Part shown: positions 1-42,971 of the stretch, piece by piece | Numbering within the stretch: the stretch's first letter is position 1 | Layout of the letters: each line of letters begins with the position of its first letter | Assembly: GCA_016178595.1 (NCBI GenBank) | Contig: JACOSY010000002.1 | Span: 1-42,971, forward strand | From: Ignavibacteria bacterium | GTDB taxonomy: Bacteria > Bacteroidota > Ignavibacteria > UBA10030 > SZUA-254 | Direction: 5' to 3' | Length of the DNA stretch: 42,971 nt | Translations under genes and position numbers: made by a program | Notes under the pieces: generated by a model | The model's input: only the letters and a program-made list of their open reading frames with translations | What the model was told of the DNA's origin: nothing | Database searches by the model: none

Positions 1-137
1 AAACTTCGACGCTGTCTCCAATGCTGATGTGAAACGTTTAGAACGACGCATGAACAACAGACCAAGAAAAATATTACATTATCAAACACCACGCGAAGTC
101 TTTAACCGACGTGTTGCACTTGCTCATTGAATCCAGC
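1..137 (+). mobile_element. IS30-family insertion sequence, 3' end (left contig edge)
   Basis: These 137 bases are repeated exactly, in reverse complement, at 42832-42968. They encode the C-terminus of an IS30-like transposase and run seven bases past its stop codon, after which the two copies diverge completely, so base 137 marks the IS end. The terminal inverted repeat probably includes the region around the stop codon, as is common in this family. The rest of the element lies outside the window. Identity of the two ends suggests a multicopy IS at which assembly stopped. Confidence 0.8.
2..130 (+). CDS. IS30-family transposase, C-terminal fragment
   Basis: The frame is open from the contig edge to TGA at 128-130 and reads 42 to 43 residues including RRMNNRPRKILHYQTPREVF. 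The 'NNRPRK-L-Y-TP-EVF' signature is the conserved end of the IS30 transposase (DDE, RNase H-like) catalytic domain. The catalytic residues themselves are upstream and not visible. Partial because of the contig edge; nothing suggests the element itself is broken. Confidence 0.8.
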   Translation, partial: NFDAVSNADVKRLERRMNNRPRKILHYQTPREVFNRRVALAH

Positions 138-186
138 AATTAGAAATTCAAAATTAAAAAAATGGTTTGATCGAGTAGTGTCTTTA

Positions 187-221
187 TTTTTACTTTTTAC
201 TTTTGAATTTTTACTTTTTAC
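187..221 (+). repeat. 7-bp-unit tandem repeat overlapping the alaS 3' end
   Basis: Five consecutive 7-base units (TTTTTAC, TTTTTAC, TTTTGAA, TTTTTAC, TTTTTAC). The complement of 218-220, inside the last unit, is the alaS stop codon. The same style of heptanucleotide repeat recurs at 2372, 7363, 18538, 26015, 32996, 33044 and 35125. The interval 138-186 before it is AT-rich and holds nothing else recognisable. Confidence 0.8.
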
Positions 222-3199
222 TTGTTAAGCATCGACTGCACTATTGCCGGAGCTTCCTTCAACGCGTCATCGAGCTTCGCGATATCTTTGCCGCCGGCGG
301 TTGCAAGATGCGGCCGGCCGCCGCCGCCGCCGCCGACACGCTTTGCGATCTCGCCGACAATTTTCCCGGCTTGCAGGTTTTTGCTTTTGATCAAATCGTC
401 GGTGACGACACAGACTAACGCAACTTTCTCATCGACCACTGCGCCGAGAACACCGACGCCCGACGTGAGCTTCGCACGGAGCGCGTCGCCGAGGCTCTTC
501 AGCTCGTCGGCAGTGCCGGCATCGATCTTTGCAGAGACGACTTTGAAGCCATCGACCGCAACGCCGCTGGCGATGACACTCTCGATTCCGGACGACGCTT
601 CCTTCACGCGGAACTTGCTGAGTTCCTTCTTCAAGTCCTGTGTGGATTTTGCAAAAAGCTCGATCGTCTGCTCGCGCTGATGGAGAGCCTGCTCGACGGC
701 ATCGAGTTCCTTTTTCGATATCGTATCGGATGGCATCGTAACCGAGCCGAGCGACGGACGAGAAGAGGTTTCGACTTTCTTAAACTCGCCAAGCTGCTTC
801 TCGAGACGTTCTTTCTCCTCGATGAGCTTTTGGATGTGGTTGTCGTGCTCACCGATTTTTTCGATTTGCTTCCGGATGTATTGGTTGAGCCCTTCGCCGG
901 TAACCGCTTCGATACGACGGATGCCGCTTGCCACGCTCGACTCCGAGATGATCTTGAAGAGACCGACCTCGCGTGTGTTCTTCACATGCGTACCGCCGCA
1001 TAATTCAACTGAAAATTTTGGATCGATCTCGACGATGCGGACACGGTCGCCGTACTTATCGCCGAAGAACATTTTCACGTTCGGATACTTTGCCTTCGCC
1101 TGCTCGATCGTCAGCCACTCTTTGGGATCGTTGAGAGCGTAGACATCGATTGATTGACTGATTTTTTCATTGACGATTTCTTCAATAGCCGTTACTTGGT
1201 CGGGTAATATTTTTTCGAAGTGGTTGAAGTCGAAGCGCAGATGCTTATCATCCACGAGCGAGCCTTGCTGGTGAAGATGCGAGCCAAGCACATGCCGCAA
1301 CGCCTCGTGGACAATGTGCGTAGCGGTGTGGTTGCGTTCGATGTTGCGGCGGCGAGGTTTGTCTACTACTGCCAATAATTCTCTTTCTTCTGTCCAACGG
1401 GCACCAGGCTCTAATAGGTGTAAGACTTGATTGCCGACTTTCTTAACATCGATAATTTGAAATCTATGATTGTTAACTTTCAGAGATCCGGTATCACTAA
1501 CTTGCCCGCCGGATTCAACATAGAATGGAGTAAATTCGGGGATAATACCTTCGACCGAGTTATCAGAGCCCAATTTGACGTCTATAATTCCAGGGATAAC
1601 TTCCAGCTGTTCGTAACCTACAAATTTTGTCTCTACAGGTTTCGTACCACCACCGAGGTAAACACCCGTTGGAATTTCTTTTAACTTCCTTGAGCGTCTT
1701 CTCTGTTCTTCCATCAACTCAGTGAACCTGCCGGTATCCACCATCAACCCACGCTCTCTTGCCATCATCTCAGTAAGATCAAGCGGGAAGCCGTATGTAT
1801 CAAATAATTTAAATGCATCTTCTCCAGAAATCATTGGTTGTGTTTTCAGGATTTGTTTCCAAGCACCATCTCTCAACTGCTCGAACTTGTATTCTGCGAT
1901 TTGCTTAGAGTCCTTAAAGAAACGCATATTAAAGAAATTAATTTCGGTCGGAGGTGTCTCTCCCCAGAACGCATTCGAAGTTCTCATAATCTGAAATCCA
2001 TCAGCATGAGCCGCCGTGATAAGTGCGTTTCCAAATGCTTCATTCTCAAAATGCTTAATGCCACGATCCAGCGTCGCATTAAAACTCTCTTCCTCCCCCT
2101 TAATCATCCGCTCAATGTGCAATTGTTTCTCACGAATCTCAGGATATTGTTCCCCCATCGACTTAACAACCGCTTCTACAACTTTGTAGATGAACGGCTC
2201 GTGCATTTCAAGCGTGCGACCGAAGCGCGCAGCACGACGGAGGATTCGCCGCATTACGTAGCCGCGTCCTTCGTTGGAAGGAATCCCTCCGTCCGCAATC
2301 GAGAACGCCAGCATGCGAACGTGGTCGGCGATCACTCTCATAGCAACATCAACTTCCGACTCCGAACCAGATTTTGACTTTTGACTTTTGACTTTTGACT
2401 TTGTCGTTTCCGAGTACTTCTTCCCGCTGATCTCCTCGATCCGCTTCAAGATCGGCGTAAAAACATCTGTCTCGTAGTTAGAGCTTTTCTTTTGCAGCAC
2501 TGCACAGATGCGCTCGAAGCCCATGCCGGTGTCGACGTGCTTCGAGGGCAGCGGCGTGAGCGTGCCTTTCTCGTCTCTATTATATTGTATGAAGACGAGG
2601 TTCCAGATTTCCATCACCCGCGCGTCGCCGGCGTTGACGAGCTTGCAGCCGGAGTAATCGTCGGTGAGATCGATATGAATTTCGGAACACGGTCCGCACG
2701 GGCCCGTTTCCCCCATCTCCCAAAAATTATCCTTCTTCCCGAAGCGAAGAACATGCGACGGATCGATGTCGGTAACTTTTTTCCACAACTGTTCTGCTTC
2801 GTCGTCGCTCTCGTAGACGGTTGCATAGAGACGCTTCTTTTCCAACCCCCATACTTTCGTCAGTAATTCCCACGCCCACGCGATCGCTTCCTTCTTATAG
2901 TAGTCGCCGAACGACCAGTTGCCGAGCATCTCGAAGAACGTGTGGTGATACGTATCGCGCCCGACTTCCTCGAGGTCGTTGTGTTTGCCGCTCACGCGGA
3001 TGCACTTCTGCGAATCGGCAACGCGCACGTACTCGCGCTTGCCGGTTCCAAGGAAGACATCCTTGAATTGATTCATGCCCGCGTTGGTGAACAGCAGCGT
3101 CAGATCATCATATGGAATGACGGACGAGCTGGGCACAATCGTATGGCCGCGCTCGGCGAAGAACTTTAGGAACTGGTTTCTAATTTCGAAAGACGTCAT
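218..3199 (-). CDS. alaS: alanyl-tRNA synthetase
   Basis: Charges tRNA-Ala with alanine in the cytoplasm and edits mischarged Ser/Gly. The start MTSFEIRNQFLKFFAERGHT fits the family; a longer frame reaches 3244 but adds 15 unrelated residues. Visible: class II catalytic core (FTNAGMNQF near residue 37), editing domain zinc motifs HTATH near 625 and CGGTH near 733, and the C-Ala domain with GGGGGGRPH near 957. About 993 residues, longer than the usual ~875. Part of the excess is an unusual segment of about 55-65 residues between the TLDRG and GEDAFKLFDTYGFPLDLT blocks (roughly 1825-2030), and part is a short Lys/Ser-rich stretch encoded by a 7-bp repeat at 2372-2402. The start codon overlaps the stop of the upstream antitoxin-like gene (ATGA), suggesting translational coupling. 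The stop codon lies in a repeat. Confidence 0.97.
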   Translation of the reverse strand: MTSFEIRNQFLKFFAERGHTIVPSSSVIPYDDLTLLFTNAGMNQFKDVFLGTGKREYVRVADSQKCIRVSGKHNDLEEVGRDTYHHTFFEMLGNWSFGDYYKKEAIAWAWELLTKVWGLEKKRLYATVYESDDEAEQLWKKVTDIDPSHVLRFGKKDNFWEMGETGPCGPCSEIHIDLTDDYSGCKLVNAGDARVMEIWNLVFIQYNRDEKGTLTPLPSKHVDTGMGFERICAVLQKKSSNYETDVFTPILKRIEEISGKKYSETTKSKVKSQKSKSGSESEVDVAMRVIADHVRMLAFSIADGGIPSNEGRGYVMRRILRRAARFGRTLEMHEPFIYKVVEAVVKSMGEQYPEIREKQLHIERMIKGEEESFNATLDRGIKHFENEAFGNALITAAHADGFQIMRTSNAFWGETPPTEINFFNMRFFKDSKQIAEYKFEQLRDGAWKQILKTQPMISGEDAFKLFDTYGFPLDLTEMMARERGLMVDTGRFTELMEEQRRRSRKLKEIPTGVYLGGGTKPVETKFVGYEQLEVIPGIIDVKLGSDNSVEGIIPEFTPFYVESGGQVSDTGSLKVNNHRFQIIDVKKVGNQVLHLLEPGARWTEERELLAVVDKPRRRNIERNHTATHIVHEALRHVLGSHLHQQGSLVDDKHLRFDFNHFEKILPDQVTAIEEIVNEKISQSIDVYALNDPKEWLTIEQAKAKYPNVKMFFGDKYGDRVRIVEIDPKFSVELCGGTHVKNTREVGLFKIISESSVASGIRRIEAVTGEGLNQYIRKQIEKIGEHDNHIQKLIEEKERLEKQLGEFKKVETSSRPSLGSVTMPSDTISKKELDAVEQALHQREQTIELFAKSTQDLKKELSKFRVKEASSGIESVIASGVAVDGFKVVSAKIDAGTADELKSLGDALRAKLTSGVGVLGAVVDEKVALVCVVTDDLIKSKNLQAGKIVGEIAKRVGGGGGGRPHLATAGGKDIAKLDDALKEAPAIVQSMLNK
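2372..2402 (-). repeat. in-frame 7-bp tandem repeat inside alaS
   Basis: Four exact copies of TTTTGAC on the given strand at 2372-2399 followed by a partial copy. In the alaS frame this encodes a Lys/Ser-rich segment (KSKVKSQKSKS) in a variable loop between the aminoacylation domain and the conserved DVAMRVIADHVRMLAF block. Because the unit is 7 bases, only certain copy numbers keep the frame open, so copy changes here would be frameshifting. Confidence 0.85.
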
Positions 3200-3405
3200 C
3201 GATGTGCTTCTTTGCGATGAAGTCTCTTCTTTACTTCTTCCCATGGGATATTCGGCTCATCGGTCTCCGCTTCTTTCATCAATCGTAAGTCTTCAGTATC
3301 TTCCAATCGTTCAAGCATCTCTGCGTACAGTTCATAAGGCAAAACGACGTGCGTCTTCCGTCCCTTTATATCGTAGAGCACTTGCGCTTCTTTTACTCTT
3401 GGCAT
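3196..3405 (-). CDS. small antitoxin-like protein (Phd/RelB type), no toxin adjacent
   Basis: A 69-residue protein with a strong GAGGAG ribosome binding site seven bases before its ATG. The layout, a short beta-rich N-terminus (VKEAQVLYDIKGRKTHVVLP) followed by an acidic helix (LEDTEDLRLMKEAE) and an IPWEEVKKRL tail, resembles Phd/YefM and RelB-like antitoxins, which bind DNA and neutralise a partner toxin. No toxin gene follows: its TGA overlaps the alaS ATG, and upstream is clpS. It could be an orphan antitoxin, a relic of a lost TA pair, or a regulator of alaS. The family call is by resemblance only. Confidence 0.6.
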   Translation of the reverse strand: MPRVKEAQVLYDIKGRKTHVVLPYELYAEMLERLEDTEDLRLMKEAETDEPNIPWEEVKKRLHRKEAHR

Positions 3406-3442
3406 TCGAATCTCCTCAAAGATTTTATTTTCCGCACCGGAC

Positions 3443-3461
3443 AGGACAGGAGTCCTGTCCT
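3443..3461. repeat. REP-like perfect palindrome between clpS and antitoxin gene
   Basis: AGGACAGGA, one central G, TCCTGTCCT: a perfect 9-bp inverted repeat in the 61-base gap after clpS. There is no T-run after it on the clpS strand, so an intrinsic terminator is unlikely. It resembles the short dispersed hairpins seen elsewhere in the window. Confidence 0.6.
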
Positions 3462-3466
3462 ACCAT

Positions 3467-3754
3467 TCACACCTCGATTTGTGTCATGAGTTCTATTTCT
3501 TCGAGCACGTGGCTCACTTCCATGCAGCGCGTAATGGATCCGGTAAAGACCATTGCTTTGCCGCTGTTGTGCACTTCCCATGTGAGAGTCTCCGCTTTCG
3601 CACGATCGCAGCCCGTCGCCTTGATGATCTGCCCGATGACTTCTTCGAAAGTATGCACTTCATCGTTGAAAAGGATGACCTTTACAGGCTCTTGAATCGT
3701 GGTCTGGACATCCTGTTCTTCTTCTTGTTCGATCAGCGGGCTTTCCGTGGTCAT
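3467..3754 (-). CDS. clpS: ATP-dependent Clp protease adaptor ClpS
   Basis: ClpS delivers N-degron substrates to the ClpA/ClpC chaperone of the Clp protease. The core reads VKVILFNDEVHTFEEVI (the ND...HTFEEV substrate/ClpA-binding signature), then KATGCDRAKAETLTWEVHNSGKA and an acidic helix, all as expected for the family. The start at MTTESPLIE gives 95 residues with GAAGG just upstream; a longer frame to 3832 adds 26 residues without family similarity. It is transcribed leftward ahead of the antitoxin-like gene and alaS, and divergently from the large secreted protein gene. Confidence 0.93.
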   Translation of the reverse strand: MTTESPLIEQEEEQDVQTTIQEPVKVILFNDEVHTFEEVIGQIIKATGCDRAKAETLTWEVHNSGKAMVFTGSITRCMEVSHVLEEIELMTQIEV

Positions 3755-3826
3755 ACCTTCGCGCTGTAGGCCGAATGAATTCCAATCAAACGTATGAAAA
3801 AACGCACACTTTTGCAAGGTAGAGCG

Positions 3827-3855
3827 TTGCATTTCGATTCAAGAAGAAATATATT
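3827..3855 (+). promoter_or_regulatory. candidate sigma-70-type promoter for the first T9SS cargo gene
   Basis: TTGCAT, 17 bases, TATATT. The -35 is weak and the -10 is good. Transcription would begin near 3861, which makes the GTG at 3861 an unlikely start and supports ATG at 3882. The same intergenic space also has to serve clpS in the other direction. Confidence 0.35.
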
Positions 3856-3881
3856 ATAGAGTGAAGAAGCCCGGCGTCGCC

Positions 3882-6800
3882 ATGACGAAAAAAATATTCC
3901 TTTCGATATCTGCCTGTCTCTGTTTCATCCTCGGCTTTTATATCACGCACGATCCTTCGGCCAACAAGAGAGAGAAGAAAGGAGAGGACCACGCGCAGGA
4001 AATGTTCGAGTGGTGGTACTCGCAGCGCGCGCTTCCATTCGACTACATTCCGGCAGGAGCTTTTCAGAAAGCCGTCTTGTATGCAAAGACGAAGATGAGG
4101 AAGGAAAAACAAACGTTCTCGGCTTCGGGAGATCCGCAACAGTGGGTTTCAATCGGCCCGAATAACGTTGGTGGAAGAATGCTCTCTCTCGCAGTCAATC
4201 CACAGAATACAAACATTGTGTGGGCCGGATCTGCAAGCGGAGGATTGTGGAAATCCACAACCGGCGGTGAAGGCGCAAGTGCGTGGACGTATGTGAATAC
4301 CGGATTCAACGCTCTCTCGATTAGTACGATCGCGATCGATCCGGCGAGCCCGAACAACATGTACATCGGTACCGGCGAGGTCAGTTTTTATCATTCGGGA
4401 CAAGTAGGAACTCCCGGCGCACGGTCGTCGTATGGAATTGGGATTCTCCGCTCGACAGATGGAGGAAGCTCGTGGAGTCAGACCGATTTGACCTGGACAC
4501 TGCCGCAATTTACAGCGGTCGAGAAAATCATCATTAATCCCCTCAACACCAATACGCTCTACGCGGCAACGAGTGAAGGAGTCTACAAGTCGGCGGATGC
4601 TGGACTTCATTGGGTAAAGGTATCCACACATCTGATGGCAATGGACATTCTTATGGATCCCGATGATACAAGCTCCGTTTATGCCGCTCATGGAAATTTG
4701 AATTCGACTTCCGATCCGGGTCTCTACAAATCTATAGATGCAGGAGCCACATGGAATAAACTCACGAACGGATTGCCTTCCAGCAACTTCGGGCGAACGT
4801 CGCTGGCACTCTCCCCCACGGTATCATTCGTAGTCTACGCAGGGATCGCCGACGGAAACTCAGGCAGCATCATCGGCCTCTACAAATCGGTTGATGCGGG
4901 CGCATCGTGGTCGTTGTCAAACTCGACTAACTACGTCGCCGGGCAGGGGTGGTACGACAACGTCATCGCCGCCAATCCTCATACGCCGGAGTCGCTTTAC
5001 TGTGCGGGCCTCGACATCTACCTTTCCACCGATAATGGTGACACTCTCAAGCGAAAATCGGATTGGGGAGCGGGTTTCATGGGTACGGTTCCCGCCGGAG
5101 GGCCTGAAGGTCAGGATTGGTATGCTCATGCCGATCATCACGCAATTGCATTCGATCCGATCAGTACAAAAACGATCTACTTCGGATGCGATGGAGGAGT
5201 TTTCAAGACAACCGATGGAGGCAATACGTTTTTCGGATGCAACGGCGGATTGGTGACCACACAATTCTACAACGGCTTCGCAAATTCATCCTACGACTCG
5301 ACGATTGCCCTCGGCGGTCTCCAGGATAATGGCGCCGTTAAGTACGAGGGGTCGACAACCTGGAATAAAGTTGACGGTGGCGATGGCGGATGGAATGCCA
5401 TCGATCGAACGAATCAGAACATCATGTACGAGGAGTATATTTACCTGACCATTTCCAGATCCAATAGCGGTGGAGCCTCCTGGCGCTCGATTACCAATGG
5501 CATCGTCGGTGCCGGCAGCTCAACGGCTGCAAATTTCATCGCACCATTCGCCATTTCATACTCTACGCCGTCGATTCTTTACGCGGGCGCAAAGATTCTC
5601 TACAAGACTACCGACAGAGGAGATAACTGGGTTCCCACGAATAACGGAGTTGCACTCAACGGGACAAAGATCTCGTGTATTGGCGTTTCGTACACAGACC
5701 CGAATACGCTGATGGCAGGAACGGGTTCATCCGCCTCGCAGTCACCGACATTTGCAGTCTTTGCAACGACCAACGGCGGTCAAACGTGGCAGAACGTTTC
5801 TACGGGTTTGCCGAATCGGTATCCAACCGATATTGAGTTCGATCCGACCGACAGTAAAATTGCATACGTGACGTTCTCCGGATACGGAACAGGACATCTC
5901 TTCCGCACGACAAACCTCGGACAAACGTGGACGAACATTTCTTCCGGTGTCGACATCCCTCACCAATCAGTTGTCGTGGATTCTTTGGATCCCATACAAG
6001 TCTACGTTGGAACGGACCTCGGCGTCTACCACTCATCGAATTCCGGCGCGACGTGGGAAGATTTTAGTGCCGGCATGATACCGGCAATGGTGCTCGATGT
6101 AGGAATCTCACGCGCTAACGGCGTGCTTCGTGCGGCGACCTTCGGCAACGGTGTCTTTCAGCGCAAGCTCTACCGGCCACCCGTGGTGAGCCTCACCACT
6201 CCACATGGCGGAGAAGCCTACGGCGGCGGAGAGACAATCGCGATCCAATGGACGGAGAAATTCATCAGCACGGTAAAGCTGGAGTATTCCCTCGACAGCG
6301 GCGCGAGCTGGAACCTCATCGCAGACAACATCACGGCTTCAACCCTCTCCTATCTCTGGACTGTTCCGAACATCGCAACCACACAAGGGATCATCCGCAT
6401 CAGCGATGCCTCTGCGGGACAGCCGGTCGACCTGAGCGATCAACCGTTTTCAATCGTACAAGATCCGGATGTTTATGGCGGATGGAATTTGCTTTCCGTT
6501 CATCTCCTTGTTTCGGATGGACAGAAGACGACGCTCTTTCCCGGCGCGACATCCTCGGCATTCACCTACAACAGTTCGTATGTCGTCAGCGACACCCTGT
6601 ATCCCGGGATCGGCTATTGGCTGAAGTTCGATGGTGCGCAGAAGACCACCTATACCGGCGATTTAATTCTTACAGACACGATCCCGGTGACATCCGGTTG
6701 GAATATGATCGGCGCTCTTTCAGCGCCAATTGCGGCATCGTCGATTACGTCGGTACCGCCGGGCATCATCTCTTCGTCATTCTTTGGATTCAATTCAGCC

Positions 6801-7568
6801 TATTTTGTTGCGGATTCGCTGCGTCCACGCGGCGGATACTGGATCAATGTCAATGGCAATGGCAATCTTATCCTGAACAGCGGCACAGCGGGAGAGGCGA
6901 AGTCGGATGCAGCTCGTGCACCATCATCATTCAATTCGATGACGATCGGTGATGCCTCCGGCAGAAAACAGTCGCTGTATTTTACATCGAGCGAGCTCAA
7001 CCCGCGACAGTACGAAATGCCGCCGCTGCCGCCGGATGGAGTCTTCGATGTGCGATTCCAAACGCAACGCTACGTCGAAGCCATTGCGCCGAAAAGCAGA
7101 TCGATTCTTCCGATACTCCTCCAGGGCGTACGGTACCCTCTGACTATCAGTTGGAATATCTCAGAGACGGCGATCAACGAGGTCACGTTACAGACAACGG
7201 TCAACAGTATCACGATGGCCGGTTCAAGCACTATCACTATCGATGAACGGTCAGCGAAAAAATTGACGCTCGAAGTGCACAGTGGAGAACGAAGAGAAGT
7301 TCCGACGACATTCGTGCTGGAGCAGAACTATCCCAATCCGTTTAACCCGACAACAAATTTTAGATTTTCGATTTTGGATTTTGGATTGGTGACGCTGAGA
7401 GTTTACGATATGTTGGGAAGAGACGTAGCAACACTGCTCAATGAAGTGAAAGAGCCGGGGGAATACACGGTTTCGTGGGATGCGACGAATATGCCGAGCG
7501 GCGTGTATTTTTACCGGCTCGAAGCGGGATCGTTCCTACAGACGCGGAAGATGTTGATGATCAAGTGA
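3882..7568 (+). CDS. secreted beta-propeller (BNR/VPS10-like) protein with T9SS sorting domain
   Basis: About 1228 residues. N-terminal signal peptide (MTKKIFLSISACLCFILGF). Residues ~90 to 770 are a chain of sialidase-like/BNR repeats recognised by recurrent S-x-D-x-G-x-x-W motifs (STDGGSSWSQ, SADAGLHWVK, TTNGGQTWQN, TTNLGQTWTN), the pattern of photosystem II stability/VPS10 propellers, here probably two propellers. Then an Ig-like segment (PPVVSLTTPHGGEAYGGGET) and a paired GWN(L/M) module (residues ~860-1000) also found in the gene at 40676. The C-terminus has the T9SS type A sorting signature NYPNPFNPTT...VYDMLGRDV...SGVYFYRL...KMLMIK. Exported to the surface or medium; ligand unknown. 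The sorting domain contains a 21-base heptad-repeat insert. A longer frame starts at GTG 3861, but promoter position argues for ATG 3882. Confidence 0.9.
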   Translation: MTKKIFLSISACLCFILGFYITHDPSANKREKKGEDHAQEMFEWWYSQRALPFDYIPAGAFQKAVLYAKTKMRKEKQTFSASGDPQQWVSIGPNNVGGRMLSLAVNPQNTNIVWAGSASGGLWKSTTGGEGASAWTYVNTGFNALSISTIAIDPASPNNMYIGTGEVSFYHSGQVGTPGARSSYGIGILRSTDGGSSWSQTDLTWTLPQFTAVEKIIINPLNTNTLYAATSEGVYKSADAGLHWVKVSTHLMAMDILMDPDDTSSVYAAHGNLNSTSDPGLYKSIDAGATWNKLTNGLPSSNFGRTSLALSPTVSFVVYAGIADGNSGSIIGLYKSVDAGASWSLSNSTNYVAGQGWYDNVIAANPHTPESLYCAGLDIYLSTDNGDTLKRKSDWGAGFMGTVPAGGPEGQDWYAHADHHAIAFDPISTKTIYFGCDGGVFKTTDGGNTFFGCNGGLVTTQFYNGFANSSYDSTIALGGLQDNGAVKYEGSTTWNKVDGGDGGWNAIDRTNQNIMYEEYIYLTISRSNSGGASWRSITNGIVGAGSSTAANFIAPFAISYSTPSILYAGAKILYKTTDRGDNWVPTNNGVALNGTKISCIGVSYTDPNTLMAGTGSSASQSPTFAVFATTNGGQTWQNVSTGLPNRYPTDIEFDPTDSKIAYVTFSGYGTGHLFRTTNLGQTWTNISSGVDIPHQSVVVDSLDPIQVYVGTDLGVYHSSNSGATWEDFSAGMIPAMVLDVGISRANGVLRAATFGNGVFQRKLYRPPVVSLTTPHGGEAYGGGETIAIQWTEKFISTVKLEYSLDSGASWNLIADNITASTLSYLWTVPNIATTQGIIRISDASAGQPVDLSDQPFSIVQDPDVYGGWNLLSVHLLVSDGQKTTLFPGATSSAFTYNSSYVVSDTLYPGIGYWLKFDGAQKTTYTGDLILTDTIPVTSGWNMIGALSAPIAASSITSVPPGIISSSFFGFNSAYFVADSLRPRGGYWINVNGNGNLILNSGTAGEAKSDAARAPSSFNSMTIGDASGRKQSLYFTSSELNPRQYEMPPLPPDGVFDVRFQTQRYVEAIAPKSRSILPILLQGVRYPLTISWNISETAINEVTLQTTVNSITMAGSSTITIDERSAKKLTLEVHSGERREVPTTFVLEQNYPNPFNPTTNFRFSILDFGLVTLRVYDMLGRDVATLLNEVKEPGEYTVSWDATNMPSGVYFYRLEAGSFLQTRKMLMIK
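7363..7383 (+). repeat. in-frame 7-bp tandem repeat inside a T9SS sorting domain
   Basis: Three 7-base units (GATTTTC, GATTTTG, GATTTTG) placed between the YPNPFNPTT and TLRVYDMLGR blocks, giving RFSILDF in a position where other family members read IRFSLP or similar. The unit is the same as in the intergenic repeat at 18538-18593. Confidence 0.75.
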
Positions 7569-7622
7569 CCGATTCCGCCACTCTCTTTGTAGCGGGATCT
7601 GAGATATAGATCGAAGCACAAG

Positions 7623-7653
7623 AGCCGCCATCGGAATCCCGTGACGGCTTTTT
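7623..7653 (+). terminator. intrinsic terminator after first T9SS cargo gene
   Basis: AGCCG ... CGGCT stem with a 17-base loop followed by TTTTTG. A related block (a short 'gatatagatcg.agcacaa' run, then an AGCC hairpin and T-run) sits after the third cargo gene at 14879-14913, so the 3' ends of these genes are related too. Confidence 0.7.
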
Positions 7654-7748
7654 GTTACCAAGCAAAGTAACTGCGCGGAAATGCAGACTTCATCCGCCGA
7701 CATTCGATTTCCCTTTCACAAAGATTCTTCCTAGCGTGCATTTTTTTC

Positions 7749-7777
7749 TTGACTTTGTTCCGGCATCGACCTACATT
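7749..7777 (+). promoter_or_regulatory. sigma-70-type promoter conserved in both upstream modules
   Basis: TTGACT, exactly 17 bases, TACATT, preceded by a T-run. Copy 2 at 11673-11701 has the same two hexamers and the same spacer length while 9 of the 17 spacer positions differ, which is the pattern of selection on the hexamers. Confidence 0.65.
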
Positions 7778-7782
7778 GCAAC

Positions 7783-7955
7783 TACATTTCCATGCTATTT
7801 GTCCGGGGGCAAACGGACGCTCATCATATCCTTTAGAGCTTTTCGACCTGACAGAGAGGACATCTCCTCCCGAGCTATTTTTTTTGAATTAGCTTCCTCG
7901 CAATCCTGTCAGCCTCATCATTGGTGAAGTACACACCTTGAGTGTGTGAAGTGTA
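7783..7955 (+). ncRNA. candidate structured 5' leader RNA, copy 1
   Basis: Downstream of the conserved promoter the transcript can form: GTCCG/CGGAC (7801-7818); GCTC/GAGC (7819-7839); a 7-bp long-range stem CTGACAG (7848-7854) with CTGTCAG (7906-7912) that encloses two hairpins, GAGGA-CATC-TCCTC (7856-7869) and AGCTA/TAGCT (7873-7894), i.e. a three-way junction; then ACACAC-CTTGA-GTGTGT (7931-7947). All these stems recur in copy 2, and many differences fall in loops. It matches no riboswitch class I recognise. Could instead be a folded repeat element or regulator binding region. Confidence 0.5.
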
Positions 7956-8032
7956 GAACACTATACGAGTATGCCTTCAAGCGCCAATTAACAAACTAAC
8001 CGTTCACCTATTAACCATCCATAGGAGGATTT

Positions 8033-10462
8033 ATGAACAACTCTCTACTACAGATTCTGAGGAGGGCGGTGGTATCGACCCTCCTCGCTAATCTTTGGAT
8101 TGGCACATCGGCTATGCTACTCGTACTGTTTGCCCTTCAAGCCCAGGCGCAGACCTTCGTCAACGGCAGTTTTGAAATCGACAGTTGGGCCCCAGGCTAC
8201 AGCAGCGACTGCACCGGCCCCCCCATCAGCATCACCGGATGGAACTACGTCAAGAACGGCGGCTATGGCTCCGTGTTTCACAATAGCGCTCCCTACGGCC
8301 CCACCCCCTACGGCAACCAGTTCATCAATTTGGATGGCGGCGTGCTGGGCTATTGCGGCCCCGGTAATAGCTACGTGGAACAGACCGTCGCCGGGTTCAC
8401 GCCGGGACAGTCCTACCAACTGTCCTTTTTCATTTCTTCCGAAGCCAGCCAGGGTACCAACTCACCCATCAGCCGCATCGCCGTGACGCTCACCGGCGCC
8501 ACTCCGGCCGGGCCGACGATCCGTTCCGCAGCGGGCGGGGACCTGTGGAACACCTGGGTCCCGCAAACTATCCCCTTCACGGTCACGGCCCTATCGGGGA
8601 TGGTCACATTCCATTTCGAGCACGTCGATCCCAGTCCCTTGATCATGTACAATGGGGTCGGCCTGGACAGCATCGGCGTCTCGGTCACCGCTTGCGATCC
8701 TGTCCAGGCTACGTCGGACAGACCAGTCATGCAGCTCCAGCGCTGGCTCATACCGACCGCTCCGAACATTCAGGGCATGACGAGTCAGGAAGCCCCCAAA
8801 AAAATCCCGCAAAATATGTGGTTCACTGAATTTGATCAGGCCAGAATCGGTCATCTTACCATGCCCAAGAATTGCAATACCTGCGATCCCATCCTCCTTC
8901 ATGAGTGCGAGTTCCCTACCTCGCCAACGGAGACTACTAAATCCACACCGTTCAAAATAACATACGCTCGGAAATCATTCGCAGTACATGGCCTACCACT
9001 ACTTCCCGTTTGGTTTACGGATCCGAATCGCCATACCATTAACGCTGTGGTACATCCTGCACTTCCCCCCCCAGCACCATGTATACATTACTCATACAGG
9101 ATCCCTGATAGTCTTGGCACACCCTGGGATATACAGTGGCAGCCTAAAGTGACAATCAGTGATGCAGTGAATGGTATTGCTTTTACGAGTGTCGCGAAGT
9201 TATGGTTTTCCACGCGTCCACAGAGACGATACATTTTTGCTCTCATCCCGAAATTCGGCTCCGCTATTGTAGAGAGATATAAGTTACCCGTCGGAAAGGT
9301 GGATGCATTTTTTGTTGACGAAAATGGTGGATTTGTCTGGATCGCTGCAACTGAAAATGGAACTGAATATATCTATAGAATGCCTAGTGTTGGCGGAGCG
9401 TCACTCTCTTTTGCGCCATTTGGTCCTTGTGGAGTGGATACTTTCAATGCCATACATACGAGGCATCTCGCGGCTCCACCAGTGGTGAGCGCACAACTTC
9501 CATGGCAAGTCTGGGCATCGGGACCAACGCCTAATGATGGAAGTGTTCGCATCGTAAGGCTGAATCAAGCCAATCCCATTAATTCTCTGCTTTTTGACAC
9601 ATTGTGCTGTTCAGCTACGGGATTTTACAAAGACCCCAATGGCTTGTTTGCTCCTTTCCCCTCGCCCACTATTCCTAGAAATCGCATGTTCATTACAGAG
9701 GCACCGATGGCAATAAACGACGATGCCATAAGCTCAAATAGAGCTATCCCTGATGCCGCCGCTAAGCGAGGTTTGCCACAGATGCCTAAGGACACTATTT
9801 CAGTGCCTGTCGTTATACGTAATCGTCCACACTATGAGCGGATCGTAAAACCTATATGTGAAGTTGCAAACTTGGATTCATGTGCGAAGGAATGTATCGT
9901 CGAGCAGTGGAAGACTCCCATTCCTAAGACATTGGCTCCTTTTGATTTCACTGGTGCTATCCTCGATATCGACATGGTCGGAAATGGCGTAGTAAACGTA
10001 AAGCATAAAACTGAAGGTTATACTGTCGCATTTCATGAACCTCGTCCTGGGGCGGATGGTATAATTGGAAGGTTTTGTTATACGGCTAATCTTCTTAAAC
10101 CCAATCCTCCGCCTCCCGACATCACTGCTCCTGCAGAGGGCCTGAATGGAGAAGAAGCATACCAATTCCAATTGTATGATGCGTATCCGAATCCGTTCAA
10201 TCCAGTGACCACGATTGATTACGTGCTTCCTGCGGATGCTCGCGTGACGCTAACAGTGTATAACACCTTAGGTCAGCAAGTGGCAACATTAGTGGAAAAT
10301 GAATTACAAGATCAGGGTGAGCAGAGCGCCGAGTTTGATGGGACTAACCTATCGTCAGGCGTCTACTTCTACCGTCTCGTTGCAGAAGGAATTGGCGACG
10401 AGGAAGAAGGAACACCGGGCCAAACGTACGTGAGCGTGAAGAAAATGTTATTGTTGAAATAG
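8033..10462 (+). CDS. secreted protein with DUF642-like N-terminal domain and T9SS sorting domain
   Basis: 809 residues, AGGAGG ribosome binding site, signal peptide ending near AQAQT (residue ~41). Residues ~41-220 (VNGSFEI...TGWNYV...QFINLDGG...VEQTVAGFTPGQSYQLSFF) resemble the DUF642/galactose-binding type beta-sandwich of secreted proteins. The middle, ~230-690, is unrecognised, with a TPNDGSVRIVRL stretch reminiscent of propeller proteins and several Cys. The end is a T9SS type A sorting domain (YPNPFNPVTTIDYVLP...SGVYFYRLV...KKMLLLK) with an extra GDEEEGTPGQTYVSVK segment shared only with the gene at 11960. The first ~700 bases are visibly more GC-rich than the middle, suggesting domain shuffling. 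Expression is probably governed by the duplicated leader upstream. Confidence 0.85.
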   Translation: MNNSLLQILRRAVVSTLLANLWIGTSAMLLVLFALQAQAQTFVNGSFEIDSWAPGYSSDCTGPPISITGWNYVKNGGYGSVFHNSAPYGPTPYGNQFINLDGGVLGYCGPGNSYVEQTVAGFTPGQSYQLSFFISSEASQGTNSPISRIAVTLTGATPAGPTIRSAAGGDLWNTWVPQTIPFTVTALSGMVTFHFEHVDPSPLIMYNGVGLDSIGVSVTACDPVQATSDRPVMQLQRWLIPTAPNIQGMTSQEAPKKIPQNMWFTEFDQARIGHLTMPKNCNTCDPILLHECEFPTSPTETTKSTPFKITYARKSFAVHGLPLLPVWFTDPNRHTINAVVHPALPPPAPCIHYSYRIPDSLGTPWDIQWQPKVTISDAVNGIAFTSVAKLWFSTRPQRRYIFALIPKFGSAIVERYKLPVGKVDAFFVDENGGFVWIAATENGTEYIYRMPSVGGASLSFAPFGPCGVDTFNAIHTRHLAAPPVVSAQLPWQVWASGPTPNDGSVRIVRLNQANPINSLLFDTLCCSATGFYKDPNGLFAPFPSPTIPRNRMFITEAPMAINDDAISSNRAIPDAAAKRGLPQMPKDTISVPVVIRNRPHYERIVKPICEVANLDSCAKECIVEQWKTPIPKTLAPFDFTGAILDIDMVGNGVVNVKHKTEGYTVAFHEPRPGADGIIGRFCYTANLLKPNPPPPDITAPAEGLNGEEAYQFQLYDAYPNPFNPVTTIDYVLPADARVTLTVYNTLGQQVATLVENELQDQGEQSAEFDGTNLSSGVYFYRLVAEGIGDEEEGTPGQTYVSVKKMLLLK

Positions 10463-10486
10463 TCTTAAGGGCTTTGAAAAATAAAA

Positions 10487-10516
10487 GGCAGGCTCACTGC
10501 ATATTTAGAGCCTGCC
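10487..10516 (-). terminator. intrinsic terminator of the leftward hypothetical gene (convergent)
   Basis: Perfect 9-bp stem GGCAGGCTC/GAGCCTGCC with a 12-base loop. On the minus strand it is followed by TTTTATTTTTC, as expected for a terminator of the 10580-10963 gene. On the plus strand it follows the second cargo gene and could serve it partly. Confidence 0.8.
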
Positions 10517-10579
10517 TCCCTTCTCCCGCAATCTCCCTCTTGGGCCCAATCATTGGAGAATTGGGAAAAGATTCTCTTG

Positions 10580-10963
10580 CTACGCGGCGTTCCTTACTTC
10601 CGTCGCTTTCGTCTTCCTCACCGGCCGCCGGTACTCGCTCTTCTTCTTGAGTCCGAGCGACGCGACCTGATCGGAATTCTTGCCGTACTGTGCGATTACT
10701 TGCTCCTTCACACCGAGCATCGCCTGGTGGAAGGCAAGCTCTGCCGCAACGGCGGCATCGCGCTTTGCCTTCAGAGCGTCACCGGCAAGCTTTTCTGCCT
10801 CGTGCGCTGCACTGAGCGCATCGACCAGCGCTTGCACGGCCTGCACGGTGTAGGTCTGATTCGCCGGCTTGTAGTCCGCTGCCATCTCCTTGAGGGCAAT
10901 GAACCCGTCCTCATCGGCTTGGACTGCTGTGGGAGAAAGCGGTTTGGGTTGGCTTGTGGCCAT
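10580..10963 (-). CDS. conserved hypothetical protein, Ala-rich helical
   Basis: 127 residues with an AGGAGG ribosome binding site eight bases before ATG. The middle (QALVDALSAAHEAEKLAGDALKAKRDAAVAAELAFHQA) is a long Ala-rich helix, probably a coiled coil. The C-terminus is basic: SLGLKKKSEYRRPVRKTK. No signal peptide or membrane segment. Similar short Ala-rich hypotheticals ending in a 'LGLKKKSE.-RPVR' tail occur in environmental bacteria, to my recollection, with no known function. It sits alone, convergent with the second cargo gene. Confidence 0.75.
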   Translation of the reverse strand: MATSQPKPLSPTAVQADEDGFIALKEMAADYKPANQTYTVQAVQALVDALSAAHEAEKLAGDALKAKRDAAVAAELAFHQAMLGVKEQVIAQYGKNSDQVASLGLKKKSEYRRPVRKTKATEVRNAA

Positions 10964-11078
10964 AAAACCCTCCTTTCGTTTTGTTAATTGAACATCGACG
11001 ACCGTCCCGATTAATTCGGGAGCCGGTTACTCATGTGCGAATATAAAAGGGAAAGAAACTGAAGGCAACGGCTGCGTG

Positions 11079-11342
11079 ATGCACACTACGGATCCGAGCC
11101 TTTCCATCACACGCACATCATTATTCGACGTGCCGCGAAGCACACCGGACGAGTATCCATCGATGCTCGCACTCCTGCGAAGGATGGAAGAACTTGTTCC
11201 ACCTCGATTGGAATCTGTGCGAAGAAAGGTAGAGGTCTTGCCACATGAGGTGGAAGTGATTCCACCTCGGGTGGATTTCATTCCACATAAGGTGGAAAGA
11301 GTCGTTCTCGCGCAGCTATGTAATTGTCGAAAAACAACTTAG
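11079..11342 (+). CDS. possible small protein with 7-residue repeats
   Basis: 87 residues (GTG at 11076 is an alternative start); GAAGG about 10 bases upstream. The second half is a string of 7-residue units of the type HKVERVV / HEVEVIP / PRVDFIP, each encoded by one 21-bp unit. Because the units are also DNA palindromes, the reading frame may be incidental. The first half (LFDVPRSTPDEYPSMLALLRRMEELVPP) looks protein-like. Function unknown. Confidence 0.3.
   Translation: MHTTDPSLSITRTSLFDVPRSTPDEYPSMLALLRRMEELVPPRLESVRRKVEVLPHEVEVIPPRVDFIPHKVERVVLAQLCNCRKTT
11197..11297. repeat. array of palindromes at 21-bp spacing
   Basis: Copies of the palindrome TTCCAC-N5-GTGGAA begin at 11197, 11239, 11260 and 11281, i.e. 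at multiples of 21 bp, with a degenerate unit at the 11218 position. The best copies (11281-11297) are perfect. A further perfect copy, CTTCCACATGAGGTGGAAG, is at 11386-11404, and a half-conserved one near 11516. Spacing of two helical turns would place bound dimers on one face of the DNA. Confidence 0.7.
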
Positions 11343-11672
11343 CAGCATGGGGGTTTTGGCGCCTCTGCGAAGAACGTTTTCTTGCCTTCCACATGAGGTG
11401 GAAGACTCCCGAGCAATGAAAGACCGACTCCGAAGAAAGCAAGAGTGCCATCTGATCGGTAACGAAGTGCAGGAAGGAATGGAAGAGGATTCTCCACGCT
11501 TTGCAGCCAGGCCGCCGCACGAGGTGGAGTATACGCGAGGAACCATCGCGTTGGTGAAATGGAGAATGCATGCCGAAAAGAAGAGATCGTGCTGCGCGGA
11601 AATGCAGACTTTATCGGCTGGCATTTGGTTTACCTCGCGACAAAGTTTATTTTCCAAGCGTGCACTTTTTTC

Positions 11673-11701
11673 TTGACTTTCCTCCAGCCTCGAGGTACAT
11701 T
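11673..11701 (+). promoter_or_regulatory. sigma-70-type promoter, copy 2
   Basis: TTGACT, 17 bases, TACATT; hexamers and spacing identical to 7749-7777 although the spacer sequence differs. Confidence 0.65.
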
Positions 11702-11706
11702 GCACC

Positions 11707-11875
11707 TATATTTCCACGCTATTTGTCCGGGGGCACACGGACGCTCATCGAATCCTTAGAGCATTTCGACCTGACAGAGAGGACATCTCCTCCCGAGCTA
11801 ATTTTAAATTAGCTTCCGCGCAATCCTGTCAGCCTCATCATTGGTAAAGTACACACGTTGAGTGTGTGAAGTGTA
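11707..11875 (+). ncRNA. candidate structured 5' leader RNA, copy 2
   Basis: Keeps every stem of copy 1: GTCCG/CGGAC, GCTC/GAGC, the long-range CTGACAG/CTGTCAG stem enclosing GAGGA-CATC-TCCTC and an AGCTAATTT/AAATTAGCT hairpin (longer and perfect here), and ACACAC-GTTGA-GTGTGT. Differences from copy 1 include loop changes (GGGCAAA to GGGCACA, CATATCC to CGAATCC, CTTGA to GTTGA). Confidence 0.5.
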
Positions 11876-11959
11876 TGTTGCCGGATTTCCGGCGACAACT
11901 CTCGAATCGACCTTTTCAGTACAAACTATTCTGATCACAATTGCATGAAAGGGGCTACC

Positions 11960-14698
11960 ATGAAGGCAAGTAATATTTTACGAAGTATTGTTATCTGTCC
12001 ATTTGATGTTGCGGCAAGATGCAGCAACATTCTCATGTATCTGGCGCTTTTATGTATTTTGGCTCCTGGATTTGCGATCGGACAGAAATTTGCCACAGGC
12101 GAGGTATTTGCAGGACTTCAAAATGGAATCATTGCGCGATTCGACGCCGGAGGACATTTGTTGCAAACACTCCACGCAACTATCGGTAGTACTAATTTAG
12201 AGACTGGCATGTGTTTCGACCTCGCGGGTAATCTCTATGCAACGAACTGGAATGCGTATACGATGACCAAGTTCGATAATATGGGAAATATGCCGGTGTA
12301 TTTGTGGGCGGGCATGCGTACTTTTGACAGGCCTGAAAACTGTCTTATCGATTGTGACGGTAACATTTTAGTGGGTGATAATTTCGGTCCGCTCCGACAG
12401 TTCGATCCCAACGGCAACCTTTTAAATACATACAACCTCCCCCCTGCGTGCACTGCGTGGGCCTCCTACACCCACAACGGTATCGATTGGATGGATCTTG
12501 CGGCGGACCAACACACGCTATATTACACAGGTGAAGATAACGTGATCATGACATTCGATCTTCTCAGCAGCGCCTGCTCAATCTTCTACGCCTTTCCCGC
12601 CGGAACCCAAGCTTATGCGCTACGCATCATCCCATCCACCCGCGAGGTACTCGTCGCGACGAATAATGGTGTTTATCGTCTGAACGCTGCAGGTACTCAG
12701 CAGCAGCAGTACCCAATCGCCGGCCCAGGCGGATTCTTTGCTCTGAATTTGGATCCGGACAAACGGACATTTTGGACAGGGAGCATCGGAACAGGGGAGA
12801 TCCTCAGGATTGACATCACGAGTGGCATCCTAATAACCGTGTTCAATGCGTACTCCAATGCAAATCTCCCCACCCCACCCGCCGGCACCTCGCTCTTAGG
12901 AGGATTGGCAATTTTTGGTGAGCGAACTGCTGCAAATTGCGGCGGCCCTTGCGATAGCTGGACGGCGCTCTACAGTAACGCACACGTGTTTAATGACATG
13001 GGCTTCAAGATCCCGACCGTTGCCGGTAAGATGACCCGCAACCTCGCGGTTGCTGCCAACGGGGATGTATACGTGACCGGCTACAGCTCGGGGAGCAGGA
13101 CAGGGTTCGACTATGTCACGATCCGGTACAACAAGGCAGGCGCGATGATGCCCGGCTGGCCGCAGCGCTACAACGGCCCGGTGAATGGAAATGATAAGGC
13201 ATACAGCCTCGCTATTGACAACAGCGGAAACGTGTACGTCACCGGGGAGAGCAACCAGGGAGCGCTTAATGGCGGCGTCGACATCGTTACAATCGGATAC
13301 GATCCAGGCGGTAACCTGATACCATGGTGGCCAGTGATCTACACCCCTCCCTTTTCTGGCGCGCATAGAGATGCTGGATACGCCATTGCAGTCGATGGGG
13401 CTGGTGCGTACGTCTACGTCACCGGTGAGAGCTTTAGTGGAACGGGGATAGATTACATCACCATTTGTTACAACGCCGCAACAGGTGTCCCGGAGTGGGC
13501 TAGGACATATAATGGAACGGCCAATAAGACCGACAAGGCATACGCTATCGCCGTAGATCCTGTTACGGGTGATGTTGCGGTGACCGGCGAGAGTGGGGGC
13601 ATTGGGACCTTACAGGACATTGCGACCGTCAGGTACACACCTGGCCCGGTTGGCTCTGGTGGCGGCGTACTGGTCTACAGTGATCGGTACGATGCTGATA
13701 CCAAGAATGACTACGGCTTCGGCATCACGTTTAATAATAGTGGCGACTTGTTCGTAGTAGGTGCGAGTAACATGGGGGCTCTTAAACGTTGGGATTACAC
13801 CACGATAGGATATCCAGCTGGCGGAGGCCGCTGGGTGCAACACTATGACTTCATCAGCAGGAATGACTATGGTTATGATCTGGCAACGGATGCCGCCGGC
13901 AACGTTTACGTAACGGGTGCAAGCGAACGCCTCATCGGCGCAACTACGAACTTGGATTACGCAACAATTAAGTACGATCCGAGCGGGGTCCCGATGTGGG
14001 TTCATCGCTATGACAGCGGCATAAATGGGGCGGATATCGCGCGGGCAATTGCTGTGTGCGACGTCAAGAAAGAAGTGCTTGTGACTGGCAGCAGCTATCA
14101 AGGGCCATCTCTAACCGGACTGAATTATGCAACTTTACGCTTAGATCAGGCTACTGGCAATCAAGTTCCAGGTAGCTACCCGGAGATATACGATTTTAGT
14201 CCGAAGGATATACCCTACGACATTGTGGTTCGACCGTTGCCAGACACTTGTTGCTGCGTTGCTGTCACGGGCACATTCATCTCCGGGCTGAAAACAAAGA
14301 CACAATTCGCGACGGTGCAATTTAATGGATGTCAGAGGGGAATCCGGATCAACACACCATCTGGGTATGATGGCGAAGAGGAGCTTGAACTGCCCGGCAC
14401 GCTCACGGTGTACAACAACTACCCGAACCCCTTCAACCCGACAACGACGATAGAGTACTCACTTCCCGAGGAAGCGTACGTAACGCTGAAGGTTTATAAC
14501 GTTCTCGGGCAGGAGGTTGCCTCATTATTGGATCACGAGTTGCTCGACCAAGGCACTCAGGAGGCAGAGTTCGACGCATCGAATCTACCCTCGGGTGTCT
14601 ACTTCTACCACATCGTGGCTGAAGGTGTCGGCGACCAGGAAGAAGGAACGCCGGGCCAAACTTACGTGAGCGTGAAGAAGATGTTGTTGATGAAGTGA
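11960..14698 (+). CDS. secreted beta-propeller (SBBP repeat) protein with T9SS sorting domain
   Basis: 912 residues from ATG 11960, chosen for its AAAGGGG site; ATG 11945 is in frame. Signal peptide with an extended N-terminus (hydrophobic ILMYLALLCILAPGFAIG). Residues ~45-310 are an NHL/6-bladed-type propeller (LYATNWNAYTMTKFD, ILVGDNFGPLRQFD). Residues ~330-800 are SBBP repeats, recognised by recurring G-(D/N)-VYVTG-(Y/E)-S...DY.TI.Y (about seven copies). T9SS type A domain at the end: NYPNPFNPTTTIEYSLP...LPSGVYFYHIV, then GDQEEGTPGQTYVSVKKMLLMK, strongly similar to the end of the gene at 8033. Likely surface-exposed. Shares its upstream module with that paralogue. The stop codon lies in a long hairpin. 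Confidence 0.88.
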   Translation: MKASNILRSIVICPFDVAARCSNILMYLALLCILAPGFAIGQKFATGEVFAGLQNGIIARFDAGGHLLQTLHATIGSTNLETGMCFDLAGNLYATNWNAYTMTKFDNMGNMPVYLWAGMRTFDRPENCLIDCDGNILVGDNFGPLRQFDPNGNLLNTYNLPPACTAWASYTHNGIDWMDLAADQHTLYYTGEDNVIMTFDLLSSACSIFYAFPAGTQAYALRIIPSTREVLVATNNGVYRLNAAGTQQQQYPIAGPGGFFALNLDPDKRTFWTGSIGTGEILRIDITSGILITVFNAYSNANLPTPPAGTSLLGGLAIFGERTAANCGGPCDSWTALYSNAHVFNDMGFKIPTVAGKMTRNLAVAANGDVYVTGYSSGSRTGFDYVTIRYNKAGAMMPGWPQRYNGPVNGNDKAYSLAIDNSGNVYVTGESNQGALNGGVDIVTIGYDPGGNLIPWWPVIYTPPFSGAHRDAGYAIAVDGAGAYVYVTGESFSGTGIDYITICYNAATGVPEWARTYNGTANKTDKAYAIAVDPVTGDVAVTGESGGIGTLQDIATVRYTPGPVGSGGGVLVYSDRYDADTKNDYGFGITFNNSGDLFVVGASNMGALKRWDYTTIGYPAGGGRWVQHYDFISRNDYGYDLATDAAGNVYVTGASERLIGATTNLDYATIKYDPSGVPMWVHRYDSGINGADIARAIAVCDVKKEVLVTGSSYQGPSLTGLNYATLRLDQATGNQVPGSYPEIYDFSPKDIPYDIVVRPLPDTCCCVAVTGTFISGLKTKTQFATVQFNGCQRGIRINTPSGYDGEEELELPGTLTVYNNYPNPFNPTTTIEYSLPEEAYVTLKVYNVLGQEVASLLDHELLDQGTQEAEFDASNLPSGVYFYHIVAEGVGDQEEGTPGQTYVSVKKMLLMK

Positions 14699-14762
14699 CG
14701 ATTCTTCCGGAGTTAGCGATCCCGCGAAGCGGAGAAGCTAACTCCGCTTTGAAGAATCGTCA
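14696..14762 (+). other. long 3' hairpin beginning at the stop codon of third T9SS cargo gene
   Basis: TGACGATTCTTC (14696-14707) pairs with GAAGAATCGTCA (14751-14762), and inside it GGAGTTAGC (14709-14717) pairs with GCTAACTCC (14736-14744). The TGA stop is the first three bases of the stem. No T-run follows, so this is more likely a 3'-stabilising fold or repeat than a terminator. Confidence 0.65.
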
Positions 14763-14878
14763 TCCCGACGCACGATTTATGTGCGGAGGGATCCGAAGTC
14801 AATTGATCAGAAATCCCGTACCGCTGCTGCGCCGTGCGGGACGGGAGTGTTGATGACCTGAAATATAGATCGCAGCAC

Positions 14879-14913
14879 AAAAGCCGCTCCGAAGAATCGG
14901 AATGGCTTTTTCT
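14879..14913. terminator. bidirectional intrinsic terminator between third T9SS cargo gene and icd
   Basis: AAAAGCC ... GGCTTTTT with an inner TCCGA/TCGGA pairing. T-runs flank it on both strands, so it can end both the rightward cargo transcript and the leftward icd transcript. Just upstream, 14815-14847 holds another GC-rich inverted repeat (CCCGTACCG/CGGGACGGG, one mismatch), and 14765-14794 a CGCAC/GTGCG hairpin. Confidence 0.75.
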
Positions 14914-14966
14914 TTCTCAGTGGATTCCGAGTAAAAGCATCTCGGGATGACAGTACAAATCAACTG

Positions 14967-16319
14967 TCACATCTTCGCGATAATCGCGTCGGCAAACTGC
15001 GAGCACTTCACTTCCTTCGAACCTTTCAGCAGTCGGGCGAAGTCGTACGTAACAACCCTGGAGCGAATCGTCTTCTTGATTCCCATCATCACAAGATCGG
15101 CGGCTTCGTTCCAACCCATGTAGCGCAGCATCATCTCGCCGCTGAGGATAACGGAGCCCGGATTGACTTTGTCGAGGTTGGCGTACTTGGGCGCCGTGCC
15201 GTGCGTCGCCTCGAAGACGGCGTGTCCCGTGACATAATTAATGTTCCCGCCCGGCGCAATGCCGATTCCTCCTACCTGCGCAGCGAGCGCATCGCTCAAA
15301 TAATCGCCGTTCAGATTCAGCGTTGCGATGACGTCGAACTCTTCCGGGCGAGTGAGGACTTGTTGAAGCGTATTATCCGCAATGGCGTCTTTCACAAGAA
15401 TTTTTCCGGATGCAAGCGCAGCTTTCTGCTCCGCATTGGCAGCATCCTTTCCCTTCTCCTTTTTCGTCCGCTCCCACTGCAGCCACGTGTAGGTCTGCGA
15501 GCCGAATTCGCTTTCCGCCAGAGCGTAACCCCAGTCGCGGAAGGCGCCTTCGGTAAACTTCATGATGTTCCCTTTGTGCACGAGCGTCACCGATTTTCGC
15601 TTGTGATCGATCGCGTACCCGATCGCCGCACGAATCAACCGAGCCGAGCCTTGCTGCGAGACTTGTTTCAATCCGACACCGACACAAACTGCCTGTGCCG
15701 ATCCTCCAATGTGCTTCGACCAATCGTTGACCGCTTCACTCGTGCCGAAGCGAATTTTCTTGAACTGCTGCGGGAATTCCTTCGCGAAGAAGTCGAGAAT
15801 TTTCCGGGCTTCCGGTGTCCCCGCGGCGTACTCAATTCCGGCATAAATATCTTCCGTGTTTTCGCGGAAGATCACCATGTCGACCGCTTCCGGACGCTTC
15901 ACAGGCGAGGGGACTCCTTCGAAGTAACACACGGGCCGCAGGCAGACATACAGATCGAGGAGCTGGCGAAGAGCCACATTCAACGAGCGTATGCCTCCGC
16001 CCACCGGCGTGGTGAGCGGTCCTTTTATTCCAACGAAATATTCTTGAAACGCCTGCACCGTCTCATCCGGCAGCCATGTGTTGAACATGGTGAACGCCTT
16101 TTCACCGGCGTACACTTCCATCCAGGCAATGCTCTTTTTTCCGCCGTAGGCTTTCTTGACGGCAGCGTCGAGAACACGGCTCGAGGCACGCCAAATATCG
16201 GGACCTGTGCCGTCGCCTTCGATGAATGGGATGATGGGATGGTTTGGAACGTCGAGACGGCCGTTACGAATCGTGATTTTTTCTCCACCGGCTGGAGGTT
16301 GTAACGTAGGACTTGTCAT
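14967..16319 (-). CDS. icd: isocitrate dehydrogenase, NADP-type
   Basis: Oxidative decarboxylation of isocitrate to 2-oxoglutarate in the TCA cycle; homodimeric cytoplasmic enzyme. 450 residues. Visible: [14 protein letters not shown] at the N-terminus, [22 protein letters not shown] (the substrate-binding SLNVALRQ, with the serine phosphorylated by AceK in enteric bacteria), [13 protein letters not shown], the metal-binding [10 protein letters not shown], and [17 protein letters not shown], where KY after HGTAP, together with TYDFARL near the end, are the NADP-specificity residues known from E. coli Icd. An insert of Lys/Ala-rich sequence ([18 protein letters not shown]) lies in the clasp region. 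Stands nine bases downstream of the HIT gene. Confidence 0.96.
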
Positions 16320-16328
16320 AAGTAATAC

Positions 16329-16763
16329 TTAGTGTATTTCGTGAATGGGATTTGTGTCGATATAGTGGCGGATGCGCTCGGCATAACGCGCCATTTCATC
16401 GTCCGCATACTTTTTCAGCTTAAGAATGAACTGGATTTTGTCGTCGTCATAACGCGGAGTGATGTGGAAATGACAATGGAATACCGACTGTCCCGCCGCC
16501 CGACCGTTGTTGGAAAAAATGTTGAAGCCCGGCGGATTAAGCGAAGCAACCATCGCCTGCGTGACGACTTTCGTGACACTGATCAGATCGTGAAGTTCCT
16601 CATCGGGAACGTCGAGGAATGTCGACGCATGATTGTTTGGCATGACGAGCACGTGACCATAGTGGATCGGATTGATGTCGAGGATTGCGATTGCGCGTTG
16701 GTTCCTGAAGAGGATCTCTGCTGCGGCATCACCGCGGATAATCTTACAAAATTCACACTGCAT
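16329..16763 (-). CDS. HIT family nucleotide hydrolase/transferase
   Basis: 144 residues. The histidine triad is seen as HCHFHIT with His 96, 98 and 100, preceded by the GGxxxGQ-like SNNGRAAGQSVFH. The N-terminal CEFCKIIRGDAAAEILF with two cysteines is typical of Hint/HinT-like members that hydrolyse adenosine phosphoramidates or dinucleoside polyphosphates. Physiological substrate unknown. Encoded just upstream of icd on the same strand, nine bases apart, so probably co-transcribed. Confidence 0.93.
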   Translation of the reverse strand: MQCEFCKIIRGDAAAEILFRNQRAIAILDINPIHYGHVLVMPNNHASTFLDVPDEELHDLISVTKVVTQAMVASLNPPGFNIFSNNGRAAGQSVFHCHFHITPRYDDDKIQFILKLKKYADDEMARYAERIRHYIDTNPIHEIH

Positions 16764-16924
16764 CTTCTTGCATCGGGGTTTGTCGCTCGCTATATACCAA
16801 AATTCCCGTAGAAATGCAAAGAATGGAACAATATCCGCACATGGTAAGTTGCTTCTTTATGCCTGTTTCAGTATATTCTTTCCGTCTCATCGCACAATGT
16901 AGATTACATTTCACAGGAGCCATC

Positions 16925-18136
16925 ATGAAACAATTTCCACTACTGAGTGTTTGCATCAGCGTTATTTTCCTCGTCCTCCTTTTTACCGGATTTCAGTGCG
17001 GCTCATCCGAAATGACGAGCGCAAAGCTCTACATAAGTCAGAAGAATTATGAGAAGGCCGATACAGCGCTCATGCGCGAGATCGAGAAGAACCCCCAGAA
17101 TACCGAAGCGTTGTACCTTCTGGGACGCCTCAAACTCGATCAAGACAACATCCCGAAAGCCATCGAAGTACTTGATAAGGCAGCCGCTACTACGAACGCT
17201 AAAGAATTCGAGAAGGACATAACTCTTGCGCGGACTTACGCATGGCAAGTCTCGCTCAACAAGGGTGCAAGCCTCTATAACCGCAGCGTAACACTCGCTC
17301 GTGAAGCGCCCGAAGCAAAGAAAGACAGCATTCGTTTGTATCGCGAAGCTGCAATCACGGCATATCGCGATGCTATTACCGCATCACCGGATAGCACCAT
17401 GAATTATCAAAATCTGGCAATCGACCAGTTTGCTCTCGGCGACTATGATGCGGAAATCGCAACACTGAAGGAAGGGATTGATCGCACAAAGTCGCACTCG
17501 CTTGACGCGTTACTCATCGACGCGTATTCGGCAAAGTATAACTGGATCAATCAGAAAATTCAGACCGCCGAAGCGGCAGGCAACAAGCAGGAAGCAAGCG
17601 AGCTGTACACTCAGGCGCTCACAACTATTGGTCAAGCGCGAAGCCTGTATCCTGACAATTCCGATTTGGCGGCGATGGAGATCGATCTTTACGTTCGATC
17701 CGGCAAAGCCGAGCAAGCAAAACCGTCCATCCGCATTGCGCTGCAGAAGGACCCCGCGAATAAAGTCTACAACTACAATCTCGGCGTACTCCTGCTGCAA
17801 ACCGACAGCTTGAAGGAAGCAGTTCCATATTTCGAAAAGGCTCTCGATGCTGATAAGGATTATGAGCCGGCGCTTCAGAACATCGCTGTGACACACATGA
17901 AGTTGGGAGACCGCATGAAGAAGGCAGCCCAGGATCCCGGATCGAAGAAGGAGATCAACAAATCCTACATCGAACACTTCAAGAAAGCTGCAGGATATTT
18001 CCAGCGGTTGACGGAGCTGAAGCCCGACGAAGCAAATTACTGGGACTATCTTGCCTCGGCGTATGCCAATGCCGACATGGTGAAGGATGCAAAGAAGGCG
18101 CTCGAAAAATCCGACGCAATTAGGAAGAAGAAGTAA
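16925..18136 (+). CDS. TPR repeat protein, probable lipoprotein
   Basis: 403 residues from ATG 16925, which has CAGGAG eight bases upstream; an in-frame start at 16814 adds 37 residues that cover a hydrophobic but unlikely leader. The N-terminus MKQFPLLSVCISVIFLVLLFTGFQCGSSEMTSAKLY has a hydrophobic stretch followed by Cys, so it may be a lipoprotein, although the residue before Cys is Gln. Then at least six tetratricopeptide repeats (YEKADTALMREIEKNPQNTEALYLLG..., KVYNYNLGVLLLQTDSLKEAVPYFEKAL). A scaffold for protein interactions in the envelope; partner unknown. Similar TPR proteins with an FQC...EMTSAKLY start occur, to my recollection, in Ignavibacteria. Confidence 0.85.
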   Translation: MKQFPLLSVCISVIFLVLLFTGFQCGSSEMTSAKLYISQKNYEKADTALMREIEKNPQNTEALYLLGRLKLDQDNIPKAIEVLDKAAATTNAKEFEKDITLARTYAWQVSLNKGASLYNRSVTLAREAPEAKKDSIRLYREAAITAYRDAITASPDSTMNYQNLAIDQFALGDYDAEIATLKEGIDRTKSHSLDALLIDAYSAKYNWINQKIQTAEAAGNKQEASELYTQALTTIGQARSLYPDNSDLAAMEIDLYVRSGKAEQAKPSIRIALQKDPANKVYNYNLGVLLLQTDSLKEAVPYFEKALDADKDYEPALQNIAVTHMKLGDRMKKAAQDPGSKKEINKSYIEHFKKAAGYFQRLTELKPDEANYWDYLASAYANADMVKDAKKALEKSDAIRKKK

Positions 18137-18155
18137 TCATTCAGCAGTGCAGATA

Positions 18156-18185
18156 CCCCTCAAACAATCGAGGGGCATTTGTTTT
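18156..18185 (+). terminator. intrinsic terminator between TPR and DUF3467 genes
   Basis: CCCCTC (18156-18161), an 8-base loop, GAGGGG (18170-18175), then CATTTGTTTT. It ends only 15 bases before the DUF3467 start, so that gene is either read through or has its own upstream signal. Confidence 0.7.
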
Positions 18186-18199
18186 GAGAGGAAGACATT

Positions 18200-18526
18200 A
18201 TGGCCGATCATGGTCAGCAACAACAGATCAACATCGAGCTCGGTGAGAAGGAAGCGGAAGGAATTTATTCGAATCTTGCCATCATCACTCATTCGCCGGC
18301 AGAGTTCGTCATCGACTTTACGCGCGTTCTCCCCGGCGTTCCCAAGGCGAAAGTCCATGCACGCATCATCACGACGCCGCAGCACGCGAAGCTCCTCGTG
18401 AACGCGCTCGCCGACAACATACAGAAATACGAGAAGACGTTCGGTGAGATCAAGATTCAGGGCGAGCCGACCGCCGGCAGTTTTGGCTTCCAGCCTCCAA
18501 CCAGCGGCGGCGATAAAGTGCACTGA
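18200..18526 (+). CDS. DUF3467 family protein
   Basis: 108 residues, AGAGGAAG ahead of ATG. The sequence INIELGEKEAEGIYSNLAIITHSPAEFVIDF followed by RIITTPQHAKLLVNALADNIQKYE is the DUF3467 pattern: a compact alpha/beta protein common in Bacteroidota and related groups, of unknown function. The C-terminus is Gly/Pro-rich. No signal or membrane segment, so cytoplasmic. Confidence 0.9.
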   Translation: MADHGQQQQINIELGEKEAEGIYSNLAIITHSPAEFVIDFTRVLPGVPKAKVHARIITTPQHAKLLVNALADNIQKYEKTFGEIKIQGEPTAGSFGFQPPTSGGDKVH

Positions 18527-18537
18527 GGATTTTGGGG

Positions 18538-18593
18538 GATTTTGGATTTTAGATTTCGGAATTCGGATTTAGAGATTAGAATTTTGGATTTTA
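18538..18593 (+). repeat. intergenic 7-bp tandem repeat, eight units
   Basis: Eight consecutive 7-base units, consensus GATTTTG with variants such as GATTTTA, GATTTCG and GAATTCG. Begins 11 bases after the DUF3467 stop. Confidence 0.85.
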
Positions 18594-18601
18594 GAAGAGC
18601 T

Positions 18602-18633
18602 CTCCCGTGAATGCGGGAGGGGGTTTTGTTTTT
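18602..18633 (+). terminator. intrinsic terminator after DUF3467
   Basis: CTCCCG, 6-base loop, CGGGAG, then GGGGTTTTGTTTTT. Placed directly after the heptad repeat. The remaining 18634-18808 holds nothing recognisable. Confidence 0.75.
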
Positions 18634-18808
18634 ACAGCGTTCGGAGAGCGGAGGAAGTGGCGATGAAGGTAGAGAAACAGCGAGCACAACGACTTTCCAT
18701 TAACTGTGCGAGCCGTTTAGCGAACTCAATATGTCACGCCTCCAACAAATGAGTAAGCGAGTTGTGTTGCGCGTTATGTGAAGAGGAGGAACGGAGAGGG
18801 AGACAAAA

Positions 18809-19753
18809 CTAAGCTCGTTGCTTGGAGAGCTTCTTCTTCCGAGTCGAGTACTTTGCCCGCTTATCACTCACCGCTGGTTTCGATTGGATTTCTTGGGCAG
18901 GATAGATGAACTCGAGAGTGGCTGACGAAAACATATCAGAGTTCTCTTTGCGGAGACGTTCTTCAGCCATCTTGCAGTATTCGGGATCGATGTCGATGCC
19001 AATGCTATTGCGTCCTGCCTTCATTGCCGCCACCATTGTTGTGCCCGATCCGCAAAATGGGTCAATCACCGTGTCGCCGGAAAATGAAAACATCCTGACA
19101 AGTCTGTATGCAAGCTCTAAGGGAAAAGGAGCTGGATGCTCTCGTGTGGATGCGCCAGTAATATTCCAGAATTGCTGGAACCATTTGCCGTACTCCTCCT
19201 TTGAGATCATACTGAGCTTGCGTTGACGCTCCGTAGGTTGACGGTAGCCACCTGATTTTCTTTGCATCAAAATGAACTCAATGTCATTCTTGATGATGGC
19301 ATTCGGTTCATACGGTTTCCCTAGGAACTTTGAACCGTTGTTAATCTCATAGCTGGCGTTAGAAATCTTGTGCCAGATGATTGGGTTTAGATTGTCGAAA
19401 CCTATTCTACGGCAAAGAACCGCAATGTCGGAATGCAGTGGAAAGACTACGTGTCGACCGAAGTTCCGTCGAGAAACGCAAACATCACCAACAACGCAAA
19501 CCAAGCGACCACCGGGGACGAGTATGCGATGCATCTCCTTCCAGACTTGCCCCAACTCGCTCAGGAATGTCTCGTAGTCTGTGACATGCCCGAGTTGATT
19601 TGGGTTCTCGTTGTATCGTTTGAGTGTCCAATACGGTGGAGAAGTCACAGCAAGATGGACGGACTCATCCTTGATGAAAGGGAGGTGTCGTGCATCTCCC
19701 TGAACGAGCCGATGCGTTGTGATGTCGTGTTGTCCGTTCTCTTTTGGTGTCAT
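18809..19753 (-). CDS. type II DNA methyltransferase (N4-cytosine/N6-adenine), beta-class layout
   Basis: 314 residues. Catalytic motif IV TSPPYW at residues ~37-42 comes before the S-adenosylmethionine motif I (DPFCGSGTTMVAAMKAGRNSIGIDID, from ~222), the order of beta-class amino-methyltransferases. A basic tail (KYSTRKKKLSKQRA) may bind DNA. Its start overlaps the stop of the upstream endonuclease by 4 bases (ATGA), so the two are translated together and should share a recognition site. If the partner is a true PaeR7I/XhoI isoschizomer the site is CTCGAG, which occurs several times in this window (e.g. near 2965, 16184, 18911, 21342). Whether the methylated base is A or C cannot be decided from the motif. 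Confidence 0.88.
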   Translation of the reverse strand: MTPKENGQHDITTHRLVQGDARHLPFIKDESVHLAVTSPPYWTLKRYNENPNQLGHVTDYETFLSELGQVWKEMHRILVPGGRLVCVVGDVCVSRRNFGRHVVFPLHSDIAVLCRRIGFDNLNPIIWHKISNASYEINNGSKFLGKPYEPNAIIKNDIEFILMQRKSGGYRQPTERQRKLSMISKEEYGKWFQQFWNITGASTREHPAPFPLELAYRLVRMFSFSGDTVIDPFCGSGTTMVAAMKAGRNSIGIDIDPEYCKMAEERLRKENSDMFSSATLEFIYPAQEIQSKPAVSDKRAKYSTRKKKLSKQRA

Positions 19754-20487
19754 TTTTTCTTGGATACTCCGAATGCGGTTACTTGAGCAACTAAGGACTT
19801 GGCAAAAATCTCGAACGTGAGATCGTCTGCTGGCTCGGTATATCGACCCTTAAGACCACCCGTTTTGTTCGACATAAGAAAAGCCGCCACGTTGTAGTGA
19901 CTTTCTCGAACAAGCTTTCGACAGAACAACTCGTAGCGCTTACCATAGGAGGCATTGACAAATTCGGGGAACACTTTGAAGTGAGGTTCCTGCACTCTGA
20001 CAGGCTTTTGAGATTCGGGGCAGTCTTCAAGCAAGAAAACGTAGCCGAGCCAAGGTTTGATTGTTTTGTTGTATGCACCTTCACGATAGGCCGTCCAAAG
20101 ATCAAGTGCACTGCCCATTGCTTCCTCAGTCCTATTGTTAAAATTGTTTCCAAACGATGGGCCTACTTGAGACTTGGCTTCGAGAGACAAAACAAGTTGC
20201 CCATCCTTGACAAGAAGGAGATCCCATTCCTTCGTTGGTCTGAAGAATCCGGGTAGCTCAAGATGTTTGTTGTGAAAGATGTTTGATTCATCGGCCCCCG
20301 CTTCGACTATCAGATCAGTGATGAGACTGATGAATCCATCCATCTGGGCACCACCAGTAACGGCACTCCGTGCACCTTGATCGGAACGCCCAGAAGTCGA
20401 TTGTTTCTGCGACTGCTTCTGACGCGTCAGCCAGTAGTGAGCGATTGCTTGCGAAGTGAGTTTGTTTAGGTTGTCGATGTTCTTCAT
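19750..20487 (-). CDS. PaeR7I/XhoI-like type II restriction endonuclease
   Basis: 245 residues from ATG 20487 (GGAG upstream; a TTG at 20511 is in frame). Family signature: MDGFISLITDLIVEAG, LPGFFRPTKEWDLLLV, SLEAKSQVGPSFGNNFNNR, TEEAMGSALDLWTAYREGA, WLGYVFLLEDCPES, VFPEFVNASYGKRYELFCRKLV, as I recall for PaeR7I (CTCGAG). The D of WDLL and ExK of LEAK form a PD-(D/E)xK nuclease site. First gene of a two-gene restriction-modification unit, followed with a 4-base overlap by the methyltransferase. Endonuclease-first order means methylation has to be secured by expression control; the palindrome at 20580-20617 may contribute. Confidence 0.88.
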   Translation of the reverse strand: MKNIDNLNKLTSQAIAHYWLTRQKQSQKQSTSGRSDQGARSAVTGGAQMDGFISLITDLIVEAGADESNIFHNKHLELPGFFRPTKEWDLLLVKDGQLVLSLEAKSQVGPSFGNNFNNRTEEAMGSALDLWTAYREGAYNKTIKPWLGYVFLLEDCPESQKPVRVQEPHFKVFPEFVNASYGKRYELFCRKLVRESHYNVAAFLMSNKTGGLKGRYTEPADDLTFEIFAKSLVAQVTAFGVSKKK

Positions 20488-20579
20488 AAGACTCCATTTG
20501 TACACCTTCAAAATAGCGAAACGTCTATGGATATTCCAATTCCAGGTGCCGCCATTTCACATAACATTTCATATTCGCT

Positions 20580-20617
20580 TTGCATTTTTACCACTACCGG
20601 AGGTGGCAAAAACGCAA
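20580..20617. promoter_or_regulatory. 15-bp inverted repeat upstream of the restriction-modification unit
   Basis: TTGCATTTTTACCAC (20580-20594) and GTGGCAAAAACGCAA (20603-20617) are inverted with 13 of 15 matches around TACCGGAG. Because the T-run is in the 5' arm on both strands, it is not an intrinsic terminator. It lies about 95 bases before the endonuclease start and could be an operator. The rest of 20488-20740 holds no gene. Confidence 0.45.
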
Positions 20618-20740
20618 TAACCTTCCCCCTGTAAATCGGGAATGCGTTCTCGTTTTCTTTGGCTTTTCAAGAATGCGCTGACCTCTCTAATCCAGGGAAA
20701 GAAACTTATAACCGATAACCAATCACAAATAACATTCTTC

Positions 20741-22132
20741 TTACAGCACGTACCGGCTCAAATCTTTGTTGCGGACGATGCTGTTGAGCTTGTCCTCCAC
20801 CATTTTCTTCGTTATCATGATCGTCTTGCCGACGAATTGATCAGGCGTCTCAAACAGAATTTCCTCCAGCAGCGTGGTCATGATGGTATGCAATCGCCGC
20901 GCGCCGATGTTCTCCACTTCCTCGTTCACCTGCGTCGCGACCTTCGCAATTTCCCGTATCGCTTCGGCGTCGAACTCCAGGTTCACGCCTTCTGTCTCGA
21001 GCAATGCGGTATACTGCTTGATGAGCGCGTTCTGTGGCTTTGTAAGAATTTTTACGAAATCTTCTTCCGATAAGCTGCCGAGCTCTACGCGGATAGGGAA
21101 ACGACCTTGCAGTTCCGGGATGAGATCGGATGGCTTCGATACGTGAAATGCGCCCGAGGCAATGAACAACACGTGATCCGTTTTCACGATCCCGTACTTC
21201 GTCATCACGCTTGTCCCTTCGACGATCGGAAGAAGATCGCGCTGGACACCTTCACGCGATACGTCGGGACCGGCGGATTGCGATCTCGCACCGGCGATCT
21301 TATCGATCTCGTCGATGAAGATGATGCCGGAATTCTCCAGGCGCTCGAGCGCTTCCTTGATCATTGCGTCGGTGTCGATGAGCTTCTGCGATTCTTCCTG
21401 CGTAAGAAATTGCCGCGCTTCGTTAACCGTTACCTTCCGCTTCTTGGTCTTTTTCGGCATGATGTTGCCGAACATCTCCTGGATATTCACGCCCATCTCT
21501 TCCATGCTGATGGGACCGAAGATTTGCATTGCGGGCATTTGCGCTGCGGTAACATCAAGCTCGACCATTCGATCTTCCAAATCGCCGGCACGAAGTTTTT
21601 CGCGAAACTTTTCCCGCGTCGCGCGGTTATCGTCGCTCTCCATCAATTCCTCGGAAGGCATCCCCGCTTCAACCGTATGTCGCCGTTTCACCGGCGGAAC
21701 GAGGATGTCGAGAATGCGCTCTTCGGCAAGGTGTTGTGCCTTGTCCTGCACCTCAGCCGACTTCTCTCCTTTGAGCATGCTCACGGCATATTCGGTCAGG
21801 TCGCGCACCATCGACTCGACGTCGCGGCCGACGTAACCGACTTCGGTAAACTTGGAGGCTTCGACTTTCAGGAATGGCGCGTTCGTCAGCTTGGCGAGCC
21901 GGCGCGCGATCTCCGTCTTACCGACGCCGGTCGGGCCGATCATAATAATATTATTCGGCATGATTTCTTCGCGGATGAGATCGGGCGTCTGCATTCTCCT
22001 CCACCGGTTACGCATCGCAATGGCCACAGCCTTCTTTGCCGCGTTCTGACCGATGATGTAGCGATCCAATTCCTGCACGATCTGCCGCGGCGTCAGCTCG
22101 CGCCGTCCATCCTTCCTCACACTCTTGTTCAT
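20741..22132 (-). CDS. hslU: HslU, ATPase subunit of the HslUV protease
   Basis: AAA+ unfoldase that feeds proteins to HslV. About 463 residues. Walker [10 protein letters not shown] near residue 66, Walker [11 protein letters not shown], sensor [12 protein letters not shown], and the C-terminal tail ending RYVL that docks between HslV subunits. The family start block [17 protein letters not shown] is preceded here by ~13 extra residues. Starts at GTG 22144 or GTG 22153 are possible; 22144 has AAAGGTG well spaced. Lies directly behind hslV (9 to 30 bases depending on start), with rpoN upstream on the same strand. The I-domain (residues ~110-240) is present. Confidence 0.96.
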
Positions 22133-22162
22133 CGTACTCTTCACGTCAATCACCTTTCTCGT

Positions 22163-22699
22163 CTACAATTCTTCGATGGTTAGATGTTTATTCGTATAGA
22201 TGCAAATATCGCTTGCCGCTTCGAGCGACTGCCGAACAATCTCCCGCGCCGGGAGATCGGTATGACTTCGTAACATGCGAGCCGCAACGAGCGCGTAGTT
22301 TCCACCCGATCCGATCGCCACGATGCCGTCATCCGGCTCGATCACATCTCCATTGCCGGAGATGACGAGCGCCTGTTCCTTGTTGAGAACTGCGAGAAGC
22401 GCTTCAAGATTCCGGAGATACTTGTCGGTGCGCCACTGCTTGGCAAGCTCGACCGCTGCGCGAAGGAGATTACCGCGATATTCCTGCACCCTCTCTTCGA
22501 ACCGCTCGAAGAGCGTGAACGCATCGGCCGCAGTGCCGGCAAATCCTGCCAGCACAGTATCATTGTACAGCTTGCGAACCTTTCGGGCGCCGTGCTTCAT
22601 GATGGCGTTCTGAACGGTCACTTGACCGTCGCTGCCAATCGCCGTTTGCCCGTTGACGGTGAGTCCAATAACGGTGGTGGAGTGAATGAGCGAGGACAT
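22163..22699 (-). CDS. hslV: HslV, proteolytic subunit of the HslUV protease
   Basis: 178 residues. N-terminal nucleophile threonine protease: the mature enzyme should start at Thr8 of [13 protein letters not shown], so a 7-residue propeptide has to be removed, whereas in E. coli only Met is lost. SDGQVTVQN...[28 protein letters not shown] and [14 protein letters not shown] are family blocks, including the conserved Lys. Forms two hexameric rings capped by HslU. Located between rpoN (19 bases) and hslU (short gap) in one leftward run. Confidence 0.95.
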
Positions 22700-22718
22700 G
22701 TGTTGTGATATGATGAAA

Positions 22719-24176
22719 TTAAATTTTGCGCCGCAATCGTGCGACCGGGATTCTCATCGCCTCACGGTACTTTGCCACCGTGCGACGGGCGATGTTCAAA
22801 CCTTGCTTGTTCAGAATTTCTGCGATCCGATCATCGCTGAGCGACTGATGAGGATCTTCGCTATCGATGATCTCCTTGATCTGTTTCTTCACTTCCTTGT
22901 TCGACACTTCTTCACCCGTCGTCGTGGTGAGCTTGTCGCTGAAGAAGTGCCGCAGCTCGAAGACGCCGTATTCCGTTTGGACATACTTGCCATTGACGAC
23001 GCGGCTGATGGTGGAGATATCCATTCCGATAACCTCGGCTATGTCCTTGTAGATCATCGGCCTCAAGCCTTCACCGGTCTCGAAAAACACTCGCTGCTTC
23101 TCGATGATGGTGCGCATTACCCGCAACATCGTGTCGCGCCGCTGGTTGATGGAATTGATAAACCACTTCGCGGCTTCAAACCGCTTGCGAATGAAGTCTT
23201 TCACACCGTTAGCCGCTGCACTTTTCTTCTTGCGCGACATGAGTTCCTTGTAGGCTTTGTTAATGCGCAACGGCGGGACATTGCGATCGTTCAGCGTGAC
23301 GATGAAATCATCGCCATCGCGATCCACAATGAAATCCGGAACAATGTAATTCTGCTGCGCGGTGAACTCACCTTCGCCCGGCTTGGGATTGAGCTTCTGG
23401 ATCAACTCAATGATCGGTTTCAGTCGATCCAAATCGAGCCCGAGCTTCTTCGCCAGCTCCTCGTAGTGCTTCATCGTGAAGTCGTCGAAATAATCACGCA
23501 GAAGCTTCAGTGCCTTCTCTTTCACGTTCGGTGGAAAGTCGCTGACTTCAAGCTGCACGATAAGACATTCCTGGAGGGTTCGGGCCGCAATTCCCGGCGG
23601 ATCAAGCCGCTGAATCAGCAGCAACACTTCATCGGCGCGCTCGTTCGTGATGGCAAGGTTTTGTGAAAGGTTCAAATCCTGTACGATGAGCGGCAAATCT
23701 CTCCGCAAGTATCCATCCTCATCGATATTGCCGATGATCTCTTCGGCAAGGATTATTTCTTCCGGCGCAAGGTCAAGAAGGAGAATTTGATCATGGAGGC
23801 GCTGGGTGAGCGATACTTCGGCAGGCTGGGGCATCTCATCCCGATCTTCGCCATCATACGGAGCCGCGGTTGCTTTGTGGCCGTCGAGCTCGTCGTTCAT
23901 GAAGTCTTCAAACGTGTAGCTATCCTCTTCGTGATTCTTCTCTGCTTCGGCAACTTGTTCGCCATCCGACGCCTCGGATTGTTCATCCGCTTTGACGTCG
24001 TCCTGTTCCTGCGTCATTTCCATTTCATCGACTTCTTCGAGCAACGGGTTCATCTCAAGCTCCGCCTTGATGCGCTGTTCAAGCGAAAGCAATGGAAGCT
24101 GAAGCAGTTGGAGATACTGCACCTGCTGAGGGGTCAGCTTCTGCTGAAGAGTTTGTCGTTGAGTTATGTTAAGCAT
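22719..24176 (-). CDS. rpoN: RNA polymerase sigma-54 factor
   Basis: 485 residues with all regions: Gln/Leu-rich region I ([27 protein letters not shown]), acidic region II (residues ~50-115, rich in D/E), core-binding domain, a helix-turn-helix ([24 protein letters not shown]) and the perfect RpoN box [10 protein letters not shown] at residues 463-472, which reads the -24 promoter element. Directs transcription that needs enhancer-binding ATPases; none of these and no obvious -24/-12 promoter was seen in the window. Confidence 0.97.
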
Positions 24177-24211
24177 GATTCGACATCCGATCGAACGTCA
24201 TCTCATCATTG

Positions 24212-24790
24212 TCATTCATGTTCCAGCGCTTCATCGTGCTGCCGGCACTCTTCCCGAAAGCGTTCATACCATTGTTCGCCGAACTTCCGGACGAGGGGTT
24301 CTTTCAGGTATTCATACAGCGGGACGTTATGCTTCTGCCCGGCCTTCCGCCCTGCGGCACACTCGGAGATTTTCTCGTACCGTACGCGTTCAACGCTTCC
24401 CGACGAGATGCGGATCGGGAAGAGATGGCACGACAGCGGTTTCCGCCATGCTGTCTCGCCATTCAGATACGCTTTCTCGAGCGAACACCTGGCAACGTCT
24501 TGTTCGTAGTAGACGAACATGCAGTCGCGATCGTCGATACAGGTTGTTGCATAGCTCCCGGGAACTCCTTCGAACAGGCCGTGCTGTTCAGCCGCCTGAA
24601 GATGTTTCTGTGAGAGATACTTCCTGACGACCGGGTAGGCCTGTTCAATTTCTGCAAGCTCCGAGTCGTCGAGTGGCGCGCCGCGTCCACCGGGTAATGT
24701 ACAACACGCACCGTGACATTGTTGGAGATCGCATGCGAAGCGCGCGCGGGCTATCTCCTCTTCTACTACTGCTTCGCCTATGATAAACAT
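24212..24790 (-). CDS. DUF3109 family cysteine-rich protein
   Basis: 192 residues from MFIIGEAVVEEEIARARFACDLQQCHGACC, the standard start of DUF3109 proteins; a longer frame reaches 24883 but has no similarity and would touch dprA. Conserved cysteines: CDLQQCHGACC, CIDDRDC, C of ARCSLEKA, SCHLFPIRI and C of ISECAAG, suggesting a metal site related to the YkgJ/UPF0153 zinc-or-iron cluster proteins. Function unknown. In the leftward run between dprA and rpoN. Confidence 0.9.
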   Translation of the reverse strand: MFIIGEAVVEEEIARARFACDLQQCHGACCTLPGGRGAPLDDSELAEIEQAYPVVRKYLSQKHLQAAEQHGLFEGVPGSYATTCIDDRDCMFVYYEQDVARCSLEKAYLNGETAWRKPLSCHLFPIRISSGSVERVRYEKISECAAGRKAGQKHNVPLYEYLKEPLVRKFGEQWYERFREECRQHDEALEHE

Positions 24791-24882
24791 ATCTGCCGGG
24801 TATAAAATACAAAAGATTCCTGAAAGAGAAAAGCCAAAGTGACAATGGAAGAAAAGATATTCGGCAAGCGTGTGCCATAACA

Positions 24883-26001
24883 CTAACGCCGGACAAAAAG
24901 CTTACCGGGCAGCTGTTTCACAAGTCCTTTGAATTCAAGGCTCAACAAGTAGACGAGCGCATCCGCAGTTGTTCCACCCGATCGCTCGGCAATAGCATCG
25001 ATGTGAAGAGGCTCATCGCTAAGAGTGTCATAAATGCCTTTTTCGAAAAGAGAAATATCCACGGGTTGCGGCTCTTCCTTGAGCGAATGTTTGAGAAGAG
25101 GACGAAGTTTGGAAGAGAGCTCATCGAGTATATCGTCGATACTCTCAACCAGCTTCGCTCGTCCGTCTTTGATCAATGCATGAGAGCCGCGGCTGCGTTT
25201 GCTTGTGACTGCCCCGGGGAGCGCGAAGACTTCCCGGTTCTGGTCGAGCGCCGTGTTTGCCGTGATCATTGCGCCGCCATTGATATCCGTCTCGATAATG
25301 AGTGTCCCGAGCGATACACCACTGATGATTCTATTCCGTCGCGGAAAGTTCACCGCATCAGGCTTCGCGCCCATTCCGTACTCACTGATGATCGCTCCCT
25401 GGCCGGCAATGCAATCGTAGAGAGATTTGTTCTCGGGAGGATAGATGACATCGAGACCGGAGCCGATCACGGCAACTGTTCTTCCGCCATGTCTCACAGC
25501 GATCGAATGCGCAACGGTGTCAATGCCGCGTGCGAGTCCGCTGACCACCGTAATCCCCAGCCGGACAAACTCCTGTCCGAATCGTTCCGCCATCGAGATG
25601 CCGTACTCGGATGGTGAGCGCGTTCCAACAATGGCAATCGAGTATTTATCATCTTCGCAATATTCACCGCGAACGAAGAGAAACGGCGGCGGATCGTAGA
25701 TCTTCTTCAGTGGTTCGGGATACTGCTTGTCCCAAAAAGTGAGCATTCGTCCTTCAATTGTATTCAGCCGCGAAAGCTGCTTCTCTGCGTATCGCCTGGC
25801 TTCATCAAACTGAGAGCGTTCTTTGAAGTGCACAACATGTGAGGCAAGTTTCTTGCTGAAACCATCGACAGCAATAATCTCCTTCACGGATGCGTGAAAT
25901 ACATCCGATGAACTCCCGAAGTGCGTGACCAGCGCACGAAGACGGTTCGAACCGATGCCGGGAACCTGAGAAAGGACGAGCAGATCGAACGCGGAAATCA
26001 C
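24883..26001 (-). CDS. dprA: DNA processing protein DprA
   Basis: Loads RecA on incoming single-stranded DNA during transformation. 372 residues. N-terminal helix-hairpin-helix/SAM-like region (LSQVPGIGSNRLRALVTHFG), extended Rossmann core (IAIVGTRSPSEYG near 124, VSGLARGIDTVAH, AVIGSGLDVIYPPENKSL, FPRRNRIISGVS), and a C-terminal winged-helix domain (HIDAIAERSGGTTADALVYLLSLEFKGLVKQLPGKLFVR). No com genes are in the window. The 55 bases upstream hold a heptad repeat. Confidence 0.95.
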   Translation of the reverse strand: MISAFDLLVLSQVPGIGSNRLRALVTHFGSSSDVFHASVKEIIAVDGFSKKLASHVVHFKERSQFDEARRYAEKQLSRLNTIEGRMLTFWDKQYPEPLKKIYDPPPFLFVRGEYCEDDKYSIAIVGTRSPSEYGISMAERFGQEFVRLGITVVSGLARGIDTVAHSIAVRHGGRTVAVIGSGLDVIYPPENKSLYDCIAGQGAIISEYGMGAKPDAVNFPRRNRIISGVSLGTLIIETDINGGAMITANTALDQNREVFALPGAVTSKRSRGSHALIKDGRAKLVESIDDILDELSSKLRPLLKHSLKEEPQPVDISLFEKGIYDTLSDEPLHIDAIAERSGGTTADALVYLLSLEFKGLVKQLPGKLFVRR

Positions 26002-26014
26002 ACAACCTCCCTGT

Positions 26015-26035
26015 GAATTTCGAATCTCGAATTTG
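26015..26035. repeat. intergenic 7-bp repeat upstream of dprA
   Basis: Three 7-base units (GAATTTC, GAATCTC, GAATTTG) followed by two 6-base variants, between dprA and the EutN/CcmL-like gene. Confidence 0.7.
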
Positions 26036-26056
26036 AATTGCGAATTGAAAACCGAC

Positions 26057-26329
26057 TTACTCTACGACTTCGAAGCCATCGACCACGGCGACTATGACCG
26101 AATGAACAGGCACTTTTTTGTTGCCGAGCACTTGTGCAGCGCCCTGGCCTTCCTGGATGACCAACACGGTGTCGCCGACACCGGCATCAGCCGAATCGAT
26201 TGCGAGCACGTCGCGTCCGATGTGCTTGCCGTCGAGATCGACCGGCTGAACGATAAGGATCTTCCGATCCTTCAAGTGCTCGTTCTTCTGCGTCGCGACG
26301 AGTGTTCCGATAACTCTGCCAAGCGTCAT
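26057..26329 (-). CDS. EutN/CcmL family (BMC-P) protein
   Basis: 90 residues matching the single-domain pentameric vertex proteins of bacterial microcompartments: MTLGRVIGTLVATQKNEHLKDRKILIVQPVD, AIDSADAGVGDTVLVIQEGQGA and the HSVIVAVVDGFEVV ending. No shell hexamer (BMC-H), encapsulated enzyme or aldehyde/alcohol dehydrogenase gene is near, so a role in a microcompartment is unproven. Lies six bases after the glmM-like gene, so the two are co-transcribed. Confidence 0.9.
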   Translation of the reverse strand: MTLGRVIGTLVATQKNEHLKDRKILIVQPVDLDGKHIGRDVLAIDSADAGVGDTVLVIQEGQGAAQVLGNKKVPVHSVIVAVVDGFEVVE

Positions 26330-26335
26330 ACGTGT

Positions 26336-27703
26336 TTATGCCGCAAGAATATATTTTGTGAATTGCTGAACAAGCGCATGCGCTTGTTCCGTCGTCGGCG
26401 CCTCGGAGATGATGCGAACGATCTGCTCCTTGTTCGACTTCCGAAGATGAATCCACGAATCTGTGAAGTCGATCTTCAAGCCGTCGTCAGTGTTCGTGTT
26501 GCCGTTCGATGCGTAGCGTGACCGAATGCCTTCGAATAATTGATCGGGCTTCTGGTGTGTCAGTTCCACTTTCGATTTCACGATGTTGTATTCTGGCAGA
26601 GTAGCCTTGAACTCCGACAGTGTTCCGCCAAATTCGGCAAGCTGCTGCACGATCAACCCGATGCCGACGATCGCATCTCTTCCATAATGAACGGCAGGCA
26701 AGATCACACCCCCGCTTCCTTCTCCACCGATGAGTGCACGCGTCTCCTTCATCTTCGTCGCCACGTTGATTTCACCAACAGGTGTTCGTACCACCGTCGC
26801 GCCGTACGAATGGGCAACGTCGTCAACTGCACGGGTCGTGGAGAGGTTCACGACAACGGTTGACTGCTTCTGTTGTGAATTCATCTGCTTGGCCAGGACA
26901 AATTTTACCGCCGACGTAACAGTATATTCCTCTCCGTATGGCTCCCCCTTTTCCGTCATGAAAACAAGTCGATCCACATCCGGATCGACGGCGACGCCAA
27001 AATCCGCATGTTCATCGCGAACACGCTGTGCCAGAGCAGAAAGATTCTCCGGCACCGGCTCAGGCGTGTGTCTGAAGACGCCGCTCACCTCGCAATTCAT
27101 TTCGATCACGTCGCATCCCAGCTCGCGAAGCAGAAAAGGGACGATCACTCCTCCCGCTGCGTTGACACAATCGACTACCACTTTGAATTTTCGCCCGCGG
27201 ATGACGTCGACTTTCACATACGGAAGGTTCATCACCATGTCGATGTGCTGCCGAAGGAAGGAATCGTCTGCGAGGTGTTTGCCGATTTTCTTCCATGATG
27301 CATATACCTTGCCGGGCTGATCGGCAATCGCCCACATGCGCCGGTTCTCATCGGCATTCAAGAGCATACCGGTATTGCCGATGAATTTCAATCCATTCCA
27401 TTCCATCGGGTCGTGGCTTGCCGTAATGGAGATTCCGCCGGCGGCGTGCAATTGTTCGACTGCAATACCGATCGTCGGTGTCGGTGCGACACCTAAAGCG
27501 ATCACGTCGCATCCCTTTGCAAGCAACGTCGATGCGACAATGTTGCCGATGATCTTTCCCGTGATTCGACCATCGCGTCCGATAACGATTTTTCCTCCCT
27601 TACAATATTCTGCAAATGCAGATGCATACTTGACGACGACTTCAGGGGTTAAGCTTACACCTACTATTCCCCGTATCCCCGAAATACTCACCATTAAGGA
27701 CAT
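26336..27703 (-). CDS. glmM: phosphoglucosamine mutase-like phosphohexomutase
   Basis: 455 residues of the alpha-D-phosphohexomutase superfamily, interconverting hexose 6- and 1-phosphates; the resemblance to GlmM (UDP-GlcNAc precursor route) is best but PMM/PGM is possible. ISGIRGIVG start; catalytic phosphoserine Ser96 in ITASHDPMEWNG (usual motif TASHNP, so Asp replaces Asn); metal loop DPDVDR; sugar loop GGEGSGG; phosphate-binding loop RKSNKEQIVRIISEA (usual SNTEP). First gene of the leftward run; a second in-frame ATG lies at 27694. Confidence 0.88.
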   Translation of the reverse strand: MSLMVSISGIRGIVGVSLTPEVVVKYASAFAEYCKGGKIVIGRDGRITGKIIGNIVASTLLAKGCDVIALGVAPTPTIGIAVEQLHAAGGISITASHDPMEWNGLKFIGNTGMLLNADENRRMWAIADQPGKVYASWKKIGKHLADDSFLRQHIDMVMNLPYVKVDVIRGRKFKVVVDCVNAAGGVIVPFLLRELGCDVIEMNCEVSGVFRHTPEPVPENLSALAQRVRDEHADFGVAVDPDVDRLVFMTEKGEPYGEEYTVTSAVKFVLAKQMNSQQKQSTVVVNLSTTRAVDDVAHSYGATVVRTPVGEINVATKMKETRALIGGEGSGGVILPAVHYGRDAIVGIGLIVQQLAEFGGTLSEFKATLPEYNIVKSKVELTHQKPDQLFEGIRSRYASNGNTNTDDGLKIDFTDSWIHLRKSNKEQIVRIISEAPTTEQAHALVQQFTKYILAA

Positions 27704-27956
27704 TCAAACACCATATGTTTGCAAAATTGCATGAAGAATGTAGCAAAGCGGCGCTTGAGAAGCAAGGAAAACCGCTCGGACACAGGAGTCGCGAGCTGAA
27801 ATTCGTGATGTGTCTTGCAGATCGTCGTCGTGGGAGGGAAGAGTGGGCGGTGAAGTTCAATCTGCAATTGAAATATTCACTCCACGACTCCCTTGAATCT
27901 CAGGCAGAATTTCCGTAAGTTTTTTCAGGATTTCTCACGAACAAATAGTGAGAGCC
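27704..27956. other. divergent promoter region, no secure gene
   Basis: About 250 bases between leftward glmM-like gene and rightward AMMECR1 gene. A 67-codon rightward frame (27715-27918) exists but has no ribosome binding site and no family features. Promoters for both directions must lie here; none is clear enough to call. Confidence 0.5.
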
Positions 27957-28499
27957 ATGCTTTCTGAAACTGATAGAGAGTTGTTGCTCCGTGCCGCCCG
28001 CAGCTCGGTTGAATCTGCGATACGGAGTGGCAGCCCGTCATTACTCACGACGGACCAACCGTCGCTGCTCATGCCATGCGGCGCCTTTGTGACGCTTCGT
28101 GAGGGGGACGAACTCCGCGGTTGTATTGGATACATCGAAGCAACAAAGCCACTCATCCAGACAGTGCAGGAAGTTGCTTCGAAAGCAGCGCTCGAGGATA
28201 TTCGATTCTATCGCGTTGAAGAAGAGGAATTGCCGAAGATTCGAATTCAGATATCAGTTCTCTCGTCGATGGTCCGCATTCGACATACCGACGAGATCGA
28301 GGTCGGCAAGCACGGTATCGTGATCGAATATGGCAGGTGCCGGGGACTTCTTCTTCCGCAGGTTGCGACGGAGAACGGATGGGACCGCGAAATGTTTCTC
28401 GTGCAAGTTGCCAGAAAAGCGGGACTACCGCCGATGGCATGGCAGGATCCCGACGTAAAAATTTTTTCCTTCACCGCAGAGATTTTCGGTGAAAACTAA
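27957..28499 (+). CDS. amrA: AMMECR1 domain protein (AmmeMemoRadiSam system protein A)
   Basis: 180 residues from ATG 27957 (GTG 27948 is an alternative). AMMECR1 fold: GAFVTLREGDELRGCIGYIEATKPL (the LRGCIG motif), ASKAALEDIRFYRVEEEELPKIRIQISVLS, and GLLLPQVATENGWDREMFL, all conserved. Followed by a Memo gene, the pairing known from the AMMECR1-Memo-radical SAM system. Function remains unknown; the conserved Cys/Glu suggest chemistry rather than scaffolding. Confidence 0.93.
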   Translation: MLSETDRELLLRAARSSVESAIRSGSPSLLTTDQPSLLMPCGAFVTLREGDELRGCIGYIEATKPLIQTVQEVASKAALEDIRFYRVEEEELPKIRIQISVLSSMVRIRHTDEIEVGKHGIVIEYGRCRGLLLPQVATENGWDREMFLVQVARKAGLPPMAWQDPDVKIFSFTAEIFGEN

Positions 28500-28541
28500 G
28501 TCATCAGTATCCGATACGCTGTACGCTAACACTGCGCAGGC

Positions 28542-29369
28542 ATGATGAAAAGAATTCGGGAACCGGCAGTTGCCGGACTTTTTTATCCCGCCGAGCCGGA
28601 TGTACTCGGTGCAGAGATCGAGAACCTCCTTGGGAAAGCAACAACCAAACAAGTGAACGGTGACATCATCGCCCTCGTCCTTCCTCATGCAGGATATCCC
28701 TACTCAGGTTTCACGGCATCCACCGGCTACAAACTCCTCTCCGAAAAAAAATTCGATACGATCATCATCGTCTCGCCGAGTCATCGCGAGTACTTCGATG
28801 GTATCTCCGTCTATGCCGGTGAGGCGTACAAGACGCCGCTCGGCGTTCTTCCGGTTAATGAAGCATTAGCCGATACTCTTCCGGACGATGAGGGAATCTT
28901 TCGTTCGGAAATCGGTCACCGGAAGGAACATGCGATCGAAGTGCATCTTCCCTTCTTGCAGAAACTCTTCGGCAGCGTGAAGATTCTTCCCATCGTCATG
29001 GGGGATCAACGACGCTCGCTCTGCTTCCACCTGGGCGACCGGCTCGCTGAAGTGTTGAAAGGCAAGAATATTGTATTGATCGCAAGCACCGATCTCTCTC
29101 ACTATCATTCATACGACAAGGCACAGCTTCTGGACGAAATCGCCATCAACGATATCGCGAACTTCGACTGCGAGCAAATGATGACCGATCTGGAAATCGA
29201 ACGTACAGAGATGTGCGGCGGCGGTCCGACTGTTGCCGTTCTCCACACCGCGAGACAATTGGGCGCAACACACACCGAAGTCCTCTATCACTGCAACTCA
29301 GGCGATGTGACAGGCGATCACGCAAGTGTCGTTGGTTATCTCTCCGCAGCAGTTTTCAAGACACACTGA
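28542..29369 (+). CDS. amrB: Memo family dioxygenase-like protein (AmmeMemoRadiSam system protein B)
   Basis: 275 residues (ATG 28545 is an equally good start). Memo/LigB-like fold: REPAVAGLFYPAEPDVL, PHAGYPYSGFTASTGY with its His ligand, VSPSHREYFDGISVY, EHAIEVHLPFLQ, STDLSHYHSYDKA, and MCGGGPTVAVLHTA, containing the three His and the Cys that line the Memo metal site. Encoded 42 bases after AMMECR1. The third usual partner, a radical SAM protein, is not in the window; the next gene is DUF2520. Confidence 0.95.
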   Translation: MMKRIREPAVAGLFYPAEPDVLGAEIENLLGKATTKQVNGDIIALVLPHAGYPYSGFTASTGYKLLSEKKFDTIIIVSPSHREYFDGISVYAGEAYKTPLGVLPVNEALADTLPDDEGIFRSEIGHRKEHAIEVHLPFLQKLFGSVKILPIVMGDQRRSLCFHLGDRLAEVLKGKNIVLIASTDLSHYHSYDKAQLLDEIAINDIANFDCEQMMTDLEIERTEMCGGGPTVAVLHTARQLGATHTEVLYHCNSGDVTGDHASVVGYLSAAVFKTH

Positions 29370-29374
29370 ACGGC

Positions 29375-30307
29375 ATGGCACGTCGACCAAAGGTTTCCAT
29401 CATCGGTGCAGGGACAGTCGGTTCGGTCATTGTGCTCGCTCTTCACGACAAAGGCTACCCCATCGTTTCCATCATTAATCGATCAGGTCAATCTGCAATC
29501 GCACTTGCGAAGGCGGTAAAATGCGAACGAGTGTCAACCAACCTGAACGATCTTGCCGCGAGCACGCAAATCCTCATCATTGCGGTAAGTGATGCTGCAA
29601 TTGCAGAGATCGCAGTATCTCTCGCGCAAGTAAAGCGTGTGAAGTTTAAAGGAATGTTTGTCTTTCATCTCTCGGGCGCTCACACAAGCGACCTTTTGGA
29701 ACCCGTCCGGAAGAAAGGCGCGGTCACTGCATCAATCCATCCGATTCAAACATTTCCTCGGGGACAGCGTCTTACGCAGCTGCGAGCCAGGCTCAGAGGA
29801 ATCTCCTACGGCATTGAAGGTAATCAGGAAGGAATCAAGCTCGCCCGCCAGATCGTCAATGATCTGGAAGGAAGGGCTGTCGTCATTCCCAAAGAGTTGA
29901 AGCCGCTCTATCATATCGCATGTGTGTTCGCATCGAACTATATGATGGTCTTCATCAACACGATCAGTGAGCTCTCGAAACGGTTGGGATTCGGCGCAGC
30001 ATGGACTGAAATACTCGGCCCCCTCATGACAACTTCGATGGAAAATGTCGTCACGCAGCCGATTAGCTCGGTACTCACAGGTCCCATCGTACGAAAGGAT
30101 TTTGAAACGCTTGAACGACACTTGGATGCACTTGCGGAATCGGCTCCGAACCTGCTTCCTCTCTATACTGTTTGCGGCATCGAGCTGGTGCGTCTCGCCA
30201 AATCGAGCGGCCGACTTACGGAAAACGACTTCACCGAGATTCTTTCCATTTTCAGAAAATCATTAAAACAATCTCCACCATCGAAAACCAAAAAGGTGAA
30301 CCAGTGA
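29375..30307 (+). CDS. Rossmann-like and DUF2520 domain protein
   Basis: 310 residues from ATG 29375, five bases after the Memo stop; a longer frame overlaps Memo and is rejected. NAD(P)-binding GAGTVGSVIVLALHDKG at residues ~10-26, then IIAVSDAAIAEIA, FHLSGAHTSDLL, TASIHPIQTFPRG, and an all-helical C-terminal DUF2520 domain (FASNYMMVFINTISELSKRLG). It resembles the ketopantoate reductase/F420-dependent oxidoreductase superfamily; substrate unknown. Its stop overlaps the GTG of the next gene. Confidence 0.9.
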   Translation: MARRPKVSIIGAGTVGSVIVLALHDKGYPIVSIINRSGQSAIALAKAVKCERVSTNLNDLAASTQILIIAVSDAAIAEIAVSLAQVKRVKFKGMFVFHLSGAHTSDLLEPVRKKGAVTASIHPIQTFPRGQRLTQLRARLRGISYGIEGNQEGIKLARQIVNDLEGRAVVIPKELKPLYHIACVFASNYMMVFINTISELSKRLGFGAAWTEILGPLMTTSMENVVTQPISSVLTGPIVRKDFETLERHLDALAESAPNLLPLYTVCGIELVRLAKSSGRLTENDFTEILSIFRKSLKQSPPSKTKKVNQ

Positions 30308-31368
30308 AAGCGCTCATTGCCAGCGGCGGCCGCGGTACGCGCCTCCGTCCTCTCACGCACACGCAGAACAAACATCTTATTCCGATTGCCAACAAACCGA
30401 TCCTTCACTATGCCATTGAAGCCGCAGTCGATGCCGGCATCAAACAGATCGGTATCGTTTGCAATTCAGACAGCAGCGAAGTACAAAAAGCGATCGGTAA
30501 CGGCAAGCATTGGGGTGTGAAGATCACATACATTCCACAAAAGGCACCGCTCGGACTTGCGCACGTCGTAAAGATCGCACAGAAGTTTATCGGCAAAGAC
30601 GACTTCATTTTCTACCTCGGCGACAACATGGTCGTCGGCGGTGTGAAGCGGTTCATCGATGAGTTCGAAAAGAGCGACTGCAATTGTTTCCTTACACTTT
30701 CGAAGGTAAAGGATCCGGAGCGTTTCGGCGTACCGGTCATCAAGAACAACAAGATCGTTCGTGTGGAAGAAAAACCGAAACATCCGAAGAGCGAGTTTGC
30801 CGTTGCAGGAATTTATATCTACGATCATCATATTTTTGAAGCTGTGAAAAACATCAAGCCGAGCGCGCGCGGCGAGCTGGAAATTTCCGATGCACACACG
30901 TACCTTATTCAACGCGGCTACAAAGTTGGCTATAGCGAGATCACGGGATGGTGGAAAGATACCGGAAAACCTACCGATCTGCTCGAAGCGAATCGGCTTA
31001 TCCTGGATAATATTCAGCCGAAAATGTCCGGACACGTTGACAAAGCGTCGACTGTGGCAGGGAAAGTAATTCTTGAATTGGGTACGAAGATCATCAACAG
31101 CGTTGTCCGCGGCCCCGCGATCATCGGGAAGAATGCCGTTATCGAGAATAGTTATATCGGTCCGTTCACTTCCATCGGCAACGATACGGTGATCAAGAAC
31201 TCTGAAGTCGAGTACAGCATCGTTCTCCGCGATTGCAAGATACACGACGTGAAGATCCGCATTGAAGGCAGCATCCTCGGCAACGACGTCGAGATCGTTG
31301 ACGCGAGCGGTAAGCCGCACGTGCACAGGTTTATGATCGGGGATCAGTCGAGGGTGGAGGTAGCGTGA
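30304..31368 (+). CDS. glucose-1-phosphate thymidylyltransferase, long form
   Basis: 354 residues from GTG 30304, overlapping the previous stop (GTGA). Makes an NDP-sugar from sugar-1-phosphate and NTP for surface polysaccharide. Nucleotide-binding loop ALIASGGRGTRLRPLTHTQNKHLIPIANKPI, FYLGDNMVVGG, VKDPERFGVPVI, EKPKHPKSEFAVAGIYIYD, WWKDTGKPTDLLEANR; then a left-handed beta-helix C-terminus (VRGPAIIGKNAVIENSYIGPFTSIGNDTVIKNSEVEYSIVL), the arrangement of the long-form RmlA/archaeal type rather than the short RfbA. Gene symbol left open because dTDP specificity cannot be shown. Confidence 0.92.
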   Translation: MKALIASGGRGTRLRPLTHTQNKHLIPIANKPILHYAIEAAVDAGIKQIGIVCNSDSSEVQKAIGNGKHWGVKITYIPQKAPLGLAHVVKIAQKFIGKDDFIFYLGDNMVVGGVKRFIDEFEKSDCNCFLTLSKVKDPERFGVPVIKNNKIVRVEEKPKHPKSEFAVAGIYIYDHHIFEAVKNIKPSARGELEISDAHTYLIQRGYKVGYSEITGWWKDTGKPTDLLEANRLILDNIQPKMSGHVDKASTVAGKVILELGTKIINSVVRGPAIIGKNAVIENSYIGPFTSIGNDTVIKNSEVEYSIVLRDCKIHDVKIRIEGSILGNDVEIVDASGKPHVHRFMIGDQSRVEVA

Positions 31369-31439
31369 GCAGAGGTTTGAGGTTTGAGACGTGGGATGTT
31401 GTGACAGGTATTTGCAACTTTACAAAGGAGAGAATCAAT

Positions 31440-31670
31440 ATGATATTTAATGACGCATTTGACCATTTCCAGCATGTTACCAACGTGATCCGCACGAACG
31501 GCACACATGAAATTACTCCCCAAAATATCACCGACTGGAACATGAGAGAGGTTCACACTGGAACACTCATTGGTGTGGTACCCTATCCTAATGGTACTGT
31601 TTCCCATCTTTCTATTGGACTCTACGATCTCGGTACTCATAACTGGGAGGGAGTTCAACTCCCGACCTGA
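31440..31670 (+). CDS. small hypothetical protein ending in a REP sequence
   Basis: 76 residues from ATG 31440 with a good AAAGGAGAG site. MIFNDAFDHFQHVTNVIRTNGTHEI.. has no recognised family. Its last ~9 codons (WEGVQLPT) are read through the left REP end of the RAYT element at 31642-31672, so the native C-terminus may have been replaced by the element. Could be a truncated gene. Confidence 0.4.
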   Translation: MIFNDAFDHFQHVTNVIRTNGTHEITPQNITDWNMREVHTGTLIGVVPYPNGTVSHLSIGLYDLGTHNWEGVQLPT

Positions 31671-31672
31671 AT
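31642..31672 (+). repeat. left REP-like end of the RAYT element
   Basis: Core hairpin GGGAGTTCAACTCCC (31649-31663) followed by GACCT. Matches the reverse complement of 32128-32158 at 27 of 31 positions. Together they bracket the RAYT gene as inverted repeats. Confidence 0.8.
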
Positions 31673-31690
31673 ACCCGAATAGTTGCAATT

Positions 31691-32350
31691 ATGTCGCACT
31701 GGAAAATCACTAAAGAAACCGAGTTCTACTTTCTCACTGCAACAATTGTCGAGTGGACTCCTATTTTTCTTTCACATAAGTATTTTGAGATTATCATAGA
31801 AAGTCTCAAGCACTGTCAGAATAAGAAAGAATTGCGCATTGCAGGCTACGTTATCATGCCGAACCATCTTCACATGATAGCGGCAGGAAGCGCATCGCAT
31901 CCTCTATCAGAAACACTAAGAGACTTCAAACACTATACGGCGGTTCAGATTACCAAAACTCTCCAAGAAGCAAATCAAACGAGAACGCTGAGCATTTTGC
32001 AACAAGCGGCAGTAACGGATGAGCGCGGCAATATTCACAAAGTATGGATTGATGGCAATCATCACGGTATTGAAGATAGAATGTTTAGTTTAATAATAGG
32101 TCAGGAGTTGAATTACTTCTCAGCAGACTTGAGGTCGGGAGTAGAACTCCCTCCCAGCAGGAGGTATGAACTGCTTTTCACTCACATCGCATATCGCACA
32201 TCCTATTATGACATACACTACCCTTCGTGTTTCTATAACTGCTCGCATCGCCACGGTTACCGTCAACCGTCCCGACAAGCTGAACGCACTCAACACGCAG
32301 TGCAAGTCGGAGTTGAAAGAGTTGTTCATAAATCTCCGGACGAATCCTGA
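31691..32350 (+). CDS. REP-associated tyrosine transposase (RAYT, Y1_Tnp), 3'-truncated
   Basis: IS200-like single-strand HUH transposase. FYFLTATIVEWTPIF, the HUH-type motif VIMPNHLHMIAAG and a candidate catalytic Tyr in LRDFKHYTAVQI are as expected, and RGNIHKVWIDGNHHGIEDR...QELNY matches the Q-LNY block. After that point (about 32129) the frame enters the right REP end and family similarity stops; the usual NNPV..GLV...SSA tail is missing. The frame then runs 143 bases into the next gene, so the native product probably ended earlier or the gene is truncated. RAYTs spread REP sequences; most are single-copy and not self-mobile. Confidence 0.8.
   Translation: MSHWKITKETEFYFLTATIVEWTPIFLSHKYFEIIIESLKHCQNKKELRIAGYVIMPNHLHMIAAGSASHPLSETLRDFKHYTAVQITKTLQEANQTRTLSILQQAAVTDERGNIHKVWIDGNHHGIEDRMFSLIIGQELNYFSADLRSGVELPPSRRYELLFTHIAYRTSYYDIHYPSCFYNCSHRHGYRQPSRQAERTQHAVQVGVERVVHKSPDES
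32128..32158 (-). repeat. right REP-like end of the RAYT element
   Basis: Inverted partner of 31642-31672 with four differences. It directly follows the truncated end of the transposase similarity. Confidence 0.8.
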
Positions 32351-32990
32351 TGTCGACGTCGTCATCCTCACGGGGGCAGGCGAGAAAGCGTTCGTCGCGG
32401 GAACCGACATAGCCGAGTTGACAACTCTGAATGCTGAATCGGGAAAAGAGTTTGCAGAAGGCGGGCAATCCGTCTTCGATCTCATCCAACATCTCGGCAA
32501 GCCGGTCATTGCGGCAATCAACGGCTTTGCGCTTGGCGGTGGATTGGAACTTGCACTTGCATGCCACATCCGCATCGCTTCGGAGAACGCGAAGTTCGGA
32601 CAGCCCGAAGTAAACCTCGGCATCATCCCCGGCTATGGCGGGACGCAGCGCCTCCCCCGAATTGTCGGCATCGGTAAAGCCACAGAGATGACGCTGACAG
32701 GGAATCCGATCACGGCTCAAGAAGCATTGCGCATCGGACTCGTGTGTGCAGTCGTACCGCAAGGAAATCTTCTCTCAACCGCCGAATCGATCGCAAAGAC
32801 GATCCTGAGCAAAGGTCAATTGGCAATTCGCATGTCGCTCAAGGCAATCAACATCAGCATGGAGATGCCGCTGAGCGAAGGACTCAAAGTCGAGGCGGCG
32901 CTGTTCGGCGAGTGCTGCAGCACGGAAGATTTCAAGGAAGGAACAACTGCTTTCCTGCAGAAACGGAAGCCGGAGTTTAAGGGAAGATAA
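32208..32990 (+). CDS. enoyl-CoA hydratase/isomerase (crotonase) family protein
   Basis: 260 residues from ATG 32208 (MTYTTLRVSITARIATVTVNRP), since the 14 residues read from ATG 32166 lie in repeat-derived sequence. Likely hydrates trans-2-enoyl-CoA in fatty-acid or branched-chain degradation. The two catalytic glutamates are present: NGFALGGGLELALACHIRIAS and FGQPEVNLGIIPGYGGTQRLPRIVG, and the oxyanion hole GTDIAEL is seen. Close in length to mitochondrial-type short-chain ECH. Monocistronic here; the upstream RAYT may have displaced its original promoter. Confidence 0.93.
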   Translation: MTYTTLRVSITARIATVTVNRPDKLNALNTQCKSELKELFINLRTNPDVDVVILTGAGEKAFVAGTDIAELTTLNAESGKEFAEGGQSVFDLIQHLGKPVIAAINGFALGGGLELALACHIRIASENAKFGQPEVNLGIIPGYGGTQRLPRIVGIGKATEMTLTGNPITAQEALRIGLVCAVVPQGNLLSTAESIAKTILSKGQLAIRMSLKAINISMEMPLSEGLKVEAALFGECCSTEDFKEGTTAFLQKRKPEFKGR

Positions 32991-32995
32991 AATTG

Positions 32996-33078
32996 GATAC
33001 GCGATACGAGATGTGGGATATAAGATCGACACAATGACCAAATTTTTTACTTTTTATTTTTGAATTTTTACTTCTGAA
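32996..33078. repeat. two back-to-back 7-bp repeat tracts
   Basis: 32996-33023: four units of type GATACGA. 33044-33078: five units of type TTTTTAC/TTTTGAA, the same as at 187-221. The whole gap between the hydratase and the next gene consists mainly of these tracts. Confidence 0.8.
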
Positions 33079-33084
33079 TTATCC

Positions 33085-33582
33085 ATGCACCGTTTCGATA
33101 AAAGCATACTCATTCGCATCATACTCTCCATCATTCTTGCGGCGGTGGCGCTTGGTTTATTCCTTCTCAACCAGCGGAGCGTGAATTCCAACACCGCGAC
33201 GATCGATGATTCGAAAAAACGTCAGGAGGAACTGTCCGCTACGCTCACAAGCATAGACCGTGACGTCGATTCGGTTCTCACTTGCTTCGGCATCGAGAAA
33301 GAGTGGATACGTAAGAAGCAGATTCCTTTAAACAAAGTAAACCTGATAAGAACCGAGCGGCGTGTTGCAATTCCCGAGAACGTACTCCCCGTAACGATGA
33401 ACCTTGCACTCAATGCCATGGCGAAACGCTACAATGGTCGCGCGATCGCGTCTGAGAATTTGAAAGAGAATACCGTGACAATTCATGTCGAAGTTGCAGG
33501 GTACATTATCCAAACGATCATCGTGAAGCCAACTCCATATCTCAAGCGAGGTGAAAGAAAACAGCGGCAAGTGCGAGCGTGA
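33085..33582 (+). CDS. membrane-anchored hypothetical protein
   Basis: 165 residues: a short basic N-terminus, one transmembrane segment (IRIILSIILAAVALGLFLL, ~9-27), a likely coiled coil (KKRQEELSATLTSIDRDVDSVL) and a beta-rich C-terminal domain (RRVAIPENVLPVTMNLALNAMAKRYNGRAIASENLKENTVTIHVEVAGYIIQTIIVK) ending in a very basic tail. Topology suggests N-in with a periplasmic domain. No family recognised; the small domain resembles the N-terminal part seen near divergent polysaccharide deacetylases, but I am not sure. Confidence 0.7.
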   Translation: MHRFDKSILIRIILSIILAAVALGLFLLNQRSVNSNTATIDDSKKRQEELSATLTSIDRDVDSVLTCFGIEKEWIRKKQIPLNKVNLIRTERRVAIPENVLPVTMNLALNAMAKRYNGRAIASENLKENTVTIHVEVAGYIIQTIIVKPTPYLKRGERKQRQVRA

Positions 33583-34008
33583 TCCCTGGTATCTTTGATT
33601 CGCGGGCGACGTCGTATTCTCATCTGAAGGCGATATCGCGCGACATCGCCTTCAAGTTGAAACTCTATCCACCTCTCCAGAATTGGGAATGTGTGAGAAA
33701 AATATTATTTTGAAGGCGCGTTGGTTCCGTCACGAAGACACCATAGATTCACAAAGAGAGTCATTGTATATCTTAGAGTCTTCGTGACAAAATCTAACAA
33801 GGTGTTGAAAAACTGTTTTTGCCCAAATTGCCACGACCTTTAGGTCGTGGTAAAAAAGCAATAAAAAAATACTTGGGCTTTAGCCCCATGGATCTGCGCA
33901 TTTTTCTTAGTGGGTTGAAACCCAACTTTGTCTTATAGATCTTTTCCACGAGCTAAAGCTCGTGGCAATCGACTTTTTCAACGGCCTGCTAAAGGCGAGG
34001 AGGATACA
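33583..34008. other. 426-base repeat-rich intergenic region
   Basis: No gene. Contains a 10-bp-stem hairpin (TGAAGGCGAT 33625-33634 with ATCGCCTTCA 33645-33654), an 11-bp inverted pair GTCACGAAGAC (from ~33729) and GTCTTCGTGAC (33778-33788), and the large palindromic REP cluster at 33798-33985. A GAGGAGG ribosome binding site ends the interval. Confidence 0.75.
33798..33985. repeat. nested palindromic REP cluster (REPIN-like)
   Basis: Four hairpins in mirror arrangement: CCACGACCTTTAGGTCGTGG (33831-33850), GGGCTTTAGCCC (33875-33886), TGGGTTGAAACCCA (33911-33924), CCACGAGCTAAAGCTCGTGG (33946-33965), flanked by GTTGAAAAA on the left and TTTTTCAAC on the right. The right half, reversed, aligns to the left half. 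Outer hairpins differ by compensatory changes (CCT/AGG versus GCT/AGC), and the inner pair likewise (GGGCT/AGCCC versus GGGTT/AACCC). Confidence 0.85.
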
Positions 34009-34659
34009 ATGAAGAACAAAGCACAGTGGTCTATCACGATTATCGTTCTTTTGTTATCAGGGTTGAGTTGCATAAAGGACAGCGAGATTATTTTGCCGCC
34101 GCCAAAGTACGAGCCGCCACAAGACATCAGACAAATTATTCCGATGAGGGTTGGTACAAGCTGGACGTATAGAGACAGTTATTTCACCTGTGGTGGATTG
34201 CCTCCTTGCTATTCAGGAACTGGAACCATAACAAAGAGAGTTGTGAGCCATTACGAGTCATTGTCGATGGAGTATTACATCGTAACAGGCGGTTTCTTCT
34301 CTTTCTACGACGGGATAGATAGCTCGCGCGAAATCGTTACGGAAAATGAATATAGCCGGAATTTCATTGCACCGGGGATTACAGGCCCAGAGGAAATCAT
34401 ACTCCGGGCGCCGATCCGGTCAGGCACAAGATGGGAGAGCCCTTGGGGGGATGTACAAATTGTGAACGTCGATACAACCGTCGCAGTGCCGATGGGGACT
34501 TTCGAACATGCCATCTACGTGCGGGGCGGGCCAGGTGGTTATCTCCTAGAATTCTTCCTCGTGCCAGGCGTGGGAATCGTTAAGGAAAAATATAACGGCG
34601 GCTTTTTCTCTATCGACGCCGAATTTGAACTGTTGCGATTCGATCTCGAACCCAATTAG
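34009..34659 (+). CDS. putative lipoprotein, unknown function
   Basis: 216 residues from ATG 34009 with a GAGGAGG site. The leader MKNKAQWSITIIVLLLSGLSCIKDSE has a hydrophobic stretch followed by Cys, consistent with a lipoprotein. The rest is beta-rich: IPMRVGTSWTYRDSYF, then several strands, ending FFLVPGVGIVKEKYNGGFFSIDAEFELLRFDL. The 'VGxxWxY...VPxGxFxxxxYV...PGVGIVK' pattern is that of DUF-type secreted beta proteins common in Bacteroidota. No catalytic motif. Six bases before glyS, so possibly co-transcribed. Confidence 0.8.
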   Translation: MKNKAQWSITIIVLLLSGLSCIKDSEIILPPPKYEPPQDIRQIIPMRVGTSWTYRDSYFTCGGLPPCYSGTGTITKRVVSHYESLSMEYYIVTGGFFSFYDGIDSSREIVTENEYSRNFIAPGITGPEEIILRAPIRSGTRWESPWGDVQIVNVDTTVAVPMGTFEHAIYVRGGPGGYLLEFFLVPGVGIVKEKYNGGFFSIDAEFELLRFDLEPN

Positions 34660-34665
34660 ACAGGT

Positions 34666-36153
34666 ATGAAGCAGAACACGGCAACTCCAGGTGTGAATGC
34701 AGTCATCATGGACAAGCTCGTCTCACTCTGTAAGCGGAGAGGGTTTGTTTTTCAATCTTCCGAAATTTATGGCGGACTGAATGGCGCGTGGGATTACGGT
34801 CCGCTTGGCGTCGAGCTTTTGAAGAACATCAAAGACGCGTGGTGGAACGAGATGACTCGCCGCTCCAATGTGGAAGGAATCGATGCGTCGATTCTCATGC
34901 ACCCGCGTGTGTGGGAAGCATCGGGGCACGTCGAAAACTTCACCGACCCGATGGTGGACTGCAAGCAGTGCAAGTCGCGCTACCGCCTTGATGTCCTCTT
35001 CGATGAAATCTCACTCAAGAAGAAGAAGGAAGCGTTGCGCGAACTTCATCCAGGTAAGTTCGAGGGACAGCAGAAGGATGAAGTTATAGTTGAAGAATTC
35101 AACAAGCTCGGCGAATCGTCTCCAAGCTCTCTGCTCTCAGCTCTTAGCTGCCCCAACTGCGGTAACAAAGGCACGTTCACCGAAGCCCGCAAGTTCAACC
35201 TCATGTTCAAGACGTTCGTAGGTCCGGTGGAAGATTCCAGTGCCGTTGTGTACCTCCGGCCGGAAACAGCGCAGGGCATCTTCGTCAATTTCCTCAACGT
35301 CCAATCTTCATCACGCCAAAAGATTCCATTCGGCGTCGCGCAGATCGGCAAGGCGTTCCGCAACGAGATCAACACGAAGAACTTTCTCTTTCGCACGCGG
35401 GAGTTCGAGCAGATGGAAATGCAATTCTTCGTGAAGCCCGGTACTGATGACACATGGTTCGAGTACTGGCGCGAGCAACGGCTACACTGGTTCATCTCAC
35501 TCGGCATGCCGAAAGAGAAACTCCAATGGCACCGGCACGAGCCGGGCAAGTTAGCCCACTATGCGAAGGACGCGTACGACATCGAGTTCAAGTTCCCGTT
35601 CGGCTGGGGCGAGATCGAAGGGATCCACAACCGCACCGATTTCGATCTCTCGCGGCACGAACAGTTTTCCGGCAAGAGCTTGAAGTACTTCGACGATGAG
35701 ACGAAGGAAAAATACACGCCGTTCATCGTCGAGACCTCCGCAGGCGCGAGCCGGTCGTTCATGGCATTCCTCGTGAATGCGTACGCTGAGGAAGATGCGC
35801 CGACGGCGGAAGGCCAGATGGAGACGCGCGTCGTGATGAAATTCCATCCGAAACTTGCGCCGATGAAGGCGGCAATTTTTCCGCTTGTCAATCGCGACGG
35901 GATGCCGGAGCTGGCACGGAAAATCGAAGAAGACTTGCGTCCACACATGAAAGTCTTTTACGATGACAGCGGAGCCGTCGGACGACGGTATCGCCGGCAG
36001 GATGAAATCGGAACTCCATTCTGCATCACCATCGACTCGCAGACGTTGCAGGATCAAACCGTCACGATCCGCGATCGCGACTCGATGCAGCAGGAAAGGA
36101 TTGCGAGTGCGAAGATAGTTGAGTATATTCAAGATAAGCTGACGAAACTCTAA
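34666..36153 (+). CDS. glyS: glycyl-tRNA synthetase, alpha2 (eukaryote-like) type
   Basis: Charges tRNA-Gly. 495 residues, single-chain class II enzyme (not the alpha/beta GlyQS pair). RRGFVFQSSEIYGGLNGAWDYGPLG start block, HPRVWEASGHVENFTDPMVDCKQCKSRYR, CPNCGNKGTFTEARKFNLMFKT, motif 2 GKAFRNEINTKNFLFRTREFEQMEMQFF, EIEGIHNRTDFDLSRHEQFSGK, motif 3 ETSAGASRSFMAFLV, and the C-terminal anticodon-binding domain (FDDSGAVGRRYRRQDEIGTPFCITID). The stretch ESSPSSLLSALSCPNC is encoded by a 7-bp-unit repeat at 35125-35150. Confidence 0.97.
   Translation: MKQNTATPGVNAVIMDKLVSLCKRRGFVFQSSEIYGGLNGAWDYGPLGVELLKNIKDAWWNEMTRRSNVEGIDASILMHPRVWEASGHVENFTDPMVDCKQCKSRYRLDVLFDEISLKKKKEALRELHPGKFEGQQKDEVIVEEFNKLGESSPSSLLSALSCPNCGNKGTFTEARKFNLMFKTFVGPVEDSSAVVYLRPETAQGIFVNFLNVQSSSRQKIPFGVAQIGKAFRNEINTKNFLFRTREFEQMEMQFFVKPGTDDTWFEYWREQRLHWFISLGMPKEKLQWHRHEPGKLAHYAKDAYDIEFKFPFGWGEIEGIHNRTDFDLSRHEQFSGKSLKYFDDETKEKYTPFIVETSAGASRSFMAFLVNAYAEEDAPTAEGQMETRVVMKFHPKLAPMKAAIFPLVNRDGMPELARKIEEDLRPHMKVFYDDSGAVGRRYRRQDEIGTPFCITIDSQTLQDQTVTIRDRDSMQQERIASAKIVEYIQDKLTKL
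35125..35150 (+). repeat. in-frame 7-bp tandem repeat inside glyS
   Basis: Three units (AGCTCTC, TGCTCTC, AGCTCTT) plus AGCTG, immediately before the zinc-binding CPNC. Three units are 21 bases, so the frame is kept and about seven residues (SSLLSAL) result. Confidence 0.7.
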
Positions 36154-36318
36154 GCACGAATTTCTAATTTTCAAACAAATCCTAATATTCAAAATTCTAA
36201 TTCGTGAAACTGGCAGGAACGGTTTTAGAATTTATTGCTTCGATATTGTTTAGGATTTAGTGCTTAGGATTTGGAATTTTCAAACGTGACGTCTCACTAA
36301 CCATACGGAGATCATATC
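36154..36318. other. AT-rich repetitive gap between glyS and OmpA-family gene
   Basis: Two tracts of AT-rich phrases: near 36163-36206 (variants of CTAATTT / TTCAAAA) and near 36223-36282 (variants of TTTAGGA / TTTGGAA), again with approximate 7-bp periodicity but more degenerate than elsewhere. No gene. Confidence 0.5.
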
Positions 36319-37002
36319 ATGCGAAACAAAACATTTCTCATCACCGTCGTACTGATTCTTTCGGGAGCGATTTTGCTCATGGGTTGCTCGATGAGCAGAA
36401 CCGCAAAGGGCGGCGCAATCGGTGCCGGAGCGGGAGCTATTATCGGCGGCTTGATAGGAAAGGCAGCCGGCAACACTGCCGCGGGCGCTATTATCGGTGC
36501 AGCGATCGGCGGCGCAGCGGGCTTGATGATCGGTCATTATATGGACAAGCAAGCAGAAGAGATGAAGCGCGACCTGAAGAATGCTAAGATCGAGCGCGTC
36601 GGCGAGGGCATCAAGATTACGTTCGACTCGGGGATTCTCTTCGACATCAATAAATCCGATCTTCGACCCGAAGCACAGACGAACATCCGGAGCCTCGCGA
36701 AGATTCTCAACAAGTACGAAGACACGAACATCCTGATCGAAGGCCACACCGATTCGACGGGCACTATCGAACACAATCAAGTGTTGTCTGAGCAGCGTGC
36801 CGCTTCAGTGGCAAACTATGCAAAGGGATTAGGAGTCCAAGGCTCACGCTTCTCCACAGTTGGCTACGGGGAGAGTCAGCCCATCGCATCCAACACATCG
36901 TCGGAAGGCCGTCAGCAGAATCGGCGTGTTGAGGTTGCGATCTTTGCCAACGACAAACTCAAGGATGCCGCGCAGAACGGCGAGCTTGACACGAAGCAGT
37001 GA
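36319..37002 (+). CDS. OmpA-family outer-membrane lipoprotein (glycine-zipper type)
   Basis: 227 residues. Lipobox LLMGC with Cys23; glycine-zipper segment residues ~30-77 (GAIGAGAGAIIGGLIGKAAG and a second run), then an OmpA C-terminal peptidoglycan-binding domain ~95-215 with FDINKSDLRPEAQTNIRSLA, IEGHTDSTGT and NQVLSEQRAASVANY...RRVEVAI. The YiaD/YfiB-like architecture suggests anchoring of the outer membrane to peptidoglycan. Followed 73 bases later by a secreted TPR protein. Confidence 0.93.
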   Translation: MRNKTFLITVVLILSGAILLMGCSMSRTAKGGAIGAGAGAIIGGLIGKAAGNTAAGAIIGAAIGGAAGLMIGHYMDKQAEEMKRDLKNAKIERVGEGIKITFDSGILFDINKSDLRPEAQTNIRSLAKILNKYEDTNILIEGHTDSTGTIEHNQVLSEQRAASVANYAKGLGVQGSRFSTVGYGESQPIASNTSSEGRQQNRRVEVAIFANDKLKDAAQNGELDTKQ

Positions 37003-37075
37003 GAAGCGCCCGTACCGGGAAGGCATCTTCCTTCCATCGTCATTCCGGGGAATGAAGCGACGAGGAATCTCATTC

Positions 37076-38254
37076 ATGAATAGAACGGTAAACGTTATTA
37101 AGCGGTTCGGATTTTTTCTGCTCGTTGGAATTTTCTTTGTCGTACATTCCTCATTCTCGCAATGGGTTGGCGATCCTGAAAGCGAAGCCCACACACGCAA
37201 GGGCATCGACGATGTGTATGATCTGAAGTTCGACGGCGCTCGCGCTGAATTCAAACAGATCGTCAACAAACAGCCCGATCATCCTGCCGGATATTTTTTC
37301 CTCGCAATGGTCGATTGGTGGCGGATCATTACCGACTTCGACAATACGTCGTACGACGAACGATTCCTCAGCGAACTCGATCATGTCATCGACCTGTGCG
37401 ATCAGCGGCTTGATAAAAACGAGAACGACGTTGCCGCGCTCTTCTTTAAGGGCGGCGCGCTCGGTTTCCGAGGGCGGCTCCACGGCAACCGGGAAGACTG
37501 GGTGAAAGCCGCGAACGACGGCCGCTCAGCAATGCCTATCGTCCAGAAGGCATACAAGCTCGCGCCGGAGAACAAAGATATTCTCCTCGGGATCGGCATC
37601 TACAACTACTATGCAGAAATCATCCCGGACAAGTATTCGTGGGTCAAGCCGTTCATGATCTTTTTCCCGAAAGGCGATAAGGCGAAAGGTATCAAGCAGC
37701 TCCACGAAGCATCAGAGCATGCAGCGTACGCAAATGTTGAAGCGACATACTTTCTGCTGCAGCTCTTGCAGAACTATGAGGAAAGATACAGCGAGGCCCT
37801 TCCCATTGCGCAAAAATTGTACGCACGGTATCCGAACAACGTCATCTTCCATAAATACGTAGGCCGATGCCTGTCTGCCGTCGGACGCTGGAACGACATG
37901 CACGACACCTATGGCGACATCCAGCACATGGTCGAGCAAAAGAAAACAGGCTACGATGCGTATACCGAGCGCGAAGCTCACTACTATCTCGGTTTGTATG
38001 AGATGAATGGTACCCATTACGACGCTGCGCTCAGCCACTTCTATCGCGCAGACGAGCTCTCGCGCACGCTCGATCACAAGGAACAATCGGGCTTCATGGT
38101 CATGACAAATCTGAAGATCGGGATGATCTACGATATGCAGCAGAGGCGCGACCTCGCATCGATGCAGTACAACAAAGTGCTGAAGATGAACGACTACCAG
38201 GGCGCTCATAACGAGGCGGAGCGCTACCTGAAAACTCCCTTCGCAAAGAACTAA
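37076..38254 (+). CDS. exported TPR-like protein
   Basis: 392 residues from ATG 37076, where a signal peptide (VIKRFGFFLLVGIFFVVHSSFSQ) begins the product; upstream in-frame sequence overlaps the OmpA-family gene and is rejected. Mature part is helical with TPR-like units (YDLKFDGARAEFKQIVNKQPDHPAGYFFLAMVDW..., SEALPIAQKLYARYPNNVIFHKYVGRCL). Bacteroidota homologues are described only as TPR-containing. Periplasmic or secreted; partner unknown. Ten bases before the ZIP gene. Confidence 0.88.
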   Translation: MNRTVNVIKRFGFFLLVGIFFVVHSSFSQWVGDPESEAHTRKGIDDVYDLKFDGARAEFKQIVNKQPDHPAGYFFLAMVDWWRIITDFDNTSYDERFLSELDHVIDLCDQRLDKNENDVAALFFKGGALGFRGRLHGNREDWVKAANDGRSAMPIVQKAYKLAPENKDILLGIGIYNYYAEIIPDKYSWVKPFMIFFPKGDKAKGIKQLHEASEHAAYANVEATYFLLQLLQNYEERYSEALPIAQKLYARYPNNVIFHKYVGRCLSAVGRWNDMHDTYGDIQHMVEQKKTGYDAYTEREAHYYLGLYEMNGTHYDAALSHFYRADELSRTLDHKEQSGFMVMTNLKIGMIYDMQQRRDLASMQYNKVLKMNDYQGAHNEAERYLKTPFAKN

Positions 38255-38263
38255 CGCGACTTC

Positions 38264-39013
38264 ATGATCCGTATCATCCTCTTCGGTTTGATTGCCGCGG
38301 CGGCTGAGATTCTCGGCGGGGCGCTCATTGCGCTCAGGAAGGAATGGCCGCGAAAGATACAGGAGTACCTCATTGCACTCAGCGCAGGGTTCCTTCTCGC
38401 GCTGGTGTTCTTCGATCTCATTCCTGAAAGTCTCCGTGTTCTCGGCAGTGTCGCACCGCTCTATATTATACTTGGATTCGGCCTCCTTCACCTCTTTGAA
38501 CATACGCTCGTCGGCCACTTCCACTTCGGCGAAGAAACGCACACGGAAGTAATGGTCTCGCGCGTCGCCAGCATCTCCGCCTTCTCAGGTCTCTTCGTGC
38601 ACGCCTTCTTCGACGGATTATCGATCTCAGCCGGCTTGCAGTTCGACTACGTCATCGGCATGCTCGTCTTCTTCGCTATTCTTCTTCACAAATTGCCGGA
38701 AGGACTCACCATCGCAACGATCATGATCGCTGCGAACCAGCCGCGGAAGAATGCGTTCTACGCATCGCTCGCCATCGGCGTTGCGACAATGCTCGGCATC
38801 TTCGTCGTCTTTCTGCTGCGTGAGATGAGCGCGAGCGCAGTGGGAATTGCGTTTGCGTTTTCAGCGGGAGCGGCGACGTATGTGGGTGCAAGCGATCTGA
38901 TTCCGGAAATCAACCGTTCAGGAAATCGGATTACGCCGTTGATCGTGTTCGGTGGGATGCTGTTGTTTTATTTCAGTCAGGAAATTTTCCAAAGTGTGCT
39001 CCAATCTCGGTAG
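38264..39013 (+). CDS. ZIP family metal transporter
   Basis: 249 residues, about eight hydrophobic segments. The metal site is visible in two helices: HAFFDGLSI and HKLPEGLTIAT (HxxxD and HxxPEG motifs), as in ZupT-like zinc/iron importers. A His-rich loop (EHTLVGHFHFGEETHTE) between segments three and four is typical for the family. Ends KLG... with IFQSVLQSR. Probably co-transcribed with the TPR gene. Confidence 0.94.
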   Translation: MIRIILFGLIAAAAEILGGALIALRKEWPRKIQEYLIALSAGFLLALVFFDLIPESLRVLGSVAPLYIILGFGLLHLFEHTLVGHFHFGEETHTEVMVSRVASISAFSGLFVHAFFDGLSISAGLQFDYVIGMLVFFAILLHKLPEGLTIATIMIAANQPRKNAFYASLAIGVATMLGIFVVFLLREMSASAVGIAFAFSAGAATYVGASDLIPEINRSGNRITPLIVFGGMLLFYFSQEIFQSVLQSR

Positions 39014-39073
39014 CGCCATCCCGTTATCTGGGGAACACATACCTATGAGCGAACATTAACATCACTCTTGCAA

Positions 39074-39190
39074 TTCCGTCACCCTTCAAGACGGAATCCA
39101 CAGTCTGGGCTCTTTCATGGATTCCCGCTAAAGGCATGCGGGAATGACAACCATTCCTACTTGTCATCCCGTCATGCTCTAAGACGGGAT
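39074..39190. repeat. cluster of three REP-type hairpins after the ZIP gene
   Basis: TTCCGTC/GACGGAA (39074-39096), ATTCCCGC/GCGGGAAT (39121-39145) and ATCCCGTC/GACGGGAT (39166-39190), each next to a GGATCCA- or GGAATGACA-like phrase. Related phrases occur near 14761 and 14940. The 237-base interval 39014-39250 has no gene. As it separates convergent transcripts of ZIP and porQ, hairpins here may also help end transcription. Confidence 0.8.
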
Positions 39191-39250
39191 CCAGAACTCG
39201 ACTCGGCGTCTGGAACCATTCCGTGACAGCAAGTCCAACTGATGCACTGA

Positions 39251-40192
39251 TTAAAACGTCACACTAATTCTGTGCACAGAGCCAACCTGCCCGAGCGATG
39301 TGAACGCGTAATCGACGCTATACGCGTCGGTGTTGATTCCTCCACCAATCGAAAAGCCTGCGAGACCGGAACCTGAGACGATCTTCAATTCCTGCCGGCG
39401 CTCGTTGTTGTAGCCGAGACGTAAATGCACATTCGGTCCCGGCGTGAACTCGATGCCAACCGAAAATGCCTTCATTCGTTGACTGAAGGATTCGTAGCTG
39501 TCGGTGAGTTTGTGAAGGTTGAGGAGAATTGCGGCGGGAAGATGCTCGGGATAAAGCGCCATGCCAATGGTCAAATCGGTCGGAAGATTCTCGCGTGTCG
39601 TTTCGTACGGATTGAGCTGCGTGCCGAGATTCAGCAGACTGGCGCCAAGCGTCATCCGGTTGGTGATGGCAACGTATTGGACGCCAAAATCGAGTGCGGC
39701 AGCAGATGACTGGACTTCATCAATTTTCGAATAAATGAATTTTACATTCGCGCCGTAGTAGAGTCCGGGTTGGAGCGTTCCGGCATATCCGCCGGTGAGT
39801 GCGAACTCACCTGCACCGAATGTGCCGAGATCCTGTCCCTCCGCCCCCGTCCTCTTGAACTCACCATAATTAATATAGACAACGCCCGCGCCCACGAAGC
39901 CGAAGTTCGGAATCTCCGTTCCGAAGCTTGCATACCCCGAATTGATATCGAGAAGATGTTTGAAAAAACCGAACGAGACGCGACGTTGTGTAAGCGTCGC
40001 AAGCCCGGCGGGATTATAGAAGATGAGATTGGGATCGTCGGTCAACATCATGAAGCCGCCGCCGAGCGCGCCGGCGCGAGCGCCTACATCGTTGCGAAGG
40101 AAATCGTATGTTGTCGTACTCTGAGCAAACATGGAAGTTGCCGCCATCATGATCGCCAGAAGGAAGCCTGTCACCTTCAACTCAAGCCGCAT
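39251..40192 (-). CDS. porQ: PorQ-like type IX secretion system protein (PorV/PorQ family)
   Basis: 313 residues, signal peptide MRLELKVTGFLLAIMMAATSMFAQ. TTYDFLRNDVGARAGALGGGFMMLTDDPNLIFYNPAGLATL is the PorQ/PorV start, followed by repeating outer-membrane beta-strands and a terminal F (HRISVTF). The FadL-like barrel PorQ family takes part in T9SS surface attachment. It suits the presence of T9SS cargo genes here, although PorV cannot be excluded. Convergent with the ZIP gene. Confidence 0.85.
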   Translation of the reverse strand: MRLELKVTGFLLAIMMAATSMFAQSTTTYDFLRNDVGARAGALGGGFMMLTDDPNLIFYNPAGLATLTQRRVSFGFFKHLLDINSGYASFGTEIPNFGFVGAGVVYINYGEFKRTGAEGQDLGTFGAGEFALTGGYAGTLQPGLYYGANVKFIYSKIDEVQSSAAALDFGVQYVAITNRMTLGASLLNLGTQLNPYETTRENLPTDLTIGMALYPEHLPAAILLNLHKLTDSYESFSQRMKAFSVGIEFTPGPNVHLRLGYNNERRQELKIVSGSGLAGFSIGGGINTDAYSVDYAFTSLGQVGSVHRISVTF

Positions 40193-40427
40193 ACATATTC
40201 AGGATAGATTCGTCTGATAGTGTGTTCGAGGCAAGGTACGAAATTGAGGAGTGAGATTCAACAAACAAGAGAAAATCTGTTCATTTATATGGATTCCCTC
40301 ATCATGGATAGGGAAACTCCCCATTGACACTCTCAGAAACAGTTGGTACATTATCGTGTGTTCTTTCCTCTGTTTTGGATGGTCTCTCGACCAAGCTCTC
40401 CACGCTGATAGTAGAAGGAGAAAAGAA
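40193..40427. other. divergent intergenic region between porQ and the fourth secreted gene block
   Basis: 235 bases; no gene with a good start. It must contain the porQ promoter and the rightward promoter. GAAGGAG at its end serves the small exported frame starting at 40428. Confidence 0.5.
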
Positions 40428-40673
40428 ATGCGCACCTTGATACTTTGTGCTTTCATCATTCCGTTTTCGTACTCACTGGCGGGGCAGCCCCGGCGCTACC
40501 TCGTCTCCTCCTCCGGCGACGTAGTTCCACTTGCAAAAGGAACAGACGCTTCTCAAGTTATTCACTCGTTCGATTGTTCACAAGAGCGGATCGTTGGATA
40601 CGATCGGTTTTGTCGGAACAAAAAAACTCGTCCTCATTCGCTGATTCTCTCATACCATTTCGAAAGGAAATGA
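40428..40673 (+). CDS. small exported protein or pseudogene ahead of the fourth secreted gene
   Basis: 81 residues from ATG 40428 with an AAGGAG site eight bases before it. A signal peptide (MRTLILCAFIIPFSYSLAG) is followed by 62 residues without a recognised domain. Its TGA (40671-40673) overlaps the next gene's start region, so the two are translationally coupled. The last 30 residues look unnatural, while another frame of the same DNA reads LDTIGFVGTKKLVLIR, so a frameshifted remnant of a longer secreted protein is possible. Confidence 0.4.
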   Translation: MRTLILCAFIIPFSYSLAGQPRRYLVSSSGDVVPLAKGTDASQVIHSFDCSQERIVGYDRFCRNKKTRPHSLILSYHFERK

Positions 40674-40675
40674 CC

Positions 40676-42895
40676 GTGCGATTCCTCTCTCTGTGTGTAC
40701 TTGCGTTCAGTCTGAGTTTGAGTATCAATGCGCAACAGCGAACATTCCAGCCGAAACACTTGGGGCCTCTCGATCGCATACAAGAAACTCGGCTCCCGCA
40801 GACGAAGAGGCGACTCATTCCACGTTCGTTCTTTTCGCTGACGGATTTTTCAAGCATCAAAGTGAATCAGTTGGCAACAATCGAGCCGCAGAACGAGCCC
40901 TCGATCGCTGTGAATCCCAAGAACAAAAACAACATGGTCGCAGCCTACCGCGACTTTTATCTCGGTTCGAATCCTGCCATCCGCAACGTCGGCATTGCGA
41001 CAACAACGGATGGCGGCAACACGTGGGTCGAGACGCATGCTCAGTACGGAGATCATGATCGATTCAGCGATCCCGGCGTCGCGGTCGACACGGCGGGCAA
41101 CTTCTACGTCGTCACGCTTGATTACAATTATGACAGCCTCTACGTTGCGAACAAAGGGAACTACTTGACCCTGCGGACTTCAACCGATGGCGGGTTCACT
41201 TGGATCCCTCAGGTGGTAGCTCACTCTCCGGAGCCTGGGTTCTACGACAAAGAGATGATCTGGGTAGACAAGAGCCCCACTAGTCCTCTCGCTGGTGCAA
41301 TATATGTCGCGTGGTCAGGCCCCTACGGTGCGTCGAACTTCGCAGTCTCACCGGGACCCTTCATGCCTTTCACGGTCAAAAACGCTGGCGAATTTGCATA
41401 TCCTACGCCAACGACCGGACCAAATGGTGAGCTGTATATTTTTGGGACAGTAAATGCAATTGTCATGTACAAATCAACCGACGGAGGTTTCACATTGACT
41501 GATAGCGCAGTAGTTTCCGATGGAAATTATCCCCAAGTAGGCATTGTCAGCGAAGTGGTAAGCGTAGTACCAGTCGTTGCAGCCACTGCCGATAACAGCA
41601 TTTCTCCCTACCGCGGAACCGTTTACGCAACGTGGGTGAGCCCGGTGAATGGGGATTTAGACGTGTACCTCAGCCGGTCCACCGACAGCGGACATACCTG
41701 GCAGCCTTCCGTGCGCGTCAACAACGATCCCATTGGAAATGGCCACAACCAATTCTTCCCCGGCATCACCGTGGATGACAGCGGCTACGTCAGTGTCGTC
41801 TTCCTCGATAGCCGCAACGATACGGCTAATATTCTTGTCGACGCGTACCTGGCACAATCCCGGGATGGTGGACAGACGTTCAAGAACTTTCGCCTCACCA
41901 GCCAAAACTTCGACCCGCGCATCAACTATAACGGCGACGTGCGATTCGGCGACTATATGGGAATCGCATCTTCGCAGGGACGCGTCGTACCAATCTGGAC
42001 CGACTCCCATCTCGGGAATCAGGATGTGTATATCACACTCATTGATTCGCTCGCGTATGGAAGTTCTGTTATCGCCGGAACGGTCTTCAACGACTGCGAT
42101 GGGAACGGAATACAGGGTCCGGACGAGCCGCTCATCCCGGGTTGGAGCGTTACACTTGAGGGAGAGACCAATGGAGCAGTATCAACAGATTCTCTCGGCC
42201 ACTTTGAATTTAAGTTTCTCATTGCGGGTAGTTACAAGGTGCTCGTTGATACGAACGGTGAATGGGCGCCGACCTCACCCCCAACCGGATGGTATCTGCC
42301 GACAATCGGAAGTCGAGATACGGTGACTGTGAAATTTGGTATTCATCATCTTCCACCGGCTGGATACATCGAGGACTGGAATCTCGTCTCTGTTCCAAGA
42401 GCCGCCCCCGATCCGAGACCTTCAGTTCTCTTCCCCAATGCTCGCTCTTCCGCCTGGGCCTTCACGGAGGCGTATACAAAAGCCGATTCATTGCGCAACG
42501 GTTTCGGGTATTGGATCAAACTCGGTTGCATCCCCGAAGTGTCGTTCACAGGCGACAGTGTCACAAGCCTGGACGTTCCGGTCAACGGAGGGTGGAACAT
42601 GATCGGATCGCTCGCTGTTCCGATACCATCCGTGAATGTCTCCTCTACGCCGCCCGGCATCATCACGAGTGCGTTCTTGGGATTCAATGGAGGATATTCG
42701 CCTGCAAGCACACTCGCGCCAGAAAAGGGCTATTGGGTCAGAGTGTCCCAGGCCGGTACTCTTCATTTATCAAATTCAAATGCTTTCTCACGTCAAACGA
42801 CGGTGATGCCGGAGCTTTCAAGTTTCAATTCGCTGGATTCAATGAGCAAGTGCAACACGTCGGTTAAAGACTTCGCGTGGTGTTTGATAATGTAA
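40676..42895 (+). CDS. secreted sialidase/BNR-like protein, cut by IS30
   Basis: About 718 native residues. Start GTG 40676, with AAAGGA seven bases upstream; ATG 40670 is in frame. Signal peptide MRFLSLCVLAFSLSLSINAQ. BNR motifs (TTDGGNTWVE, STDGGFTWIP, STDSGHTWQP, SRDGGQTFKN) across residues ~75-440 form a propeller. Then an SdrD-like B domain (IAGTVFNDCDGNGIQGPDEPLIPGWSVTLEGE), then the paired GWN(L/M) module also in the first cargo gene. The native frame ends near SSFNSL at 42831; beyond that the frame reads antisense IS30 sequence to TAA 42895. The T9SS sorting domain expected downstream is therefore separated, so export to the surface would fail. In the homologous gene the sequence after SSFNS continues normally for ~250 residues. 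Confidence 0.85.
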   Translation: MRFLSLCVLAFSLSLSINAQQRTFQPKHLGPLDRIQETRLPQTKRRLIPRSFFSLTDFSSIKVNQLATIEPQNEPSIAVNPKNKNNMVAAYRDFYLGSNPAIRNVGIATTTDGGNTWVETHAQYGDHDRFSDPGVAVDTAGNFYVVTLDYNYDSLYVANKGNYLTLRTSTDGGFTWIPQVVAHSPEPGFYDKEMIWVDKSPTSPLAGAIYVAWSGPYGASNFAVSPGPFMPFTVKNAGEFAYPTPTTGPNGELYIFGTVNAIVMYKSTDGGFTLTDSAVVSDGNYPQVGIVSEVVSVVPVVAATADNSISPYRGTVYATWVSPVNGDLDVYLSRSTDSGHTWQPSVRVNNDPIGNGHNQFFPGITVDDSGYVSVVFLDSRNDTANILVDAYLAQSRDGGQTFKNFRLTSQNFDPRINYNGDVRFGDYMGIASSQGRVVPIWTDSHLGNQDVYITLIDSLAYGSSVIAGTVFNDCDGNGIQGPDEPLIPGWSVTLEGETNGAVSTDSLGHFEFKFLIAGSYKVLVDTNGEWAPTSPPTGWYLPTIGSRDTVTVKFGIHHLPPAGYIEDWNLVSVPRAAPDPRPSVLFPNARSSAWAFTEAYTKADSLRNGFGYWIKLGCIPEVSFTGDSVTSLDVPVNGGWNMIGSLAVPIPSVNVSSTPPGIITSAFLGFNGGYSPASTLAPEKGYWVRVSQAGTLHLSNSNAFSRQTTVMPELSSFNSLDSMSKCNTSVKDFAWCLIM

Positions 42896-42971
42896 TATTT
42901 TTCTTGGTCTGTTGTTCATGCGTCGTTCTAAACGTTTCACATCAGCATTGGAGACAGCGTCGAAGTTTGTT
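42832..42971 (-). mobile_element. IS30-family insertion sequence, 3' end (right contig edge)
   Basis: Exact reverse complement of 1-137, plus three bases reaching the contig edge. Begins within the fourth secreted gene, so this copy has inserted into it. The direct target duplication cannot be checked because the other junction is not in the window. Confidence 0.85.
42839..42970 (-). CDS. IS30-family transposase, C-terminal fragment (second copy)
   Basis: Reads the same C-terminus as 2-130 with the additional residues TNF at the contig edge, ending at the stop 42839-42841. It is oriented leftward, opposite to the copy at the left edge. Confidence 0.8.
   Translation of the reverse strand, partial: TNFDAVSNADVKRLERRMNNRPRKILHYQTPREVFNRRVALAH

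Follow-up and report, generated by a model that had tools for sequence, protein, structure and literature searches.

A promoter with a structured leader repeated in front of four exported-protein genes of one Ignavibacteria genome

An element made of a promoter and a leader, the latter some 170 bases long but shortened in one of the copies, is present four times in the genome analysed here (3.1 Mb, 61 contigs), and is new as far as Rfam goes. All four copies lie in sense orientation upstream of an exported-protein gene. With moderate confidence, we favour the view that this is a lineage-restricted promoter and structured 5′ leader, which would co-regulate surface proteins after transcription initiation. 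The leader is probably a local device controlling surface-protein production. The same promoter and leader mark both IPTL-CTERM genes and two T9SS genes, and so offer a concrete cis element, open to experiment, that connects two sorting systems; this bears on the regulation of exosortase cargo outside Proteobacteria.

The window, meaning the whole stretch of 42,971 nucleotides that was analysed, lies on contig C28 and holds copies 1 and 2. Copy 1 (7671-7955) and copy 2 (11592-11875) are homologous from end to end (87% identity, E 3e-93, blastn). The duplicated 285-base promoter and structured leader reported in the preliminary description is therefore real, but its copies number four, not two. 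A genome-wide blastn search placed copy 3 at C23:91775-92062, on the minus strand (87%), and a divergent copy 4 at C19:2386-2457 (79% over 72 nt). Copy 4 was also recovered in the whole genome (41.7 bits, E 1.5e-7) by a covariance model made from copies 1-3 only, copy 4 being left out, and this model found no fifth copy in the whole genome. The features of the window are the following.

7673-7748, plus strand: homologous DNA upstream of the copy 1 promoter, 70-82% identical between copies
7749-7777, plus strand: copy 1 promoter, TTGACT, 17-nt spacer, TACATT
7784-7955, plus strand: copy 1 leader RNA, start deduced from the -10 position
7784-7954, plus strand: possible P1, between the 5′ end of the RNA (7784-7790, ACAUUUC) and 7948-7954 (GAAGUGU)
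7801-7818, plus strand: P2 hairpin, GUCCG[GGGGCAAA]CGGAC, core of a 28-nt block (7798-7825)
7819-7839, plus strand: P3 hairpin, GCUC...GAGC, with a variable loop
7848-7912, plus strand: P4, CUGACAG/CUGUCAG, enclosing P5 and P6 in a three-way junction
7856-7869, plus strand: P5, GAGGA/TCCTC, inside P4
7873-7894, plus strand: P6, AGCTA/TAGCT, inside P4
8033-10462, plus strand: gene behind copy 1, exported product, weak choice-of-anchor C match, T9SS type A tail
11592-11672, plus strand: homologous DNA upstream of the copy 2 promoter
11673-11701, plus strand: copy 2 promoter, TTGACT, 17-nt spacer, TACATT
11708-11875, plus strand: copy 2 leader RNA, covariance model match at 11722-11835
11960-14698, plus strand: gene behind copy 2, SBBP beta-propeller protein, T9SS type A tail

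Just 5′ of the leader, the four copies share a promoter reading TTGACT-N17-TAYATT, which is of the sigma-70-like type. The -35 hexamer is TTGACT in all four copies, and the -10 is TACATT or TATATT. Identical hexamers at identical spacing around a diverged spacer had been reported for copies 1 and 2, and this holds: the spacers of these two copies agree at 11/17 positions (16/17 for copies 1-3, 12/17 for copies 2-3). Judged from the position of the -10 only, transcripts would start at about 7784 (copy 1) and 11708 (copy 2).

Pairwise identities were then compared along copies 1-3, aligned on copy 1 (pairs in the order 1-2, 1-3, 2-3). Upstream of the promoter they amount to 62/76, 52/73 and 53/76 (70-82%), and in the leader (7784-7955) to 157/168, 160/171 and 150/168 (89-94%), with Fisher p values for leader versus upstream of 0.010, 1.2e-5 and 3.4e-4. 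For comparison, the window genes are 71% identical to each other in the coding DNA of their duplicated C-terminal part. The predicted leader is thus slow to change and under more constraint than the DNA upstream. In copy 4, similarity to the other copies has gone nearly everywhere but in TTTGTCCGGGGGCAMACGGACGCTCATC, AGAGC and GAGGACATC; its TTTGTCCGGGGGCAMACGGACGCTCATC block matches copy 1 at 27/28 positions, and corresponds to the near-invariant block around P2. By its sequence, copy 4 looks like an old copy in which the core alone was retained. Recent duplication of the promoter region as a segment, or its gene conversion, with no RNA function would account for the 87% overall identity of copies 1-3, for the tandem placement of copies 1 and 2, and for the likeness of their genes in the C-terminal part. 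We judge it unlikely, given that divergence is uneven, the leader being far better kept than the upstream DNA, that copy 4 is old with only its core kept, and that all four copies stand in sense orientation before exported-protein genes.

Folding of the leader alone yielded P1 to P6 in copies 1-3. The recurring stems and the three-way junction of the preliminary description are found again, with P2-P6 pairing at probabilities of 0.77-1.0 in the two window copies. Folding of the entire 5′ UTR left P2 at 0.91-1.0 in each of the four copies and P4-P6 at 0.84-0.98 in copies 1 and 2; for P4 the value went down to 0.35 in copy 3, and in copy 4 this stem is present in about half of the predicted ensemble. 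P1 is another case: its pair probability is 0.73-0.98 with the leader alone (copies 1-3), where it would hide the presumed RNA 5′ end, versus 0.00-0.03 in the full 5′ UTR as far as the start codon, since a local 3′ hairpin takes up its 3′ strand as well. P1 and this hairpin are mutually exclusive in the predicted folds, and possibly form a switch. The possible outer pairing of the 5′ end with 7948-7954, like copies 3 and 4, was absent from the first account. Folding z-scores are -2.6 to -3.2 for copies 1-3; as a control 175-nt stretch upstream of copy 1 gave -2.2, folding energy by itself is weak evidence, and the z-score is not taken as proof.

Covariation could be looked for in four sequences from one genome, three of them closely similar. 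In copy 4, P6 is missing and P4 reads UGGCGGC/GUCGCCA, with two pairs altered on both sides and another one altered to G-U. The covariation check put forward earlier thus gave two compensatory pairs in P4, which are not significant alone: in a shuffle control, a comparable 7-bp match arose by chance in 7-9% of cases (p about 0.07-0.09). These pairs, coming from one divergent sequence, are no more than suggestive of a conserved stem. The arms of P2 never vary in the four copies and show no compensated change, and from its sequence P2 could equally be a DNA dyad as an RNA stem.

This last point is central to the strongest of the rival readings, in which GTCCG-N8-CGGAC, placed about 18 to 35 bases past the transcript start, is a DNA operator, bound by a transcription factor that may be of the XRE type, as is the regulator encoded next to copy 3; the RNA fold would then have no role of its own. 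Both dyad arms are invariant in the four copies, no compensated change favours an RNA stem, and copy 3 is flanked by a divergent 64-aa HTH_3 ORF (E 1.7e-9), of which the 5′ part has left degraded remnants 5′ of copies 1 and 2. An operator should however be far smaller than the approximately 170 transcribed bases that are conserved; the asymmetric loop GGGGCAMA is likewise conserved, and P4 of copy 4 has been remade as a stem. We consider the operator possible, yet doubtful.

At the copy 3 locus (L134), the 64-aa XRE-type HTH ORF is found at about 10014-10208, on the plus strand of C23, and points away from the copy 3 promoter; a histidine kinase gene is located upstream, and a serine recombinase-like ORF (5761-7293) directly 3′ of the IPTL-CTERM gene. 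The DNA 5′ of the copy 1 promoter (7673-7748) shows opposite-strand homology to the HTH ORF, in the 5′ part of the latter, and in copies 1 and 2 the homology stops within the region matching that part. Copies 1 and 2 may therefore descend from a locus where a regulator gene faced the promoter. The recombinase-like gene next to the gene behind copy 3, together with the dispersal of the four copies, could point to a mobile repeat (MITE or REP-like) that carries a promoter by chance. This we hold to be very improbable: inspection of the alignment revealed neither terminal inverted repeats nor target duplications at the copy ends, every copy sits 5′ of a gene and reads towards its start, and phage and plasmid collections gave no match, the core pattern being absent from viral contigs as well.

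The genes behind the leaders were then compared. As first reported, the products of the two window genes resemble each other in their T9SS C-termini (TIGR04183 above cut-off for both; 65% identity over 112 aa) and show no N-terminal similarity. The tandem genes have in common a 275-nt C-terminal coding repeat (10184-10458 and 14420-14694, 71%). With unrelated N-terminal domains in front of this common repeat, the arrangement reads as a shuffling of domains downstream of a leader common to both. The genes after copies 3 and 4 encode proteins of 559 aa and 298 aa, respectively, both with an IPTL-CTERM end above the Pfam cut-off, and these are the only two IPTL-CTERM genes above cut-off genome-wide. 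The genome has one exosortase H (XrtH) above its cut-off, adjoining a gene that resembles the XrtH-associated membrane protein (31.3 bits, for a cut-off of 35). The leader thus precedes 2 of 2 IPTL-CTERM genes, whereas T9SS tails number about 115 (116 places genome-wide with E no higher than 0.01) and 2 of them have it. The chance of both IPTL-CTERM genes being next to leaders is of the order of one in a million, a rough estimate based on four leaders among a few thousand genes. For these reasons, the leader is tied more to exosortase cargo than to T9SS. A T9SS-cargo element, as the preliminary description had it, is too narrow a label; further copies had been expected upstream of other T9SS genes, and coding genes do follow copies 3 and 4, but with IPTL-CTERM tails. 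No domain common to all four proteins was found beyond the tails.

Outside this genome, the element was not encountered. No Rfam 15 covariance model matched above its gathering cut-off, in agreement with the earlier remark that no riboswitch class was recognised, and the leader strand inside the element stayed empty in permissive scans, whose one chance match (E 3.5) fell beyond the limits of the element, at L002 391-567, on the other strand. There was no believable copy among 60 relatives (blastn), in 294 genomes of the class (22-base pattern, up to 3 mismatches), in 98 genomes of the order (covariance model R1), or in 391 genomes of the class and 395 of the phylum (covariance model R2, overlapping samples); the large covariance runs used the stricter filters of Infernal, which a very diverged relative could escape. 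The covariance search proposed at the outset was thus productive in the own genome, with copy 4, and in no other, and the element is portable within its genome only, as far as the searched genomes go. Near-matches to the pattern elsewhere (L122-L124, L126-L129, L131) were rejected, as the rest of the element is missing there. Three weak matches in the phylum are attributed to chance: L190 and L192 apparently fall within one conserved coding sequence, possibly leuA, and L191 has no core block. An exact scan of the genome contigs for CGGACGCTCATCNNATCC speaks for the matches listed only.

A leader linked generally to XrtH was also considered and rejected. The family members G001 and G009 have XrtH and no leader, and the IPTL-CTERM genes of G001 stand in tandem, without it. 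IPTL-CTERM genes were also taken from ten further genomes of the class; their upstream regions share only within-group coding sequence, and model R1 found nothing in them (L175-L180 not included).

How might the leader act? In the explanation that we favour, a lineage-restricted unit, made of a sigma-70-like promoter and a structured 5′ leader RNA and present as four copies in one genome, would drive a small set of exported surface proteins, namely the two exosortase cargoes with IPTL-CTERM ends and the tandem pair of T9SS cargoes. The leader RNA would act after transcription start, most likely as an mRNA-protecting or translation-tuning 5′ structure. P2, with its loop GGGGCAMA, would be a sequence-specific recognition hairpin for a trans-acting factor, probably a protein, and through the leader these surface proteins would be made together. 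In the two window copies, the interval from the leader to the gene holds no terminator-like site, and the Shine-Dalgarno region is 22-56% unpaired, with no masking common to the copies, so that no expression platform is visible.

A new class of riboswitch, sensing a metabolite or an ion, would fit the multi-stem fold with its invariant hairpin loop and GAGGACAUC block, the exclusive pairing of the same bases in P1 and the 3′ hairpin, and the lack of an Rfam match. It is nevertheless highly unlikely in our opinion: the element is known from one genome only, its genes encode structural surface proteins rather than metabolic or transport functions, there is neither a terminator nor consistent Shine-Dalgarno sequestration, and an aptamer can hardly be judged from four sequences. 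A broader proposal, which we put forward tentatively and with rather low expectation, is a new leader class, responsive to a trans factor or a ligand, that couples exosortase H (IPTL-CTERM) and selected T9SS cargo to one signal; if true, two different surface-anchoring routes would be coordinated at the RNA level. Two other candidates were discarded. For a leader peptide over P2 (MLFVRGQTDAHHIL in copy 1), copies 2 and 4 have no ATG, and an amino acid is altered by the A/C change in the P2 loop. A hidden GEMM-I-like aptamer (GGGCAAAC, GGACGC) was unsupported by cmscan.

Long conserved untranslated leaders of surface-protein genes exist in Lactobacillus (slpA). The present element is alike by description only, as a surface-protein leader; the phylum and the export route are different. 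Closer in its cargo is the conserved site upstream of proteobacterial PEP-CTERM genes, which involves PrsK/PrsR and sigma-54 (Haft et al. 2006, PMC1569441). There too, one cis element serves dispersed exosortase-cargo genes with large noncoding upstream regions. The PEP-CTERM site is however a DNA site with a sigma-54 promoter, whereas a sigma-70-like promoter and a transcribed structured leader are found here, the shared promoter showing no -24/-12 GG/GC signature of sigma-54; this leader precedes IPTL-CTERM genes, and apparently outside Proteobacteria, since the sorting tails point to a probable place on the Bacteroidota/Ignavibacteria side. Many PEP-CTERM upstream noncoding regions are left unexplained by the sigma-54 site, and further regulators and motifs were expected (Haft et al. 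2006, PMC1569441). The 5′-terminal stem-loops that stabilise the mRNAs of E. coli ompA and papA and B. subtilis aprE (papers listed in PMC3997798) offer a second parallel, going by that list: a structured 5′ UTR before genes for exported or surface proteins, with a 5′ end possibly paired. A plain stabiliser of that kind would not need the near-invariant sequence block seen here, and, in contrast to those cases, the 5′ pairing depends on context and a stabilising role is only putative. Flavo-1, mentioned in PMC9723704 as an orphan leader motif whose ligand is not known, is likewise a computationally inferred structured RNA; unlike it, the present leader matches no Rfam 15 model and comes from one genome.

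Two minor observations concern the surroundings of the copies. A further hairpin is present 3′ of copies 2 (window 11876-11897) and 3 (L134, about 9750-9775), not of copy 1; in copy 2 it reads GUUGCCGG...CCGGCGAC, and most of its pairs are kept despite substitutions. Between the copy 1 gene and the copy 2 leader, short palindromic repeats CCACNNNAGGTGGA are clustered at 11198-11528 (9 in the cluster, on two strands; 10 in the window, versus 0.36 expected).
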